DNA of 64,000 bases, taken from the NCBI RefSeq assembly GCF_006540305.1, contig NZ_BJOR01000002.1, positions 248,001 to 312,000 on the forward strand, read 5' to 3'. A program made the translations under genes and the position numbers. The notes beneath the pieces were generated by a model that saw nothing but the letters and a program-made list of their open reading frames with translations, did not search any database and was not told where the DNA came from. Source of the stretch: Streptomyces sp. 6-11-2 (lineage in GTDB: Bacteria > Actinomycetota > Actinomycetes > Streptomycetales > Streptomycetaceae). Positions 1-64,000 of this stretch are shown here, piece by piece; the stretch's first letter is position 1, and each line of letters opens with the position of its first letter.

Positions 1-1139
1 GCGCCGAGCACCTTCAACAGCCCGGCCACGCCCGCCGGGGCCAGCAGATGTCCGACGTTCGACTTCACCGAACCGATGGGCACGTCGTCACCGGCCCCGA
101 AGACCCGCGCCATGCCGCGCGCCTCCACCGCGTCCCCGACCGGCGTCCCCGTCGCATGGCACTCGACGAGCGACACGCTCTCGGGCGCGACGCCCGCCGC
201 GTCGTACGCCAGGCGCATGGCCCGGACCTGGCCCTCCTCCGACGGACTGATCAGCCCGGCGCCGCGCCCGTCGTTGGACAACCCGACACCGCGGATCACC
301 CCGAGTACGGGCAGACGGGCGGCGCGGGCCTCGGACAGCCGCATCAGGGCGACGAACCCGGCGCCCTCGCCGTGCACCAGCCCGTCCGCGTCCCGGTGGA
401 AGGGCCGGCTGCGCCCGGTGCGGCTCGTCGCGGACAGCCCGCAGAACCCCACGTGCAGGTAGAGGGGGTCCGCCCGGCTGACCGCACCGGCCACCATCAG
501 GTCCGCCGTGCCGTCGTGCAGCCGGTCGCACGCCAGCTTGACCGCGTACAGCGACGACGCGCAGGCGGCGTCGAGGGACCACGCCCCCGCGCCCAGCCCG
601 AGCGCCCGGGCCGCGAGCCGGGCGGGCAGCCCGGACGAGAAGCGGTTCCGGGCGTCGGGCCGCTCCCGGCGCTCTCCTGTCAGCAGGGCGTCACGGAGCG
701 GGGGTCGCTGGGCGGACAGCCAGACGTGCTCGGCGAAAGCCGCCCCCGAGGGCGTGGGATAGGACAGGTTTCCCAGCACGAGCCCGGCGCGCGGCAGCGG
801 GCCCTCGCGGCCCGCCTCCGTGAGCGCCTGCCGGACGCCGTACATGACCCAGTGGAAGAGCGGGTCCAGCGACAGGATCCGCTCCGGGGCGATCCGGAAG
901 CCGCTCGGGTCGAAGACGGACTCGAACCCCCGTACGTACCCCCCGACATCGGTCCAGGTGCGGTCGAGGTGGTCGTCCACCGAGCCCATGGCCCAGCGGC
1001 GCGGCAGCCGCCACCGGCCCTCCGGGACGACCGACAGGCTGGTGCGGCCCGCGGCGACGTTGTCCCAGAACGTGTCCGGATCGAGCGCGTCGGGCAGTAC
1101 ACAGCCCCGGCCGACGACGGCGATCGGTTCGAATTCCAT
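1..1139 (-). CDS. Beta-ketoacyl synthase of a PUFA/hglE-type PKS (partial)
   Basis: Condensing enzyme that should carry out decarboxylative Claisen condensation in the neighbouring synthase. The frame opens at ATG 1139 with MEFEPIAVVGRG, a typical KS N-terminus, and runs off the left edge after 379 codons, so later domains are unseen. The catalytic triad is complete: Cys193 in DAACASS, His328 in ECHATGTPVGD and His364 in KSNVGHLL. EGAGF is also present. It is the fourth gene of a same-strand series (reductase, PfaD-like, PfaA-like, this KS), 122 bp downstream of the PfaA-like gene and separated from it by a G-rich repeat. In PUFA clusters this position is usually a PfaC-like KS-CLF-DH protein, so the full gene may be much longer. 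KS identity is near certain; its exact role in the cluster is inferred. Confidence 0.93.
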   Translation of the reverse strand, partial: MEFEPIAVVGRGCVLPDALDPDTFWDNVAAGRTSLSVVPEGRWRLPRRWAMGSVDDHLDRTWTDVGGYVRGFESVFDPSGFRIAPERILSLDPLFHWVMYGVRQALTEAGREGPLPRAGLVLGNLSYPTPSGAAFAEHVWLSAQRPPLRDALLTGERRERPDARNRFSSGLPARLAARALGLGAGAWSLDAACASSLYAVKLACDRLHDGTADLMVAGAVSRADPLYLHVGFCGLSATSRTGRSRPFHRDADGLVHGEGAGFVALMRLSEARAARLPVLGVIRGVGLSNDGRGAGLISPSEEGQVRAMRLAYDAAGVAPESVSLVECHATGTPVGDAVEARGMARVFGAGDDVPIGSVKSNVGHLLAPAGVAGLLKVLG

Positions 1140-1189
1140 GCGGGTCTCACTTCACGGCAGGGCACGTGGGCAGGGCAGGGCAGGTTCGC

Positions 1190-1245
1190 GGGGGCTGGGG
1201 GCTGGGGGCTGGGGGCTGGGGGCTGGGGGCTCGGGGCTGGGGGCT
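1190..1245. repeat. Tandem GGGGGCT heptamer repeat
   Basis: The 122-bp gap between two synthase genes contains about eight units of a heptamer with the CT step recurring every 7 bp (1195 to 1230), then two further units offset by one extra C. G-runs of four to five lie on the plus strand, which is the template strand for the leftward genes. The run could fold as a G-quadruplex. No promoter or terminator is evident in the rest of the gap. Confidence 0.9.
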
Positions 1246-1261
1246 CGGGTGGCGCCGGGGC

Positions 1262-7405
<6,144 letters not shown>

Positions 7406-7461
7406 GGTATCTCCTCGGAGCTGGACGGCTGCTGCTGACGCCCGCGGGGCGCCGGGGCCGC

Positions 7462-9045
7462 TCATGCCAGCCCGCACGGGGTGTAGGCGAGCGCCTCGGA
7501 CGGCAACGGGACTCCGTAGGTGCGCAGTTGATGAGCGCGGGTGAGCACCGCGGCGCCTTCGAGCAGGTTGAGCGCGATCTGCACCACGGACCGGTTCGCC
7601 GGGTCGGCCAGGAACGTGCCCGCGACCCAGCGGTTGAACGCGCCCATCGCCGGTCCGCACCAGATCTGGTAGTCGGCACGCCGGGCCGTCTCGCCGGTGA
7701 TCGCCCACCGGCTGGAACTGCCCAGGTACCAGCGGAAGACCAGCGCCATACGGTGCCTGGGATCGGCCTCCGCACGCGTGATCTCCGAGGGGTCGCGCCG
7801 CTCCCAGAACGCGCGCGTGCGCTGCCAGACCTCGTCGAACGAGGCGCGCAGCACGTCCCGTTCGAGCGTGGCGCGCACCGTGGGAGGGATCTCCTCCAGC
7901 GAACCGTGCGCCCGGTACGCCGCGTGGAGCCTGTCGGCCCGCCGCGCGAACATCGTCCCCCGGGACAGCACTTGCAGCGTGACCCCGAGTTCGAACATGT
8001 CCGCCGCCGGCGCCATGGCCACGTCGGCGACATCCGCCTCGCAGAGCATCGCCTTGGCCTCGTCGGACAGGCCCGCCTCGACGGCCGTCTGGTTCACCGA
8101 TCCGACGACCACGTAGGACGCGCCGAGGGCGAAGGCGGCGGCCACCGCGGCCGGCGTGCCCAGCCCGCCGGCCGCGCCGATCCTGACCGGCCGGGGGTAG
8201 CCGAACCGCCGGCACAGCGCGTCGCGCAGCAGGACGATCCGCGGCAGCAGGGCCGACAGCGGCCGGTTGTCGGTGTGGCCTCCGCTGTCGGCCTCCACGG
8301 TGATGTCCTCGGCCACCGGAACCCGGGCCGCCAGACCGGCCTCCTCCGGGGTGAGCCTCCCGTCGGCGACGAGCCGGTCCAGCAGCGCCGCCGGGGCGGG
8401 GGAGAGGAACCTCTCGGCCACCTCGGGCCGGGAGACCTTGGCGAGCATCCGCGTGCGCCGGACGATCCCGCCGTCGGCGCCGCGGCGCAGTCCCCGGGCC
8501 GAGCACAGCACGACGGCCGGGGTCAGTTCCATGAACGCCGACGCCGAGATGCGGGGCACACCGCGGTGCGACAGCAGCTCGGCGACGCGGAACTCCAGCG
8601 CGGGTTCGGCCGGTGAGTGGATGAGGTTCACGCCCCAGTTCGGCCGGGACCGCAGCTCCTGGGCCAGCGCGTGCACGGCCCGCTCCACCTCGGTGTACGC
8701 CAGGCCGCCGGCGCCGAAGAACCCGAGCATCTCCGCCCGCGCCATCGCGGAGACCATCCGGGTGGTCGAGATGCCGTTCGCCATTTCCCCGGCCACATAG
8801 GGGAAACGGACGCCGTGCGCCTCGCAGAACGTGCGCCCGCCGAGCCACTCGGGGTACAGCGGCGGCAGCGTACCGAGCACCGGGCCGTCGGGTACGGGGC
8901 CGGTCGCGAGGCCCAGCTCACGGCCGCTCGGCCCGCCGACGATGTGCACGGGTTCCCGGATCCGTCGGGCACGGGCGGCGATCTCCTCCAGGGAGAAGAC
9001 CGGTGAGGACGCGGTGGGGGCGTCGGGGGCGGAGAGGACGGGCAC
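7462..9045 (-). CDS. pfaD: PfaD-family enoyl reductase
   Basis: FMN-dependent enoyl reductase of the PfaD family, expected to act in trans on ACP-bound enoyl intermediates of the neighbouring synthase. The 527-residue protein has a 2-nitropropane-dioxygenase-like TIM barrel. A Gly-rich phosphate/FMN-binding stretch (GAAGGLGTP) is followed by a second loop near SYVVVGSVNQ. Length fits the family. GTG 9045 is preceded by GGAG at about 7 nt. Its TGA overlaps an ATG in frame with the PfaA-like gene, so the two are probably co-translated. A PfaD homologue next to a PfaA-like protein is diagnostic of PUFA or hglE-type loci and is not found in ordinary modular PKS clusters. The assignment is firm; the substrate is unknown. 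Confidence 0.93.
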   Translation of the reverse strand: MPVLSAPDAPTASSPVFSLEEIAARARRIREPVHIVGGPSGRELGLATGPVPDGPVLGTLPPLYPEWLGGRTFCEAHGVRFPYVAGEMANGISTTRMVSAMARAEMLGFFGAGGLAYTEVERAVHALAQELRSRPNWGVNLIHSPAEPALEFRVAELLSHRGVPRISASAFMELTPAVVLCSARGLRRGADGGIVRRTRMLAKVSRPEVAERFLSPAPAALLDRLVADGRLTPEEAGLAARVPVAEDITVEADSGGHTDNRPLSALLPRIVLLRDALCRRFGYPRPVRIGAAGGLGTPAAVAAAFALGASYVVVGSVNQTAVEAGLSDEAKAMLCEADVADVAMAPAADMFELGVTLQVLSRGTMFARRADRLHAAYRAHGSLEEIPPTVRATLERDVLRASFDEVWQRTRAFWERRDPSEITRAEADPRHRMALVFRWYLGSSSRWAITGETARRADYQIWCGPAMGAFNRWVAGTFLADPANRSVVQIALNLLEGAAVLTRAHQLRTYGVPLPSEALAYTPCGLA

Positions 9046-9078
9046 GGAGGGGCTCCAGCGGGAGAGGAGGTGTGCGGG

Positions 9079-10266
9079 TCAGGCGTACCGGGCGGACGGG
9101 AAGGCGGCGGTGGGCGTGGGCGATGGACCGGCGGTAACCGGGTCCCTTAGGGCCAGTCCGGACCACAGGTGGTCGAGGTCCACCCGGCCGGAGGCTGCCG
9201 ACGACCCGAACAGGGCCCGGACCCGGGTGTCGTCGAAGCGCCGTCGGTGGGTCAGGTAGGCCGTCAGACCCGGGTAGAAGTCCACCAGCGCCTCCAGCGC
9301 CGACGGGTCGTCCGGCTTCGTGGCGACCAGGTCGATCGACAACCGGACCAGCCGTTCCAGCAGGGTCACGATCGTCGGCACGGGCACGTCGCGGTCATGG
9401 ACGACGTGGTACGTGTCGACTCCGCCCGAGGGCGTCAGGCCGGCCAGCCGCACCATGACCTCGGCCGCGTGCTCCACCGGCATCAGGTTCAGATGACCGT
9501 GGCGATGACCCACCAACCGGATGCGGGGACGGCCGCCAGGGCCGGCGCTGCGGGGGCCCGCGGACTCGGCGCCGTCGTGATCCGGGCTGCCGGGACCGGC
9601 GGTGCGTCGCGCGTCGCGCAGGATCCGCTCGATGACCTGAAGCGGGTGCGAGGGCAGGTCCGGGTGCGGCGGCAGGTCCGTGACCAGGATGCTCGGCCGC
9701 AGCACCACGACCGGACGGCGGTGCTCCCGCGACCACGCGTGGACCAACACCTCCGCCTCGTACTTGGAGCGTTCATAGGCGTTCTCGAAGCCGTACGCGT
9801 CGTCCAGCTCGTCCTCGTACGCCACCCCCTCGCGCCGACTCCCGGCCACGAACGCGGTACTCACGTGGTGGACCACGGGTCTCGCGCGTCCGGCGGCGGC
9901 CAACTCCAGTACGTGGCGGGTCCCTTCGACGTTGGTCCGGCGCAACTCGGGTAGCTCACCCTCAAGGTTGATGCTGCCCGCGCTGTGCCAGATCGCGCCG
10001 AGACCGTCGGCCAACTCCTGGAACGCGCGCCCGGACAGGCCCAGCCCGGGCCGCTCCAACTCGGTCTCCACCACCCGCAGCCGGCCGGGGAGTCCGGCGA
10101 CGAACGCCTCGGGTTCGCCGGTCAGCGCGAAGAACCGGGTGATGCGGTGCAGCGCGTCGCCCGACCCCGCGTGGGCCAGGACCGTCACCGACCGGTGTGT
10201 GTCGAGCAGGCGGCGCAGCAGGCGCAGTCCGAGGAATCCGGTGGCGCCGGTGAGGGCGACGTGCAT
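9079..10266 (-). CDS. Thioester reductase (SDR extended, NAD(P)-dependent)
   Basis: Stand-alone thioester reductase-like protein of 395 residues. It begins MHVALTGATGFLG, the Rossmann GxxGxxG at residues 7-12, and has the YxxxK catalytic pair as Tyr164 and Lys168 (YERSK). Family members release acyl chains from a carrier protein as aldehyde or alcohol using NAD(P)H. Comparable domains are fused to heterocyst-glycolipid synthases and to carboxylic acid reductases. It is the first gene of the leftward series and lies 33 bp before pfaD, so it probably supplies reductive chain release. ATG 10266 is chosen because the Rossmann motif starts immediately after it; AAGG lies just upstream. Whether it reduces by two or four electrons cannot be told. 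Confidence 0.88.
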   Translation of the reverse strand: MHVALTGATGFLGLRLLRRLLDTHRSVTVLAHAGSGDALHRITRFFALTGEPEAFVAGLPGRLRVVETELERPGLGLSGRAFQELADGLGAIWHSAGSINLEGELPELRRTNVEGTRHVLELAAAGRARPVVHHVSTAFVAGSRREGVAYEDELDDAYGFENAYERSKYEAEVLVHAWSREHRRPVVVLRPSILVTDLPPHPDLPSHPLQVIERILRDARRTAGPGSPDHDGAESAGPRSAGPGGRPRIRLVGHRHGHLNLMPVEHAAEVMVRLAGLTPSGGVDTYHVVHDRDVPVPTIVTLLERLVRLSIDLVATKPDDPSALEALVDFYPGLTAYLTHRRRFDDTRVRALFGSSAASGRVDLDHLWSGLALRDPVTAGPSPTPTAAFPSARYA

Positions 10267-10962
10267 GACCTTGGCTCCAAGGGCTCCGAAAAGGGACAGG
10301 ACCACGACCGCGTGCGAGGGCGGTGAAGACTGGGCCGCTGCGGCGGCCGGGGAGGGGGGTGCAGCCGACCGTCCCATGGCGCGGCATGACACCGGCGGGC
10401 GCGGCCTGATGATCGCCGACGCAAGGCACACAGTGTCAGACGGTGGACGGTGCCGGAGCTTCTGAACCCGTCGGCTCACCTGAACGGATGACCCGGGCCA
10501 CGGTCTGTGCGTGTCCCGGACGGCCCTTGAAAGCCCCCGTCGCGAGCCAGGGCGCCCGGCCGTAGGGACGCGACGGAGCAGCCGCGACCGAGCGGGCCAC
10601 TGGGAGGACTGTCCTCCCTTCGGGTGATCCCGCCGGCGGTGGTGGAGAGGCGGTTCCGGGTGGTTCCGCCTCGCCGCCGGCGGGCGGTGCGGGGCGTCGA
10701 GCCCGGTGGGGCAGGGGGGAGCGCGTACTCCCGGCGCGGGGGAAGCCCGTGCTCCGGTGCGCCTGCGGGCGCGTACGGCCGCTCACCACCGCCGGATATA
10801 AACCGTGTTGATCCAGGCCGAGGTGACGCGTTCGGCGCCGCCACGGATCCGTACTCGTCGGCGGCCCTTCTGATCGGTGATCCATCCCGCGGTCGGTCGG
10901 GATGGCCGACGGCCCGGCCTCGCCCCGCCTGCCCGTCCCTCGGCACGAATGGAAGTTCCCCG
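10267..10962. other. Divergent intergenic region, no gene seen
   Basis: About 700 bp between the leftward synthase operon and the rightward WS/DGAT gene. It should hold both promoters. No reading frame with convincing coding character or recognisable protein was found on either strand, and no clear -35/-10 pair or operator stands out. Confidence 0.6.
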
Positions 10963-12279
10963 ATGCCCGAATCCGTTGAGCCGGCCCAGTCCGTTCCCTG
11001 CCCCAGCCGCCCCACCCACACGGTCGACCGGGCCTTCCTCAGCATGGAACGCCGCCACCCCGACGTCCGCTGGGACGCCGGCGGCGTCGCGTATCTGAGC
11101 GGTCCGCCCCCGAGCCTGGCGGACCTCCGCGCCTACGTGGGCTTCCGCCTGGGGCGGCTGCCCCTGCTCACGAGCCGGGTCGAGGGCGGCCCACGGCGCC
11201 CCCGGTGGCGGCCGGACGCCGACTTCAGCATCGACCGGCACGTCCACGAGGTCGTCGCGGAGGGCCCCGAGGGGTGGGACGCCGCCCTGCACACCGCGCT
11301 CAACGCGTCCTTCACGCCCGGCACTTACTGGGGAGTCTGGCTGGTCCACGGCCACGCGCCCGACGAGTACGCCCTGTGCTACCGCTTCCACCACGCCTGC
11401 CAGGACGGTTCGGCCGCCGCCATGACGTTCCGCGCCATGCTGGGCGAGGGGGAGGCCTCGGCCCGCCCGGTGCCGGGGAAGGGCCGCCTGACCGGTCTGC
11501 CCCGGCGGGTGGGCACGGCCGTCGGGCTGGCCGCGAAGTTCGTGGCCGGCTCCCTCGCGGTCCGCGGTCACCGTCCGGCCGTCCCCTTCGTTCCCACGGG
11601 AGAGCGGCGGTTGTGGCGGGGCCGAGTCCCGGCGGACGCCCTCCGCCGGATCGGCGCGGCACGTGGCGGATCGGCCCATGACGCCCATCTGGCCGCGCTC
11701 GGGGGGGCGTTGTCGGCCTGGTCGGCCAAGTCCGGTGTACGGCTTCCCCGGGTGACGGCGCTGCTGCCCGTGGACGCACGCCGTCCGGACGAGGAACAGA
11801 CCTGGGGCAACCGCTGTTTCGCGCTGCCGCTGGAGCTGCCCGTACGGACCGCCGCGGAACGCGGCACAAGGCCTCAGGACGGCGACGCGCCCCTGCGGCG
11901 GCTGGAGCACGTCATGGCGACGACCCGGAAACTGCGGGGGGAGGCCTGGCGGCAGGCGATTCAGGACCTGGTGTGCCACATGCCGGACCGCCCGACCGAG
12001 TGGTACCTGCGAAGGATGCTCTCCCCGCGCGTCACCCAGGTCATGGCCACGTCCATGCCGGTCGCCGACAAGGGCAGCCTGGGGAACACCCAGGTGACGG
12101 GGGTCGCCCTGCTCCCCCTGCTCGTGCCCGGACATCTCTTCGGAGTGGGCCTGTCGTTCTTCGGCAGCTGGGCCGAGGTGGCCTTCGTGTCCGACCGCGC
12201 CCTTCCGCTCGGGGAGCGGCTTCCGGAACTGTGGGAGCAGGCCGTCGGTGAGCTGGAGGGGGCCGTGGCCCCGGAGTGA
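10963..12279 (+). CDS. WS/DGAT-type O-acyltransferase
   Basis: Acyl-CoA-dependent O-acyltransferase of the wax ester synthase/diacylglycerol acyltransferase family, 438 residues. The catalytic HHxxxDG is intact as HHACQDG (His143, His144, Asp148), and the C-terminal half shows the usual LPVDAR and NRCFALPL-like segments. Family members esterify fatty alcohols or diacylglycerol at the membrane or lipid-droplet surface. ATG 10963 has GGAAG about 7 nt upstream. It is transcribed away from the synthase operon, whose thioester reductase could deliver an alcohol, so esterification of the synthase product is a natural hypothesis. Conventional triacylglycerol or wax metabolism is the alternative. It ends in a hairpin shared with the convergent monooxygenase gene. 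Confidence 0.9.
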   Translation: MPESVEPAQSVPCPSRPTHTVDRAFLSMERRHPDVRWDAGGVAYLSGPPPSLADLRAYVGFRLGRLPLLTSRVEGGPRRPRWRPDADFSIDRHVHEVVAEGPEGWDAALHTALNASFTPGTYWGVWLVHGHAPDEYALCYRFHHACQDGSAAAMTFRAMLGEGEASARPVPGKGRLTGLPRRVGTAVGLAAKFVAGSLAVRGHRPAVPFVPTGERRLWRGRVPADALRRIGAARGGSAHDAHLAALGGALSAWSAKSGVRLPRVTALLPVDARRPDEEQTWGNRCFALPLELPVRTAAERGTRPQDGDAPLRRLEHVMATTRKLRGEAWRQAIQDLVCHMPDRPTEWYLRRMLSPRVTQVMATSMPVADKGSLGNTQVTGVALLPLLVPGHLFGVGLSFFGSWAEVAFVSDRALPLGERLPELWEQAVGELEGAVAPE

Positions 12280-12290
12280 CTGAACCGGCA

Positions 12291-12327
12291 CCGGGGGCCG
12301 TACCCAGCGCTTGCGTGCGGCCCCCGG
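12291..12327. terminator. Bidirectional hairpin terminator
   Basis: CCGGGGGCCG at 12291-12300 pairs perfectly with CGGCCCCCGG at 12318-12327, and the stem can extend inward by about three pairs. It lies in the 115-bp gap between the convergent WS/DGAT and flavin monooxygenase genes, so it can serve both. There is no U-tract, as is common in Streptomyces. Confidence 0.75.
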
Positions 12328-12394
12328 GCCAACCGATCGTGTCGGAGCGCCACTTCGCGTCCCGCGCGGCGGCGCCCGGCCCGAGCGGAGCGGA

Positions 12395-13771
12395 TCACAC
12401 GGCGTCGGCCGCCGGGGCGGAGCCGGTCACGGCGGACAGGGCCGGGACGGCGCCGGGTGCGCGACGCCTGCCCGCCCGGCGTTCCCGGCGGAGAGCCCTT
12501 CGGTAGGAGCGGAAGTCGACTTCGATCCCGTGGCGGTAGGTGGACACGTACGTCCTGCGATGGCGGCGCCACTCACGCGCGATCGCCCGCGTCATGTCCG
12601 CCGGTGACGGCAGGGCGACCGCGCCCTCGATCAGCTCGGCGATCCATTCCGCCTGCGGTTCGAGCAGCGGGAAGGCCGCACCGGAGGGCTGCGCGAGCCC
12701 CATGAAGTAGAGCCCGGGGATGCGTGGCGGGATCGTACGCAGATAGAGCTCCGTACGGCCGTCCGGGGCGGCGAACAGGGAGGGCTCCAGGAAGGGGAAG
12801 GAGATCTTGTACCCGGTGGCGTACACCACGGCGTCCACCGGCTCACGGCTGCCGTCCGTGAAGGCCGCCGTGTCCGGGCCGAAGGAACGGACACCGGGCT
12901 TCGGCGTGACCGCGCCACGGGACAGCTGGACGAGGAGTTCGTCGGACGTGGACGGGTGGCGTGCGAGCGGCCCGCGGTCCGGTTCGGGGAGCCCGTAATG
13001 AGCCGGGGCACCACGGGTGAGCCGCAGGAGGAGCCGCAGCGCGGGGTCCTTGAGGAACCGCGGGACATCGGACAGCGGGCTCCACACCAAGTGGTCCGCC
13101 GGACGACCGAGCAGCATCTTGGGGAACAGATGCGCCGCGTCGCGCGCGGACAGGAACGTCCGCGCCGCCGTGCGCGAGATCTCCGCCGCGATTTCGCACG
13201 CGGAGTTGCCCATGCCGATCACCAGCACCCGCAGACCGGTGTACGGGTCAGGGGTGCGGTAGTCGTGCGAGTGGATCGCGGTCCCCTCGAACTCCTCGGC
13301 ACCGGGCACGGCGGGGGCCGGGAGCCGCGGGTCCCAGTGGTGCCCGTTGGCCACCACCACCTCGGAGTAGCGCCGCGTCTCCTCGGCCGCGTCGGCGCGG
13401 CGCCGGCAGACCACCTCCCAGCCGCCGCCGTCCAGGGGCCGCACCGAAGTGACCTCCGTGCCGCACACGATGTGGCGGTGCAGGCCGAACGACGCGGCGT
13501 AGTCCTCCAGATAGGCCAGGACCATGCTGTGGTGCGGAAAGACCGGGCTGGTCTCCGGCATGGCCAGGGAGGAGAAGGACATGCTCTCCTTCGAGATGTT
13601 CGCGTGCAGTGACGCGTACACCCCCGACATGCCGTTGTCGTTGCCGTACCGCCAGAGTCCGCCGATGCCGGACCCGGCCTCGAAGCAGTCGAACGGGACG
13701 TTCCGCGAGGCGAAGACCTTGCTCGCGGCCAGGCCGGACGGGCCGGCGCCGATCACACATGTTCTCCGCAT
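12395..13771 (-). CDS. Flavin-containing monooxygenase
   Basis: NADPH- and FAD-dependent class B monooxygenase of 458 residues. It has an N-terminal FAD Rossmann motif (VIGAGPSG, residues 6-13), the FMO fingerprint FxGxxxHxxxY (FEGTAIHSHDY, about 165-175), an NADPH-binding GMGNSA near 186 and a late ATG motif (YATGYK). The family oxygenates N or S atoms or performs Baeyer-Villiger reactions on small lipophilic substrates. AGGAAGG lies about 9 nt before ATG 13771. The last 40 residues are Arg- and Ala-rich and not part of the usual fold. The gene is convergent with the WS/DGAT gene. A role in tailoring the neighbouring lipid or polyketide is possible but rests only on position. Confidence 0.9.
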   Translation of the reverse strand: MRRTCVIGAGPSGLAASKVFASRNVPFDCFEAGSGIGGLWRYGNDNGMSGVYASLHANISKESMSFSSLAMPETSPVFPHHSMVLAYLEDYAASFGLHRHIVCGTEVTSVRPLDGGGWEVVCRRRADAAEETRRYSEVVVANGHHWDPRLPAPAVPGAEEFEGTAIHSHDYRTPDPYTGLRVLVIGMGNSACEIAAEISRTAARTFLSARDAAHLFPKMLLGRPADHLVWSPLSDVPRFLKDPALRLLLRLTRGAPAHYGLPEPDRGPLARHPSTSDELLVQLSRGAVTPKPGVRSFGPDTAAFTDGSREPVDAVVYATGYKISFPFLEPSLFAAPDGRTELYLRTIPPRIPGLYFMGLAQPSGAAFPLLEPQAEWIAELIEGAVALPSPADMTRAIAREWRRHRRTYVSTYRHGIEVDFRSYRRALRRERRAGRRRAPGAVPALSAVTGSAPAADAV

Positions 13772-14067
13772 GACTGACCGACCTTCCTGGACCGGGGCGA
13801 AACCCGGGCGGGCGGACCTGCCGACACCCCCGGTGCCGGCCACGCTAGCCGCCCCGCCTGTCCCGAAAGCCGCTTCCGCCGGCCGAAACCGCCGCAGGCG
13901 TGACGCGGTGCGCGCCGGATTGACGCCGTGCGCCGGAACCGCTCCCGGCTCCGTTTCCCCTGTACCGCCTGCTCGTTGGGCACGAGCGGCCCGGTTCCGC
14001 CACCGACTCGCAGGACGCGGACCGGTTCCGCGGCCATCCACCACACCTGGCACGACGGAGCAGCGCG

Positions 14068-14682
14068 ATGGACGTCACAGATGTGCACCACTCCTACCGG
14101 CAGCACACAGTTCTACGGGGCGTCGACCTCCGGCTGCCGCCCGGAGTCCTGGCCGGGATCGTCGGGGAGAACGGCGCCGGAAAGACGACGCTGCTGAGGA
14201 TCCTCTCCGGTGAACTCGGGCCGGACCGGGGCGCGGTGCGCCACAGCGGGAGGTTCGGCTACTGCCCGCAGTCGGTGGTCCTGGACGACTCCTTCACCGT
14301 CCGCCAGCACCTGGACTTCTTCCGGCACGCCTTCGGTCTCGCGGACCTTCGGCGGGCCGAGGAAGTGATGGAGGCGCTGGCCTTCACCGAGTACCTCGAC
14401 CAGCGTGCGGGTCTGCTGAGTGGGGGTTCACGGCAGAAGCTGAACCTGACCCTCGCGCTCATGCACGACCCGGACGTACTGCTGCTGGACGAGCCCTATC
14501 AGGGCTTCGACTGGGAGACGTATCTGCGCTTCTGGGAGCTGGCGACCAGGCTGCGCGACGCCGGACGTTCGGTGCTGGTCGTCTCGCACCTGGCGTACGA
14601 CATCGACCGGCTGGACGAGTTGTGGCGCCTGGAGAACGGGCGCCTCCACCGCCAGGACCGGTGCGCGGAGGTGGCGGCATGA
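14068..14682 (+). CDS. ABC transporter ATP-binding protein
   Basis: Nucleotide-binding subunit of 204 residues. Walker A is GENGAGKT (33-40), the signature is LSGGSRQ, Walker B ends VLLLDEP and the switch His is in VVSHLAY. It is short for the family but has every catalytic motif. GGAG lies 8 nt before ATG 14068. Its TGA overlaps the ATG of the membrane subunit (ATGA), so the two form a translationally coupled pair. It resembles the single-domain ATPases of ABC-2 exporters, with little beyond the core domain. The substrate is unknown; proximity to the synthase locus makes export of that product a candidate role. Confidence 0.92.
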   Translation: MDVTDVHHSYRQHTVLRGVDLRLPPGVLAGIVGENGAGKTTLLRILSGELGPDRGAVRHSGRFGYCPQSVVLDDSFTVRQHLDFFRHAFGLADLRRAEEVMEALAFTEYLDQRAGLLSGGSRQKLNLTLALMHDPDVLLLDEPYQGFDWETYLRFWELATRLRDAGRSVLVVSHLAYDIDRLDELWRLENGRLHRQDRCAEVAA

Positions 14683-15494
14683 GACGGCACTGGTCGCTGT
14701 TGACCACGGCCTCCCGGTACGCGCTGATCGGTCACGCCCGCAACCGGTTCGCGATGCTGCTCGTGGTGGTGTACATCCCCGTATGGATCGCCCTGGCCTA
14801 CCTGACCATTCCCGACCGCCCGGCGCCGTTCCGGCTGCGGGCCACGGGCGAGGTCCTGACTCCCCCCGGCAACCATCTCACCCAGATCACCGGCGCGCTG
14901 AATGCCGTCACCCTGATCGCCGGGTTCATGATGTTCGCCGCCACCTTCACGGGTGGTGCCTTCGACCGGCGCCTGGCCATGGCGGGGTACCCGCGCCACC
15001 ACCTGGTCCTCGCCAAGCTCTCCGCGCTCACCCTCGTCTGCGCCGCCATCGCCGCATACGCCACGGCCGCCGCCGGCTTCGCCTGGTCCCCCCGGCAGCC
15101 CCTCATGCTCGCCGCCGCGCTGTTCTGCGCCGCCCTGACCTACGGCGCGCTCGGAGTGGTCTTCGGCTCGGTGCTCCGCCGCGAGGTGGAGGGCATGTTC
15201 GCCATCCTGATGATCAGCGTCATCGACGTCGCCCTGCAGAACCCCCTGTCCAGTTCGGGGTCGGACAGCGCCGTCGTGCGCTTCCTGCCGTCGTACGGAG
15301 CCGTGCAGGCCAGCATGTCCGCGGCGTTCTCCAACGCACCGGTGGCCCAGGGTCTCGCGATCCAGTTGATCTGGCTGACGGGGGCGGCACTGGCGGGGTT
15401 CATGGTCTTCCGCCGCCGTACCCGCGACGCGCTGCCACCGGGACGGGCGGCCGTGTCCTGCGGGGCCAATGATCGTTCTGTAACCGGGTGTTGA
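14679..15494 (+). CDS. ABC-2 type membrane permease
   Basis: Membrane subunit of 271 residues partnering the preceding ATPase. Hydrophobic segments are visible near residues 25-45 (MLLVVVYIPVWIALAYL), 85-105, 120-145, 150-170, 185-200 and 235-255, consistent with about six membrane spans. ATG 14679 overlaps the ATPase stop by four bases. The sequence has no soluble binding domain, so the pair is more likely an exporter than an importer. The next gene, for a secreted protein, starts 44 bp downstream and may be in the same transcript. Confidence 0.85.
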   Translation: MRRHWSLLTTASRYALIGHARNRFAMLLVVVYIPVWIALAYLTIPDRPAPFRLRATGEVLTPPGNHLTQITGALNAVTLIAGFMMFAATFTGGAFDRRLAMAGYPRHHLVLAKLSALTLVCAAIAAYATAAAGFAWSPRQPLMLAAALFCAALTYGALGVVFGSVLRREVEGMFAILMISVIDVALQNPLSSSGSDSAVVRFLPSYGAVQASMSAAFSNAPVAQGLAIQLIWLTGAALAGFMVFRRRTRDALPPGRAAVSCGANDRSVTGC

Positions 15495-15538
15495 TTCACC
15501 CCGAACCATCACATTCTTCATGCGAGGAGCACACCCCC

Positions 15539-16060
15539 ATGACCCTGTCGCGTACCGTCCAGCGCACGGTCCTCACCGCGGCCCTCCTGTCCGCCTCCGC
15601 CCTGGCCTTCCCCGCCTCCGCTCAGGCGGCCCCGCTGCCGCCCGCGTGTCAGGAGGCGTTGCTCACCACCCTCGACAAGTTCCCGGTCACGGACTTCACG
15701 GTCCCCGACAAGGTCCAGAACGCCATGCTGGTCGAGGTCATGAACCTGAGCGACGCCGACCAGCAGGCCATGACCCAGGAGGCGTGCGCGGCCTGGAACA
15801 ACTGGGCCACCAAGAACGGCCAGGCGGTGGCCACGGACCTGGACACCCGCTACCGGAACGCCGCCGGGCCCGCGTGCAACAAGTTCACCACCTCCGCCAT
15901 CGGGGTGATCAAGAAGTACGCTCCGAACATCCCCGCTCAGACAAGGGAGTTGGAGAAGGTGGCCAAGAAGGTCTGGCAGAACACCATGCAGAAGCTCTCC
16001 GTGGAGGCCACCAACGCCGACTGCCGCAAGGCCTACAACGGGGTCAAGACCGGCTGGTAA
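15539..16060 (+). CDS. Small secreted protein of unknown function
   Basis: A 173-residue protein with a clear Sec signal peptide: a basic start (MTLSRTVQR), a hydrophobic core (LTAALLSASALAF) and an AQA-A cleavage site near residue 30. The mature part is rich in Ala, Asn, Lys and Thr and has four cysteines (PPAC, QEAC, GPAC, ADC) that could form two disulfides outside the cell. I do not recognise the family. GAGGAG lies about 10 nt before ATG 15539. It follows the ABC pair closely and is directly followed by a strong hairpin, so it closes this transcript. Function is unknown. Confidence 0.85.
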   Translation: MTLSRTVQRTVLTAALLSASALAFPASAQAAPLPPACQEALLTTLDKFPVTDFTVPDKVQNAMLVEVMNLSDADQQAMTQEACAAWNNWATKNGQAVATDLDTRYRNAAGPACNKFTTSAIGVIKKYAPNIPAQTRELEKVAKKVWQNTMQKLSVEATNADCRKAYNGVKTGW

Positions 16061-16068
16061 CAGGACCC

Positions 16069-16091
16069 GGCGGACGAGGCCCTCGTCCGCC
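16069..16091. terminator. Hairpin terminator after the secreted-protein gene
   Basis: GGCGGACGAG (16069-16078) and CTCGTCCGCC (16082-16091) form a perfect 10-bp stem with a 3-nt loop, eight bases after the stop codon. Confidence 0.75.
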
Positions 16092-16644
16092 ACCCTGACA
16101 TTTCCGTCCGCCGTCCGACCGCCAGCCCCAGCCGGCCGCATCGAATCCGGCCGCGCCGAACCCGGCCGCCCGCAGGGGAGTCGAGGCGGTGGCTGTGGTT
16201 GATATCGAGCACGCGCACCCAAGAGCTCCACTGCTCACGAGCCAGGCAGGGGGCAGGACAGCCAGCGGTAGCCAAACGAGTTTCACAATCCCCCGGGTGC
16301 ATGGCTATGCGCAGCCGACGCCGTCGCCGTCTCGGTCGCGGGACCCACCGCAGTCAGGGCGCGGCTGCTGGAGAGTCCGGGAGGACTCGAAACCTTGGGC
16401 CACGTCAACTCCGCGAAGTTCATCGCCAGGCAGCTGCCGGTGCCGCACGAGACTCATCTTCGCGGGGAGCCGGCACACGAGCTGCCGGCCATGGCACATG
16501 CGCCTCGACGTCGGTGAATTGCTGCGTTCCTGGGTCCGTGCCCTTGGGGCCCGGGGCACGGCATGCGCCCCGGGCCTGTCGTTCCTGCGGGGTGACCGGC
16601 GGGATGGACCCGCCTGACGGACCGTCGTGTGCGGGAGGCGGCGG
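16092..16644. other. Intergenic region with possible excalibur-motif remnant
   Basis: No convincing gene. On the minus strand a frame ending at 16305 encodes DRDGDGVGCA just before its stop, which resembles the calcium-binding end of excalibur domains. The upstream part of such a domain is not seen in the same frame, so any such gene would be degenerate. The rest shows no coding character I can recognise. Confidence 0.4.
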
Positions 16645-17622
16645 TCAGTCGGCGATGCGCAGCAGCAGCTTGCCCGTGGACGTGCGCCCGCCGATGAGCC
16701 GGTGTGCGCCGGCCGCGTCCGACAGGGGAAACTCGGCGGTGACGGGAAGGGCGACCACTCCGTCGCAGACGGTGCGCAGGGCGCGTTCGGTGAGCGCACG
16801 CAGGGCGTCGGGTGCGGACTGGGCGAGGGCGAGCACGGAGAAGCCCGCGACGGAGAGGCCCTGCGCGTACAGCTCGCCCTGCCCGGCCCGCCAAGGCTCG
16901 GCGCCGCCGGCGTTGCCGAAGGACACCAGGCGCCCGAAGACGGCCAGTGCCTCCAGGCCGCGGCGCAGCGTGTCGCCGCCCACCGGGTCCAGGACCAGGT
17001 CGACGCCCCTGCCGCCGGTCGCTCGGCGGACGTCCGCCTCGAAGGTGTCGGGCCGGAACACCTCGTCGTAGCCATACTTGAGTGCGTAGTCGGCCTTGGT
17101 GTCGCTGGAGGCCACTCCGTACACCGCGCCGGCGCCCGCTGCCCGGGCCAGCTGCCCGACGGCCGTGCCGATGCCTCCCGCCGCGCCGTGCACCAGCACG
17201 CTTTCCCCCGCCCGCAGCCGCCCCACCTCGTGGACCAGGGCGTGCGCGGTCGGCAGCACGGTCGGCAGCGTGGCCGCGGTCCGAAGGGCCAGCCCGTCGG
17301 GCAACGGGAAGACCCTCGCGGCCCCCGCGAGTACGACCTCGGCGTAGCCGCCGCCGTCGACGAGCGCGGCGACCTCCTGCCCCGCCCGCAGACCCTCGAC
17401 GCCCTCCCCGACCGCCCGGATGCGCCCTGAGACCTCCAGGCCCGGACGGTAGGGCAGCGACACGACTCGGTACCCCTCGGCACGTGCCTTGACGTCCGCG
17501 AAGTTCACCCCCGCCCAGACGGCCTCGATGGCCACCTGGCCAGGGCCCGGCTCGGGTTCCGCGGTCTGCACGATCCGTAGCACCTCGGGACCGCCGTACT
17601 CCTGGAACTCGACCGCACGCAT
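16645..17622 (-). CDS. NADPH:quinone oxidoreductase, zinc-free MDR family
   Basis: Medium-chain dehydrogenase/reductase of 325 residues in the quinone-reductase branch. It starts MRAVEFQEYGGPEVL, typical of the group, and has the NADPH-binding AAGGIGTAVGQ followed by a YGVASS-like loop. The cysteine-rich structural-zinc loop is absent. Members reduce quinones or alpha,beta-unsaturated carbonyls in the cytoplasm. ATG 17622 has GGAGG and GGTGGGG upstream. It is divergent from an ArsR-type regulator gene, and the 92-bp space between them carries a perfect inverted repeat, so the regulator probably represses both genes in response to an electrophile or redox signal. Family assignment is firm; the substrate is not known. 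Confidence 0.9.
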   Translation of the reverse strand: MRAVEFQEYGGPEVLRIVQTAEPEPGPGQVAIEAVWAGVNFADVKARAEGYRVVSLPYRPGLEVSGRIRAVGEGVEGLRAGQEVAALVDGGGYAEVVLAGAARVFPLPDGLALRTAATLPTVLPTAHALVHEVGRLRAGESVLVHGAAGGIGTAVGQLARAAGAGAVYGVASSDTKADYALKYGYDEVFRPDTFEADVRRATGGRGVDLVLDPVGGDTLRRGLEALAVFGRLVSFGNAGGAEPWRAGQGELYAQGLSVAGFSVLALAQSAPDALRALTERALRTVCDGVVALPVTAEFPLSDAAGAHRLIGGRTSTGKLLLRIAD

Positions 17623-17643
17623 ACGCAACCCCACCCCTCCATG

Positions 17644-17694
17644 AGTGTTCAACCGGAAGCGAACACTAACACTGTACGATGGTCATCGAACACT
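17644..17694. promoter_or_regulatory. Inverted-repeat operator between regulator and reductase
   Basis: AGTGTTC (17644-17650) and GAACACT (17661-17667) are perfect inverted repeats with a 10-bp spacer. A third GAACACT sits at 17688-17694. TACGAT at 17675-17680 is a plausible -10 for the rightward regulator. The position between divergent genes fits an ArsR-family operator. Confidence 0.7.
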
Positions 17695-17714
17695 GGGTGA
17701 AGGAGGACATCGGA

Positions 17715-18059
17715 ATGTCGGACCAGACTGAAGGCGCAAGTCACCGCCCCGCGCCCGTGCACACACACCCCGACGACGTCCCGCTTCTCACCGCCCTGTC
17801 CGCGATCGCGGATCCCGTGCGCATCCAGCTGATCCGCGACCTGGCCAGCCACCCCGACTGGGCGCTCAGCTGCAGCAACTTCGACGTACCGGTCGGCCGG
17901 GCCGCAAAGAGCCACCACTTCTCGGTCCTGCGCGACGCCGGCCTGGTCGAGCAGCGCGACCACGGCCCCAAACGGCTCAACCGGTTGCGCCGCGAGGAGT
18001 TCGACGCCCGCTTCCCCGGCCTCCTCGACCTGACCCTCCGCGGCGACGACGCCGAGTAG
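17715..18059 (+). CDS. ArsR-family winged-helix regulator
   Basis: A 114-residue DNA-binding protein. The helix-turn-helix spans about residues 28-90: ALSAIADPVRIQLIRDL begins it, and SHHFSVLRDAGLVEQ carries the recognition helix. The metal-binding ELCVCDL motif of ArsR sensors is absent, and only one Cys is near the start of the recognition region (LSCSNF), so a metal sensor is unlikely and a redox or electrophile sensor is possible. AAGGAGG lies about 8 nt before ATG 17715. It likely acts at the inverted repeat just upstream and controls the divergent quinone reductase. Confidence 0.88.
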   Translation: MSDQTEGASHRPAPVHTHPDDVPLLTALSAIADPVRIQLIRDLASHPDWALSCSNFDVPVGRAAKSHHFSVLRDAGLVEQRDHGPKRLNRLRREEFDARFPGLLDLTLRGDDAE

Positions 18060-18302
18060 CCGCGGCCGGCTCCCCCACGTGGCCGTCCGCCACCGGGGCC
18101 GTCTCGGCGGCTGCTGCCGCCGGGTGCCACCAGGCCGGTGACCTCGGCGATCGCCTCCGCCGAGGGATGGAAGTAGCGCCGTACGGATCGCGTGCGGGCC
18201 GTGCATGCCAGGCAGAACCCTCCATGTGGGCGCACATGAGGTTCCCCCGGAAGCCTGCCCGGAGGATGCGCCGTCCGGGCACCGGCGATGCGGTGGAACG
18301 CC

Positions 18303-18343
18303 GTGTCAGTGGTCGTGTCAGGGGCGTGACAGATGGGTGTCAG
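18303..18343 (+). promoter_or_regulatory. Four-copy GTGTCAG array, candidate SARP site
   Basis: GTGTCAG occurs at 18303, 18315 and 18337, with GTGACAG at 18326, giving spacings of 12, 11 and 11 bp. Heptamer direct repeats on one helix face are characteristic of SARP-binding promoters. The array ends 22 bp before the drrA-like start codon. A SARP gene lies just beyond this operon. The rest of 18060-18302 shows no gene. Confidence 0.6.
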
Positions 18344-18365
18344 GCCCGGCGGGAACGGTGGGGGC

Positions 18366-19316
18366 ATGAACAATTCGGCGATCGCGGTTTCAGGGCTGCG
18401 GAAGGCTTATGGCGACAAAGTCGTGCTGGACGGCATCGACTTCGATGTCGCCCCAGGATCGGTATTCTCCCTGCTCGGCCCGAACGGAGCGGGCAAGACG
18501 ACGACGGTGAACGTCCTGACGACGTTGACGCAAGCCGACGCCGGGACGGTGCGCGTCGCCGGGCACGACGTGGTGACCGCGACCAAGAAGGTGCGCGCGG
18601 TCATCGGCGTGACGGGTCAGTTCGCCGCGGTGGACGAGCTGCTGACGGGCCGCGAGAACCTTCAGCTGATGGCGGACCTGAGGCGGGTGCGCTCCGCTGA
18701 CCGCGTCGTCGCGGGACTGCTGGAACGGTTCGACCTGCTGGAGTCGGCGGACAAGCCGGCGTCGGCCTACTCCGGCGGTATGCGCCGGAAGCTGGACCTG
18801 GCGATGACGCTGGTGGGCAACCCGCGGATCATCTTCCTGGACGAGCCGACGACGGGTCTCGACCCGCGCAGCCGGCGCACGATGTGGGGGATCGTCCGCG
18901 AGCTGGTGGCCGACGGCACCACCATCTTCCTCACCACCCAGTACCTGGAAGAAGCCGATCAGCTCGCCGACCGGATCGCGGTGCTCGACCAGGGTCACCT
19001 GGTCGCCCAGGGCACCCCCGAGGAGCTCAAGCGCCAGGCCCCCGGCAGCCACGTCCGGCTCCGGTTCACCGACCTCTACCAACTCGGCGCGGCGGCACGG
19101 GTCCTGACCGGCGCCACACGGGACGACCAGGAACTGACCTTGCGCGTTCCCAGCGACGGCGGGTCCAAGTCGCTGCGGGCCCTGCTGGACAAGCTCGACG
19201 AACACACCATCAGCGCAGCGGAGTTCTCGGTGCACACGCCGGACCTCGACGACGTGTTCCTCGCCCTGACCGGACGGGTCAGCATGAACACGAGCACGGA
19301 GGCGATCGCGAAATGA
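18366..19316 (+). CDS. DrrA-type ABC exporter ATPase
   Basis: ATP-binding subunit of 316 residues in the daunorubicin-resistance (DrrA) family of drug and lipid exporters. It has Walker A (GPNGAGKTT, near residue 40), signature SGGMRRKL, Walker B IIFLDEP with the TTGLDPRSR extension, and a C-terminal domain ending DLDDVFLALTG, which is the hallmark of DrrA proteins. ATG 18366 follows weak GGTGGGG; a very short leader is possible. Its TGA overlaps the next ATG, so it is coupled to the permease. A four-copy heptamer array immediately upstream suggests activation by the nearby SARP regulator. The substrate is unknown. Confidence 0.93.
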   Translation: MNNSAIAVSGLRKAYGDKVVLDGIDFDVAPGSVFSLLGPNGAGKTTTVNVLTTLTQADAGTVRVAGHDVVTATKKVRAVIGVTGQFAAVDELLTGRENLQLMADLRRVRSADRVVAGLLERFDLLESADKPASAYSGGMRRKLDLAMTLVGNPRIIFLDEPTTGLDPRSRRTMWGIVRELVADGTTIFLTTQYLEEADQLADRIAVLDQGHLVAQGTPEELKRQAPGSHVRLRFTDLYQLGAAARVLTGATRDDQELTLRVPSDGGSKSLRALLDKLDEHTISAAEFSVHTPDLDDVFLALTGRVSMNTSTEAIAK

Positions 19317-20074
19317 GCAGTGTCTCGACGTCGTTCGGCGACGCGGCGATCATGCTGCGCCGCAACTTCAAGCACACGGCCCGGAATCCGGTCACAGTGT
19401 TCCAGGCGGTCCTGTTTCCCATCGTGATGATGCTCATGTTCGTCTACGTGTTCGGCGGCGCCTTCAAAGTCGAGGGAAAATACGTCGATTACGCGGTGCC
19501 GGGCCTGATGGTGATGGCCATCACCTACGGGTTGGGGCCGACCGCGGCGGCCGTGAACGGCGACATGACGAAGGGCATCATCAACCGGTTCAAGGCCATG
19601 GACGTCTCCCACGGCGCCGTGCTGGCCGGTCATGTCGTCTCCACCACGGTGCGCAGTCTGATCGCCGACGCGGCCATCATCGGCGTCGGCTTCGCGATGG
19701 GATTCCGTCCGCATGCGAGCTTCCTCCAGTGGCTCGCCGCGATCGGCATCATGCTGCTGCTCGCCTTCGCGACCAGTTGGCTCACGGTCGCCATGGGCCT
19801 GGGTGCGAAGACCGCTGAGTCGGCGGGCCTGGCCACCGTGCCGCTGATCATGCTGCCGTTCCTGAGCAGCGCGTTCGTGCCCGCCGACACGATGGGGACC
19901 GGCGTGCGGCAGTTCGCGGAGTACCAGCCTTTCACCCCGATCATCGAGACGCTGCGCGGGCTGCTGGCGGGCAACCCGTCGAGCGGCGACGCGATCGCGG
20001 CCCTCGCCTGGTGCGTCGGGCTCGCCCTCCTCGGATACGTGTGGGCGGTCTCCGCGTTCAGGAAGCGAGCGTGA
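19313..20074 (+). CDS. DrrB-type ABC-2 permease
   Basis: Membrane subunit of 253 residues for the DrrA-like ATPase. It has six hydrophobic stretches, starting with VLFPIVMMLMFVYVFG, and the conserved ABC-2 segment containing PLIMLPFLSSAFVP near residue 180. ATG 19313 overlaps the upstream stop as ATGA. The 3' end overlaps the convergent SARP gene by 17 bp. Typical pairs export hydrophobic antibiotics or lipids across the cytoplasmic membrane. No biosynthetic gene lies directly beside this pair, so it may serve self-resistance or general efflux. Confidence 0.92.
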   Translation: MSSVSTSFGDAAIMLRRNFKHTARNPVTVFQAVLFPIVMMLMFVYVFGGAFKVEGKYVDYAVPGLMVMAITYGLGPTAAAVNGDMTKGIINRFKAMDVSHGAVLAGHVVSTTVRSLIADAAIIGVGFAMGFRPHASFLQWLAAIGIMLLLAFATSWLTVAMGLGAKTAESAGLATVPLIMLPFLSSAFVPADTMGTGVRQFAEYQPFTPIIETLRGLLAGNPSSGDAIAALAWCVGLALLGYVWAVSAFRKRA

Positions 20075-23000
20075 CCTCGACCAGTTGAGACCAACTGGTC
20101 CGCGTGCCCTCCCGAGCCGCCTCGGCGAACCGCGTGTCGCCGAGGCGGCTTCGCACGGCCTGCTCGATCCGGGCGGTGTCCGGCTGGGAGCGGTCCTCGA
20201 GCCCGCGCACGCCGAGGCTCGCCCCGAGCAGCCGCGCGGCCTGCTCGTGCTCACCGCGGCGCAGGGCCAGGTCGGCGACCCCGACGAGTACCTGCGCGAG
20301 CAGCGGCGCGTACCCCGCCTCGGACGCCGCCTCGCAGGCTGCCGCGCGGTGTGCGCGGGCCTCGCCGAGGTCGTCGGCGAGGTAGCCGAGCAGGTCGTGC
20401 GTCCCCGCGCGGACGTTCGCCCTCTCCGCTTCGTCGCCCAGCAGGCCCGTCGCGACGCCGAGTTGCCCGCGCGCCTCCGCGGCGTCGCCGCCCCACCGGG
20501 CGAGTGCCGCCTTCGCGAGGGCCAGTTCGGCCAGCGCGTCCGGCCAGGTGACCCGCTCCGCGCACCGCTCGGCCTCGGCGATGGCGGCCGCACTGGCGGC
20601 CTCGTCGCCCAGCAACCAGTACAACTGCGCCTGCCGCGACCGCATGTGGATGACGTCCTCGATGGCACCGACCTCGGTGACGACCGCGATCGCCTGCTCG
20701 TAGTGCTCGCACGCACCGGCGAACCCGCCGCGCACGGCGGTCCGCTCCGCCAGCTCGATCAGGGCGAGCGAGATCCCGAACCGCTCGCCGAGCGCCCGGA
20801 ACTCGGCGAGCGCCGTCTCCAGGTACGCGTCCGCGTTGCGCGTGTCCTGGCCGAGCACGATCCGCATCTTGCCCAGGTGCCACCGGGCCAGTGCGCGCAC
20901 CCAGGGGTCCTCGTCGTCCAGCAGCGGTTCGAACGCGGACAGGGACGCCTCGGGCGCCCGCAGCAGGCGCTCCAACGCCTCGACGAGCCCGATGTGCGGA
21001 TGGCGGCGCCCGCCGAGCCGACTGAGCCGGTGCGCCTCGTGGATCCACTCCGCGGCCTGGCGCTCGTCGTTGCGCCCGGAACTCACGAACAGCACCATCA
21101 GCGCGTACACCGTGGCCCGCACATCGTCGTGCACCTCACCGGGCGTCCTGGCGGCCGCAGTGATCAGTTCGATGCCCTCGGTCCTGTGCCCGCCGAGCCA
21201 CCAGTACCAGCCGGCGCCGGCCGCGAGCCGCATCGCCGCCGGCGCCTCGTCCGCCGCGAGTGCGCCGCGCATCGCGGCACCGATGTTGTCGTGCTCGGCC
21301 CCGAGCGTGGCGAGCCACTCCAGTTGCTCGGCGCGGCGCAGGTGCGGCTCCGCGGTCTCGGTGAGTTCGGTGAAGTAGGCCAGGTGTGCGTGGCGGGCCC
21401 GGTCCGATTCCCCCGCGTCCGCGAGCCGGTGCCCGGCGTACTCCTTGATCGTGCCCAGCATGCGGTAGCGCGGGGCGCTGTCGCCCTCGGTGAGCAGCAG
21501 CGACTTCTCGGTCAGCGCGGTGAGCAGATCGAGTACCTGCTCCCGCTCGACCGCGTCGCCCGCGCAGACCCGTTCGGCCGCTTCCAGACTCGCCCCGCCG
21601 GTGAACACCGAGAGCCTGCGCAGAACCATCCGCTCGGCCTCGGTGAGCAGTTCCCAGCTCCAGTCGACCACCGCGCGCAGCGTCCTGTGCCGTGGCAACG
21701 CGGTGCGGCTGCCACTGGTCAGCAGGCGGAACCGGTCGTCGAGCCGGTTGGCCAACTGGCCGATGGGCATGGTGCGCAACCGCGCCGCGGCCAGTTCGAT
21801 CGCCAGTGGCATCCCGTCCAGCGCCCGGCAGACACGCACCGCCGTCGCCAGCGTGGAGGCGTCGACCGTGAGATTCCGGCGCACCGCTCCGGCCCGGTCC
21901 CGCAGCAGCTGGACGGCGGGCGAGGACTCGATCCGACCCGGGTCCGCGTCCCCCTCCGGCAGGGCCAGCGGCTCGACCAGCCACAGCGCCTCCCCGGTGA
22001 TGCCGAGCGGTTCCCGGCTCGTCGCCAGGATCCGCAGCCGCCGGCACTCCCCGAGCACCCGGTGGGCGAACACCGCCGCCGACTCGATCACGTGCTCGCA
22101 GTTGTCCAGGATCAGCAACGCCTCCCGCTCGCGGACCGCGGCGATGAGCCGGTCCGTCGGTTCCGCGTTCGGGGTCTCGCCGAGCAGGGCGTCCCGCAGG
22201 CCCAGCCCGGAGAGCGCCGACTGCGCCACGTCGCCCTCCGCCCCGATGGCGGCCAGCTCCACCAGCCAAGCCCCGTCGGGCAGTTCGCCGAGCAGCGTGC
22301 GCGCGGTCTCCGTGGCCAGCCTCGTCTTCCCCGAGCCACCCGGGCCGATCACGGTGGTGAGCCGGTGCCCGGCTATCAGCTCACGGACCGCCGCGACATC
22401 GGCGCCCCTGCCGACGAAGGTGGTCAGCTCGGCGCGCAGATTGGTCTTGCGACTCGGCTTCTCCTGCCGCAACTCGCCCCGCAACAGCGCGACATGCAAC
22501 GCGGACAGCTCCGGCGAGGGGTCGACGCCCAGCGTGTCGGCCAGGGCCTCCCTCGCGCGCTGGTACGCCAGCAGCGCCTCACTGTCGCGACCGGCCGCGA
22601 CGAGGGCGCGCATCAGCGCGGCGACGAGCCGTTCCCGTACCGGGTGCGCGGCCACCAGGTCGGTCAGCTCCGTGACCATCTCCGCACCGCGCCCCAGGGA
22701 GACCTCCGCGTCGACCCGCTCCTCGGTGGCGGACAGGCGCAACCCCTCCAGCCGTACGACCGCGGCGTCGAACGCGGCGCTGTCCTGAAGACCGATGTCC
22801 TGCAGGGCCGCACCTCGCCACAGCTCAAGGGCCTCGCGCAGCGGCCGCACCCGCCGGGAGGCGTCCTCGGCGCGGGCCTCGCCCGCGCCGACGAGGCGCT
22901 CGAACCGCACGGCGTCGACGGCGTCGGGCTCCACCGCCAACCGGTAGCCGTCCGTCAGCCCGTCGACCACGCCGCCCGGCAGTACCTTCCGCAGCCGGGA

Positions 23001-23201
23001 AACCAGGCGTTGCAGGGCGTTCGTCGCGTCGGCGGGCGGGTGCTCACCCCAGATCCAGTCGATGAGCGACGCCTTCGGGACCACATGACCCGGCTTGAGC
23101 GCGAGGGCGACCAGCAGTCCGCGCAACCGCGCGCCCGGCACGTCGACCAAGAGGCCGTCGTCCGTGCGTACCTCCAATGGACCCAGGATCCCGATCTGCA
23201 C
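20058..23201 (-). CDS. SARP-type regulator with NB-ARC ATPase and TPR domains
   Basis: A 1047-residue AfsR-like regulator. The N-terminal OmpR-type DNA-binding domain and bacterial activation domain cover about 1-250 (VQIGILGPLEVR; RLVSRLRKVLP; LLAYQRAREALADTLG). The STAND NTPase follows, with Walker A GPGGSGKTR, LLILDNCEHV and LPLALPEG-type segments. The last 400 residues are TPR-like helical repeats. Such proteins activate antibiotic or export genes by binding direct repeats near the -35 region. GTG 23201 gives the usual VxIGILGP start; an in-frame ATG at 23234 is an alternative. It converges on the drrAB-like operon and overlaps it by 17 bp, and a heptamer array before drrA is its likely target. 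Confidence 0.92.
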   Translation of the reverse strand: MQIGILGPLEVRTDDGLLVDVPGARLRGLLVALALKPGHVVPKASLIDWIWGEHPPADATNALQRLVSRLRKVLPGGVVDGLTDGYRLAVEPDAVDAVRFERLVGAGEARAEDASRRVRPLREALELWRGAALQDIGLQDSAAFDAAVVRLEGLRLSATEERVDAEVSLGRGAEMVTELTDLVAAHPVRERLVAALMRALVAAGRDSEALLAYQRAREALADTLGVDPSPELSALHVALLRGELRQEKPSRKTNLRAELTTFVGRGADVAAVRELIAGHRLTTVIGPGGSGKTRLATETARTLLGELPDGAWLVELAAIGAEGDVAQSALSGLGLRDALLGETPNAEPTDRLIAAVREREALLILDNCEHVIESAAVFAHRVLGECRRLRILATSREPLGITGEALWLVEPLALPEGDADPGRIESSPAVQLLRDRAGAVRRNLTVDASTLATAVRVCRALDGMPLAIELAAARLRTMPIGQLANRLDDRFRLLTSGSRTALPRHRTLRAVVDWSWELLTEAERMVLRRLSVFTGGASLEAAERVCAGDAVEREQVLDLLTALTEKSLLLTEGDSAPRYRMLGTIKEYAGHRLADAGESDRARHAHLAYFTELTETAEPHLRRAEQLEWLATLGAEHDNIGAAMRGALAADEAPAAMRLAAGAGWYWWLGGHRTEGIELITAAARTPGEVHDDVRATVYALMVLFVSSGRNDERQAAEWIHEAHRLSRLGGRRHPHIGLVEALERLLRAPEASLSAFEPLLDDEDPWVRALARWHLGKMRIVLGQDTRNADAYLETALAEFRALGERFGISLALIELAERTAVRGGFAGACEHYEQAIAVVTEVGAIEDVIHMRSRQAQLYWLLGDEAASAAAIAEAERCAERVTWPDALAELALAKAALARWGGDAAEARGQLGVATGLLGDEAERANVRAGTHDLLGYLADDLGEARAHRAAACEAASEAGYAPLLAQVLVGVADLALRRGEHEQAARLLGASLGVRGLEDRSQPDTARIEQAVRSRLGDTRFAEAAREGTRTSWSQLVEVTLAS

Positions 23202-23292
23202 CCGCTGATTTTGCCATGGGCGTTCGGCAGGCATCTCCGCGCCGACGTTGCCGCACAGACCGATGGCCGAGCCCCGATTGCGAGGCTGGACC

Positions 23293-24120
23293 CTACGCTT
23301 TCCGGGCCAGTCCGGCAGCGATGAGGCGCTCCCAGACAGTGAGTTCCCGTTCGCCGTTGCCACTCCACGGGCCTTCAGCCATGTCGGGACGCCACAGGGG
23401 TGCGGGGACGATCCCGGGGTCGAGGATCTCCAGTCCGTCCAGCAGGGACTCGATCTCCTCGTCGGAGCGCCACCGTCCGCGGCCGAAGGTCCGCTGGAGG
23501 ACTCCCTCGGCCTCCGCTGTCTCCGGGTTGTTGCCGGAACGGAAGTGGCTGACGAAGAAGTAGCTCCCCGAGGGCACGTGGTCGCGCCAGTGGCGGACGA
23601 TCCCAGCCGGGTCCTCCTCGTCGTTGACGTGATGGAGGATGGCGCTGAACACGACGGCGACGGGGCGATCGAAGTCGATCAGCTCCAGGGTGTCCGGGTG
23701 GGTACGGACGTCCTCGGGGTTCCGTACGTCGACCGGGACGACCCGGGTCCGGTCGTTCTCCTCCAGCAACGCGCGACCGTGGACCAGCACTTGGGGGTCG
23801 GTGTCGACGTACACGACCCGGGACTCCGGAGCGTGGCGTTGCGCGACCTGGTGGACGTTGTCGACGGTCGGAAGGCCACTGCCCAGGTCGATGAACTGTC
23901 GTACGCCGGTGGTCGCGACGATCTCCCCGACCGCCCGGGTCAGCGCCGCGCGGTTGGCGAAGGCGATGGCCACCGAACCTGGAAGGTCACGTTTGAACAC
24001 GTCGCCGATCTCCCGGTCCACGGCGTAGTTGTCCTTGCCGCCGAGCAGGTAGTCGTAGACGCGGGCGATGCTGGGCTTGGTGGAGTCGATGGAGGAGCCT
24101 TCATCCGTCATGGTGACCAT
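23293..24120 (-). CDS. SAM-dependent methyltransferase, DUF574/Methyltransf_19 family
   Basis: A 275-residue protein of a family that is very abundant in Streptomyces. Recognisable segments are the N-terminal SIARVYDYLLGGKDNY, the SAM-binding FIDLGSGLPT, the acidic loop VVYVDTDP and the VVFSAILHHV stretch. Family members have a class I methyltransferase fold; substrates are mostly unknown. ATG 24120 and ATG 24111 are both possible, and neither has a strong ribosome binding site. It is 91 bp upstream of the SARP gene on the same strand and may be transcribed with it. Confidence 0.9.
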   Translation of the reverse strand: MVTMTDEGSSIDSTKPSIARVYDYLLGGKDNYAVDREIGDVFKRDLPGSVAIAFANRAALTRAVGEIVATTGVRQFIDLGSGLPTVDNVHQVAQRHAPESRVVYVDTDPQVLVHGRALLEENDRTRVVPVDVRNPEDVRTHPDTLELIDFDRPVAVVFSAILHHVNDEEDPAGIVRHWRDHVPSGSYFFVSHFRSGNNPETAEAEGVLQRTFGRGRWRSDEEIESLLDGLEILDPGIVPAPLWRPDMAEGPWSGNGERELTVWERLIAAGLARKA

Positions 24121-24275
24121 CCTGCCCGCGACGCCGCCCGCCGACCATCACTTTCAGTCGGCCCAGAGCCGATCGCGGGAGATCCGAGGGCCAGTTGGCA
24201 GTCCAGACGGTCCCGCATGGGGACAGGCCGCGGCTGGTGAGCTCCTCCACCCTGTGGATGCGATGCCCACCAGGC

Positions 24276-24599
24276 TCAGTCCTTACGACCGTCGCTGCGC
24301 TGCTGGCGCTTCTTGGTGCGCCTCGTCCGACGATCGACGCAGGCCGCGCACGCCCTCGCCCGGTCTGCCGACGCCGACCGAGAGGCCACTGCCGCGCAGG
24401 ACGGGCGCGAACAGGCGCAGTTGGCACCGCGGACATCGCTCTCCGCCCCCACTCGGGAATCCGGCCCGCCCGCAGCGAGGGGAACGACGGCCACCGCCCC
24501 GTCCGCCTCGGGCGCGGTCATGGCGTCCGGCCCCAAGTGGGCGACCAGCTCGGCGAGTACCTGTCGTGCGAGTATGTCCAGCCCGGGGCGGTACTGCAC
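24276..24599 (-). CDS. Hypothetical Cys-containing basic protein
   Basis: A 107-codon frame opening at GTG 24599. It is supported by strong G/C bias at third codon positions and by lying in the methyltransferase direction. The protein starts VQYRPGLDILARQVLAELV, has a middle rich in Ala and Gly, then CxCxxxxxC (CACSRPSC) and CAAC spaced like possible metal ligands, and ends in a basic tail (RRTRRTKKRQQR). I do not recognise it. It is divergent from the next small gene with only 12 bp between the starts. There is no strong ribosome binding site, so the start is uncertain. Confidence 0.5.
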   Translation of the reverse strand: MQYRPGLDILARQVLAELVAHLGPDAMTAPEADGAVAVVPLAAGGPDSRVGAESDVRGANCACSRPSCAAVASRSASADRARACAACVDRRTRRTKKRQQRSDGRKD

Positions 24600-24611
24600 T
24601 AGCCTGGCCGC

Positions 24612-24896
24612 ATGATCGTCTATCCCCTGTGGCACGTGGGCCACCAGAACGAGGCCGGCCCTGACGGGGCAACCGTGCACATCGACGAGGGTGGCGTCTT
24701 CATCGACGAGCAGGATGGCGACAACGTCAAGCTGCTGGGCATCTACTCGACCGAGGAGAAGGCCGAGGAACGCATCGTGCGTGCTCGGCTGCTGCCGGGC
24801 TTCCAGAACGAGCCCAAGTGCTTCGTCATCGACGCCTACACCTTGGACGACGACACTTGGGAGGACGGCTTCGTACGCGTCCCTCACGGGGAGTAG
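24612..24896 (+). CDS. Small conserved hypothetical protein
   Basis: A 94-residue soluble, acidic protein starting MIVYPLWHVGH and ending GFVRVPHGE. It carries the segments KLLGIYSTEEKAEERI and CFVIDAYTLDDD, the pattern of small DUF-type proteins often found singly in actinomycetes. Codon usage is clearly coding. There is no ribosome binding site before ATG 24612, so the message may be leaderless. It is divergent from the small Cys-containing gene and convergent with the VOC gene. Function is unknown. Confidence 0.75.
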   Translation: MIVYPLWHVGHQNEAGPDGATVHIDEGGVFIDEQDGDNVKLLGIYSTEEKAEERIVRARLLPGFQNEPKCFVIDAYTLDDDTWEDGFVRVPHGE

Positions 24897-24918
24897 CCGG
24901 ACACGGGACATATCCTGT

Positions 24919-24945
24919 CGGCGCCAGGTGCTGGTTGTGGCGCCG
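24919..24945. terminator. Hairpin between convergent genes
   Basis: CGGCGCCA (24919-24926) and TGGCGCCG (24938-24945) form an 8-bp stem with an 11-nt loop, followed by CTTTC. It lies between the stops of the small hypothetical gene and the VOC gene. Confidence 0.5.
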
Positions 24946-24977
24946 CTTTCGTGAACGAAGAGCGCAACCGCTCGTGG

Positions 24978-25361
24978 TCAGAGGGGTTGGAGCCGGGTGT
25001 GCAGGAGACAGAACTCGTTGCCTTCCGGGTCGGCCAGGACGTGCCAGTTCTCGGCGCCGGTCTGGCCGACGTCGACGGGCCTCGCGCCGAGAGCGAGCAG
25101 CCGCTCCAACTCGGCGTCCTGGTCTCGGTCGGTGGGGCTGACGTCGATGTGTAGGGGGAGCTTCCCGGTCCGCGGGTTGCTGCTGGGGCTGAGAACGAGC
25201 GTGGGCTGCGGGCCGCCGAAGCCGGCGCCGGGCGGCCCGATCTCGATGCTTCCGTCGTCTTCCCGGCCGAGTTCGACGTACCCGAGGACCTTGCTCCAGA
25301 ATGCGGCGAGCCGGTCGGGGTCGGCGGCGTCAATGACCAGCTCACTGATGCGGCATGCCAT
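24978..25361 (-). CDS. VOC-family glyoxalase-like protein
   Basis: A 127-residue protein with the two beta-alpha-beta-beta-beta modules of the vicinal oxygen chelate superfamily. It has LVIDAADPDRLAAFWSKVLG at the start, LPLHIDVSP at the beginning of the second module and VLADPEGNEFCLLH at the end. Members are small dioxygenases, glyoxalases or drug-binding proteins; this one resembles the common uncharacterised Glyoxalase_6 type. ATG 25361 is chosen because MACRISELVI begins the first strand. No strong ribosome binding site is visible. Confidence 0.85.
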   Translation of the reverse strand: MACRISELVIDAADPDRLAAFWSKVLGYVELGREDDGSIEIGPPGAGFGGPQPTLVLSPSSNPRTGKLPLHIDVSPTDRDQDAELERLLALGARPVDVGQTGAENWHVLADPEGNEFCLLHTRLQPL

Positions 25362-26106
25362 GCCCGTCAGTGTATGCAGCGGGCGCCGCGCCACGCGATC
25401 GCGTTTTCAGACGGGACGAGTGCTGTCCGCCGCCGGCGGTTGCCGTGGTGGAGGGGCGCAACTGCCCTTGAGGGAACACGTAGATCCAAACGAATCGGCG
25501 CCCTTGGAGAGAGCTTCGCCTACATCGGCGCCACGCTGCGCACATGCCTGGGTGAGAAGGCGAGTCGGGTACCCAAGCGGCGCCTGCCCAGCCTCGTGGT
25601 GCGGGCCGGGTGGCCTCGTCGTCCCGGCGCTGCGTGAGATGAGTGGCAGTCTTGGCGTCGTAAGCCACGTCTACGCCGCCCGGGCCCGCCACCGGCTGGC
25701 CTCGGCTCCGCGTTCCACCGAGGACGCCGTCACCGTCGGCGGGCAGAGTCTGCTCGACCTCGGTCTGCTCACCACCCGTCGCTGAACAAGCGTCAAGAGG
25801 GTCCGGGTGACCCGAGCAGAGACGATCAGGCGGCGACCTGGAGCCGGAAGTGCAGGTCGGTGGCGTTGGCGTGGGCAGGCTGGTGACGGCGAGGATGTGT
25901 TCGGTCTTGTGCTCCGCGGACGATGGCGAGGTCTTGGCGACAGGAGCGATGGTGCTGCGTCAAGTCATGTGACACCGAAGCCAACTTTCCGCGCGATCCG
26001 AACCCGCGGGTCCGCCACCTCTCTCCTCAGCCACAGGGGAGGCGGGACTTTCGTTACGCACGTGTGAGACGCGGGTCGGCAGACGGATGGCACACTCCTG
26101 CGTGCC
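25362..26106. other. Long intergenic region, no clear gene
   Basis: About 745 bp without a recognisable gene. A plus-strand frame at 25640-25785 has good third-position G/C bias and encodes a 48-residue peptide ending LLDLGLLTTRR, which I cannot place. It may be the tail of a lost gene. No hairpin or operator stands out. Confidence 0.4.
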
Positions 26107-26895
26107 ATGAAGAGATCCTCAATGAAGAAGCGCCTCAGACCCCTGCTGCTGGCGGCCGCGAGCCTGACCGTGACTGTCGCCGCGAGCGCGTGCGGTCCGG
26201 CCAACGAGGCGGCCGTGTCGGCGAAGCCCACGGTCGCCGGCGCGGAGCCGTCGACCGGGAGTCCCCTGTCCCCGCAGGCATCGGCGAGTTCGCCGGCGGC
26301 TTCCCCGGCGCCCGCATCGTCGCGTCCCACCCCGGCCCGCACCACGTCCACGCCTCCACCGAAACAAGCAATCGTCGAGCACACGGCCGCGCCCCGCACG
26401 CGCGCCGCCTGGCCCCGTGTCACCTTCGCCCGGTTGACGTTCGAGATACCTCCGGGCTGGACGCTGACGAAGTACGGCAGCGATGCCTGCGTGCAGCCCG
26501 CATACCGAGCCGGGCTGCCCACGACGTTCGGCTGCGCCGGAATCGCCATCAAGTCCGGCTCCATCGCCGGCAACGAACTGCGGCTCTACGAGGCTCGTCA
26601 GCCCGGCGGCTGGTACGCGGCCACCGACGTTCAGCCCTGTCCGGTCCGCCCGACCCTCGCGGACGGTTCCTTCAACGGGATCACCAGCGGCACGTCGTCG
26701 CCGCCGGTCGAGTCGGGCCTGCGTCCGGTGGGCAGCCGCAAGGCGGCTTACGACCGCTGGACGGCCGCCTGCACGAGCGGCTACCGCTTCTCACCCCAGG
26801 CGTGGCACCTGCCCGTCTCCCGGGTGCTCTTCCTGGACTACACGGGGCACGCGGAGACAGCCCGGATGCTGGAGTCGGTCCGCTTCCCCGGCTGA
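26107..26895 (+). CDS. Putative secreted lipoprotein
   Basis: A 262-residue protein with a lipoprotein-like signal: a basic start, the hydrophobic LLLAAASLTVTVAA and Cys in ASACG. The -3 residue is Ala, not the usual Leu, so lipidation is likely but not certain. A Ser/Ala/Pro/Thr-rich spacer (about 40-90) follows, then a globular part with paired cysteines (SDACV, FGCAG, QPCPV, AACTSG). ATG 26107 and ATG 26122 (MKKRLRP) are both possible; AAGAGA precedes the latter. The family is not recognised. It is probably anchored outside the membrane. Confidence 0.75.
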   Translation: MKRSSMKKRLRPLLLAAASLTVTVAASACGPANEAAVSAKPTVAGAEPSTGSPLSPQASASSPAASPAPASSRPTPARTTSTPPPKQAIVEHTAAPRTRAAWPRVTFARLTFEIPPGWTLTKYGSDACVQPAYRAGLPTTFGCAGIAIKSGSIAGNELRLYEARQPGGWYAATDVQPCPVRPTLADGSFNGITSGTSSPPVESGLRPVGSRKAAYDRWTAACTSGYRFSPQAWHLPVSRVLFLDYTGHAETARMLESVRFPG

Positions 26896-27000
26896 TCTTC
26901 ACCCGGGTCACCGTTGACAGTGGCGCAGGACCGGAACGCGGAGGCAGATTGCGAATCAGGGGCGCTCGAAGCAGGCACCGGGCGTCCCCGACTTCCCTGC

Positions 27001-27144
27001 ATGCCAGCGCCGGACCGGAGTCTGGCGTTGTTCGACACCTTGGCCTCGGCTGGTAAGACACTCCACGCCAACCCTGGCAGACACGACGCCGTGCCGCCGT
27101 TCGAAGTGGACAGCTCGCTGCGGTTCTTCGTCCGGGATCTGGGC
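27001..27144 (+). pseudogene. C-terminal fragment of an alpha/beta hydrolase
   Basis: About 48 codons encode PDRSLALFDTLASAGKTLHA, then NPGRHDAVPPFEVDSSLRFF. This matches the region around the catalytic His at the C-terminus of dienelactone-hydrolase-like alpha/beta hydrolases, which usually read NPGGH at the His. The nucleophile region and the rest of the gene are absent, and the frame continues into unrelated sequence. It is a decayed remnant, not an expressed enzyme. Confidence 0.65.
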
Positions 27145-27178
27145 TGGCACAAGACCGCAGCACTCGCAGAACTCAATG

Positions 27179-27206
27179 CGCCGGCCGGAACGCGTTCCGG
27201 CCGGCG
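27179..27206. terminator. 28-bp perfect palindrome, likely terminator
   Basis: The sequence 27179-27206 is its own reverse complement around AACGCGTT. As RNA it forms a 12-bp stem with a CGCG loop. It starts 14 bp beyond the stop of the leftward GNAT gene. Confidence 0.75.
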
Positions 27207-27219
27207 TGGCAGGGGCCGG

Positions 27220-27732
27220 TCAGATACCGAACGGAGCGGCGTAGTGGACGGTTCCGCTGGGGAGTGGATGGTCGGCGTCGAGGCTGAGTGCCATCAAGGC
27301 GTCGTCCGGAACGTCGATGGTCAGGCCGATGCCATGGTCAGAGGCACGGGTGAACCCGAACCGGGGGTAGTAGGCCGGGTGCCCGAGGACGACCACATGG
27401 TGTTCACCCAGTGACCTCGCTGCGGTCAGGGCCGCGCTGATGGCCGCGGTGCCCGCACCGGTCCGCTGGTGCTCTGGGCGGACGGCGCAGGGGGCCAGGC
27501 ACAGGGCCGGTGTGGTGTCGATGTGGCAGCGGGTCAGCAGGGCGTGGCCCACCGGGCGGCCGGCCTCGTCCGCTGCGACGAGGGAGAGGCCCTCGATCGA
27601 GGCGGTCGGGTCGGCACGCAGAGCGTCGACGAGGCCGGCCTCCGCCGGCGTGGGGAAGGCGGCGAGGTTGATGTCGCGGACGGCGGCGATCTCGGCGCTG
27701 GTTTCGCCGCGTGTGATCCAGGTGTTGCCCAT
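27220..27732 (-). CDS. GNAT-family N-acetyltransferase (YhbS-like)
   Basis: A 170-residue acetyltransferase. The acetyl-CoA-binding motif A is seen in LAPCAVRPEHQRTGAGTAAI, with the RTGAG loop in place of R/QxxGxG/A. It is followed by VVVLGHPAYYPRFGFTRA, typical of the COG3153 group of small-molecule or protein acetyltransferases. ATG 27732 is the first start in frame with MGNTWITRGETS; a ribosome binding site is not obvious. The gene stands alone and ends in a strong palindromic terminator. Confidence 0.88.
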   Translation of the reverse strand: MGNTWITRGETSAEIAAVRDINLAAFPTPAEAGLVDALRADPTASIEGLSLVAADEAGRPVGHALLTRCHIDTTPALCLAPCAVRPEHQRTGAGTAAISAALTAARSLGEHHVVVLGHPAYYPRFGFTRASDHGIGLTIDVPDDALMALSLDADHPLPSGTVHYAAPFGI

Positions 27733-27989
27733 GACGATGGAAGATCCGTTTCAGGAGATGTTCGTGTGAATGCCCCGGGAGCTCACGCTCTCAACCAGGG
27801 CGGACAGGAAGGTCAGGCCACGGCCCGGGACGTGAGGGAGACCCGAGCGCTGCGCACGGTGGCCTGGAGCGCGGTCATCAACCTCACCTCCTCGGTGGTT
27901 CTCAATCCCTGATCCAGCACGAACACAGCCACAATACAGCGTGCCTGGCGCCTACCCACCGTGACGCCGGCGGGGTGGGCTGGGTGGGT

Positions 27990-28721
27990 TCAGGCGAGCC
28001 AGTCGCTGTAGTGGGTGAGGGCGATACGGGCGTCGCCCTTGGCGGTGATGGCGTCACCGTGGACGGCGGCGAACATGCCCGCGGTGTCATCGGTGACGAC
28101 TGTGCGGCCGTCGGGGTGGGCGTTCAGAGTGATCCGGCCGAGTTCGTCGAGGGAGAAGACGTCGGGCCCGGCGATGTTGCGGGTGCCGTTCAAAGGAGAG
28201 CCGGCCGCGACCTCGGCGACGGTGTCGGAGACGTCCTGGGCGGCGATCGGCTGGATGGGGGTGCTGGGCAGGCGGACGGTGTCGCCCTCGGTGGTCGAGG
28301 AGAGAATGGCGTCGATGAACTCCATGAACTGGGTGGCGCGGACGATCGAGTAGGGGATCGGCCCGGCCTTGAGGATGTTCTCCTGCAGGGTCTTGGCCTG
28401 GTAGTAGACGAGGTCGGGCACCTGGTCGGTGCCGACGATGGAGAGGATGACGACGTGCCCGACCCCGCCCTTGTGACTGGCGGCCAGGATGTTGTCCATG
28501 GAGGTCTGGAAGAACGTCAGGGAAGCCTCGTCGAAGGTCGGGGAGTTCGTGAGGTTGATGACGACGTCGGCGCCGGCCACCGCCTTCTCCAGGCCCTGGC
28601 CGCTGATCACGTCCACGCCCGTGGACAGCGAGAGCGGCACGGCTTCATGTCCCGCCGCCTTGAGCTTCTTCACGACCTGCGACCCGATCAGGCCGGTACC
28701 GCCGATCACTGCGCACTTCAT
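27990..28721 (-). CDS. NAD(P)-binding NmrA/atypical SDR protein
   Basis: A 243-residue Rossmann protein. It starts MKCAVIGGTGLIGSQVVKKL, with the GxxGxxG dinucleotide motif, and continues with ADVVINLTNSP and VVILSIVGTDQ. It lacks the classical YxxxK catalytic pair but has YYQAKTLQE in the corresponding area, so it may be an atypical reductase or a redox-sensing regulator of the NmrA type. AAAGGTG lies 5 nt before ATG 28721. It is monocistronic by spacing. The substrate is unknown. Confidence 0.85.
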   Translation of the reverse strand: MKCAVIGGTGLIGSQVVKKLKAAGHEAVPLSLSTGVDVISGQGLEKAVAGADVVINLTNSPTFDEASLTFFQTSMDNILAASHKGGVGHVVILSIVGTDQVPDLVYYQAKTLQENILKAGPIPYSIVRATQFMEFIDAILSSTTEGDTVRLPSTPIQPIAAQDVSDTVAEVAAGSPLNGTRNIAGPDVFSLDELGRITLNAHPDGRTVVTDDTAGMFAAVHGDAITAKGDARIALTHYSDWLA

Positions 28722-29260
28722 GGGTCACCTTTCGTCGCGCACCAGCGCGGGTCGTCACCCTGCACAGTGACCCGACCCACGTCGCCAACCACGGGCACGT
28801 GATCGCGGGCGGATCACGGCCATGCCTCCAGGTTGCTACGGCGCCGAGCGCTGCGCATGCCGCCCGCAACCATGCCGAGTGGCCGGTGGGGCGGCGGAAG
28901 ACGGGGCCACGGCCTCGGCTCGCCGGTGAGGAGCATCGGCTGAACGGCTGAACGCAGGCAGTGGCCGGCTGACCGGCCGACATGGCGCATCCGAGCGCGG
29001 CTCAGTGGCGCCATCGCGCGGTCGGGTCGGGCATGCCGGACCGTGCGTGGTGCCGCGTCCGGCACTGGTGTGACGTCACTTCTGGATGTCAGTCGGAACT
29101 GGCGCTGCTTTCGGATCCTTCACGGAGAGCCGTTGCTGTGGACTGCCGCTGGACAGGCATGCTGGGGGCGTATGGCTGGTGTACGGTCCCACAGCGGCCC
29201 AGGTGCATGGACTTCGCAGCTGACGGACAGGGCGGTGACCGGCCCCCTCGAGGAGTGCCC
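28722..29260. other. Intergenic region, nothing recognised
   Basis: About 540 bp upstream of the NmrA-type gene. No convincing frame, hairpin or repeat was found. It ends at a short SnoaL-like remnant. Confidence 0.5.
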
Positions 29261-29380
29261 ATGTCCCTGCATGAGTTGGCCTTCGCCTACACCATCACCG
29301 GGACCCACCCGGGACCGCTGATGGGGCAACCGGCGACCGGCAAGTAGGTGCGCTACCGAAGCCCGGAGACTTCTCGCAAA
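29261..29380 (+). pseudogene. Remnant of a SnoaL-like ester cyclase
   Basis: From ATG 29261, preceded by GAGGAG, the frame reads MSLHELAFAYTITGTHPGPL then MGQPATGK and a TAG at 29345, then VRYRSPET in the same frame. This matches the core of SnoaL-type cyclases/NTF2-like proteins, where TGTHTGPLMGxPPTGK is followed by VRYRGVE. The N-terminal part and C-terminal half are missing and the stop is internal, so the gene is broken. Confidence 0.6.
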
Positions 29381-29505
29381 CCCGCGGCGCGTTCTCTCAC
29401 TCGAATGCTCCGCTCGCCTCACCCTGTCGGCCCTTGCCGTCGGGCCTCTCGCCGCGGATGGAGTAATGCTCGGGCGGTGGGGGCCTCACGGAAAGGAACG
29501 CCTGC

Positions 29506-30366
29506 ATGACGGCATCTGTGGTGCTCGGCCTCATACGTCGCACAAGTCGGACCCCCTTCGTGGTCGCTGGGTGCGCGGTGGCTCTGTGTACGTCGGCGAC
29601 AGCCCCGGCCGCCGCCGACGCCGACGCGAGCGGCAGCAAGCCCACCGTGGTCCTGGTACACGGGGCGTTCGCGGACGCCTCCAGTTGGAACGGTGTCATC
29701 GCGCGACTCGAACGCCGCGGCTACACGGTCGTGGCGCCCGCCAACCCGTTGCGGAGTCTGTCCAACGACTCCACTTACATCGCCTCGGTGCTGGACAGCA
29801 TCAAGGGCCCCATCGTGCTGGTGGGCCACTCGTACGGCGGCGCCGTCATCAGCTCGGCGGCAGCCAGCAACCCACGGGTCAAGTCCCTGGTGTACGTGTC
29901 GGCGCAGATGCCCGACAAGGGCGAGAGCGGCGATACGCTGTCCGCCCGGTTCCCCTCTCCACTCGCCTCCGCCACCACATCAGTCCCATTCCGCGCCAAC
30001 GGCGTCAGCGGAACCGACCTGTACATCCGGCCGGACAAGCTCCACGAGGTCTTCGCCGCCGACCTGCCGGAGAGCACGACGAAGTTGATGGCAGCCACCC
30101 AACGGCCCGTCGCGACAACCGCGTTCTCCGAGAAGGCCACGGCGGCGGCCTGGCGGTCCATTCCGTCCTGGGCCCTCGTCGCGAAGCAGGACAGGAGCAT
30201 CAACCCGGACCAGGAACGCTTCGAGGCGAGGCGCGCCGGTTCTCACACGGTGGAGATCGACTCCTCCCACGTGGCCATGATCTCCCATCCCGACGCGGTC
30301 ACCGACCTCGTCCTCCAAGCCGCCGCGGCCGCCGACTCCGCCCGCACATCGCCGACGGCCTCCTAG
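29506..30366 (+). CDS. Secreted alpha/beta hydrolase
   Basis: A 286-residue esterase-like protein. A signal peptide is likely: FVVAGCAVALCTSATAPAAA gives a core and an Ala-rich cleavage region near residue 37. The hydrolase fold starts with VVLVHGAFADASSWNGVI (oxyanion HG). The nucleophile elbow is GHSYGG, and the catalytic His is in SSHVAMISHP near residue 262. The group includes pyrethroid-esterase-like and PHB-depolymerase-like enzymes; the specific substrate is unknown. AAAGGA lies 8 nt before ATG 29506. It is transcribed toward a convergent NmrA-family gene. Confidence 0.88.
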   Translation: MTASVVLGLIRRTSRTPFVVAGCAVALCTSATAPAAADADASGSKPTVVLVHGAFADASSWNGVIARLERRGYTVVAPANPLRSLSNDSTYIASVLDSIKGPIVLVGHSYGGAVISSAAASNPRVKSLVYVSAQMPDKGESGDTLSARFPSPLASATTSVPFRANGVSGTDLYIRPDKLHEVFAADLPESTTKLMAATQRPVATTAFSEKATAAAWRSIPSWALVAKQDRSINPDQERFEARRAGSHTVEIDSSHVAMISHPDAVTDLVLQAAAAADSARTSPTAS

Positions 30367-30435
30367 AACGCGGAACCGCGTGCTGCGGGGACCGCAACAC
30401 CCTTGGCCTGACCGGGCCTTCCAGGAAGAATCCGG

Positions 30436-31350
30436 CTACGACTGCAGCGCGGGGATGTTCCTGATGAGGGCGTCGAACCCCAGCGGGGGGCGTCCGAGGA
30501 GCTCGGCGACGTCGTTCGTGGCCCGGTCGTACCGGCCCTCGGCGTGCAGCCGCGCCATCGTGGCGATGTGCTCGAAGACGTGGGGTGGCAGGTCCAGCTT
30601 CTTGAGGTCGTGTTCCAGCCACTCCTCGTACGGCACGTCGACATAGGTCACGGTACGGCCCAGGGCAGTGGAGAACTCGGCCGCGATCGCGGCCATGTCA
30701 CGGGAGCGCGCCCCGGTCAGCTCATGGACCCGGCCGGACGACGGAGCCGGGTCGAGCAACAGGCGTGCGATGACCTCCGCCACATCGGCTGCGGCGACCG
30801 GGGAGGTCCGGGCGGACCCGAACGGGAGGCGAATCGTGCCGTCCCGCAGGATCGAGGCGACGGCGACCCGGGCGAAGAGCGGATTCTCCATGAACACCGT
30901 GGGCCGGACGTGGACGACCGGTACCCCCGACCAGTTGAGGACGTGCTCGCCCAGCCAGTGCAGCCGCTGCTGGTGGGACTCGGTATCGCTGGTGAGGTCC
31001 ATCTGCGAGACCGTCATCTGCGAGATGCTCACCAGCAGATCCAGGTTGTCGTCCTCCCGAGCGGCCGCGGCGACCGTCGTCGCGGCCTCCAGGTAGGAGG
31101 GCGACACGCTCATCCCGAAATAAGCCCGGCGGCAGCCCGCCAGCGCCTCCACCACGTCGGCGCCACGGGTGAGGTCGCCGACCACCACGTCCACGCCGGC
31201 CATGGCCCGCAGGTCCGAGGTCCGTTCGTCGTCGTGGTGCACGAGAGCCCGGACCGGCACGCCCTTCGCATGCAACCGGTCGAGAACCGTTCGCCCGACT
31301 CCTCCGACGCCGCCACCAACGCCAGTGACCAGAATGGGTTGGACGTGCAC
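30436..31350 (-). CDS. NmrA-family NAD(P)-binding reductase
   Basis: A 304-residue Rossmann protein. It begins ILVTGVGGGVGGVGRTVLDR, a Gly-rich dinucleotide loop longer than the usual GxxGxxG because of an extra GGVG unit, and continues with VVVGDLTRGADVVEALAG. The C-terminal half has the VPYEEWLEHDL and LTGARSRDMAAIAAEF segments common in NmrA/quinone-oxidoreductase-2-like proteins. GTG 31350 has AGGAGG about 8 nt upstream, which fixes the start. It is divergent from a metallo-beta-lactamase-fold gene. It probably reduces a small electrophile or senses NADPH. Confidence 0.87.
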   Translation of the reverse strand: MHVQPILVTGVGGGVGGVGRTVLDRLHAKGVPVRALVHHDDERTSDLRAMAGVDVVVGDLTRGADVVEALAGCRRAYFGMSVSPSYLEAATTVAAAAREDDNLDLLVSISQMTVSQMDLTSDTESHQQRLHWLGEHVLNWSGVPVVHVRPTVFMENPLFARVAVASILRDGTIRLPFGSARTSPVAAADVAEVIARLLLDPAPSSGRVHELTGARSRDMAAIAAEFSTALGRTVTYVDVPYEEWLEHDLKKLDLPPHVFEHIATMARLHAEGRYDRATNDVAELLGRPPLGFDALIRNIPALQS

Positions 31351-31735
31351 GGCAATCGCCTCCTGCCTTCCGGACCGGGGCACCCGATCCGCTCGGGACG
31401 TTCCCCTGAGGCTGTCCTGTAGATCGCCCACGCAGCCATCGCGGGCCCTTGAGCGCCATGCTCCAGTCGACCACGCCCTGAGCGTCCGCGTCTGCCTGGA
31501 CGAACCGCGGACACCTCTCTCATGTGCCGTCCGGCGACGCCCGGCTCCGCCGCCCGTACACCGTCTTCCACCTCCCGAACCGTCGTGGAAGGTACGCCAC
31601 GGATCACCGTCCGTAGCCGGACATCCTGTGAGTACTCGTGAGCCCGACTGAGTGACCGAGGCTTTGACCAGGGGCCTCCGAGGCGCGGTCACGTGACCGA
31701 TGGCGCCCGCGTCGTGCGGCACGCAGGCTGGGGGC
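31351..31735. other. Divergent intergenic region with 14-bp palindrome
   Basis: The 385 bp between two divergent enzyme genes contains no gene. CGGTCACGTGACCG at 31686-31699 is a perfect palindrome located 36 bp before the start of the metallo-beta-lactamase-fold gene. It is a candidate operator, although no regulator gene lies beside it. Confidence 0.6.
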
Positions 31736-32635
31736 ATGGACACCATCACGCTCGGACACGTGGAGATCACCCGTGTCGTAGAGCTGCCCGCCAAAGGCCG
31801 CGCCCGCGACTACGTCTTCCCCGACGTGCCCGTGGAGCACTGGCGGGCGCACGAGAAGTGGCTCGCCCCCACCTTCCTGGACCCGGCCGCGGACGAGGTC
31901 CACATGATGATCCAGACCTGGCTGATCCGCAGCGAGGGCCGGACGATCCTGATCGACACCGGTGTCGGCAACGACCGGGAGCGTCCGGCCATGCCGTCCT
32001 TCCACCATCTGCACACGAACTACCTCGGAGAGCTGGCCGCGGCGGGCGTCCGCGCGCAGGACGTGGACACGGTGATCTGCACCCATGTCCACAGCGACCA
32101 CGTCGGCTGGAACACCTGCCTGACCGACGACGGAGAGTGGCGGCCGACCTTCCCCAACGCCCGGTACGTCATCGCGCGCGCCGACTTCGACTACTGGAAC
32201 CCGGCCAACGGACACCGGACCCGCTCCGGCGCCCAGATGGCCAACGTCTTCGAGGACAGCGTCGCCCCCGTGCACCAGGCCGGACAGACCGTGCTGTGGG
32301 AGGGCGACCACTACGACATCGACACCCAGCTCCGTATCGAGCCCGCCCCCGGTCATACGCCTGGCTCCTCCGTCGTATGGCTGCGGTCGGGTGCTGAACG
32401 AGCGGTCTTCTCCGGGGACCTGTTGCACAGCCCCTTGCAGATCGCGGAGCCGGACGACTGCCCCGGCTTCGACGAGGACGAAGCCCGCGCGCGGATCAGC
32501 CGACGCCGGGTGCTGGGGGAGGCCGCGGATCGGGGCGCCCTGCTGTTCCCCGCGCATTTCCCCGGGCCGGGCGCAGCCGAAGTGCGACGCGTCGGCGACC
32601 GTTTCGCGGTGAAGGAGTGGGCGGCATGGCGGTGA
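31736..32635 (+). CDS. MBL-fold metallo-hydrolase
   Basis: A 299-residue metallo-beta-lactamase-fold protein of the AHL-lactonase/AttM-like branch. The zinc-binding HxHxDH is present as HVHSDHVGW. Further ligands are His in PAPGHTPGS, Asp in VFSGDLLHS and His in FPAHFPGPG. The N-terminus is extended and contains LIDTGVGN. Such enzymes hydrolyse lactones or other esters in the cytoplasm. ATG 31736 follows a GGGG run 4 nt upstream. A perfect palindrome lies 36 bp before it. The natural substrate cannot be deduced. Confidence 0.88.
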   Translation: MDTITLGHVEITRVVELPAKGRARDYVFPDVPVEHWRAHEKWLAPTFLDPAADEVHMMIQTWLIRSEGRTILIDTGVGNDRERPAMPSFHHLHTNYLGELAAAGVRAQDVDTVICTHVHSDHVGWNTCLTDDGEWRPTFPNARYVIARADFDYWNPANGHRTRSGAQMANVFEDSVAPVHQAGQTVLWEGDHYDIDTQLRIEPAPGHTPGSSVVWLRSGAERAVFSGDLLHSPLQIAEPDDCPGFDEDEARARISRRRVLGEAADRGALLFPAHFPGPGAAEVRRVGDRFAVKEWAAWR

Positions 32636-32901
32636 GGGCGTTACGCCGCATTCTCATCGCGCTTGGTCCTCCACCCCCTGTTTCCGGACGGGCAACTCGT
32701 CGGCTGAGAGCACAAAAACGGCCGCCGAATGACCTGACTGCGCAGCCCGGCCGCCTCCGAGCCGCTGTTGCGATCACGCGGGTGATCGGTATGGAATGAA
32801 TCGCCGAACGCCGCTTGCCCCCGACTGCATGGCCTGCCTGCCCGGTGCACAGCCGGAGGCGGGCACCGGATCTTCAAAACCGTGACGCTCTGGGAGAATT
32901 C

Positions 32902-33369
32902 ATGGCCGCGAAGCCCCCTGTTCCCCCGTTCACGCGGGAGAGTGCGATCGAGAAGGTCCGCCTCGCCGAGGACGCGTGGAACACCCGGGACCCTGAGCGT
33001 GTGGCCCTCGCCTACACGGTCGACAGTCGCTGGCGTAACCGTGCTGAATTCGTCAACGGGCGCGAGGAGATCGTCGCCTTCCTCACCAGGAAGTGGACCA
33101 GGGAGCAGGAGTACCGGCTCATCAAGGAGTTGTGGGCCTTCGAGGAGAACCGCATCGCCGTACGGTTCGCCTACGAGTGCCACGACGACTCGGGCAACTG
33201 GTTCCGCTCGTACGGGAACGAGAACTGGGAATTCGACGAGCAGGGCCTGATGCGGGTCCGCCTGGCATGTATCAACGACCTCCCGATCAAGGAAGAGGAA
33301 CGCACGTACCACTGGCCCCGTGGCCGTCGTCCCGACGACCACCCGGGGCTGAGCGACCTGGGTTTCTAG
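32902..33369 (+). CDS. DUF1348 NTF2-like protein
   Basis: A 155-residue protein of the DUF1348 (nuclear transport factor 2-like) family. The typical segments are present: [79 protein letters not shown] and a C-terminal [14 protein letters not shown]. The family is widespread and uncharacterised; the fold forms a cone-shaped ligand pocket. GGGAGA lies 5 nt before ATG 32902. Length is standard, so it is intact. It could be co-transcribed with the upstream MBL-fold gene, 266 bp away. Confidence 0.9.
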
Positions 33370-33838
33370 TTCTCGGTCTGGAGTTGGTTCTGCGCGGTGG
33401 TGGGCGAGGCGATGACGCCGGCCAGGGAGAGGGACGGCGACCGCGATGAGGAAGTGGGCGGGGGAGTAGGGGCTGCCGGTAAAGGAGTCAGCCATGTCCC
33501 GGCGTAGGGTGCCACTCCGCCGAAGAGTGCGGCACCGACGTTGAAGGGGAGGGCGAAGCCGGGGTAGCGGGTGAAGGTCTCGGCGAAGAAGGCGGGAAAG
33601 ACAGCGTCGTTGAGCGAGAAGATGGCGAGGAAGACGACGAGCACCACTGTTGAGACGGCGATTCAGCCCAGGGACATCACCATCCTCAGCGGGTGGCTGA
33701 GCACGGACAGGAGGAGGATGCCGCGAGGAGCATCCTTCTGCGGCCGAACCGGTCCGACAGCGCCGCGGTGCAGGGGATGAGGGCGATGGAGCAGGTGAGC
33801 GCGATGGTGACCACCAGGTTGGAGTCGGCCTCGCTCAT
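33366..33838 (-). pseudogene. Frameshifted remnant of an MHS-type MFS transporter
   Basis: Two minus-strand frames carry pieces of one transporter. The first, from ATG 33838, encodes a membrane segment then ALSDRFGRRRMLLAAS, the MFS loop with DRxGRR. The second, ending at 33366, encodes VVFLAIFSLNDAVFPAFFAE followed by FALPFNVGAALFGGVAPY, typical of metabolite:H+ symporters. A frameshift near 33690 separates them, and both the N-terminal and C-terminal regions are missing. It is non-functional. It lies beside other fragments, marking a decay hotspot. Confidence 0.7.
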
Positions 33839-33843
33839 GCCGG

Positions 33844-34146
33844 TCACTGGCGATGCGCACGCCATTCGGGGGCGAGGATCGCCCAGAGCTCTTTGTCGTG
33901 ACGGGTGCCGCCGTAGGGCCAGTACTCGCGCCGCACGCCCTCGTGTGTCATGCCGAGCCGCTTGGCCACGGCGGAGCTGCGCGCGTTGTCGGCTCGGCAG
34001 TGCCACTCGGCCCGGTGCATCCCGCGGGTGGTGAACGCCCACTCCAGCAAGGTGCGGCACGCCTCCGTGACCAGGCCGTGGCCTTCGGCGGCCGGCTCCA
34101 GCCAGCAACCGATCTCGCACGAACCCGAGGCGGCGTCGAAGCCAGC
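33844..34146 (-). pseudogene. C-terminal part of a RimJ/RimL-type GNAT acetyltransferase
   Basis: The minus-strand frame reads FDAASGSCEIGCWLEPAAEG, then GLVTEACRTLLEWAF, RAEWHCRADNARSSAVAKRL and REYWPYGGTRHDKELWAILA to the stop at 33844. This is the acetyl-CoA-binding and C-terminal half of a ribosomal-protein-type acetyltransferase. The N-terminal half is absent; the DNA changes directly into a P-loop protein start at about 34146. The ATG at 34050 (MLEWAFTTRG) could still allow a 68-residue product, but that would lack the motif A loop. Confidence 0.7.
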
Positions 34147-34213
34147 GCCGGTGCAACTCGTCGACCAAAGTGGTCTTCCCGCTCCCGAAGGCGCCGTTCA
34201 CCCAGATGATCAC
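34147..34213 (-). pseudogene. N-terminal fragment of a P-loop ATP-binding protein
   Basis: From GTG 34213 about 22 codons encode VIIWVNGAFGSGKTTLVDEL, the start and Walker A of a common Streptomyces kinase-like ATPase (usual form IIWVNGAFGSGKTT). The rest of that gene is missing and the sequence runs into a GNAT C-terminal half in another frame. It is a deletion junction. Confidence 0.65.
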
Positions 34214-34347
34214 GCGTGTCTTCCGTCTTGGACCACCGTCACTTGGTTCACACGCTATGCCTGGACGACCAACGGTCGACACCAGTGCCAGGCACCACAG
34301 GGAGTGACGGCGACGGCTTCACCTCACGCGGGAATCTGGTCGAGGAG

Positions 34348-35490
34348 TCACTCCGCTTCCTGGTGGGAGGCGAAGAACTCGACCATTCGCTCCAGGCCCC
34401 GATCGCCGAACATGGTCTCCAGACTGGCGGCGGACTCGGCGGCGGATGCTTCACTGCGCGGGAAGAGTGCTTTCTCGTACGCGGCCAGGGCCGCCTCTGT
34501 GTCGCCGGGGTGGCCGGCGATCGCCTGGCCGAGTTCGGCTCCGTCGAGCATGGCCAGGTTGGCGCCCTCCCCGGCGAAGGGCGACATCAGATGCGCGGCG
34601 TCGCCGAGCAGGGTCACGCCCGGGGCATGGTCCCAGCGGTGCCCGACGGGCAGGGCGTGGATGCGGCGGGGAACGAGCGCACCGTCGGCGTCCGCGATGA
34701 GGGCACGCAGGCTCTCGTCCCAGCCGTCGAAGTGGGACAGAACCGCGGCCCTGGCGGCGGCGCTGTCGCCGAAGTCGATCGTGTCGATCCAGTCCTCGGC
34801 GGCCCTGAGAGCGGTGTAGACGTGGAGGCTGCCGTCGGTCTCCCGGTGTGCGAGGAAACCTCGCTGATCACCGAGGCAGATGAAGAACCCGTCGCCGAGG
34901 AGGGCAGCGCTGCCCGGGTGTCGGGTGTCGGCGTCGTGCAGATCGGTCTCGACGAAGGAAATGCCGGTGTAGGCGGGCTTGGCCGGGGAGAGCAGCGGAC
35001 GGATGCGCGACCAGGCGCCGTCGGCCCCGATCAGGAGGTCGGTGGTGATGGTGGTTCCGTCGGCGAACGTCACCTCGTGGCGTCGGTCGTCCAGCGGGCG
35101 GGCGCCGCTCACCTTCGTGCCCCAGCGGATCGTCCCGTCCGGGAGGGACTCCAGCAGCAACTCGCGCAGCTTGCCCCGGTCCACTTCGGGGCGGTCCCCG
35201 GTGCCGTCGTCCCCCGCGGACAGGTGCACGGTGCCGTCAGGGCCGACCAGGCGCATGGCCTGACCACCGCTGTGAATGATCTTGCGGAAACCATCGTGGA
35301 GATCGGCGGCGTGCAGTGCCTTCTGGCCGCTGTCCTCGTGGATGTCGAGCATGCCGCCCTGCGTGCGGGCGTTTGCCGAGGCCTCCAGTTCGAAGATGGT
35401 CGACTCGATGCCGCTGACGTGCAGGACGCGGGCGGCGGTGAGGCCGCCGAGACCTCCGCCGATGATCGCGACGGGGTGGTGGGACGTCAT
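34348..35490 (-). CDS. Tet(X)-like FAD monooxygenase
   Basis: A 380-residue class A flavoprotein monooxygenase. It has the FAD motif VAIIGGGLGGLTAARVL (residues 7-23), the DG motif LLIGADGAWSRIRPLL and the GD motif VTLLGDAAHLMSPFAGEGAN, which is the Tet(X)/salicylate-hydroxylase-like form. Relatives hydroxylate tetracyclines or other aromatics. GGAG lies 7 nt before ATG 35490. The promoter region holds a perfect 18-bp palindrome (35543-35560) that also occurs before the neighbouring TetR gene, so the monooxygenase is very likely repressed by that regulator and induced by its ligand, perhaps the substrate. Confidence 0.9.
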   Translation of the reverse strand: MTSHHPVAIIGGGLGGLTAARVLHVSGIESTIFELEASANARTQGGMLDIHEDSGQKALHAADLHDGFRKIIHSGGQAMRLVGPDGTVHLSAGDDGTGDRPEVDRGKLRELLLESLPDGTIRWGTKVSGARPLDDRRHEVTFADGTTITTDLLIGADGAWSRIRPLLSPAKPAYTGISFVETDLHDADTRHPGSAALLGDGFFICLGDQRGFLAHRETDGSLHVYTALRAAEDWIDTIDFGDSAAARAAVLSHFDGWDESLRALIADADGALVPRRIHALPVGHRWDHAPGVTLLGDAAHLMSPFAGEGANLAMLDGAELGQAIAGHPGDTEAALAAYEKALFPRSEASAAESAASLETMFGDRGLERMVEFFASHQEAE

Positions 35491-35542
35491 CTCGTATCTC
35501 CAGATGGGCGCGAGTGTCGAACCTGTTCCGACGACTTCACGA

Positions 35543-35572
35543 TAACGAACGCGTTCGTTACGAACAAGTTCG
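35543..35572. promoter_or_regulatory. TetR-type operator before the Tet(X)-like gene
   Basis: TAACGAACGCGTTCGTTA (35543-35560) is a perfect 18-bp palindrome, immediately followed by CGAACAAGTTCG (35561-35572), a shorter inverted repeat with the same CGAAC arm. The core 14 bp recur upstream of the TetR gene. Confidence 0.8.
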
Positions 35573-35687
35573 GAATGGAGTATGGAAGCCGAAGGGCGGC
35601 ACGGCGGCACGGCAACGCGTCACCTCGCGGACGCGGTGCCGCTCAAGGTGAATGGTCAGGCTGGTGGGACCGGAGGCCGGGGAGCGT

Positions 35688-36383
35688 TCAGCCCGGGGTG
35701 CCGGGAAGCGGGGTGTGAATGATGCCGTTGATCAGAACGTCGAAGCCCCAGGACAGCCGATGCTCGGCCGAACCGGCGAGCAGGGCGGGCATGTGCGCCT
35801 TGATCATCGGGTGGGTGGCCTCGTCCACGGCATGCACGGCGCGGGTGAGGGCGTTCCAGTCGTCCTGGAGTCCGGGGGAGCTTTCCTGTGTCCCGTGCTC
35901 CGCGGCAGTGGCCGTGGCGTACTGCAGCAGCTTGTCGATCCCCCAGGCCACCTGCTCCTGGGCTGCGCCACTGCGGGAGAGCAGGCTCAGCACGCGCTCG
36001 ACGAGGTTCAGGTAGTTCTCGCCGCTCGGGCGCGCCACGAGAGCCGAGCGGGCCAGTTGCGGGTGTGCGAACAGGACGCGGGTGTACGAGGTGAGCACCG
36101 CGACGAGCTGATCGCGCCAGTCGGCTCCGGCGTCACCGGCGGTCAGGTCGACTTCTCCCAGCAGCGCGTCCAGGACGGCCGCGTGCAGTTCGGCGGTGTT
36201 GGCCACGTAGACGTACAGCGAGGACGGGCCGGTGTCCAGCTCCTGCGCAAGACGGCGCATGGTCACCTTTTCCAGCCCCTCGGAGCGCATGATCCGCACG
36301 GCGGTGTCGACGATCCCCCGTCGAGTCAGGGCCGGCTTGGCCGGACGCTCACGGCGGCTGATCGGTTCTCGCTGGGCAGTCAT
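35688..36383 (-). CDS. TetR-family repressor
   Basis: A 231-residue regulator. The N-terminal helix-turn-helix covers about residues 20-65 (RRGIVDTAVRIMRSEGLEKV and MRRLAQELDTGPSSLYVYV). The C-terminal ligand-binding domain resembles TetR_C of drug regulators. It lies upstream of the Tet(X)-like gene on the same strand. ATG 36383 sits just after GGGGG. A 14-bp palindrome 13 bp before the start matches the operator of the monooxygenase gene, predicting autorepression and control of that enzyme. Confidence 0.9.
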   Translation of the reverse strand: MTAQREPISRRERPAKPALTRRGIVDTAVRIMRSEGLEKVTMRRLAQELDTGPSSLYVYVANTAELHAAVLDALLGEVDLTAGDAGADWRDQLVAVLTSYTRVLFAHPQLARSALVARPSGENYLNLVERVLSLLSRSGAAQEQVAWGIDKLLQYATATAAEHGTQESSPGLQDDWNALTRAVHAVDEATHPMIKAHMPALLAGSAEHRLSWGFDVLINGIIHTPLPGTPG

Positions 36384-36393
36384 CCCCCGATCG

Positions 36394-36410
36394 TAACGAA
36401 CGCGTTCGTC
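36394..36410. promoter_or_regulatory. Autoregulatory operator of the TetR gene
   Basis: ACGAACGCGTTCGT at 36396-36409 is a perfect palindrome and is identical to the core of the palindrome at 35543-35560. It lies 10-30 bp upstream of the TetR start codon. Confidence 0.8.
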
Positions 36411-36660
36411 AGCCAGGGCTGCTGGGCGTGACGGGGCGTATCGCTCTCCCCGCTGGCGCAGCTCGGCAAGGATCGGAAACAGGACGCGGCCAGTCTGAGA
36501 ATCGAAAGGAATCCACTGGCCAAACTGCTGGTGCAGCCCGCCCTCGGGCTGACGGTGCCCCGACCGTTGGAGCTTCGGACCGGATGCCGCAGGCTGCTGG
36601 GATCCTTGCCCCGGGAAAATGGTTCGACGGCTTCGCGGTGCCCTGCCACAGTGGCGCACC

Positions 36661-37608
36661 ATGGATGACTCCGGTCTCGTGACCGCGGCGGACGTGCGGC
36701 TCATGCAGGGCCTGGCGCAACGGGTTACGGCTGTCCGTCCCGATCTGGTGAACAGCGACGCGACGTGGGGAGAGCTGGCCTGGAACTGGGGCAGGGGGCA
36801 CGCGTCCGACGGCGGGAGCTGGCTGCGGCGACTGTGGTTCTCCGGTGACGATTTGGTCGCGTGGGGCTGGGCCTGTCTGCCACACCGGGTGAGGCGGAGC
36901 GACGGGTCGGTGAAAGACGTCACCAGCGCCTATCTGGGACATCAGGTCCATCCCGACCACCGCGAGCTGGTGGACGAGGTGATCGACTGGTACGACGGTG
37001 TGACGGTCGGCATCGAGCGTACGGTGATGCCGCAGGCCGCCGATGAGTTCGCCCTGAAGCGATGGGCGGCGCACGGCTATGAGACCGATCCGGCCTCGCT
37101 CGGCGACATGGGCTCCTGGACTCAACTCAATGAGCGGGACCTCGACGACGTGGAACAGCCGGTGCTGCCGGACGGATTCCGATTCCGCACCGCCGACGAG
37201 GCCGGGCCACAGGCCGCGGTCCAGGCCCATGTCGACGCCTGGGCTCCGTCACCGTTTACAGCCGAGGGCTACGAGGGCGTCCGGCGGACACCGCCGTACC
37301 GCGGCGACCTGCACGTCCTGGTGGAGGCGCCGGACGGAACGATGGCCGCATCGACGATCATGTGGCTCGACGAGGCGAACAGGACCGCCGAATTCGAGCC
37401 GGTCGGAACACATTCGGACTACCGGCGGCTCGGACTGGGCAGGGCGATGCTGCTGCACGGGATGCATCTGGCACGGGAGGCCGGGGCCCATCACATGACG
37501 GTGGCCTGTCTGGGGGCGCCGGGGCATCCCCAGGCGCGCGGGCTGTACTACAGCGTCGGGTTCCGGGAGTTCACACGAGATGCGCCGCTCATCAAGACCG
37601 GGGGCTGA
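36661..37608 (+). CDS. Tandem-domain GNAT acetyltransferase
   Basis: A protein of about 315 residues with two acetyltransferase-like halves. The N-terminal half (WLRRLWFSGDDLVAWGWACL) lacks an acetyl-CoA loop. The C-terminal half has motif A in THSDYRRLGLGRAMLLHGMH and ends GLYYSVGFREFTRDAPL. Two-domain GNATs of this kind are common in Streptomyces and often uncharacterised. ATG 36661 (MDDSGLVTAADV) fits the start of homologous proteins; an in-frame ATG at 36619 would add 14 basic residues. No clear ribosome binding site decides between them. Confidence 0.85.
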   Translation: MDDSGLVTAADVRLMQGLAQRVTAVRPDLVNSDATWGELAWNWGRGHASDGGSWLRRLWFSGDDLVAWGWACLPHRVRRSDGSVKDVTSAYLGHQVHPDHRELVDEVIDWYDGVTVGIERTVMPQAADEFALKRWAAHGYETDPASLGDMGSWTQLNERDLDDVEQPVLPDGFRFRTADEAGPQAAVQAHVDAWAPSPFTAEGYEGVRRTPPYRGDLHVLVEAPDGTMAASTIMWLDEANRTAEFEPVGTHSDYRRLGLGRAMLLHGMHLAREAGAHHMTVACLGAPGHPQARGLYYSVGFREFTRDAPLIKTGG

Positions 37609-37698
37609 AGCGTGTTGCGGAAGTGCGTGCGGTGACGGACCGGCCGTAGTACCCCTGGACAGTCCTGGATCCATGTCTGTTCTCTTCGGGAGTCGTCG

Positions 37699-38046
37699 GT
37701 GGCCGTTCGCCGTGTCATGCCCATCATCCAGTCAGAGGCTGCGAAGGAGAGCCGGGACTTCTATGGTCTGCTGGGCTTTGAAGAGGTCATGAATCTCGGC
37801 TGGATCATGACTCTTGCCTCGCCGTCGAGTCCGGCAGCCCAGGTCAGCTTCATGACCGGCGACAGAACCGCCCCGGTTACCCCCGATATGAGCGTCGAAG
37901 TCGACGACGTGGAGGCGGCTTACGCGATCATGCGGGACAGCGGCGCGGAGATCGTTCACCCCCTGCAGGACGAGGAGTGGGGCGTACGGCGGTTCTTCGT
38001 CCGCGACCCCAACGGCCGCGTGGTCAATGTTCTGAGCCACCGCTGA
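37699..38046 (+). CDS. VOC-family bleomycin-resistance-like protein
   Basis: A 115-residue protein with the single-chain VOC layout. It starts with MPIIQSEAAKESRDFYGLLG, has MSVEVDDVEAAYAIMRDSGA as the start of module two and ends RRFFVRDPNGRVVNVLSHR. The family includes metal-dependent lyases and drug-sequestering proteins. GGGAG lies 7 nt before GTG 37699; ATG 37717 is an alternative. The stop is followed by a partly repeated copy of its last 15 bases. Function is not predictable. Confidence 0.85.
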   Translation: MAVRRVMPIIQSEAAKESRDFYGLLGFEEVMNLGWIMTLASPSSPAAQVSFMTGDRTAPVTPDMSVEVDDVEAAYAIMRDSGAEIVHPLQDEEWGVRRFFVRDPNGRVVNVLSHR

Positions 38047-38081
38047 CGCTGAGCCACCGCGCTCTCGGGCCGGTCGAGGGC

Positions 38082-38267
38082 TCAGCGCGCCGGCAGGTCG
38101 CGCAGCGACTTCGCGATCACGTCGGGGGCCTCTTCCGCCATGAAGTGGCCCCAGCGGACGGTCGAGTGGTTCAGGCCGGCGACCCGGGCGCCCCACAGGG
38201 CGGCGGCCTCGTACCCGAGGGCCGAGCCCCAGTCCTGCGGGAGCACCGAGACCTCCGAATCCCACCC
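38082..38267 (-). pseudogene. Haloalkane-dehalogenase-like alpha/beta hydrolase with internal deletion
   Basis: The minus-strand frame encodes VSVLPQDWGSALGYEAAALW, which matches the nucleophile elbow (DWGSALG) of haloalkane-dehalogenase-type hydrolases. It then passes within a few residues to VRWGHFMAEEAPDVIAKSLR, the C-terminal catalytic His region (normally GHFLPEEAP). About 150 residues between these sites are missing, as is the N-terminus. It is a relic. Confidence 0.65.
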
Positions 38268-38333
38268 GCTGCGGCGTGCCTTCGTCGCCGGACCGCCGCC
38301 GTACGCCCTGAGTCCGTCCCACCCCCTACGACA

Positions 38334-38376
38334 ACGTCGGCCGTCAAGACCACAACTCGGTCTTGACGGCCGACGT
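38334..38376. terminator. 18-bp perfect hairpin terminator
   Basis: 38334-38351 pairs perfectly with 38359-38376 around a 7-nt loop (acaactc). It lies 93 bp beyond the stop of the leftward GH31 gene. There is no U-tract. Confidence 0.8.
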
Positions 38377-38468
38377 CACGCCACGCAGTGCCCCGGCTCA
38401 GGCAACAGCGTCCCGGAGGGCCGGGCAGCGTCGGGGGTACGACTGGTCGGGGTGCCGCCGCGGCGGTG

Positions 38469-41400
38469 TCAGGCGCAGTGGAACTTCGCGTCCGCCCAGT
38501 CTCCGTGGTCGCCGGACTTCGTTCCGTCGGTGTCGGTGATGACGAGATGGACGTGACGGGCGCCGTCCAGCGGTACGTTCACCGGCACGGGGTCGGACTT
38601 GCCGCTGACGGTGGGGGAGGACCACAGCGTCTTTCCGTCGGCGACGACGGAGAAGGACACGCCGCCGTAGCCGTTGATCTCGTCGTCGATGCCGACGGTG
38701 GCGGTGAACGAGGAGCACTGGCCGCCGAGCCAGAACTCGATGTCGGAGTCGGCGTGCGCGCCGATGCCCTTGGCGTAGGTGGTGCCGTTCAGGGTGAGCG
38801 TATGGCCGTCGCCGGCCGCCGACTCTCCGTTGCTGCGGTCGCGTTCGGGCGGTCCCCAGCCGTTGGTGGCGTTCAGCCAGGGCAGATCACTGGCCCACGC
38901 GTCACCCTTGGGCGGGGCCGGCATGGTGCGCACCGCCGTCCGTTGCGTGGTGACCGTGTCCTGCCCCGCCGCGCGGTAGCGGGCGGTGCCGCTGAGCACG
39001 GCCTCGCCCACACCGGCGTCGGCCGGCGCGGTCACGGTGAACTCCGCGCTCGCCCGTTTCCCCGGCTCCAGACGGCCGACGGACCGCGCCGGCGAGACGG
39101 TCCAGCCGTCGGGTGCGCTCACGGACAACTCGGTGGCCCCGGCGCCCGTGCTACCCGCGGTGAACCCGACCGTGACCTTCTCGGACACGCCGGCGCCGGT
39201 CTCGGCGGGCGGCGCGACCGAGACCGTGCCCGTCGCCCCCGGGACCTTGCCGCCCACCGCGCTCGCGCCGTCCACGTCGACCTGGAAGGCCCGGTCGGTG
39301 CTGATGCTGCGGGTCTTGATCTGGACGACACCGCCCCGGTCGGAGGCGTCGTACCACCAGCCCCGGTCGGCGGCGTCGAAGGCGGCCTTGGAGGTGAATT
39401 GGGACAGCGCACCACCGTCCAGGCCCACGTGGTGCGGGGCGGAGCCGGTGTGCACCGTGAACTGGTACGGGCGGCTCTTCTGCTTGCCGGCGAAGTCACC
39501 GGCGTCGGCGCCGACCGCGATGCGCACCGCTCCCGCTCCGCTGTCCGGGGCGGTCACCGTCACCCGCTGCTCGGCGTACTTGCCCTGCCGGTGCTGCCGG
39601 GTGACACCGTCGTCCTCGTACAGCGTGAAGGAGGTGCGGCCCTGCGGGTAGATGTCCCAGGCGAGTGGGGAGTCCGCGGTGCGGTCCTGGTAGGAGTTGA
39701 TGCCGGGCCACATCGGGATCGACGCTCCCGCCTTGACGAACAGCGGCAGGGTGTCCAGGGGAGCCTGGTAGCCGTCGACGGTGGTCGGACCGTGGTAGGT
39801 GCGTCCGGACCAGTAGTCGATCCAGTCGCCCTTGGGCAGGTAGATGCCGTCGCGGACGGTGGTGTCGCTGTAGACGGGCGCGACCAGGAAGTCCTCGCCG
39901 GTGAGGAACTCGTACTTGGCGGCGTCACTCGCCGCCTTCGGGTCGTCGGGGTACTCCAGCGTCAGCGGCCGTACGGCGCCCACACCGGTGCGGTTGGCCT
40001 GCGCCGCATAGGTGTACATGTACGGCAGCAGGGATTCCTTCAACTTGAGGTACTTGCGGTTGATGCTGGTGTACGGCTCCCCGTACTGGTAGGGCTGCTT
40101 GTCCTTGGCGGCCCAGCCGTCCATCGTCATCACGGCCGGCAGGAACGACTTCCACTGCAGGTCGCGGGTGTAGGTCTTGGCGCTGCCACCGAAGATGCCG
40201 TCGACGTCGCCGCTGGTGTACGCGAGACCCGACATGGTGGCGCCGGCGTACGTGGGTATCTGCCAGCGGATGTAGTCCCAGCTGCCGGACTGGTCACCGC
40301 TCCACTGCACGCCGCAGCGCTGGGCGCCGGCCCAGCTCTCCGGGGCCCAGGTGAAGCCGCGCGCGTCGCTGTTGTCCTCGATGCCGCGGTAGGCGTCCTT
40401 GCACCCGTCCAGGGCGAACTTGTAGCCGGAGCCCACCCAGGCGACGTCCAGCTTGGCCACCCGCTGGCCCGCCTTGACCTGGTCGGCCAGTTTGTCCAGA
40501 CCGTCCTGGGTCCACAGACCCATCTGCATCGTGCGGTCGTTGAGGCCCTTGGCGGTCTCGGCGAGGTCCTCGTAGCCGCAGCCGTAGCCGTCGTTGACGA
40601 GCATCCAGCCCAGCGGCATGTCGTTCTTGACGTAGCCGTCGGCGACCTTGAGGGCGTCCAGGGTGTGCCGCTCGCCGCGGTTGGCGTTGTGCAGATAGCA
40701 GTCGGAGTCGCCGACCTCCAGGCCGTAGACCGGGGGAAGCATGGGGCGCCCGGTGAGCTTGGTGTACTGGCCGATGACGTCCTTGGTGGAACCGCCGGCG
40801 AAGTAGTAGGCGTCGAACCGGTTCTCCTGCTCGGTGGTGGTGACCGGGTCGGTGAACGCGTAGGTGCCGGGCGCGTAGGTGTTGCGGTAGACGCCGTAGC
40901 CCGCCGAGGAGAGGTAGAACGGCACCGAGTTGGGGTGTCCGCCCTCGTTCCAGTTGTAGTCGACGCCCACCTTGAGCGTCTTGCCGCGGTGCGAGGTGTT
41001 GCCGCTGCCGTTCTGCTCGCCCGTGCCGTAGAACTGCTCGTCGGCGCCGCGTGCGAGCGTCTGGGTGGTGGCGGTGCCGTCCCAGGTGATGCCGCGGGTC
41101 TCCTCCCACAGGCGGGTGCCGTCGGCGCGGTACAGGGCGAACCGCAGTGGCGACTTGTACACCCGCAGGGTCACCTTGTTCGTGGACAGTTCGTAGCGGT
41201 CACCGCGGTCGGTCCAGCGGGTGGCCGGTGGATCGCCCTGCGGCAGCACGATGTCGCCGCCGACGGGGTCGGTGAACGTGCCGTCCGGGGCCACCTCGAT
41301 GCGGAAGGTGTCGGCCGAGACGAAACCGACCCGGGCCTTCGCCGTGCCCGCCGTGAAGGTGTAGGAGGCGCCGGACCGGGAGAACCCGGTGACCGCCCCG

Positions 41401-41552
41401 ATGACGGTCGGGGTCCCGGACGCGGTGGCCGTCGCCGCTCCGGCCGGTGGGGCCGGTCCGATCTCGGCCGCCAGGACGGCGAACAGAGCCGTGGCGGCCA
41501 GGACCGCCCCTCTGGAACGGAAAGCCTTGCGTCTGCGGGATGGAGCGCTCAT
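38469..41552 (-). CDS. Secreted GH31 glycosidase with NPCBM domain
   Basis: A 1027-residue exported glycoside hydrolase. Signal peptide about 1-40 (AVLAATALFAVLAAE; AGA-A cleavage). A galactose-mutarotase-like N-domain is followed by the GH31 TIM barrel (about 260-580), then beta domains, a NEW3-type domain (SVSAPDGWTVSPA) and a C-terminal NPCBM carbohydrate-binding domain (KGIGAHADSDIEFWLGG). Likely catalytic residues are Asp369 in AKLDVAWVG (nucleophile) and Asp420 in WSGDQSG (acid/base). The NPCBM domain and active-site context point to alpha-galactosidase or alpha-N-acetylgalactosaminidase-type members over maltase types, but the sugar is not certain. AAGGGA lies 6 nt before ATG 41552. 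A LacI-like operator lies upstream and a strong hairpin follows. Confidence 0.92.
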   Translation of the reverse strand: MSAPSRRRKAFRSRGAVLAATALFAVLAAEIGPAPPAGAATATASGTPTVIGAVTGFSRSGASYTFTAGTAKARVGFVSADTFRIEVAPDGTFTDPVGGDIVLPQGDPPATRWTDRGDRYELSTNKVTLRVYKSPLRFALYRADGTRLWEETRGITWDGTATTQTLARGADEQFYGTGEQNGSGNTSHRGKTLKVGVDYNWNEGGHPNSVPFYLSSAGYGVYRNTYAPGTYAFTDPVTTTEQENRFDAYYFAGGSTKDVIGQYTKLTGRPMLPPVYGLEVGDSDCYLHNANRGERHTLDALKVADGYVKNDMPLGWMLVNDGYGCGYEDLAETAKGLNDRTMQMGLWTQDGLDKLADQVKAGQRVAKLDVAWVGSGYKFALDGCKDAYRGIEDNSDARGFTWAPESWAGAQRCGVQWSGDQSGSWDYIRWQIPTYAGATMSGLAYTSGDVDGIFGGSAKTYTRDLQWKSFLPAVMTMDGWAAKDKQPYQYGEPYTSINRKYLKLKESLLPYMYTYAAQANRTGVGAVRPLTLEYPDDPKAASDAAKYEFLTGEDFLVAPVYSDTTVRDGIYLPKGDWIDYWSGRTYHGPTTVDGYQAPLDTLPLFVKAGASIPMWPGINSYQDRTADSPLAWDIYPQGRTSFTLYEDDGVTRQHRQGKYAEQRVTVTAPDSGAGAVRIAVGADAGDFAGKQKSRPYQFTVHTGSAPHHVGLDGGALSQFTSKAAFDAADRGWWYDASDRGGVVQIKTRSISTDRAFQVDVDGASAVGGKVPGATGTVSVAPPAETGAGVSEKVTVGFTAGSTGAGATELSVSAPDGWTVSPARSVGRLEPGKRASAEFTVTAPADAGVGEAVLSGTARYRAAGQDTVTTQRTAVRTMPAPPKGDAWASDLPWLNATNGWGPPERDRSNGESAAGDGHTLTLNGTTYAKGIGAHADSDIEFWLGGQCSSFTATVGIDDEINGYGGVSFSVVADGKTLWSSPTVSGKSDPVPVNVPLDGARHVHLVITDTDGTKSGDHGDWADAKFHCA

Positions 41553-41590
41553 GTCGATCCCTTCGCACACGTCGATCGGCGTGGGGCGGT

Positions 41591-41626
41591 TGCTTGAACT
41601 TGCTTGATACGCCGCTGAATCAAGCA
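41591..41626. promoter_or_regulatory. Inverted-repeat operator upstream of GH31
   Basis: TGCTTGAT (41601-41608) and ATCAAGCA (41619-41626) form a perfect 8-bp inverted repeat with a 10-bp spacer. A direct half-site TGCTTGAA is at 41591-41598. It lies 39-74 bp before the GH31 start, where a sugar-responsive repressor could act. No regulator gene is adjacent. Confidence 0.6.
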
Positions 41627-42066
41627 CAACCAATCACGCGGAGAAGGTATAGCGCACAGGGAACGCCCGTGACCAGAGTGCGTACCGGGTGAGGTGAGCG
41701 TGGATGCCGGACGGCTCGGCGGATCGGCGTCTGCGGCTGGACGGCACGCCTGCGGCGCTGCGCCGGTCCCCTCCGTCGCGAGCGGCACGCCGACGACCGC
41801 CTCCGCGAGGGCAGCACGCGGTGTCCGACCTCCGCGCTGCTCGGCAGCCCCACCACCGGACGCGCGTGACCGACCTGAACGCGACGCCGGCGGCTCTCCG
41901 CACATGGTGAAGCGACGGGCCTTCGGCATGGTGCGCGCCGAAGGCCCGTCGCTGTGTGGTCGTATGGCCCGCCCGAAGTGTGTTCACCTCATGGAGCCGG
42001 AATCCCCCGAACCCTGGTCACCTCACCGAACTGCTCGAGCCCGGCCGTGGAGGACCTGAGGACCTG
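41627..42066. other. Intergenic region, no gene; contains a terminator
   Basis: No convincing frame is present. The only clear element is the hairpin at 41911-41953 behind the cytochrome P450 gene. The GH31 promoter is presumably near 41630-41680. Confidence 0.55.
41911..41953. terminator. 17-bp perfect hairpin terminator of the P450 gene
   Basis: 41911-41927 (AGCGACGGGCCTTCGGC) pairs perfectly with 41937-41953 around a 9-nt loop, 113 bp beyond the stop of the leftward P450 gene. Confidence 0.8.
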
Positions 42067-43329
42067 TCACGGAACCAGTGCGACAGGGAGCCTCTCCAGT
42101 CCCCGGAAGGCAGGGAACGGGACCTTGAGCCATTCGGCCTCGGACGCCGGAAAATCGAGTTCGATCTTCGGGAACCTCTGGAAGAGCGTGGTCAACGCCG
42201 TTCGCATTTCCATTCTCGCCAACGGCGCACCGAGGCAGTAGTGCGCCCCGCTGCCGAAGCCGAGGTGCGCGCTCTGCAGACCCTCCCGCTTCACGTCGAA
42301 GGTGTCAGGGCAGGCGAACCTCTCCGGATCCCGGTTCGCGGAGGCGACTGCGATCTGCACGAGGGACCCCTTGGGAATGAGCGTTCCCCTGATGTCGATG
42401 TCCTCCAGCGCGTGCCGGAACGTCGCGTTCTCGACCGACCCTTCGAAGCGGATGACCTCCTCGATGGCGTTCGGCAGGAGTTCCGGATCCTCCAGGACCT
42501 CCTGCAGCTGATCGCGGTGGGTCAACAGGTCGAAGACGGCGTTGCCGATGAGGTACGCGGTCGTCTTGTGGCCGGCGAAGAGCAGCACCCACAGGGTCGA
42601 CAAAAGCTCGCCGTCAGTCATGGCGCCTTGCTCGTCCTGCGTCCGGATCAGGTCACTGAGAAGGTCGTCGGACGCGTTCTCGCGCTTGCGCAGGATGAGA
42701 TCGGCGAAGTAGTCCCGCAGAGCTCCCTCGGCCTGCGCCAGTTTTTCCTTGTCCTTCTTGCTGAATCCGGTGCGTGCGACGATGGTGCACCATTTCTGGG
42801 CTTCCGCGCGCTCTTCCTCGGGAATTCCGATGAGCTCACAGATCACGATGAGGGGGAGCGGGAAGGCGAAGGACGACAGCAGGTCGATGGGTGCGTCGGT
42901 GTCACAGCGATCCAGCAATTCGTCGGTGATCTGCTGAATACGAGGACCCAAGGACTCGATTCGGCGCGGACTGAAAGCGCGGTTGACGATACGGCGCAGC
43001 CGGGTGTGCTTGGGCGGGTCCGAGAAGAGCATGTTGTCGTCGAGCGCGATGGACGAGTCGCCGAAAATGGTGTGGTACGCGTCCATGGCCGCGTACATGT
43101 CCTTGCTGATGCGCGGATCCGTCAGGGCGGCCTTGGCGTCGTCGTACCGGGTGATCAGGTAGGTCTCCACCCCGTGCGGGGGAGACAGGCGGCACACCGG
43201 GGCCGACTCGCGCAGGCACGCGTACACCGGATAGGGGTTGGCGCGATACGCCGCTGAACCGCGCGAGGCCGCCGCGATCGCGTCCGCTGTCGAGTCCGTC
43301 GTGTCCCGTTCGTCGAGCTGAGTCATCAT
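42067..43329 (-). CDS. Cytochrome P450
   Basis: A soluble bacterial P450 of 420 residues. The heme-ligand loop is FGSGAHYCLGAPLAR. The oxygen-binding I-helix is LLFAGHKTTA, which keeps the Thr pair but has His in place of the more usual acidic residue after AG. The ExxR motif is EVIR. It needs a ferredoxin and reductase, none of which is next door. GAAAGG lies upstream of the paired ATGs at 43329 and 43326. It is divergent from an aromatic hydroxylase gene across a 294-bp region, and the three genes here may act on one aromatic or polyketide-like substrate. The reaction is not predictable from sequence. Confidence 0.93.
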   Translation of the reverse strand: MMTQLDERDTTDSTADAIAAASRGSAAYRANPYPVYACLRESAPVCRLSPPHGVETYLITRYDDAKAALTDPRISKDMYAAMDAYHTIFGDSSIALDDNMLFSDPPKHTRLRRIVNRAFSPRRIESLGPRIQQITDELLDRCDTDAPIDLLSSFAFPLPLIVICELIGIPEEERAEAQKWCTIVARTGFSKKDKEKLAQAEGALRDYFADLILRKRENASDDLLSDLIRTQDEQGAMTDGELLSTLWVLLFAGHKTTAYLIGNAVFDLLTHRDQLQEVLEDPELLPNAIEEVIRFEGSVENATFRHALEDIDIRGTLIPKGSLVQIAVASANRDPERFACPDTFDVKREGLQSAHLGFGSGAHYCLGAPLARMEMRTALTTLFQRFPKIELDFPASEAEWLKVPFPAFRGLERLPVALVP

Positions 43330-43623
43330 CCCGGCCTTTCTCACAGCAGCTTCCGCCCCGGCCACGGGACAGCAGATGTACGACTTACGATCCACCGGTC
43401 CCCTGAAGGATCCCGTACGTAAACGCAATTCGCCCGATCGCACCCACCGGCCTCTCGCGCGGTCGTTGGGGTCCGTGTCCACAGGCTGCGGCGAGGCGGA
43501 TTCTCCGCTGATCGGGTGATCGCTGCTTATCGGCTCGCCGCGCATGGCAAAAGAACTGAGAGCGAGTCATGGAAACCATCGGCCACCGCGCTGCGGAGAT
43601 GCTGATCCCAGAGGAGAAACGCG

Positions 43624-45243
43624 ATGAACGATCGCGGCAACGAGTATGTGCCCGTCCTGGTCGTGGGGGGCTCACTCGTGGGCCTGTCCGCATCCGTGTT
43701 CCTCGGGCGCCTTGGCATCGAGCACTGTGTCGTCGAGCGCCATGCCGCCACGTCGGCACATCCGCGCGGCCGCGGCAACAACATGCGGACGATGGAACTG
43801 TTCCGGACCGCCGGCCTGGAGCCGCACATCCGGAAGGCCGCGACCACGCTGTCGAAGAACCATGGAATCCTTCAGGTCGACACCCTGCGCGGTGAGAACC
43901 GGCGCTGGCTCTCGGCGCGGATCACGGGCAGGCCGCCGGAGGCGGACCTGTGCTCGACGATCCGCTGCGCGTGCAGCCAGAACGATCTGGAGCCGGTCCT
44001 GCTGCAAGGCGCCCGCGACCTGGGCGGAGACGTGCGCTTCGGCACGGAACTGCTGTCCTTCAGCCAGGACGACGACGGGGTGCGGGCGGTTCTGCAAACC
44101 AGGGACACCGGTGAGACGTACACGGTGAGGACGGACTACCTGCTCGCCGCCGACGGTCCCCGCAGTCCCGTCCGCCAGCGGCTGGGGATCGAGCACTCGG
44201 GATCGGGAGATCTGTTCCACAACGTCAGCGTCACCTTCCGCAGCAAGCTGCTGCGCGAGGTCGCGGGGGAGCAGAAGTTCGTCGTCTGCTACGTCACCGA
44301 CCCCACCGGCGAAGGCGTGCTGCTGCCCGTGGACAACGAGGAGCAGTGGGTTTTCCATGTGCCCTGGTTCCCGGAGCGCGGGCAGACACTGGAGCACTTC
44401 ACCGATGCCCGGATCACCGACCACATCCGGGCGGCGGCAGGGGTGCGCGATCTGGACGTGGAGATCACCGGGAGGGCGCCGTGGCACGCGGCGGACCGCG
44501 TGGCGAACAGCTATCGGGACGGACGTGTCTTCCTCATCGGTGACTCCGCCCACGAGATGCCGCCGACCGGGGCGTTCGGATCCAACACCGGTATCCAGGA
44601 CGCGCACAATCTCGCCTGGAAGATCGCCGCGGTCCTCCGCGGCTGGGCGGGCTCGACGCTGCTGGACAGCTATGAGGCCGAGCGCCGGCCGGTGGCTCAG
44701 ACCACCAGCGCGCGAGCGACCCTTCAGGCCGCTCGTGAACAGCACCCCGGCTACTCCGCCAGGACGGCGTCGAACGACACCGCTGATCTGATGACCGTGG
44801 CGCTGGGCTACCGATACGCCTCGCGGGCGGTGGTCGGCGCGAACGCGGAGGACCCCGTCATCCCCGACGTCCTGTGCCTGAACGGCGAGCCCGGAAGCCG
44901 TGCACCGCATCTCTGGGTCACACGCGACGGGGCGAAGGTCTCCACCGTTGACCTGTACGAGCGCTCCTTCGTCCTGCTCTGCGGGAGGCCCGGCTGGCGC
45001 ACCGCGGCCCGCGGTGTGGGTGCGCGGCTCAACGTACCGCTCGACGTCTACTCCATCGGCGACGGAGTGGAGTACGACCTGGACACCGGCGGCGCTGCGG
45101 ACTGGTCCTCGGTGTATGGCGTCGCACCGGAAGGCGCGGTGCTGGTGCGGCCGGACGGCTTCGTGGCCTGGCGGGCCGAGGCCGAGACGGCGGACATGGA
45201 AAAGGAACTGACCGGCGTTCTCCTGCAGATCCTCGGGCGCTGA
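43624..45243 (+). CDS. PHBH-fold aromatic hydroxylase (aklavinone-11-hydroxylase-like)
   Basis: A 539-residue FAD-dependent monooxygenase. The FAD motif is VLVVGGSLVGLSASVFL; the third Gly of GxGxxG is replaced by Ser-Leu-Val, as in RdmE-like enzymes. The DG motif is LLAADGPRSPVRQRLG and the GD motif GDSAHEMPPTGAFGSNTGIQ is complete. A thioredoxin-like C-terminal domain (about 420-539) completes the PgaE/RdmE/MHPCO-like architecture. Such enzymes hydroxylate phenolic or anthracyclinone rings using NADPH and O2. GAGGAG lies about 8 nt before ATG 43624. It is followed 76 bp later by an amidohydrolase gene on the same strand. Confidence 0.92.
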   Translation: MNDRGNEYVPVLVVGGSLVGLSASVFLGRLGIEHCVVERHAATSAHPRGRGNNMRTMELFRTAGLEPHIRKAATTLSKNHGILQVDTLRGENRRWLSARITGRPPEADLCSTIRCACSQNDLEPVLLQGARDLGGDVRFGTELLSFSQDDDGVRAVLQTRDTGETYTVRTDYLLAADGPRSPVRQRLGIEHSGSGDLFHNVSVTFRSKLLREVAGEQKFVVCYVTDPTGEGVLLPVDNEEQWVFHVPWFPERGQTLEHFTDARITDHIRAAAGVRDLDVEITGRAPWHAADRVANSYRDGRVFLIGDSAHEMPPTGAFGSNTGIQDAHNLAWKIAAVLRGWAGSTLLDSYEAERRPVAQTTSARATLQAAREQHPGYSARTASNDTADLMTVALGYRYASRAVVGANAEDPVIPDVLCLNGEPGSRAPHLWVTRDGAKVSTVDLYERSFVLLCGRPGWRTAARGVGARLNVPLDVYSIGDGVEYDLDTGGAADWSSVYGVAPEGAVLVRPDGFVAWRAEAETADMEKELTGVLLQILGR

Positions 45244-45319
45244 CCGTCACCGCGGCTCGACGACCCGAGCCGCACAGGAGTGACTTCTCCTGCGTCACCA
45301 CAGAAATGGGAGCCTGTCC

Positions 45320-46360
45320 ATGACATCACTAGAGACGGCGGCGGGCACGGCCCCACTGGCCGGTATAGCCGACAGCGGGCCGACGGCGGCGGGGGAGGGC
45401 GACGCACGCCGGGAGCGTGTGGACGTACACCACCACTACACCGCGCCGGAATGGCTCGACTGGGCGGAAAAACAAGAGATCGTCCATCGTCGGAAGCTGC
45501 CGCCGTGGACCCGGTGGGACCTCGGCACAGCTCTCCGGATGATGGACGAGGCAGGCATCCGGACCAGTGTCTTCACCGTCGCGATGCTGGGCCGCCTCCA
45601 GGATCCGAAGGTGCGCAAGGAAAGCGCCCTTGTCGCCCTGGAAGCCGCCAGCGACCTTGTCCAGAGCCATCCCGATCGCTTCGCCTTCTACACACCGCTG
45701 TTCCTGGACAGCCCGGACCTGTCGATGTGGTCACTCACCCATGGACTGGACGACCTCGGGGCGATCGGCGTCAGCGTGCGGACCAGCGCCAAGGGCGTCT
45801 ATCTGGGCCACCCCGACCAGGACAGAATCCTGGCGGAGCTCAACGAACGCTCGGCCGTGGTCAGTACGCACCCGATGGACGTACCCGGAGGCGGCGCGGA
45901 GCTGGAGGGTGTGCCTCCGTTCCTGTGCGACTTCCTGATGGACACGACGCGCGCGGCGATCAGTCTCATCATCAACGGGACCCTGGACCGCTACCCGAAC
46001 CTCAGCTTCATCCTGCCGCACGGAGGCGGTTTCCTTCCTTACATCGCCGGCCGCGTGGAGGTGTTCAGCGACCATCTGACGCCCAAGGTGGACCGCGCCC
46101 GGGTCCGTGACTACCTGCACCGCTTCTACTACGACACGGCCGGCCCCATGTCCCCCTCGGCCACGCCGAGTCTGCTGTCCACCGTGGATCCCTCCCGGAT
46201 CCTCTACGGCAGTGACTGGCCCCCCACCCCGGCTCATCTGGTCACGAGTGTCACCGCACCCGCGCTCGACAACGACCCCGCCCTCGACGAGCAACAGCGC
46301 CGCTGCATCAACCGCGACAACGCGCATCGCCTTCTTCCGTCGCTTGCCGCTCGTCGATAG
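45320..46360 (+). CDS. Amidohydrolase_2-family hydrolase/decarboxylase (ACMSD-like)
   Basis: A 346-residue TIM-barrel metalloenzyme. Metal ligands can be seen as HHH (37-39) in VDVHHHY, His in VVSTHPMDVP, His in FILPHGGGF and Asp in ILYGSDWPP. This is the layout of the ACMSD/gamma-resorcylate-decarboxylase group, which cleaves aromatic or dienoic carboxylates. GGGAG lies 7 nt before ATG 45320. It is transcribed with the upstream aromatic hydroxylase, so a short oxidation-then-decarboxylation or ring-cleavage-product pathway is a reasonable guess. The alternative is hydrolysis of a lactone or amide. Confidence 0.88.
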   Translation: MTSLETAAGTAPLAGIADSGPTAAGEGDARRERVDVHHHYTAPEWLDWAEKQEIVHRRKLPPWTRWDLGTALRMMDEAGIRTSVFTVAMLGRLQDPKVRKESALVALEAASDLVQSHPDRFAFYTPLFLDSPDLSMWSLTHGLDDLGAIGVSVRTSAKGVYLGHPDQDRILAELNERSAVVSTHPMDVPGGGAELEGVPPFLCDFLMDTTRAAISLIINGTLDRYPNLSFILPHGGGFLPYIAGRVEVFSDHLTPKVDRARVRDYLHRFYYDTAGPMSPSATPSLLSTVDPSRILYGSDWPPTPAHLVTSVTAPALDNDPALDEQQRRCINRDNAHRLLPSLAARR

Positions 46361-46385
46361 CGGCTGCGAGGAGGGGGCACGAGCA

Positions 46386-46677
46386 GGCGGCCCGCTGGGC
46401 GGCACTGCCGTTCTCCGGCCTCAGCGCGTACGCACCCGGCTTGTCGAAGCCGAGCGGGTTGACGCAGTCGACGACGATCTCGTCGGCCTCGGGGAAGTCG
46501 TGCGGGGTCACGAAGGCGGGACGGCGTCGCATACGGTGACGTGGTAGTTCAGGAACTCGCCCGCCCGGACGAGGGCGAGGCGAAGTCGATGACGCCGAAG
46601 ACGATCATCCGGGGCGGCGGAACGTTGGACTCGACCAGCAGGACCACCGGCGCCCCGCAGCGGCTGCCGCCGCTGTA
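46386..46677 (-). pseudogene. Chimeric remnant: XdhC fragment joined to NpdG fragment
   Basis: Reading leftward, one frame encodes VVLLVESNVPPPRMIVFG and IDFA, a second LALVRAGEFLNYHVTVCDA and a third FPEADEIVVD: consecutive parts of an XdhC-family protein broken by two frameshifts. The third frame then continues at once with CVNPLGFDKPGAYALRPENG and SAAQR. That is the conserved central region of F420-dependent NADP reductase, not XdhC. Neither gene has its ends. It records a deletion or recombination that fused two unrelated genes. Confidence 0.6.
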
Positions 46678-46846
46678 CGACGTCGGCGTCGATACCGACC
46701 GTCCGCCCCACGCGGTCCAGGGCAATGGCCTCCCGCCTCCTTCGTCCCGGGTGCGGCATGCCGCTTTTGGAGTAATGAGCCGGCCGGGCCGGTGGGCCGT
46801 GTCAGGCTGTGGTCTTGTTTGATCACGGTCGTGCCAGGAGGCCGGG

Positions 46847-47508
46847 GTGTACCGCTCGCGTGAGTGGCTGTACGAACGGATCCGTCGTGGCGACCCGGCG
46901 GATCCCACGGTTTCGGCACCGGTTTACGACAGTGGGCGGGGCCCGGTGTCGGCCCTGCACCGCGATGGCCGGATCACTGTCCGGCGAGCGAACGAGGTGC
47001 CGGTCTTGGGCGGGCGGCAGTTCGCGGCCCGGCACATCAGGCCGACTCGCCGCTACACCTGCCACGACATCCTGGAGATTCTCCTGGTCAGGCCCGGCGC
47101 GATCGCCGGGCCGCCGTTTTGGCGCAGGCCCGGGCCGAGGGCGGCTTCACCGCCACTCGTGAGGCGTTCTGTTCGGCGGCGAAGACCAAGGCCGGTGGAC
47201 ATGAGGGCACCCGGGTGCTGATCGAGGTGCTGCTGTCGCGCCGGCAGTCGCCGGCCGCGGCGGTCGTCGGCGGCATGCAGGCTGTTCTCGGCTTCGACTC
47301 GGTCGGCATCAACCTGGTGGCCATCGCGGCCCGCCGGTGCAACGCCACCTGTGAGGAGCTGGGCGACAGTCCGACTGAGGGGGCGAAGACCACCTCGCGG
47401 CACGCCCGGCGACCGCCACCCGATCCGCGCCCGCTCGCGGACATGACCACGTACGACCGGCTGCCGAAGCCGGTCACCCCGCACCACATCGAAGAAGGGC
47501 ACGAGCGC
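46847..47508 (+). mobile_element. istA: Degenerate IS21-family transposase (istA remnant)
   Basis: One frame from 46847 encodes MYRSREWLYERIRRGD, like the IstA start, and later RPTRRYTCHDILEILLVRPG AIAG. From about 47110 a second frame continues with AQARAEGGFTATREAF, GTRVLIEVLLSRRQSPAAAV and VGGMQAVLGFDSVGINLVAI, the C-terminal helices of IstA, ending near DMTTYDRLPK. The DDE catalytic core between these parts is missing and there is a frameshift. No istB ATPase gene follows. Terminal inverted repeats were not found. It is an inactive scar upstream of the phosphatase gene. Confidence 0.6.
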
Positions 47509-47787
47509 ATGAGCCCCGCTGAGGCCGCCCCCACCGACAAGGCCGCCGAGGCCGGCTTTGAGTATCAGGTGCCGCCGCGGCGGTTGCCGCTGCCGGAGAC
47601 GGAGATCCCGCTGATCGGGGTGGGCACTGCGATCGCCGAAGCAGGGGGCTCCAAGCCGCTGCTCCAGATCCTTACCGAGCGGGAGGAGCGCAAGGCCACG
47701 GCGGTGGCTTCCACCGCCCCGTGCAGCGCGTGCGGCAAGCCGTTGAAGTCCACCGAGGGCGAGTACCGGTCCAGCGGGCGATCGTGA
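47509..47787 (+). CDS. Small hypothetical protein coupled to the PP2C gene
   Basis: A 92-residue frame with strong third-position G/C bias. It starts MSPAEAAPTDKAAEAGFEYQ, has GVGTAIAEAGGSKPLLQIL in the middle and CSACGKPLKS, a possible zinc-binding CxxC, near the end. GAAGG lies before ATG 47509. Its stop overlaps the start of the phosphatase gene as TGATG, which suggests translational coupling. The same frame is open upstream into the IS21 remnant, so it could also be a fused tail of the transposase. Family not recognised. Confidence 0.5.
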   Translation: MSPAEAAPTDKAAEAGFEYQVPPRRLPLPETEIPLIGVGTAIAEAGGSKPLLQILTEREERKATAVASTAPCSACGKPLKSTEGEYRSSGRS

Positions 47788-49118
47788 TGATGGCGGGCAA
47801 GAAGGGGGAAGGGGCGGAGCGGCCGCCCCGCCCCGACCTGCTGGCGCGTCTGGACAGCGAACTGGGCCGGATCGATGAGCAACTGCGCGCTCTGGCCGGC
47901 GCCAAGCACCGCGTGCAGGGTCTGTTGGAGGCGGTGGTGGCCATCACCCGGGAGGTGGAGCTGCCCGCGGTACTGCACCGCATCGTGACCACCGCCATGG
48001 ACCTGGTCGACGCCCGCTACGGGGCACTGGGAGTTCTCGACGCGTCCGGCGAGTCCCTGGCGCAGTTCATCGTCGTCGGCCTGTCCGAGCAGGAACGGTC
48101 GTCCTTGGCAGAGGTGGGGTTTCCCCGCGGTCGGGGCGTGCTCGGACACTTGATCCGCCACCCCGAACCCCTGCGGGTGGACGACATCTCCTCGCATCCG
48201 TCGTCGGTCGGCCTGCCACCTGGCCACCCGGCCATGCGCACCCTCCTGGGCGTCGCCGTCAGCGTCCGCGGCGACATCTTCGGAGACCTCTACCTCTCCG
48301 AGCGGCGCGACGGACAGCCCTTCGACGTGCACGACGAGACCATCGTCGTTGCCCTCGCCCGTGCCGCCGGTATCGCGATTGACAACGTCCGGCTCTTCGA
48401 ACAGGTCCGTACCGGATCCGAACAGTTCCAGCGGCGTTTGCTGCCGGCGCTGCCCGACATGCGGCCCTTCGACGCCGCCGCCATCTACCGGCCCGCCGCC
48501 AAACCCCACCATTTGGGCGGGGACTGGTACGACGCCATCCTCCTTCCGGACGGCGCGGTGGCCGTCGTCATCGGCGACGTGGTCGGTCACGATCTGCATG
48601 CCGCTGCCGCCATGGCCTCCACCCGCAACATGCTGCGCGCTCTGCTGTTCACCCTGCGGACTCCGCCCAGCGCGGTCCTCGCCCAGCTCGATCGCACCCT
48701 GGAGGCCATCACCGACAACCCCGTCACCACCACGAGCCTGGCGCGCATCGAACCCGCGGGGGCTGCCTGGAGGTTGCACTGGAGCTCGGCAGGCCACCTC
48801 CCCCCTTTGCTGATCGCTCCGGGCGGCCGGGCGGAGTACCTGTTCAAGGAGCCCGGACTACCGCTGAACGTCGATGTCGGGCTGTCCCGCCCCGATCACA
48901 CCCACCCCCTGTCCCCGGACACCACCGTGGTCTTCTTCACCGACGGCCTCATCGAGCATCCCGACCATCCCCTCGACGAGAGCCTGAACGAGCTCGCCGA
49001 ACTCGCCACCACACACGCGGCCCTGCCTCTGCAGGACTTCGTGCAGGCCCTGGCCGACCACCACCCCAGCGACGCACACGACGACATGGCCATCCTCGCC
49101 GTGCGCACCCCGCGCTGA
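47787..49118 (+). CDS. GAF-domain PP2C (SpoIIE/RsbU-type) phosphatase
   Basis: A 443-residue signalling phosphatase. After a coiled lead (LLARLDSELGRIDEQLRAL) comes a GAF domain at about 45-200 (VLHRIVTTAMDLVDARYGAL; HPAMRTLLGVAVSVRG), then the SpoIIE-type PP2C domain at about 225-440. Metal-binding aspartates are in GGDWYDAI, IGDVVGHDL, FFTDGLIE and DDMAILA. Such proteins dephosphorylate anti-sigma-factor antagonists in stress and developmental pathways. ATG 47787 overlaps the stop of the preceding small gene. A MASE1 membrane protein follows 185 bp later and may be its sensory partner. No kinase-like anti-sigma gene is nearby. Confidence 0.92.
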   Translation: MMAGKKGEGAERPPRPDLLARLDSELGRIDEQLRALAGAKHRVQGLLEAVVAITREVELPAVLHRIVTTAMDLVDARYGALGVLDASGESLAQFIVVGLSEQERSSLAEVGFPRGRGVLGHLIRHPEPLRVDDISSHPSSVGLPPGHPAMRTLLGVAVSVRGDIFGDLYLSERRDGQPFDVHDETIVVALARAAGIAIDNVRLFEQVRTGSEQFQRRLLPALPDMRPFDAAAIYRPAAKPHHLGGDWYDAILLPDGAVAVVIGDVVGHDLHAAAAMASTRNMLRALLFTLRTPPSAVLAQLDRTLEAITDNPVTTTSLARIEPAGAAWRLHWSSAGHLPPLLIAPGGRAEYLFKEPGLPLNVDVGLSRPDHTHPLSPDTTVVFFTDGLIEHPDHPLDESLNELAELATTHAALPLQDFVQALADHHPSDAHDDMAILAVRTPR

Positions 49119-49303
49119 AGCCGCACGGAGCCCCTGCGGCTGAGAGGCAGACCCCTCGGGTCGCACATCGCTCCGAGTGGTCACCCGAAGCAATCCCGGC
49201 AGAGCACATGGCGAAAGGTCATACAGATGAGCGGCGGTGTCGTGGACCCGGGAGGGTCAGCGAACAGGGGACGAGGGAGCAGAGCCGAGGGGAAAACCTC
49301 CCG

Positions 49304-50320
49304 ATGACTGTGGCGAGCCGCGACGGGCTCCGGCGCGTTGGCATGACGGCCCTGCGGATCGTCGCCGTTGCCGCGCTGTACTACGTCTCCGGCAGGCTGG
49401 GACTCCTCCAGCAGTTCATGCGCGGCCAGGTCACGCCGCTGTGGCCTCCGACCGGCATCGCGCTGGCCGGCCTGCTCCTGTTCGGACTGCGGGTCTGGCC
49501 CGGGATCGCGCTCGGCGCCCTCCTGATCGACATCCCACTGGGACCGACGACCCCCGCCGTGCTCGCCATCACGGCAGGCAACACACTCGCGCCCCTCTGC
49601 TCCTACGCACTCCTTCGCCGCAGCGGGTTCCGCACCCAGATGAACCGTTTCCAGGACGCGCTCGCGCTGGTGTTCCTCGGTGCGCTCACCGGCATGCTCA
49701 TCAGCGCGACCGTGGGCAGCAGCAGTCTGAGTCTCGCCCACGCGCTGCCCCCCGGCGGATTCTGGCTCACGTGGTGGGTCTGGTGGACCGGCGACGCCAT
49801 GGGCGTCCTGCTGGTCGCGCCGCTGCTGCTCGTCCTCCGCTCGGCGCGCCGGCCGAAGAACATCCCCCGATCCGGATGGGCGGAGGGATCGCTGCTTGTC
49901 GCGGCCACCATCGCCGTCGGTCTCCTAGAAACCTTCCCCGCGCCGCTGCTCTTCCTGGGGTTCCCGCTGCTGACCTGGGCAGCCTTCCGCTTCCAGCGCG
50001 CCGGAGCCACGCCCTGCGCGCTGGCCGTATCCACGTTCGCCATCCTCGCCGTCACGCGCAGGGCAGGCCCGTTCGCCGGGCACACGCTGCTCACCGACAT
50101 GATCTCACTGCAGGCCTTCAACGGTGCCGCCGCGCTGACCGCGCTGCTGCTCGCCGCGGCCATCACCGAGCGGAACCAGACCCAGGCGAAGATCGAAGAG
50201 GCCTGCAGGCGGCTCGCCGAGATGGTGGCCAGAGCCGCACCGGACACCGACGGTCCGCCAGTGCTTCCCAACCCCCAGGGAGATGGGGGAGAGAACGGCG
50301 GACAGACCCGGGCGTCGTGA
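49304..50320 (+). CDS. MASE1-domain membrane sensor without output domain
   Basis: A 338-residue integral membrane protein. The MASE1 domain covers about residues 12-300, with roughly eight to ten hydrophobic segments. Conserved pieces are GQVTPLWPPTGIALAGLLLF near the first spans, the WWTGDAMGVLLVAPLLLVL segment and a final pair around ALTALLLAAAITERN. The short cytoplasmic tail (TQAKIEEACRRLAEMVARA) is a coiled lead with no kinase, GGDEF or phosphatase domain, while in most proteins MASE1 is fused to one. ATG 49304 follows GAGGGGAAAACC. The phosphatase gene just upstream could be the detached output. Confidence 0.87.
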   Translation: MTVASRDGLRRVGMTALRIVAVAALYYVSGRLGLLQQFMRGQVTPLWPPTGIALAGLLLFGLRVWPGIALGALLIDIPLGPTTPAVLAITAGNTLAPLCSYALLRRSGFRTQMNRFQDALALVFLGALTGMLISATVGSSSLSLAHALPPGGFWLTWWVWWTGDAMGVLLVAPLLLVLRSARRPKNIPRSGWAEGSLLVAATIAVGLLETFPAPLLFLGFPLLTWAAFRFQRAGATPCALAVSTFAILAVTRRAGPFAGHTLLTDMISLQAFNGAAALTALLLAAAITERNQTQAKIEEACRRLAEMVARAAPDTDGPPVLPNPQGDGGENGGQTRAS

Positions 50321-50595
50321 TCGATCAGCAATCGCGACAGGGGACCGGGCCCGCCGAACCACGCCTGTCAGGGACGCAGATTGCCGATCACGAGCTCGCT
50401 GGGTATCCGCGATCTCCACGTGCCGTGGCCCGCGAATCCGGCGACTGCCCATCCGGGACCGGGTACCGCCGCCCGCCAGGCCCTGGGCGCGGCGGCCGGC
50501 CGTGGTCCGGACCGGGTGATCCTTCGTGTCTCCGGTCCAACGCAACCTGTTGTTAGACTGGTAGAGACGTTGATCGTTTGTTGAGGAGCCGAGAC
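50321..50595. promoter_or_regulatory. Promoter region of the ABC-F locus
   Basis: About 275 bp without a gene. TAGACT at 50554-50559 is a plausible -10, about 37 bp upstream of a short leader frame. A convincing -35 is not visible, and no operator palindrome was found. Confidence 0.4.
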
Positions 50596-50625
50596 ATGGT
50601 GGTGGACGACGACATCTCCGGGTGA
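50596..50625 (+). CDS. Nine-codon leader peptide of the ABC-F genes
   Basis: ATG 50596 is preceded by GAGGAG with correct spacing (50583-50588) and opens a frame MVVDDDISG followed by TGA. The stop lies inside a small stem-loop (CCGGGT 50618-50623 with ACCCGG 50627-50632). A strong ribosome binding site on a tiny frame before an antibiotic-resistance-type ABC-F gene is the mark of ribosome-mediated attenuation, as described for vmlR in Bacillus and lmrC in Streptomyces lincolnensis. The peptide has three consecutive Asp codons that could stall a drug-bound ribosome. Inferred; not shown. Confidence 0.6.
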   Translation: MVVDDDISG

Positions 50626-50710
50626 TACCCGGACCCGACAGGCCACCGGACTGGTGCGTGGAAGCGCCGCCGACGTGGCCTCGCTGTCGTCCCCTCTTTC
50701 CCTCTGTCTG

Positions 50711-50740
50711 CTGCCGGGGCAGAAGTGTCTTCCCTGCCCC
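50711..50740 (+). promoter_or_regulatory. Attenuator hairpins before the first ABC-F gene
   Basis: GGGGCAG (50716-50722) pairs with CTGCCCC (50734-50740), with AAG/CTT extending the stem. CTGCC (50711-50715) can pair instead with GGCAG (50718-50722). The two structures are mutually exclusive, as expected for a terminator/antiterminator pair. The ribosome binding site of the gene (GAGG near 50750) also lies in a weak GAGG/CCTC hairpin. Confidence 0.55.
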
Positions 50741-50760
50741 CTCCTCACGAGGTCACCTCC

Positions 50761-52395
50761 ATGTCCGACGCTTCCGTCGTCTGCTCGAACCTGTCCTTCA
50801 CCTGGCCCGACGACACTCCCCTCTTCCAGGACCTGTCCTTCACCATCGGCTCCGGCCGCACCGGCCTCGTCGCGCCCAACGGTGCCGGCAAGAGCACGCT
50901 GCTCAAGCTCATCGCCGGTGAACTGCGGCCCGGCACCGGGTCGGTCTCCGTGGCCGGCACCCTCGGCTACCTCCCCCAGAGCCTTCCCCTGACCGGAGAC
51001 CTCACGGTCGCCGAGGTGCTGGACGTCGCCGCGATCATCCAGGCCATCGACGCCGTGGAGTCCGGGGACGTCGACGAAAAGCACTTCACCACCATCGGCG
51101 ACGACTGGGACATCGAGGAACGCACCCGCGCTCAACTCGACCGCCTCGGTCTGGCCGACCTCACCCTGGATCGCAGCCTGAGCACCCTCAGCGGCGGCCA
51201 GGTCATCTCTCTCGGTCTCGCCGCCCAGTTGCTGAAGCGGCCCGACGTGCTGCTGCTCGACGAGCCCACCAACAACCTCGACCTCGACGCCCGGCACAAG
51301 CTGTACGACGTGCTGGAGGACTTCAACGGCTGCCTGCTCCTGGTCAGCCACGACCGCGCCCTGCTCGACCGCATGGAACGCGTCGCCGAACTCGACCGCG
51401 CCGAACTACGCTTCTACGGCGGTAGCTTCACTGAGTACGAAGAGGCCGTGCGGGCCGAGCAGGAAGCCGCCGAGAAGAACGTCCGCAACGCCGAGCAGGA
51501 GTTGAAGCGGGAGAAGCGGGAGATGCAGCAGGCGCGCGAGCGCGCCGAACGCCGGCAGAGCAACGCCGCCCGCAACCTGAAGAACGCCGGTCTGCCGCGT
51601 ATCTTCGCCGGCAACATGAAGCGGGGCGCGCAGGAGTCCGCGGGCCGGGCGGGCCAGATGCACGCCGGCCGGGTCAGCGAGGCGAAGGCCCGGCTGGACG
51701 CGGCCGGGCGCGCGCTGCGCGAGGAGCAGCGCATCACGCTGGACCTGCCCGACACCCACGTGCCCGCCGGACGCAATCTGTTCCTCGGCCGGCAACTTCG
51801 CGCCCGCCTCGGCGAGAAGGACGTGTTCGCCGGCCAGGGGGTCGACCTGACCGTCCGGGGCCCGGAGCGCATCGCGCTGACCGGTCCCAACGGTGCCGGC
51901 AAGAGCACGCTGCTGCGTCTGCTCAACGGCGACCTGACACCGCACAGCGGCGAGATCAAGCGGGCCGACGGCCGTATCGCCTACCTCTCGCAGCGCCTCG
52001 ACCTGCTGGACCTGGACCGTACGGTCGCCGAGAACTTCGCCGACCACGCCCCGAAGCGGCCGGAGGCCGAGCGGATGAACCTGCTTGCCCGCTTCCTCTT
52101 CCGGGGGCCTCGCGCCCATCTGCCCGTCGGGGTGCTCTCCGGAGGCGAGCGCCTGCGCGCCACCCTGGCCTGCGTGCTGTGCGCGGAACCGGCTCCGCAC
52201 CTGCTGCTCCTGGACGAGCCGACGAACAACCTCGACCTGGTCAGCGCGGGCCAGTTGGAGGGCGCCCTGAACTCCTACCAGGGGGCCTTCGTGGTGGTCA
52301 GCCACGACGAGCGGTTCCTGTGCGAGATCGGCGTCAACCGGTGGCTGCGGCTGGCCGACGGCGAGCTGAAGGAGACGGGGGCCCCTGAGATGTGA
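50761..52395 (+). CDS. ABC-F protein (ribosomal protection type) 1
   Basis: A 544-residue soluble protein with two ABC domains and no membrane spans. NBD1: Walker A APNGAGKST, signature LSGGQ, Walker B LLLDEPTNNLD. NBD2: GPNGAGKST, LSGGE, LLLDEPTNNLD. Between them (about 230-330) is a charged helical linker (AEQELKREKREMQQARERAE) that in this family reaches into the ribosome. Such proteins displace antibiotics from the 50S subunit or act in translation. ATG 50761 follows GAGGTCACCTCC. A leader peptide and hairpins upstream suggest drug-induced expression. A second ABC-F gene follows 79 bp later. Confidence 0.92.
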   Translation: MSDASVVCSNLSFTWPDDTPLFQDLSFTIGSGRTGLVAPNGAGKSTLLKLIAGELRPGTGSVSVAGTLGYLPQSLPLTGDLTVAEVLDVAAIIQAIDAVESGDVDEKHFTTIGDDWDIEERTRAQLDRLGLADLTLDRSLSTLSGGQVISLGLAAQLLKRPDVLLLDEPTNNLDLDARHKLYDVLEDFNGCLLLVSHDRALLDRMERVAELDRAELRFYGGSFTEYEEAVRAEQEAAEKNVRNAEQELKREKREMQQARERAERRQSNAARNLKNAGLPRIFAGNMKRGAQESAGRAGQMHAGRVSEAKARLDAAGRALREEQRITLDLPDTHVPAGRNLFLGRQLRARLGEKDVFAGQGVDLTVRGPERIALTGPNGAGKSTLLRLLNGDLTPHSGEIKRADGRIAYLSQRLDLLDLDRTVAENFADHAPKRPEAERMNLLARFLFRGPRAHLPVGVLSGGERLRATLACVLCAEPAPHLLLLDEPTNNLDLVSAGQLEGALNSYQGAFVVVSHDERFLCEIGVNRWLRLADGELKETGAPEM

Positions 52396-52474
52396 GCCGC
52401 CGGCGTGTCGACCTGGCCCGCGTCCGAGGCATGCCGCCCCGCGGGCCGAGCACCGATCACGTTGGACGGACCCC

Positions 52475-54178
52475 ATGCCTCAACCGGCTCTGCTCGCCCA
52501 CGACCTCGTCCACACTCTCGGTGACCGGCGCCTGTTCGACGGTGTCTCCCTGACCGCCTCGCCCGGGCACCGCATCGGGCTGATCGGGGAGAACGGCGTC
52601 GGCAAGTCGACCCTGCTGCGCCTGCTGGCCGGGACGGACGAGCCCGACGTCGGCAGCGTCACGCGCCCGCCCGACCTGGGCTTTCTTCAGCAGGAGATGC
52701 CGTACGACACCGACGCGACGATCGCCGACGTACTCGACGACGCCCTGCGCGAGGCCAGGGAGGACCTTGCCGAGCTGGAACGGCTCAGCGAGTTGGTCGC
52801 GCGGACCGCGCAGGACGCGCCCGAGTGCGCCGGCCTGCTCGACGCCTACGGCGTCCGGCTCGAACAGGCCCAGGAACGGGAGGTCTGGGACGCCGACCGG
52901 CGTGCCGCGCTCGTGCTCGACGGCCTCGGCCTCGGCGCCTTCGGACACGACCGGACGCTCGGGTCGCTGTCCGGCGGCCAGCGCGTCCGGCTCGCGCTGG
53001 CCGCGCTGCTGGTCCGGCGGCCCTCCGCGCTGCTGCTGGACGAACCGACCAACCATCTTGACGACGGTGCCGTCGCCTTCGTCGAGGACCAGGTACGCGC
53101 CCTGCCCGGGGTCGTCGTGGTGGCCAGCCACGACCGGGCCTTTCTGGACGCCGTGTGTACGGACCTGATCGACCTCGACCCCGCGATGGACGGCCCGGTC
53201 CGCTACGGCGGCAACTACAGCGCGTACCTGGCCGAGAAGCGTGCCGAGCGGGACCGCTGGGAGCGACGCTGGGCCGAGGAACAGGAGGAAGTGGCCGCGC
53301 TGCGGGTCTCTGCTCAGGTCACCGCGCACCGCGTCGCACCGGACCGGGGACCGCGCGACAACGAGAAGATGGGCTACGGCCACCGTGCGGGCCGGGTCCA
53401 GAGCCAGATCTCCCGGCGGGTGCGCAACGCCGTCCGCCGCCTGGAGGAGCTGGAGCGCTCCCAGGTCGGTGAGCCACCGAAGCCGCTGCGGTTCAAGGGC
53501 ACGGCGCTCGCGGCACCGGGGGTGGAGGACGACGGTCCGCTGGTGTCCCTGGACGACGTACGGGTACCGGGCCGGCTCGCACCGGTGAGTGCGGAGGTTT
53601 CGGCGACCGACCGTCTGCTGGTCACCGGTGGGAACGGGGCCGGGAAGTCGACTCTGCTGGCCGTGCTCGCCGGGCGGCTCGCGCCCGAGGGCGAGGTGCG
53701 GCGGCGACGCGGACTGACTGTGGGCCTGCTCGCCCAGGACACCGTCTTCGCCCGGCCGGGCCGGTCCGTCCGGGACACCTATGAGCTGGCGCTGGGAGCC
53801 GAGCGGGCCGAGGCAGTACCGCTGGGCTCGCTCGGTCTGATGGACGAAGCGGACCTGGACAAGCCGGTCGGCCGGCTCTCGGTCGGGCAGCGCAGGCGGC
53901 TCGCGCTGGCGCTGCTGGTGGCGCGACCGCCGCAGTTGCTGCTGCTTGACGAACCCACCAACCACCTGTCGCCGCGCCTGTGCGACGAGTTGGAGGCGGC
54001 GCTGGGCACCGGCCCCGGCGCGATCGTGCTGGCCAGCCACGACCGCTGGCTGCGGGAGCGCTGGCAGGGAGGGGAAATCCGGCTCGGCTCCGACCTCGAG
54101 CGCTCGGGCAGTGCGGGGCACAGGCTTCGCGCCAGTGGACACCGCCAGACCGTGCGGGGGGTTGGGTCGGCCAGATGA
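52475..54178 (+). CDS. ABC-F protein (ribosomal protection type) 2
   Basis: A 567-residue twin-NBD ABC-F protein distinct from its neighbour. NBD1: GENGVGKST, LSGGQ, LLLDEPTNHLDD. NBD2: GNGAGKST, a variant signature LSVGQ, and LLLDEPTNHLSPR, in which the last Asp of the D-loop region is replaced. The linker (about 250-330) is Arg- and Glu-rich with VTAHRVAPDRGPRDNEKMGY. It resembles the Streptomyces macrolide/lincosamide resistance branch (TlrC/OleB/SrmB-like proteins) in layout, but the drug cannot be named. ATG 52475 has only weak GGACGG upstream and may depend on read-through from the first gene. Confidence 0.9.
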   Translation: MPQPALLAHDLVHTLGDRRLFDGVSLTASPGHRIGLIGENGVGKSTLLRLLAGTDEPDVGSVTRPPDLGFLQQEMPYDTDATIADVLDDALREAREDLAELERLSELVARTAQDAPECAGLLDAYGVRLEQAQEREVWDADRRAALVLDGLGLGAFGHDRTLGSLSGGQRVRLALAALLVRRPSALLLDEPTNHLDDGAVAFVEDQVRALPGVVVVASHDRAFLDAVCTDLIDLDPAMDGPVRYGGNYSAYLAEKRAERDRWERRWAEEQEEVAALRVSAQVTAHRVAPDRGPRDNEKMGYGHRAGRVQSQISRRVRNAVRRLEELERSQVGEPPKPLRFKGTALAAPGVEDDGPLVSLDDVRVPGRLAPVSAEVSATDRLLVTGGNGAGKSTLLAVLAGRLAPEGEVRRRRGLTVGLLAQDTVFARPGRSVRDTYELALGAERAEAVPLGSLGLMDEADLDKPVGRLSVGQRRRLALALLVARPPQLLLLDEPTNHLSPRLCDELEAALGTGPGAIVLASHDRWLRERWQGGEIRLGSDLERSGSAGHRLRASGHRQTVRGVGSAR

Positions 54179-54449
54179 CGGTCGGAAGGGACGGCACAGT
54201 CCGCTGAGGCCTGTTCACGGGGGATCTCCTCCACGAACGCGCGCGATCTTGGATGCGCGCGATTCCCTCATATGTATGCCGTGCGCCGCGAACTCGTCGT
54301 CTGCGGAAGCCTCTTGCGCGGTTGCGGCACCGAAGGCGGCGGCCGCCGGGCGGGGCAGGCTCACGGTGAACGCGGCCCCGGCCGCCGCGGCGGTCGCGAG
54401 CGCTTCGCGGCGGACCAGGGGGAGAGCGCGGGCGATGGTGTCGAAGGCG

Positions 54450-54791
54450 TCAGGACCGTGCCTTCACCGGGAACGTCAGCGACATCGACAGCCACGCGTA
54501 CACCGGCCCCAGCGCGTTCATGGCGATCACGGACACCCACGCCGCCCACGGGTTGCCGACGTCGTAGCCGAACCCGCCGAAGAACGTCGCGAAGTAGCTG
54601 GCGAAGCCGAAGAACATGCCGGGGATCAGCGAGAACAGCTTGAGCTTGCCCGTGTACATCAGCGCGGAGTTCACGACGAGGACGCACAGTGCCCCGAACG
54701 CGTTGCGGGCGAGCCGGCCCTCGCCGAAGGCCGTGCCCTGATGGGTCTCCAGCAACACGATCACCAGAGCGTACGTCGAACCCATCGGCAT
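54450..54791 (-). pseudogene. 5'-truncated DUF1097 membrane protein
   Basis: The minus-strand frame from ATG 54791 (MPMGST) to 54450 encodes 113 residues with membrane stretches FGALCVLVVNSALMYTG, LIPGMFFGFASYFATFFGGF and WVSVIAMNALGPVYAWLS. These match the C-terminal part of DUF1097 proteins, which are usually about 160-180 residues with more spans at the N-terminus. Upstream the sequence enters the 5' region of the opposing DUF2877 gene, so the N-terminal spans have been lost. A shortened product could still be made, but function is doubtful. Confidence 0.6.
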
Positions 54792-54876
54792 GGCCGACCA
54801 CAGCCGCTTGGCGTCGGGGAGGTTCGGCCCGCCGCCCCGTACCGCGGGACGAGGAACAGGAGGACACACGGACGCC

Positions 54877-55729
54877 ATGAGCCCGACCGCCCTGCCGGGC
54901 CTGGTCAGCGAGCTGGCCCGCGACGTCCTGGCGGGCCCCGCCCGTCCCGCCCGCGTCATCGCCGTCGCCCGGCAGGCGCTGTATCTGCTCCCGCACGGAC
55001 AGCGGGATCCGCTCGCGCTGGTGGTGCCCGGCGCCGCGCGGGTGCCGACCGCCGTCGTCCTGCCGCGCGCCGCGGGGGACCGGCCCTTCCACGGGCTGAC
55101 CCCTGGCCGCACGGGACGCGTCGGGGCCGGCCGGATCGCGATCGGGTCCCTGTGCCTGACCGCGGGGGAGTTCTGGGCGCCGCCCCGCGCCCAGGACTCC
55201 CCACCCGGCCCGGTCCTCGACCGGCTCGCCACGCTCCGCCCGCCCCGGCCGCTGCCGCCCGAGGTCCGCCCCGTCGCCCGTGCTCTCGTTCGCATGCTCG
55301 CGCACGGCGGCACGGCGGCACGGCGGCACCGCGGCCCGGCGGCGCGCGGCCCGCGCCCTGCTCGGCCTCGGCCCCGGCGCGACACCCTCCGGGGACGACT
55401 TCCTGTGCGGGCTGCTGCTCGCCGCCCAGGTGCAGCGGCGCCCGCCGGACTGGCTCGCGGCACTCGCACATATCGCGGCAGAGGCGGACAGGCTGACGCC
55501 GCCGGTCTCCGCGGCCCTTCTCCGGTAGACCGCCGAAGGCCTGTGCATCCCTCAGGTCGCGGCGCTGCTGCGGGCCGCCGCTACCGGTGGCGACCCGTCC
55601 GGCCCGGTCACCGCCCTGCTCGCCGTCGGCCACAGTTCGGGGTGCGACCTGCTGCACGGTCTGTGCGCGGGAGCGCGTCTGGCGACCCGCGCCCGCGACG
55701 GGGTCAGGCCCCGATCCACACCGTCGTGA
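54877..55729 (+). pseudogene. DUF2877 protein, broken by frameshift and stop
   Basis: The first part from ATG 54877 (MSPTALPGLVSELARDVL) runs in one frame to about residue 140. After an octamer repeat at 55303-55334 the family continues in the next frame with ARALLGLGPGATPSGDDFLC, the core motif of DUF2877. A TAG at 55526 interrupts that frame, after which PQVAALLRAAATGGDPSGPV and VGHSSGCDLLHGLCAGARL continue to 55729. So one frameshift and one nonsense codon inactivate an otherwise full-length gene. DUF2877 genes usually sit with FdrA/DUF1116-type purine-catabolism genes, which are absent here. Confidence 0.7.
55303..55334. repeat. CACGGCGG octamer tandem repeat at the DUF2877 frameshift
   Basis: Three perfect copies (55303-55326) and one variant copy CACCGCGG (55327-55334). 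The unit is not a multiple of three, so copy-number change shifts the reading frame of the DUF2877 gene. Confidence 0.85.
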
Positions 55730-56282
55730 TGACGCAGAACCCCTTGACGCCGCGGTCCGACGGCTCGTGCCCGGACCCGGACCGCTCGGCGTCGCCGAAG
55801 GGGCCCGCGGCCGAAGCCGATCACCACCCGCACCGAACGGATCACGGGGCAGCGGCCCGGCCGCGCAGGCCTCGCCCTCCTCCGCCTTCGCATCCTCCTG
55901 CGGTGACCGCCACGCAGCGCGACCACCGATTTCTGGACAGAGCCATTCGCTGGACAGTCCTTCCACCCGAATGGAGGCGAAAACCGCTGGGCCGGACGCG
56001 CGGCGCGCGAACTTGGGTAATTCTTTACAGCGGGCCGGGAGTCGACGGCCGCGGCCCGGAACCCGGCGGTCGGGGCGAGGCTCGTAGGCGTGTACCCGGA
56101 AGGCAAAGCCGGTCCGAACCGACGGGGCGGGCGGCGCCGACCAGGATGCGGACGGGCTGACCCTGTTCCGCACGTGACACACGCTCGTCCCCTAGCTGAA
56201 CACAAACTGGTTCGCCGGGATCGGCTGCGAGAGGCCGCAGGTGAGCGGGCTCGGCCCGGAGGCCGGACGCGGGAGGTAACAC
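55730..56282. other. Intergenic region before asnB, nothing recognised
   Basis: About 550 bp between the broken DUF2877 gene and asnB. No frame with a recognisable protein was found on either strand. The region just before 56283 holds the strong GGGAGG ribosome binding site of asnB. Confidence 0.5.
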
Positions 56283-58121
56283 ATGTGCGGGATCACCGGC
56301 TGGGTGTCCTTCGACCGTGATCTGAGGTCCGAGAGCGCGACCTTGGACGCGATGACCGAGACCATGTCCTGCCGGGGCCCGGACGACTGCGGCACCTGGG
56401 CCGAGGGGCCCGTCGCCCTCGGCCACCGCAGGCTCGCGATCATCGACCTCCCCGGCGGGCGGCAGCCGATGAGCGTCCGGACACCCGAGGGAACCGTGGT
56501 GCTCGTCTACTCGGGGGAGGCCTACAACTTCACCGAACTGCGCCAAGAGCTGACCGGTCTGGGCCACCGCTTCACGACCGACTCGGACACCGAGGTGGTC
56601 CTGCACGCCTACCTCGAATGGGAGGAGGGGCTCGCCAGACGGCTCAACGGCATGTTCGCCTTCGCGGTGTGGGACGGCCGCCACAACCGGCTCGTGATGG
56701 TCCGCGACCGTATGGGGATCAAGCCGTTCTACTACTACCCGACCTCCGACGGCTTGCTGTTCGGCTCCGAGCCCAAAGCCATCCTCGCCAATCCGCTGGC
56801 CCCCGCCAGGATCCGCCTCGACGGCCTGCGGGAAGTGTTCGCGATGGTCAAGACGCCCGGACACGCCGTGTGGGACGGCATGCGCGAACTGGAGCCCGGC
56901 ACCGTCGTCACCGTCGACCGGCAGGGGATGCGCCGACACGTCTACTGGCAACTTCAGACCCGTCCGCACACCGACGACCGAGCCACCACCATCGCCACCG
57001 TGCGCTCACTGCTCGACGACATCGTCCGCCGCCAGCTCGTCGCCGACGTCCCCCGCTGCATGCTGCTGTCGGGGGGCTTGGACTCCTCCGCGCTGACCGC
57101 CCTGGCAGCCCGCCAACTGGCCGAGCACGGCGAGAAGGTGCGCAGCTTCGCCGTGGACTTCGTGGGACACACCGACGACTTCATCGCCGACGAGCTGCGC
57201 GCCACACCCGACAGCCCGTTCGTGCACGACGTCGCCCACGCCTCCGGCACCGAGCACCAGGACATCCTTCTCGACGCGCAGTCCCTCGCCGACCTCGACG
57301 TACGGGCGGAGACGATCCGGGCACGCGACCTGCCCGTGGGCATCGGCGATTTGGACTCCTCGCTCTACCTGCTCCTCCGGGCGATCCGCGAGCACTCCAC
57401 GGTCGCGCTGTCCGGCGAGTCGGCCGACGAGGTCTTCGGGGGCTACCTCCAGTTCTTCGACGAGGAGGCCCGGCGCGCCGACACCTTCCCATGGATGGCC
57501 CAGGCCCAGCGCTTCGGCAGCGATTCCGGAGTCCTGAGCCCCGCTCTCACCGAAGCCCTGGACCTGAAGACGTACGTCGCCGACAGCTACTGCGCCGCCG
57601 TATCGGACATCCGCCGCCTCGACGATGAGAGCGACTTCGAGTACCGGATGCGGAAGATCTGCCATCTGCACCTGACCCGGTTCGCACGGGTCCTGCTGGA
57701 CCGCAAGGACCGCCTGAGCATGGCGGTCGGGCTGGAGGTGCGGGTGCCGTTCTGCGACCACCGGCTCGTCGAGTACGTGTACAACGCTCCCTGGTCGCTG
57801 AAGTCGTTCGACGGGCGGGAGAAGAGCCTGCTCAGGGAGGCGACCGCCGACCTGCTTCCGCGGTCCGTGTACGACAGGACCAAGAGCCCCTACCCGTCGA
57901 CCCAGGACCCGAAGTACGCCGTCGCCATCCAGGAACACGTCAGGGACATCCTCGCCCGCCCGTCCCACCCGGTCTTCGACCTGCTCGACCGGGACCGCGT
58001 CCACCAAGCCGCCCACCGGGACGCCCCGCAGGTCACGCTGGCCTCGCGGCGCGGCCTCGAACGCACCGTGAACCTGGCACTGTGGCTGGACATGTACAAG
58101 CCGGAACTGACGTTGACCTGA
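56283..58121 (+). CDS. asnB: Glutamine-hydrolysing asparagine synthetase
   Basis: A 612-residue cytoplasmic enzyme making asparagine from aspartate, glutamine and ATP. Cys2 (MCGITGW) is the class II amidotransferase nucleophile after Met removal. The N-terminal glutaminase domain contains SCRGPDDCGTW and SGEAYNFTELR. The C-terminal synthetase domain has the PP-loop SGGLDSSA near residue 265, SGESADEVFGGY and MAVGLEVRVPFCDH. GGGAGG lies 7 nt before ATG 56283. Length and motifs are standard for AsnB. Streptomycetes carry several such genes, and some act in amide formation on natural products, but no such cluster is adjacent. Confidence 0.95.
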   Translation: MCGITGWVSFDRDLRSESATLDAMTETMSCRGPDDCGTWAEGPVALGHRRLAIIDLPGGRQPMSVRTPEGTVVLVYSGEAYNFTELRQELTGLGHRFTTDSDTEVVLHAYLEWEEGLARRLNGMFAFAVWDGRHNRLVMVRDRMGIKPFYYYPTSDGLLFGSEPKAILANPLAPARIRLDGLREVFAMVKTPGHAVWDGMRELEPGTVVTVDRQGMRRHVYWQLQTRPHTDDRATTIATVRSLLDDIVRRQLVADVPRCMLLSGGLDSSALTALAARQLAEHGEKVRSFAVDFVGHTDDFIADELRATPDSPFVHDVAHASGTEHQDILLDAQSLADLDVRAETIRARDLPVGIGDLDSSLYLLLRAIREHSTVALSGESADEVFGGYLQFFDEEARRADTFPWMAQAQRFGSDSGVLSPALTEALDLKTYVADSYCAAVSDIRRLDDESDFEYRMRKICHLHLTRFARVLLDRKDRLSMAVGLEVRVPFCDHRLVEYVYNAPWSLKSFDGREKSLLREATADLLPRSVYDRTKSPYPSTQDPKYAVAIQEHVRDILARPSHPVFDLLDRDRVHQAAHRDAPQVTLASRRGLERTVNLALWLDMYKPELTLT

Positions 58122-58326
58122 CGCCGGGCACGCCGCGGGCCGGTCCCGCCGGAGCCCGCCGCCGTGCCCCGCGTCGCACCGTGACGGACGACGCCGGTTC
58201 CGGAACCGTCCGTGCCGGCGTCCTGCCAGGCTCGGCGCCACCGCTGAACCGAGCGCACGCTCACCCGTAGATCCTTACCGTGACGGTCACACCCCGTCAG
58301 TCCCCAACGACATCACGCTTCCGAAG

Positions 58327-58923
58327 TCAGGAGCGGCGGGTGAGGTGGGTGAGGGTGACGCCGTTGGAGAAGGCAGTGCGCTCGGCGACATGGAAGACGG
58401 TGGGGTTGAAGGCGCCGTCGAAAGCCGGGATTCCGGCGCCGGCGACCACCGGGTAGTGCTTGACCACCAGTTCGTCGATCTCGGGCAGGAGGGCGCCCGC
58501 GAGCTTGCCGCCTCCGCAGAGCCAGATGTCCAGGCCGGTGCCCTCCTGCCGCTTGAGTTCGCGGACGAGGGCGAGTGGGTCGCCCGGGACGACGGTGACG
58601 GCGGGGTCGGTGTCCGGCTCGAGGGTGCTGGAGACCACGTATTGACGCAGGTGCGCGTACGGGCTGGTGATCCCCGCGTCGAGGGCGGGGCGGTAGGTGC
58701 CGAGGCCCATGACGACGGTGTCGAAGCGCCGGTTGGGCGCGTCGGTGAGGCCTACGGCGGCTCGGTGGGCGGTCGGAACGGTCTCGGGGTACAGCGAGTT
58801 GGTCCAGGAGAAGTAGGCGGCGGTCTGCTGTTCGTCGCCGGCGGGGAAGAAGTCGTACTCGCCGCCGGGGCCGGCGATGCGGCCATCGAGCGTGACACCG
58901 ACGTAGTACACGAGCTTTCGCAT
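58327..58923 (-). CDS. Dihydrofolate-reductase-family (RibD C-terminal-like) protein
   Basis: A 198-residue reductase-like protein. It starts MRKLVYYVGVTLDGRIAGPG and has FDTVVMGLGTY, YVVSSTLEPDTDP, GTGLDIWLCGGGKLAGALL and VAGAGIPAF, the standard pieces of DHFR/RibD_C-fold proteins that bind NADPH. True folate reductase activity is unlikely; members are often uncharacterised. ATG 58923 has GGAG about 9 nt upstream; an in-frame ATG at 58938 would add five residues. It is divergent from a TetR gene, with two long direct repeats overlapping both starts, so it is probably the regulator's target. Confidence 0.88.
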   Translation of the reverse strand: MRKLVYYVGVTLDGRIAGPGGEYDFFPAGDEQQTAAYFSWTNSLYPETVPTAHRAAVGLTDAPNRRFDTVVMGLGTYRPALDAGITSPYAHLRQYVVSSTLEPDTDPAVTVVPGDPLALVRELKRQEGTGLDIWLCGGGKLAGALLPEIDELVVKHYPVVAGAGIPAFDGAFNPTVFHVAERTAFSNGVTLTHLTRRS

Positions 58924-58938
58924 CTCTGATGGCTCCAT

Positions 58939-58988
58939 ACGTAGTACTCTAGATGAAGTGGTTTGAACGTAGTACTACAGATGGAGTG
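58939..58988. promoter_or_regulatory. Duplicated 22-bp operator between divergent genes
   Basis: ACGTAGTACTCTAGATGAAGTG (58939-58960, first 20 bases given in the findings) recurs as an imperfect copy at 58967-58988 with three mismatches, 28 bp apart. Each contains ACGTAGTACT; the second copy contains the palindrome GTAGTACTAC. The repeats lie between the DHFR-like and TetR start codons. Confidence 0.75.
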
Positions 58989-58994
58989 ATGTCA

Positions 58995-59573
58995 ATGGTG
59001 AGGCGAAACGACCAGCGGCGCGCCGCCCTCGTCGACGCCGCGATCGAGGTGCTGGCCAGGGAAGGCGCACGTGGTCTGACGTTCCGGGCGGTGGACAGCG
59101 AGGCCGCCGTACCGGCCGGCACCGCGTCCAACTACTTCGTCAGCCGCGACGACCTGCTCACCCAGGCCGGCGCCCGTGTGTACGAGCGGCTCAAGCCCGA
59201 CGACGCCACGATCGCCCGCCAGCAGGCGGCCGGCCGTGACCGGGAAACCTACGCGGAGCTGATGCGTGAACTCGTCGGCCGCATCGCCCGCTTCCGCACC
59301 GGCTACCTCGCGTTGCTCGAACTCCGCCTGGAGGCCACCCGCCGCCCCGAATTGCGCAAGGTCCTCACCGAGCGAGTCCGGGCCGACGTCGACGCCAACG
59401 TGGCCTACCACGAGGCCTCCGGCCTCCCCGGCGACGCCATGGCCGTCAAGCTGCTCATACTGGCTCTGAACTGGCTGATCGTCGAGCAGCTCACCCTGCC
59501 GGACGTCTTCACGGAAGCAGAGCGTGAACAACTGGTGACGGCCGCGGTCGAACGCATCGTAGCGGCGGAGTAG
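58995..59573 (+). CDS. TetR-family regulator
   Basis: A 192-residue regulator. The helix-turn-helix lies at about residues 5-55 (RRAALVDAAIEVLAREGARG; FRAVDSEAAVPAGTASNYFV), where TxSNYFxxRDDLL is typical of a subgroup of TetR proteins. The C-terminal domain is a helical ligand pocket (YLALLELRLEATRRPELRKV). ATG 58995 has GGAG 8 nt upstream; ATGs at 58989 and 58953 are in frame, but the latter sits within the operator. It should bind the duplicated repeats and control itself and the divergent reductase. Confidence 0.9.
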   Translation: MVRRNDQRRAALVDAAIEVLAREGARGLTFRAVDSEAAVPAGTASNYFVSRDDLLTQAGARVYERLKPDDATIARQQAAGRDRETYAELMRELVGRIARFRTGYLALLELRLEATRRPELRKVLTERVRADVDANVAYHEASGLPGDAMAVKLLILALNWLIVEQLTLPDVFTEAEREQLVTAAVERIVAAE

Positions 59574-59836
59574 ACGGCAGACGCACACGGATTCCCCAAG
59601 GAGCCCCGTGCGGCGAGGACTGCGAGCCCATCCGGCTGGTTGGGGGCCGGGTGACGGAAGTACGGGGTGACCGGCCGCACCGGCCCGATCCGGTGCTCGC
59701 GGCGCAGCTGCACCACCCGGGCCTCGGCGGCAGCAGGGGTCTGCCGGGGCGAGTGGCGCGCACGACGTGCCGCCGGGTCAGTGCGTGGTCGAACTGGTCG
59801 GGGGTGAAGTCCTGCATCCGTGAAGATCCGTGCCGG

Positions 59837-62602
59837 TCACAGGTCGAGGGGGAGAGCGGTGAGCTCGGCGCGGGAGGCGACGCCCAACTTGGCGTAGCAG
59901 TTTCTCAAGTGAAAGTCGACGGTGCGTGAACTGACGAACAGCTGCGCGGCAACGTCCCGGTTCGACAGGCCCTGCCGGACCAGGGCGGCGACCTGGCGCT
60001 CCTGCGGGGTCAGCTCGGTGGCGGTGGCGACGTCGCGGCGGCGGACGCTCTCGCCGGAGGCGCGCAGCTCTTGCGCGGCCCGCTGAGCCCACGAGGCAGC
60101 GCCGAGGCCCTCGAACAGCGCCAGCGCGGTGCGCAGATGCTCGCGGGCGTCGACCCTGCGGCGGGCGCGGCGCAGGTGTTCGCCGAAGGCCAGATGAGTG
60201 CGGGCCCGGTTGGGTAGCCGTCGCGAGCCGGCGTGCGCGGTCAGTGCCTGCTGGAAGTGGGCCTCGGCGTCGCTGTCGGCTGCGAGCAGCGCACGGCCGT
60301 GTTCGACGACCGCGGTCGCGGCCGGCAGCCCGGTGCCCGCGGCGAACTGCTCCAACTCGGCCAGCCAAGTGCGGGCGAGGCCTGGGCGGTTGCCGCGGAT
60401 GGCGGCGTCGAACAGGTCGAGAGCAGCCAGACGGCGGCAGGCCGGCCCCTCGATTTGCTCGAGATGGTGCAGCGCCGATGCGGGCTGCGTGGCCGCGCGC
60501 AGCCCGCGGGTCCAGTGCGTCAGGTCGGCGACGAGGCCGTCGGTGATGCCGACCGGGTGCTTGTCCCTGATCTCGGTGACCTTGTCCAGGTGGCGGTCGG
60601 TGACGTCGTCTCCGCGTAGCGCCGCGACCAGGGCGAGTTGTGCGGTGGGCAGTGCGGTCAACCCAGGGTGGCCGGTGCCGACGGTCAGCGGCAGCGCCTC
60701 GGCGGCGGCACTGGCCGCCTTCGGCCAGGCGCCGGTAGCGATCTGGAAGTGGGCCCCGCGGGTAAGGGCGTGCTCGACCATGTTCAGCGCGCCGGCGCGG
60801 CGGGCGGCGGTCAGTTGCTGTTCATGCAGCCGCAGTCCGCGTTCGTCGTCGTCGATCAGCATCGCGGCGATGCCCAGGTTGGGCTGCAACAGGTGGTCCT
60901 CGACCGGGGCGTCGTCGGTGAGGACGAACGCGGACCGGAAGGATTCCGCGGCGGCAGTCCAGTCGCTGCGGGCGACGGCGCCGAAGCCGTGCAGGAGGGC
61001 CCAGGCGGCCCGCACCTGGGGCGGCGCGTCCGGCGCGGGCTCGGCCACCAGCGCGGTCGGGTCCACCGCGCGCGGGGACCGGGCGCCGAACGCCGCCAGC
61101 GACGCGGCGAGCATCGCCAGCTGCGCCACCAGTGCCGCGTCCCCGTCGGCGGCGACCTCGGTGGCCCGCAGGATGAGGTCGTAGCCGTCGTTCAGCGAGC
61201 GGGTGTTCCACTCGATCTGCCCCTGCAACGCGAGCAGTTGCGCAAGCGCCGGCGGATCGGTCACGTCTGCCGCGGCGGCCTGGGCGAGCGCCGAGGCGCG
61301 CGAAGGGTGCGCGCCCAGCCAGGCCGAGGACGCGGCACGGTACAGCCGCCGGCCGCGGGCCTCACCGCCGGCGGTGAGCTCGGCGGCGCGGGCCCACGCG
61401 GCGGCCGCCGCCTCGTGGCCACCGCGGGCCGCAGCGCGCTCGGCGACCCCGTCGAGGGCGGCGACGACGTCCTCGTCGGGCCGGTCGGCGGCGGCGGCCA
61501 GGTGCCAGGCCCGCCGCTCGGGGTCGCCGGTCAGCACGTCGGCGAGCGCACGGTGCGCGGCACGGCGTTGCGCACTGGTGGCAGCCCGGTAGACCGCCGA
61601 GCGCACCAGCGGGTGGTAGAGGGAGACGGCGTCGCCGTCGACGCGCAGCAACCCCGACAGCTCCACCGTGTCGAGGGCGGTATCAGCGGCGTCGAGGCGC
61701 TCGGCGGCGTCGCCGACCACAGTCAGGCGGGTGGTGTCGTCGGTCGCGGCGACCAGCAGGAACCGCTGCGCGGTCTCGTCGAGGCGGCGGTAGCGGTCGA
61801 GGAAGGCGCGCTCCACACCGCCGGTCAGCGGCAGCGGGGTGGGCAGCGGCGCCCGGCCGGCCAGTTGGTCCGCGGTGAGCACCCCGGCCAGCTCGACCAG
61901 CGCGAGCGGGTTGCCGCCGGTGCCCGCCACCAGTTGGTCGCGAGCCGCCGGATCGATGTCGGTCCCGGTGTGTTCGGACAGCAGCGCGTGGGCGTCGGCA
62001 CCGGTCACGCCGTCGAGAACGATGGTGGGCAGGTCCCCGGCGTCGAACTCGCGGGCGTCGCCGTCGCGGGCGGCGAACAGCAGCGCCACGCGCTCCGCCT
62101 GCAGTCGGCGGGCGGCGAACAGCAGCGCCGCGGCCGACGCGTCGTCGAGCCAGTGCGCGTCGTCGACGACGACCAGCAGCGGCGCCTCTTCGGCAGCGTC
62201 GGCGAGCAGGCTCAGCGTGCCGAGGAACGCGCGGAAGCGGTCGCCCTCGCCCTCGGTCTCACCCATCGCCGCGCGCAGTGCCGCAGCCTGCGGCGCCGGC
62301 AGGGCATCGATGCGGGTGCGCAGTGGCCACAGCAGCCGTTGCAGTGCGGCGAAGGCCAGCGGCGATTCGGACTCCACGCCGGAGGTGCGCAGCACCCGCA
62401 GGTCCAACGTGGTTGCCAACACGTCGGCCAGCAGCGCCGACTTGCCGACCCCGGCGACGCCACGCACCACCAGCGCGCCGCCGCTGCCGGTGCGTGCGGC
62501 GTCGAGCAGGGCGGCGATCGCCGCGCGTTCAGGGTCCCGTCCGGCCAGCACGAGCCCAACGGTACCGAACGCGCCGGTGAAGACACCGGCGCAAGTGATC
62601 AC
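59837..62602 (-). CDS. Large ATP-binding LuxR-type regulator (LAL family)
   Basis: A 921-residue transcriptional regulator. The N-terminal AAA/STAND ATPase has Walker A GVAGVGKSAL and Walker B LLVVVDDAHWLDD. A long middle part of TPR-like helices follows. The C-terminal LuxR helix-turn-helix spans the last 60 residues (ELTPQERQVAALVRQGLSNR; VSSRTVDFHLRNCYAKLGV). LAL regulators often activate polyketide or catabolic genes. The start is uncertain: GTG 62602 is used, and GTG 62551 directly before LAGRDPER is also plausible. It is divergent from a decayed MFS gene that may once have been its target. No intact target is adjacent. Confidence 0.9.
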   Translation of the reverse strand: MITCAGVFTGAFGTVGLVLAGRDPERAAIAALLDAARTGSGGALVVRGVAGVGKSALLADVLATTLDLRVLRTSGVESESPLAFAALQRLLWPLRTRIDALPAPQAAALRAAMGETEGEGDRFRAFLGTLSLLADAAEEAPLLVVVDDAHWLDDASAAALLFAARRLQAERVALLFAARDGDAREFDAGDLPTIVLDGVTGADAHALLSEHTGTDIDPAARDQLVAGTGGNPLALVELAGVLTADQLAGRAPLPTPLPLTGGVERAFLDRYRRLDETAQRFLLVAATDDTTRLTVVGDAAERLDAADTALDTVELSGLLRVDGDAVSLYHPLVRSAVYRAATSAQRRAAHRALADVLTGDPERRAWHLAAAADRPDEDVVAALDGVAERAAARGGHEAAAAAWARAAELTAGGEARGRRLYRAASSAWLGAHPSRASALAQAAAADVTDPPALAQLLALQGQIEWNTRSLNDGYDLILRATEVAADGDAALVAQLAMLAASLAAFGARSPRAVDPTALVAEPAPDAPPQVRAAWALLHGFGAVARSDWTAAAESFRSAFVLTDDAPVEDHLLQPNLGIAAMLIDDDERGLRLHEQQLTAARRAGALNMVEHALTRGAHFQIATGAWPKAASAAAEALPLTVGTGHPGLTALPTAQLALVAALRGDDVTDRHLDKVTEIRDKHPVGITDGLVADLTHWTRGLRAATQPASALHHLEQIEGPACRRLAALDLFDAAIRGNRPGLARTWLAELEQFAAGTGLPAATAVVEHGRALLAADSDAEAHFQQALTAHAGSRRLPNRARTHLAFGEHLRRARRRVDAREHLRTALALFEGLGAASWAQRAAQELRASGESVRRRDVATATELTPQERQVAALVRQGLSNRDVAAQLFVSSRTVDFHLRNCYAKLGVASRAELTALPLDL

Positions 62603-62872
62603 CTGCGGCGAGCGTGGCAGCTGACCATCACCCCGATTCCGAGGAGGAGCCCCGTCGGCCCACCCCGCCGCCAACCGGCACCCCCTCGCACAGGCACCGG
62701 TCGCCCCATGGGCCGGCCGCGCACAACTCGGTCGCCCCATGCGCTGGCCGCGCACAACTCGGACGCCCTGGCGCCCGCACCCTGGTCCTCGGCGGCGCCT
62801 TGGCCGGCCGCAGGCGTGCTGCCGGCCGCCGGTGCCGCCGGCACCTCCGACGCCGGCGGCACTTCCGACGTC
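62603..62872. other. Intergenic region with 31-bp tandem duplication
   Basis: About 270 bp upstream of the LAL gene and before the recognisable part of the MFS remnant. It contains the tandem repeat at 62700-62761. No gene start or operator can be defended. Confidence 0.5.
62700..62761. repeat. 31-bp tandem duplication
   Basis: 62700-62730 is repeated directly at 62731-62761 with two mismatches. Both copies begin gtcgccccatg and end gcgcacaactcg. Confidence 0.85.
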
Positions 62873-63253
62873 GGCGTCGGGCCACCGGGCTTCCTGCCCA
62901 TCGGCGCAGGCATCGGGCCGATATCCGTCGCCATCGACGTCGCTGCGACGGGCGACGTGCCCGCCACGGGTCCCGGACCGTCCTCGAGGCTGACGATCAC
63001 CTGCCACGAGATCGGCGCCGCGCTCGGTGTCGCCGGGCTCACCGCGACAGCCGGCGACCTCGCCACGCAAGCCGGGCTGATCGTCGCCTACAACCGGGCT
63101 TTCGCCGTCACCGTCGGCGTCCTTGCCACCCTGCTCGTCCTCACCGCGCTCGCCGTCCCCCGTGGCAAGCCCTGCGCCACGGTCAGCAGCGACGGAGCGC
63201 ACCGTCCCCGACCGGGCCGACCCTGGCGGAAAACCCGGCGATTTCCCCGGTGA
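62873..63253 (+). pseudogene. C-terminal remnant of a DHA2-type MFS drug transporter
   Basis: The plus-strand frame encodes GPPGFLPIGAGIGPISVAID and, after a short gap, TCHEIGAALGVAGLTATAGD, AYNRAFAVTVGVLATLLVLT and ALAVPRG. This matches the last three membrane spans of 14-TM MFS drug exporters, in which GLxxTxxEIGAALGVAVL is conserved. The preceding eleven spans are absent. The C-terminal tail is basic. It is a relic divergent from the LAL regulator. Confidence 0.65.
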
Positions 63254-63316
63254 GACGCACCCACCCTCGGGCCGACGCTTACACCTGACCGGCACCACCA
63301 CCAGCACCTCGGGGAA

Positions 63317-63547
63317 TTGCCCTTGCAGTCCAGCACCTACATCGCCTCGACCACCTTCGAGGCCGAGGACACGACCCGCGCGCACTGCCGACGCGCGGTC
63401 ACCGAACAGCTCGCCGCCATCGACAGCGTCGGCACCGTCACCATCGGCCTGGCCCCCGGGACGCTCACCGTCATCGCCTCTCGCCCCCTGGACCGCGCCG
63501 ACATCGCCGCCGCCGTCGACGAGGCGGGCCACGCCCTCGTCCCATGA
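63317..63547 (+). CDS. Heavy-metal-associated-domain-like protein lacking CxxC
   Basis: A 76-residue protein with the ferredoxin-like pattern of copper chaperones: TTFEAEDTTRAHCRRAVTEQ for the first strand and helix, VGTVTIGLAPGTLTVIASRP for the middle strands and DIAAAVDEAGHALVP at the end. The metal site is normally MTCxxC; here it is DTTRAHC, so only the second Cys remains. It may bind metal weakly or have another role. The start is uncertain (TTG 63317 or TTG 63323). Its stop overlaps an ATG in frame with the next gene (ATGA). Confidence 0.65.
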   Translation: MPLQSSTYIASTTFEAEDTTRAHCRRAVTEQLAAIDSVGTVTIGLAPGTLTVIASRPLDRADIAAAVDEAGHALVP

Positions 63548-63582
63548 CTCCGCCCATTCCGCACGCCACCCGGAGGCCTGCC

Positions 63583-64000
63583 GTGCCCAGCACACTGCCC
63601 GCTCTCAGCGCCACCCCCGCCCACACCGAAGACCTGGGGCGCCGCACGTCGCTGCGTCTGCCCGCCACGCTGCTGCTCGTGGGACAACTCCTGTACATCG
63701 CGGTCACCCAGTTCCACACCGATGGGGACGCGAACAACCACCCCGCCGTGTTCACCGAGTACGCCGACAGCGGGATCTGGACGGCCGTCCACCTCGGCCA
63801 GTTCGCGGGCATGGCGGTGCTCCTCGCGGGACTGGTCGCCCTGTTCTTCGCCCTGGACGTCCAGGCTGGAACAGCCAGATGGGCGGGGCGATTCGGTGCC
63901 GCTTCGGCGGTGGCGACACTGGCGCTCTACGGCGTCCTCCAGGCCGTGGACGGGGTCGCCCTCAAACAGGCCGTGAACGCGTGGGCGAGCGCCCCGTACG
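63583..64000 (+). CDS. Membrane protein of unknown function (partial)
   Basis: The first 139 codons of a gene leaving the window on the right. GTG 63583 has GGAGG 6 nt upstream. An in-frame ATG at 63544 overlaps the stop of the preceding gene and would add 13 residues. Hydrophobic segments LPATLLLVGQLLYIAV, FAGMAVLLAGLVALFFAL and ASAVATLALYGVLQAV indicate at least three spans, with an extracytoplasmic loop containing HTDGDANNHPAVFTEY. It resembles small uncharacterised actinomycete membrane proteins. Coupling with the HMA-like gene suggests a shared role. Confidence 0.7.
   Translation, partial: MPSTLPALSATPAHTEDLGRRTSLRLPATLLLVGQLLYIAVTQFHTDGDANNHPAVFTEYADSGIWTAVHLGQFAGMAVLLAGLVALFFALDVQAGTARWAGRFGAASAVATLALYGVLQAVDGVALKQAVNAWASAPY

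Follow-up and report, generated by a model that had tools for sequence, protein, structure and literature searches.

A PUFA-type synthase locus of Streptomyces with a stand-alone thioester reductase and an adjoining wax ester synthase/DGAT-family gene

Synthases of the Pfa type have been described in several settings, and the following account of them draws on the available sections of the papers cited. The marine PfaABCDE systems are associated with eicosapentaenoic acid (EPA) and DHA. The heterocyst glycolipid cluster hglBCDEA combines a Pfa-like synthase with a thioester reductase, and its product is an alkyl-diol glycolipid (PMC8064123, PMC3098273). The reductase is there part of HglB, an ACP-thioester reductase didomain, and the system includes glycosylation and DevBCA export. 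In the zeamine genes zmn10-14 of Serratia, homologues of PfaA, PfaC and PfaD are accompanied by a stand-alone thioester reductase of 412 residues, Zmn14; the PfaD protein carries an aminotransferase, the synthase has an NRPS/PKS partner, and the available text makes no mention of a wax synthase (PMC3547906). The pfa-PKS-NRPS hybrids of Streptomyces ('Clade V') contain pfaD, pfaA, a fused pfaBC and two DH/I domains, but are tied to PKS/NRPS lines and a metallophore-type product, and in the sections available a thioester reductase is mentioned for zeamine only (PMC13291983). A title and abstract search of the literature found no description of a Pfa-type synthase that is accompanied by both a thioester reductase and a wax synthase.

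The cluster SCO0124-0129 of S. coelicolor carries the label 'eicosapentaenoic acid' (PMC2374992, PMC7324645, PMC6414726, PMC5932044). Its transcription has been reported to go together with sporulation and to peak at 60 h in the parent, a peak that is absent in the ppGpp mutant (PMC2374992). The sequence-only reading that preceded this analysis considered the product of such loci largely undescribed, and this holds within the literature searched: in the available sections of the four papers no product of SCO0124-0129 is demonstrated. Shulse & Allen (2011) include S. coelicolor A3(2) in their Type L and, in the text available, treat tandem ACPs as distinguishing for Pfa synthases but not as required. 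The locus described here, from Streptomyces sp. 6-11-2, is by inference the same cluster as SCO0124-0129 and of Type L. It shares with Type L a 5' pfaD, pfaA, a fused pfaBC (KS, CLF, AT and two DH domains) and a Streptomyces host. The domain order differs, being KS-CLF-DH2-AT in Shulse & Allen, whereas here the AT precedes the DHs. The main text of Shulse & Allen also contains neither a thioester reductase nor a wax synthase; the word 'wax' occurs 0 times in it, and 'thioester' once, for the ACP.

The window, which is the whole stretch of 64,000 nucleotides that was analysed, contains all four features noted earlier (a KS, a PfaA-like synthase, PfaD and a thioester reductase, TR), on the minus strand. 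The four-gene series spans about C2:242552-258266 and thereby extends beyond the left edge of the window. The genes and domains are arranged as follows:

1 to 1139, minus strand: N-terminal 379 residues (KS) of a PfaBC-like protein, the rest of which lies left of the window at C2:242552-248000
1262 to 7405, minus strand: PfaA-like synthase of 2047 residues, KS-AT-ACP-KR-DH (TIGR02813, 1199.6 bits, cut-off 1010.1)
1277 to 2020, minus strand: PKS-type dehydratase (DH) domain of PfaA
2222 to 2887, minus strand: ketoreductase (KR) domain of PfaA
3680 to 3883, minus strand: ACP domain of PfaA with the motif DSIK, the sole ACP found
4703 to 5674, minus strand: acyltransferase (AT) domain of PfaA with the motif GHSFG
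6158 to 7363, minus strand: ketosynthase (KS) domain of PfaA, identified by domain match and KS tree
7462 to 9045, minus strand: PfaD family enoyl reductase (TIGR02814, 673.7 bits, cut-off 449.25)
9079 to 10266, minus strand: stand-alone TR (PF07993, E=1.4e-44) with a glycine-rich NAD(P) motif, Ser-Thr, Tyr and Lys

The KS at the edge of the window comprises residues 1-379 of a 2195-residue KS-CLF-AT-DH-DH protein. A truncated or lone KS is ruled out, since the KS opens this protein. Its best match among solved structures is 6riw 'ORF10'. The CLF is without the KS cysteine. The AT domain is recognised by PF00698, and the PfaB-type model TIGR02816 gives 72.4 bits, under its cut-off of 144.3. 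The FabA-type DH region (PF07977, 291 bits) has two HFxxDPxxPG motifs, both of which are present in 14 of the 15 loci checked. The sequence-only reading had looked to the left flank for a CLF, an extra DH and a phosphopantetheinyl transferase (PPTase), and had taken unrelated genes there as speaking against its proposal. The flank is not unrelated, as it encodes the CLF together with a second AT and two FabA-type DHs; the 2195-residue protein thus places the missing PUFA-synthase functions, PPTase excepted, in the left flank. No PPTase was found at the locus, and the two PF01648 matches of the genome are both on contig C1. A membrane protein of 139 residues lies left of the PfaBC gene (C2:241985-242404). 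It belongs to no family over cut-off, and 18 related loci, among them several that break off shortly past PfaBC, gave no match to it; it was therefore excluded from the parts of the cluster.

The relationships of the PfaA KS were analysed in a tree of 50 rows, which included the S. tendae KS and was without rows for HglE, marine PfaABCDE and SCO0126. The window's PfaA falls into a clade of 26 rows (100/99), which is nested in a clade of 32 rows (100/99) together with a PUFA-type synthase of Persicobacter that has six tandem ACPs. Other type I PKS form a separate clade of 10 rows, and the enediyne row also stands apart from the window's PfaA. This placement, together with the TIGR02813 score, rules out a modular or enediyne PKS and bears out the earlier assignment to the PUFA type. 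The single ACP that had been proposed to set the locus apart is indeed a property of the window's PfaA, in which no tandem ACPs were found, but is not universal among the TR-linked relatives, as that of Embleya sp. NBC_00888 has two. The locus has homologues of PfaA, PfaD, KS-CLF and the FabA-type DH in common with the marine PfaABCDE systems, and its KS clade also holds a six-ACP synthase. It differs from them in having one ACP, in the fusion of the PfaB-like AT to the PfaC-like protein, in the lack of a local PPTase, and in the presence of a TR and a wax ester synthase/DGAT-family (WS/DGAT) gene.

The NAD(P)-binding motif and the S/T-Y-K residues of TR are invariant in 15 of 15 rows of an alignment of the window with 14 of the 18 fetched loci. 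The closest solved structures are terminal reductase domains of PKS and NRPS. A structural model of TR (pLDDT 75.6) gave the R domain of MxaA and a PKS reductase domain of S. coelicolor as the best fold matches (TM about 0.65); further matches include R domains of carboxylic acid reductases. R domains of the MxaA type are alcohol-forming. The model TIGR01746 scores 131.9 bits on TR, under its cut-off of 213.35. A homologue from S. lividans, SLITK23_00630, is 76% identical. The gene content and the domains favour the reductive release by TR that had been proposed, and HglB and the zeamine Zmn14 may be taken as precedents for this predicted role. In 43 of the 80 named TR loci, PfaD lies at most 4 kb downstream of TR on the same strand and is followed by the PfaA KS. 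The gene series is therefore not due to chance. The locus is not unique.

On the other side of TR, the window contains the following features:

10267 to 10962, no strand: divergent promoter region between TR and the WS/DGAT gene, in which a block near 10410-10450 is partly conserved
10963 to 12279, plus strand: WS/DGAT-family acyltransferase (WS) with the motif HHACQDG (PF03007, 34.4 bits, cut-off 23.6)
12395 to 13771, minus strand: flavin-binding monooxygenase (FMO), accessory, in 11 of 31 named loci
14068 to 14682, plus strand: ABC transporter ATPase, frequent neighbour
14679 to 15494, plus strand: putative membrane subunit of an ABC transporter, likewise a frequent neighbour (PF12698 match below cut-off)
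15539 to 16060, plus strand: small protein, also a frequent neighbour, that has four invariant cysteines and a signal-like N-terminus

The WS/DGAT gene, which is divergent from TR and adjoins it, went unmentioned in the sequence-only reading. In the HHxxxDG motif of WS, the second His, the Asp and the Gly are invariant in 10 of 10 rows, and the first His is variable. TIGR02946 aligned over the full length of the protein with 110.5 bits, under its cut-off of 309.95. The structural model of WS is weak (pLDDT 49.4), and although its three best Foldseek matches are chains of the wax synthases 6chj and 7nxg, with 15-18% identity, it is too weak to be used alone. AbWSD1 (7nxg) and the Marinobacter enzyme (6chj) have PF03007 and HxxxDG in common with the putative WS, but are, by the identity in this match, distant from it.

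Orthologues of TR (E<=1e-140) and of WS (at least 299 bits), with 5 candidates scored per genome, occur in the identical 15 of 343 Streptomyces genomes, and neither occurs in the other 328. The two are on one contig in 13 of the 15 genomes and near contig ends in the remaining 2. Among loci with room for the gene, a WS was found near TR in 23 of 38 with PfaD, as against 1 of 27 without. WS is absent near TR in the other 15 of the 38 informative PfaD-TR loci, the named loci leaving out the side downstream of PfaBC; these 15 include the informative loci of Actinoalloteichus, Parafrankia and Embleya and those of the S. griseoviridis group. To see whether another enzyme regularly takes the place of an absent WS upstream of TR, 20 of the 84 called neighbours were scanned, from loci with and without WS, and no function is common to them. 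Because linked genes are inherited together, the co-occurrence of TR and WS is no proof of a single pathway. The WS neighbour is the best clue to the step after release.

Gene order, domains, active-site motifs, the placement of the KS and the co-occurrence of TR and WS are evident from sequence; from them we infer a pathway of reductive release, to an alcohol rather than an aldehyde, followed by esterification and export. The PfaBC-like protein, the one-ACP PfaA-like protein and PfaD would form an iterative synthase for an acyl chain that is long and may be polyunsaturated, and the PPTase would be supplied from elsewhere in the genome. The stand-alone TR would then cut the chain from the ACP as an aldehyde or, more likely, as an alcohol, and the released chain would be neither a free acid nor a membrane-lipid-bound product. 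In the window's clade, the WS/DGAT-family enzyme would then esterify the alcohol with an acyl-CoA (or acyl-ACP), and the linked ABC transporter and small secreted protein may move the lipid out of the cell or hold it there. It is reasonably probable that a PUFA-type chain is released reductively by TR and then esterified in this clade. With such a release and esterification, the 'EPA' label of the S. coelicolor cluster probably misnames its final product.

Other fates of the chain can be considered. The fold matches of TR to carboxylic acid reductase R domains, and the FMO that adjoins WS in 11 of the 31 loci, would fit a two-electron TR that stops at the aldehyde, which would be active itself or be changed further, for example by the FMO, with WS being a PapA5-like transferase on another substrate. 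A Baeyer-Villiger role was considered for the FMO, the motif of which looks FMO-type. The top fold matches of TR are, however, R domains of the alcohol-forming MxaA type, and about half of the WS-bearing clusters keep TR and WS but lack the FMO; an aldehyde end point is thus rather unlikely. The retention of TR in loci without WS fits a route like that of Hgl, where the alcohol or diol released by TR would become the aglycone of a glycolipid or receive another head group instead of forming a wax ester, and WS would modify a chain hydroxyl or be dispensable. In the available text, the ACP-thioester reductase HglB is needed for the heterocyst and akinete glycolipid, its reductase activity being putative (PMC8064123). 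Such a route is unlikely: WS strictly co-occurs with TR in the window's own clade, and no glycosyltransferase was found among 15 Pfam-scanned proteins, a subset of the neighbours.

An ordinary PUFA synthase, with EPA or another polyunsaturated acid as a free or phospholipid-bound product and unrelated jobs for TR and WS, would agree with the TIGR02813 score of PfaA, the pair of FabA-type DHs and the published label of SCO0124-0129. It would leave TR directly before PfaD in 43 of the 80 named TR loci as a mere neighbour, and the six-ACP Persicobacter cluster, in which no TR match was found within 37 kb, also speaks against it; this reading is quite improbable.

Reductive release followed by esterification may have a wider meaning. 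Tentatively, TR and a specialised WS/DGAT can be viewed as a recurrent 'reduce and esterify' pair of actinomycetes, used with PUFA-type synthases, with type II-like KS systems (G086, G347) and with another PKS (Amycolatopsis arida). Here the product of the pair might be an ester that is exported and linked to sporulation, its alcohol being long and possibly polyunsaturated, and the S. coelicolor 'EPA' cluster would make this ester instead of EPA. The conserved TR and WS/DGAT thus offer a concrete alternative to EPA, an alcohol-derived ester lipid that is perhaps spore-linked. If this is true, the PUFA-like sequence signature would be explained without free PUFA, and a TR adjoining a WS/DGAT gene would be a genome-mining handle for ester lipids of other synthases.

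Distant WS/DGAT genes adjoin TR in a few other lineages too, and paralogues of TR adjoin WS/DGAT genes in other systems (G086, G347, G036). The WS genes near TR in PfaD loci branch at three separate positions of the WS tree. In that tree the WS of Amycolatopsis arida clusters with the WS of L125 and L130 (100/100), and its TR does not do so with support in the TR tree, which has 41 rows (L033 was too short and was left out). A movement of TR and WS between synthases as a unit was considered and is unsupported by the TR tree. Relatives of WS have no fixed tie to TR: in the search of the Streptomyces genomes, only 3 of 16 weaker WS matches were near a TR match; G072 and G132 contain weaker WS relatives, and TR is absent from the stretch read in them. 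The WS of the G045 PfaD cluster, in which TR was not found, groups in the WS tree with unlinked WS genes. The FMO, the ABC pair and the small secreted protein are less constant neighbours than WS, and the ABC/secreted pair occurs without TR and WS orthologues in 4 genomes.

The genes at the left end of the window almost certainly encode an iterative synthase of the PUFA type. The host genome (G000, 8.73 Mb) consists of three contigs and is assigned to Streptomyces by its protein matches; the window corresponds to G000:C2:248001-312000.

Genes of the synthase locus and its divergent neighbor (window coordinates unless marked C2)
9079-10266, minus strand: stand-alone thioester reductase (TR), first gene of a tight leftward series
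7462-9045, minus strand: PfaD (TIGR02814, 673.7 bits against a cut-off of 449.25)
1262-7405, minus strand: PfaA-like synthase (TIGR02813, 1199.6 bits against a cut-off of 1010.1)
1139 leftward to C2:242552, minus strand: PfaBC protein, 2195 aa (KS, CLF, AT, FabA-type repeats)
10963-12279, divergent from TR: wax ester synthase/DGAT-family protein (WS; PF03007, 34.4 bits against a cut-off of 23.6)

With the starts as assigned, the leftward series has gaps of 33, 56 and 122 bases. In the PfaBC protein the KS cysteine of the CLF is replaced (by Glu, in our reading of the motif), the AT carries a GYSSG motif, and the FabA-type repeats contain two full HFxxDPxxPG motifs, that is, two DH/isomerase units. 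As this protein carries KS, CLF, AT and both DH/isomerase units, the CLF and the additional DHs sought by the sequence-only reading do exist on the left flank, together with a second AT, but the PPTase sought there does not: none is present at the locus, and the genome's two PF01648 matches are both on contig C1. In locus L009 (3792-5957) a response regulator and histidine kinase pair lies immediately beyond the distal end of PfaBC, encoded on the other strand.

The assignment to PUFA-type synthases, proposed from the sequence, is upheld by the PfaA and PfaD scores above their TIGR cut-offs and by a KS grouping apart from other type I and enediyne PKS. A KS tree of 50 rows drew on 22 of the 43 TR-PfaD loci named, with no HglE or SCO0126 row. 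In it the KS of the window PfaA belongs to a clade of 26 rows (100/99) made up of TR-linked relatives, Azospirillum lipoferum and genome G054; the stretches examined of the latter two contain no TR match. This clade is nested in one of 32 rows (100/99) holding Persicobacter psychrovividus, whose synthase carries six ACPs in tandem. A further ten rows, from other type I PKS, make up a clade of their own, with the enediyne row outside. The PfaBC KS sits on a long branch, and among solved structures 6riw 'ORF10', presumably Moritella PfaC, matches it best. The window PfaA has a single ACP, and 15 related Streptomyces loci (of 18 fetched, after exclusion of three shorter ones) likewise show one ACP motif apiece, but TR-linked loci do not all follow this pattern: Embleya sp. 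NBC_00888 has two.

Type L synthases, S. coelicolor A3(2) among their hosts, were described by Shulse & Allen (PMC3098273). SCO0124-0129 or SCO0126-0127 are named as an EPA cluster in passages of PMC2374992, PMC7324645, PMC6414726 and PMC5932044, and a table in PMC5733532 places SCO0126-0127 under streptorubin B/undecylprodigiosin and SCO0124-0125 under EPA, apparently splitting one cluster in two. The published numbering, together with a 76% identical S. lividans TR, suggests that the window cluster is orthologous to SCO0124-0127. Reductases adjoining Pfa-type synthases are already known: Zmn14 (PMC3547906) is stand-alone like the window TR, whereas HglB (PMC8064123) is an ACP-TR didomain. 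The Streptomyces pfa clusters of PMC13291983 are different ones, joined to PKS/NRPS.

Chain release by TR would very probably be reductive, as had been predicted. TR is a PF07993 member (E=1.4e-44) scoring under the TIGR01746 cut-off; all 15 aligned rows (the window and 14 of the 18 fetched loci) retain its glycine motif, Ser-Thr, Tyr and Lys unchanged, and the closest matches to its structure model (pLDDT 75.6) are the R domain of MxaA and a PKS reductase domain from S. coelicolor. The predicted product is probably an alcohol and not an aldehyde. In three Nocardia loci (L115, L117, L121) a TR about 49% identical to that of the window is located upstream of an unrelated KS-AT synthase, at a distance of some 5-6 kb.

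The released chain may well be esterified by WS, whose gene the sequence-only reading had not picked up. WS scores 110.5 bits against TIGR02946 over its whole length, under the cut-off of 309.95, and many homologues carry the NCBI name wax ester/triacylglycerol synthase. Of the HHxxxDG motif, all ten rows (the window and nine loci with a complete gene) share the second His, the Asp and the Gly; the first His varies. The structure model is poor (pLDDT 49.4); its top three Foldseek matches are wax synthases. This gene accounts for one of the two PF03007 matches in the 8.7 Mb of G000. A literature search, mostly at listing level, returned no description of a wax-synthase partner for such a synthase. 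Between TR and WS, an alignment of 12 loci reveals a partly conserved block near 10410-10450, around CACACAGTGTCAGACGG, possibly a shared regulatory site.

Among 343 Streptomyces genomes, with five candidates scored per genome for each gene, a TR orthologue (E<=1e-140) occurs in 15 and a WS orthologue (>=299 bits) in the identical 15; the next-best TR matches, in four genomes at E of about 1e-105 to 1e-110, are accompanied by no WS match at 1e-40. TR and WS are on one contig in 13 of these 15 genomes; in the remaining two WS is near a contig end. In 43 of 80 named TR loci, the best of at least 133 confirmed, PfaD lies no more than 4 kb away on the strand of TR, the PfaA KS following in every case. 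Within these 80, WS lies within 4.5 kb of TR in 23 of the 38 PfaD loci having at least 2.5 kb upstream and not in the other 15, in one of the five PfaD loci too short upstream, in 1 of 27 loci with room and no PfaD, and in L138, which has neither PfaD nor that room; distant WS genes could be missed, because the model was seeded from relatives of the window WS. With up to 60 PF03007 matches in 25 genomes bearing such loci, we put the probability that chance alone would bring one so close to TR at well below 1%.

A fixed TR-WS partnership is argued against by WS relatives without TR and by the TR tree, in which the two were not seen to move together. At least three of 25 TR paralogues from the 343-genome search adjoin WS/DGAT genes in other systems, and these same genomes (G086, G347, G036) account for the 3 of 16 weaker WS matches that lie beside a TR match (five candidates per genome); G072 and G132 have a weaker match and no TR within the 19 kb examined. 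In G086 (L193:6474-11978) and, by tblastn only, G347 (L194:7960-11877), adjacent WS/DGAT and TR genes are followed by a type II-like KS with no PfaD synthase, G086 also having an ACP and an aromatic amino acid lyase (Pfam). In G036 (L192:8294-11893) an acyl-CoA dehydrogenase stands between TR and WS/DGAT in one series, and Amycolatopsis arida has TR and WS beside a different PKS. Conversely, a related PfaBC/PfaD-type cluster in G045 (L029, same order as the host) includes a WS/DGAT, P450, haem peroxidase, AMP ligase, ACP and two PlsC-type acyltransferases (GPAT-like, HAD-PlsC), with no TR match in the stretch examined. In a WS tree of 35 chosen sequences the G045 gene groups with unlinked WS genes, and the closest relative of the main clade is an unlinked Embleya gene. 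PfaD-linked WS genes occupy three separate parts of the tree: the main Streptomyces clade; L110, on a long branch; and L125/L130, where the gene order is TR-WS-PfaD. The three changes that this implies could be one gain and two losses.

Across 31 named loci (L084-L114, from the best 80 of at least 133), a flavin-binding monooxygenase occurs in 11 (two partial), an ABC ATPase (>=80% identity) in 14 and a small secreted protein in 14. The latter (15539-16060 in the window) has a signal-like N-terminus and four cysteines shared by all 12 rows of an alignment; it matches no known family, and its named homologues are from Streptomyces. Lipid export by the ABC pair is a tentative guess. The secreted protein is found in 17 of the 343 genomes, namely 13 of the 15 with TR and WS, including G219, where it lies about 130 kb from TR, and 4 of the 328 others. 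In these four the ABC membrane protein is encoded no more than 2.4 kb away, which indicates that transporter and secreted protein form a unit of their own, often attached to the TR/WS locus.
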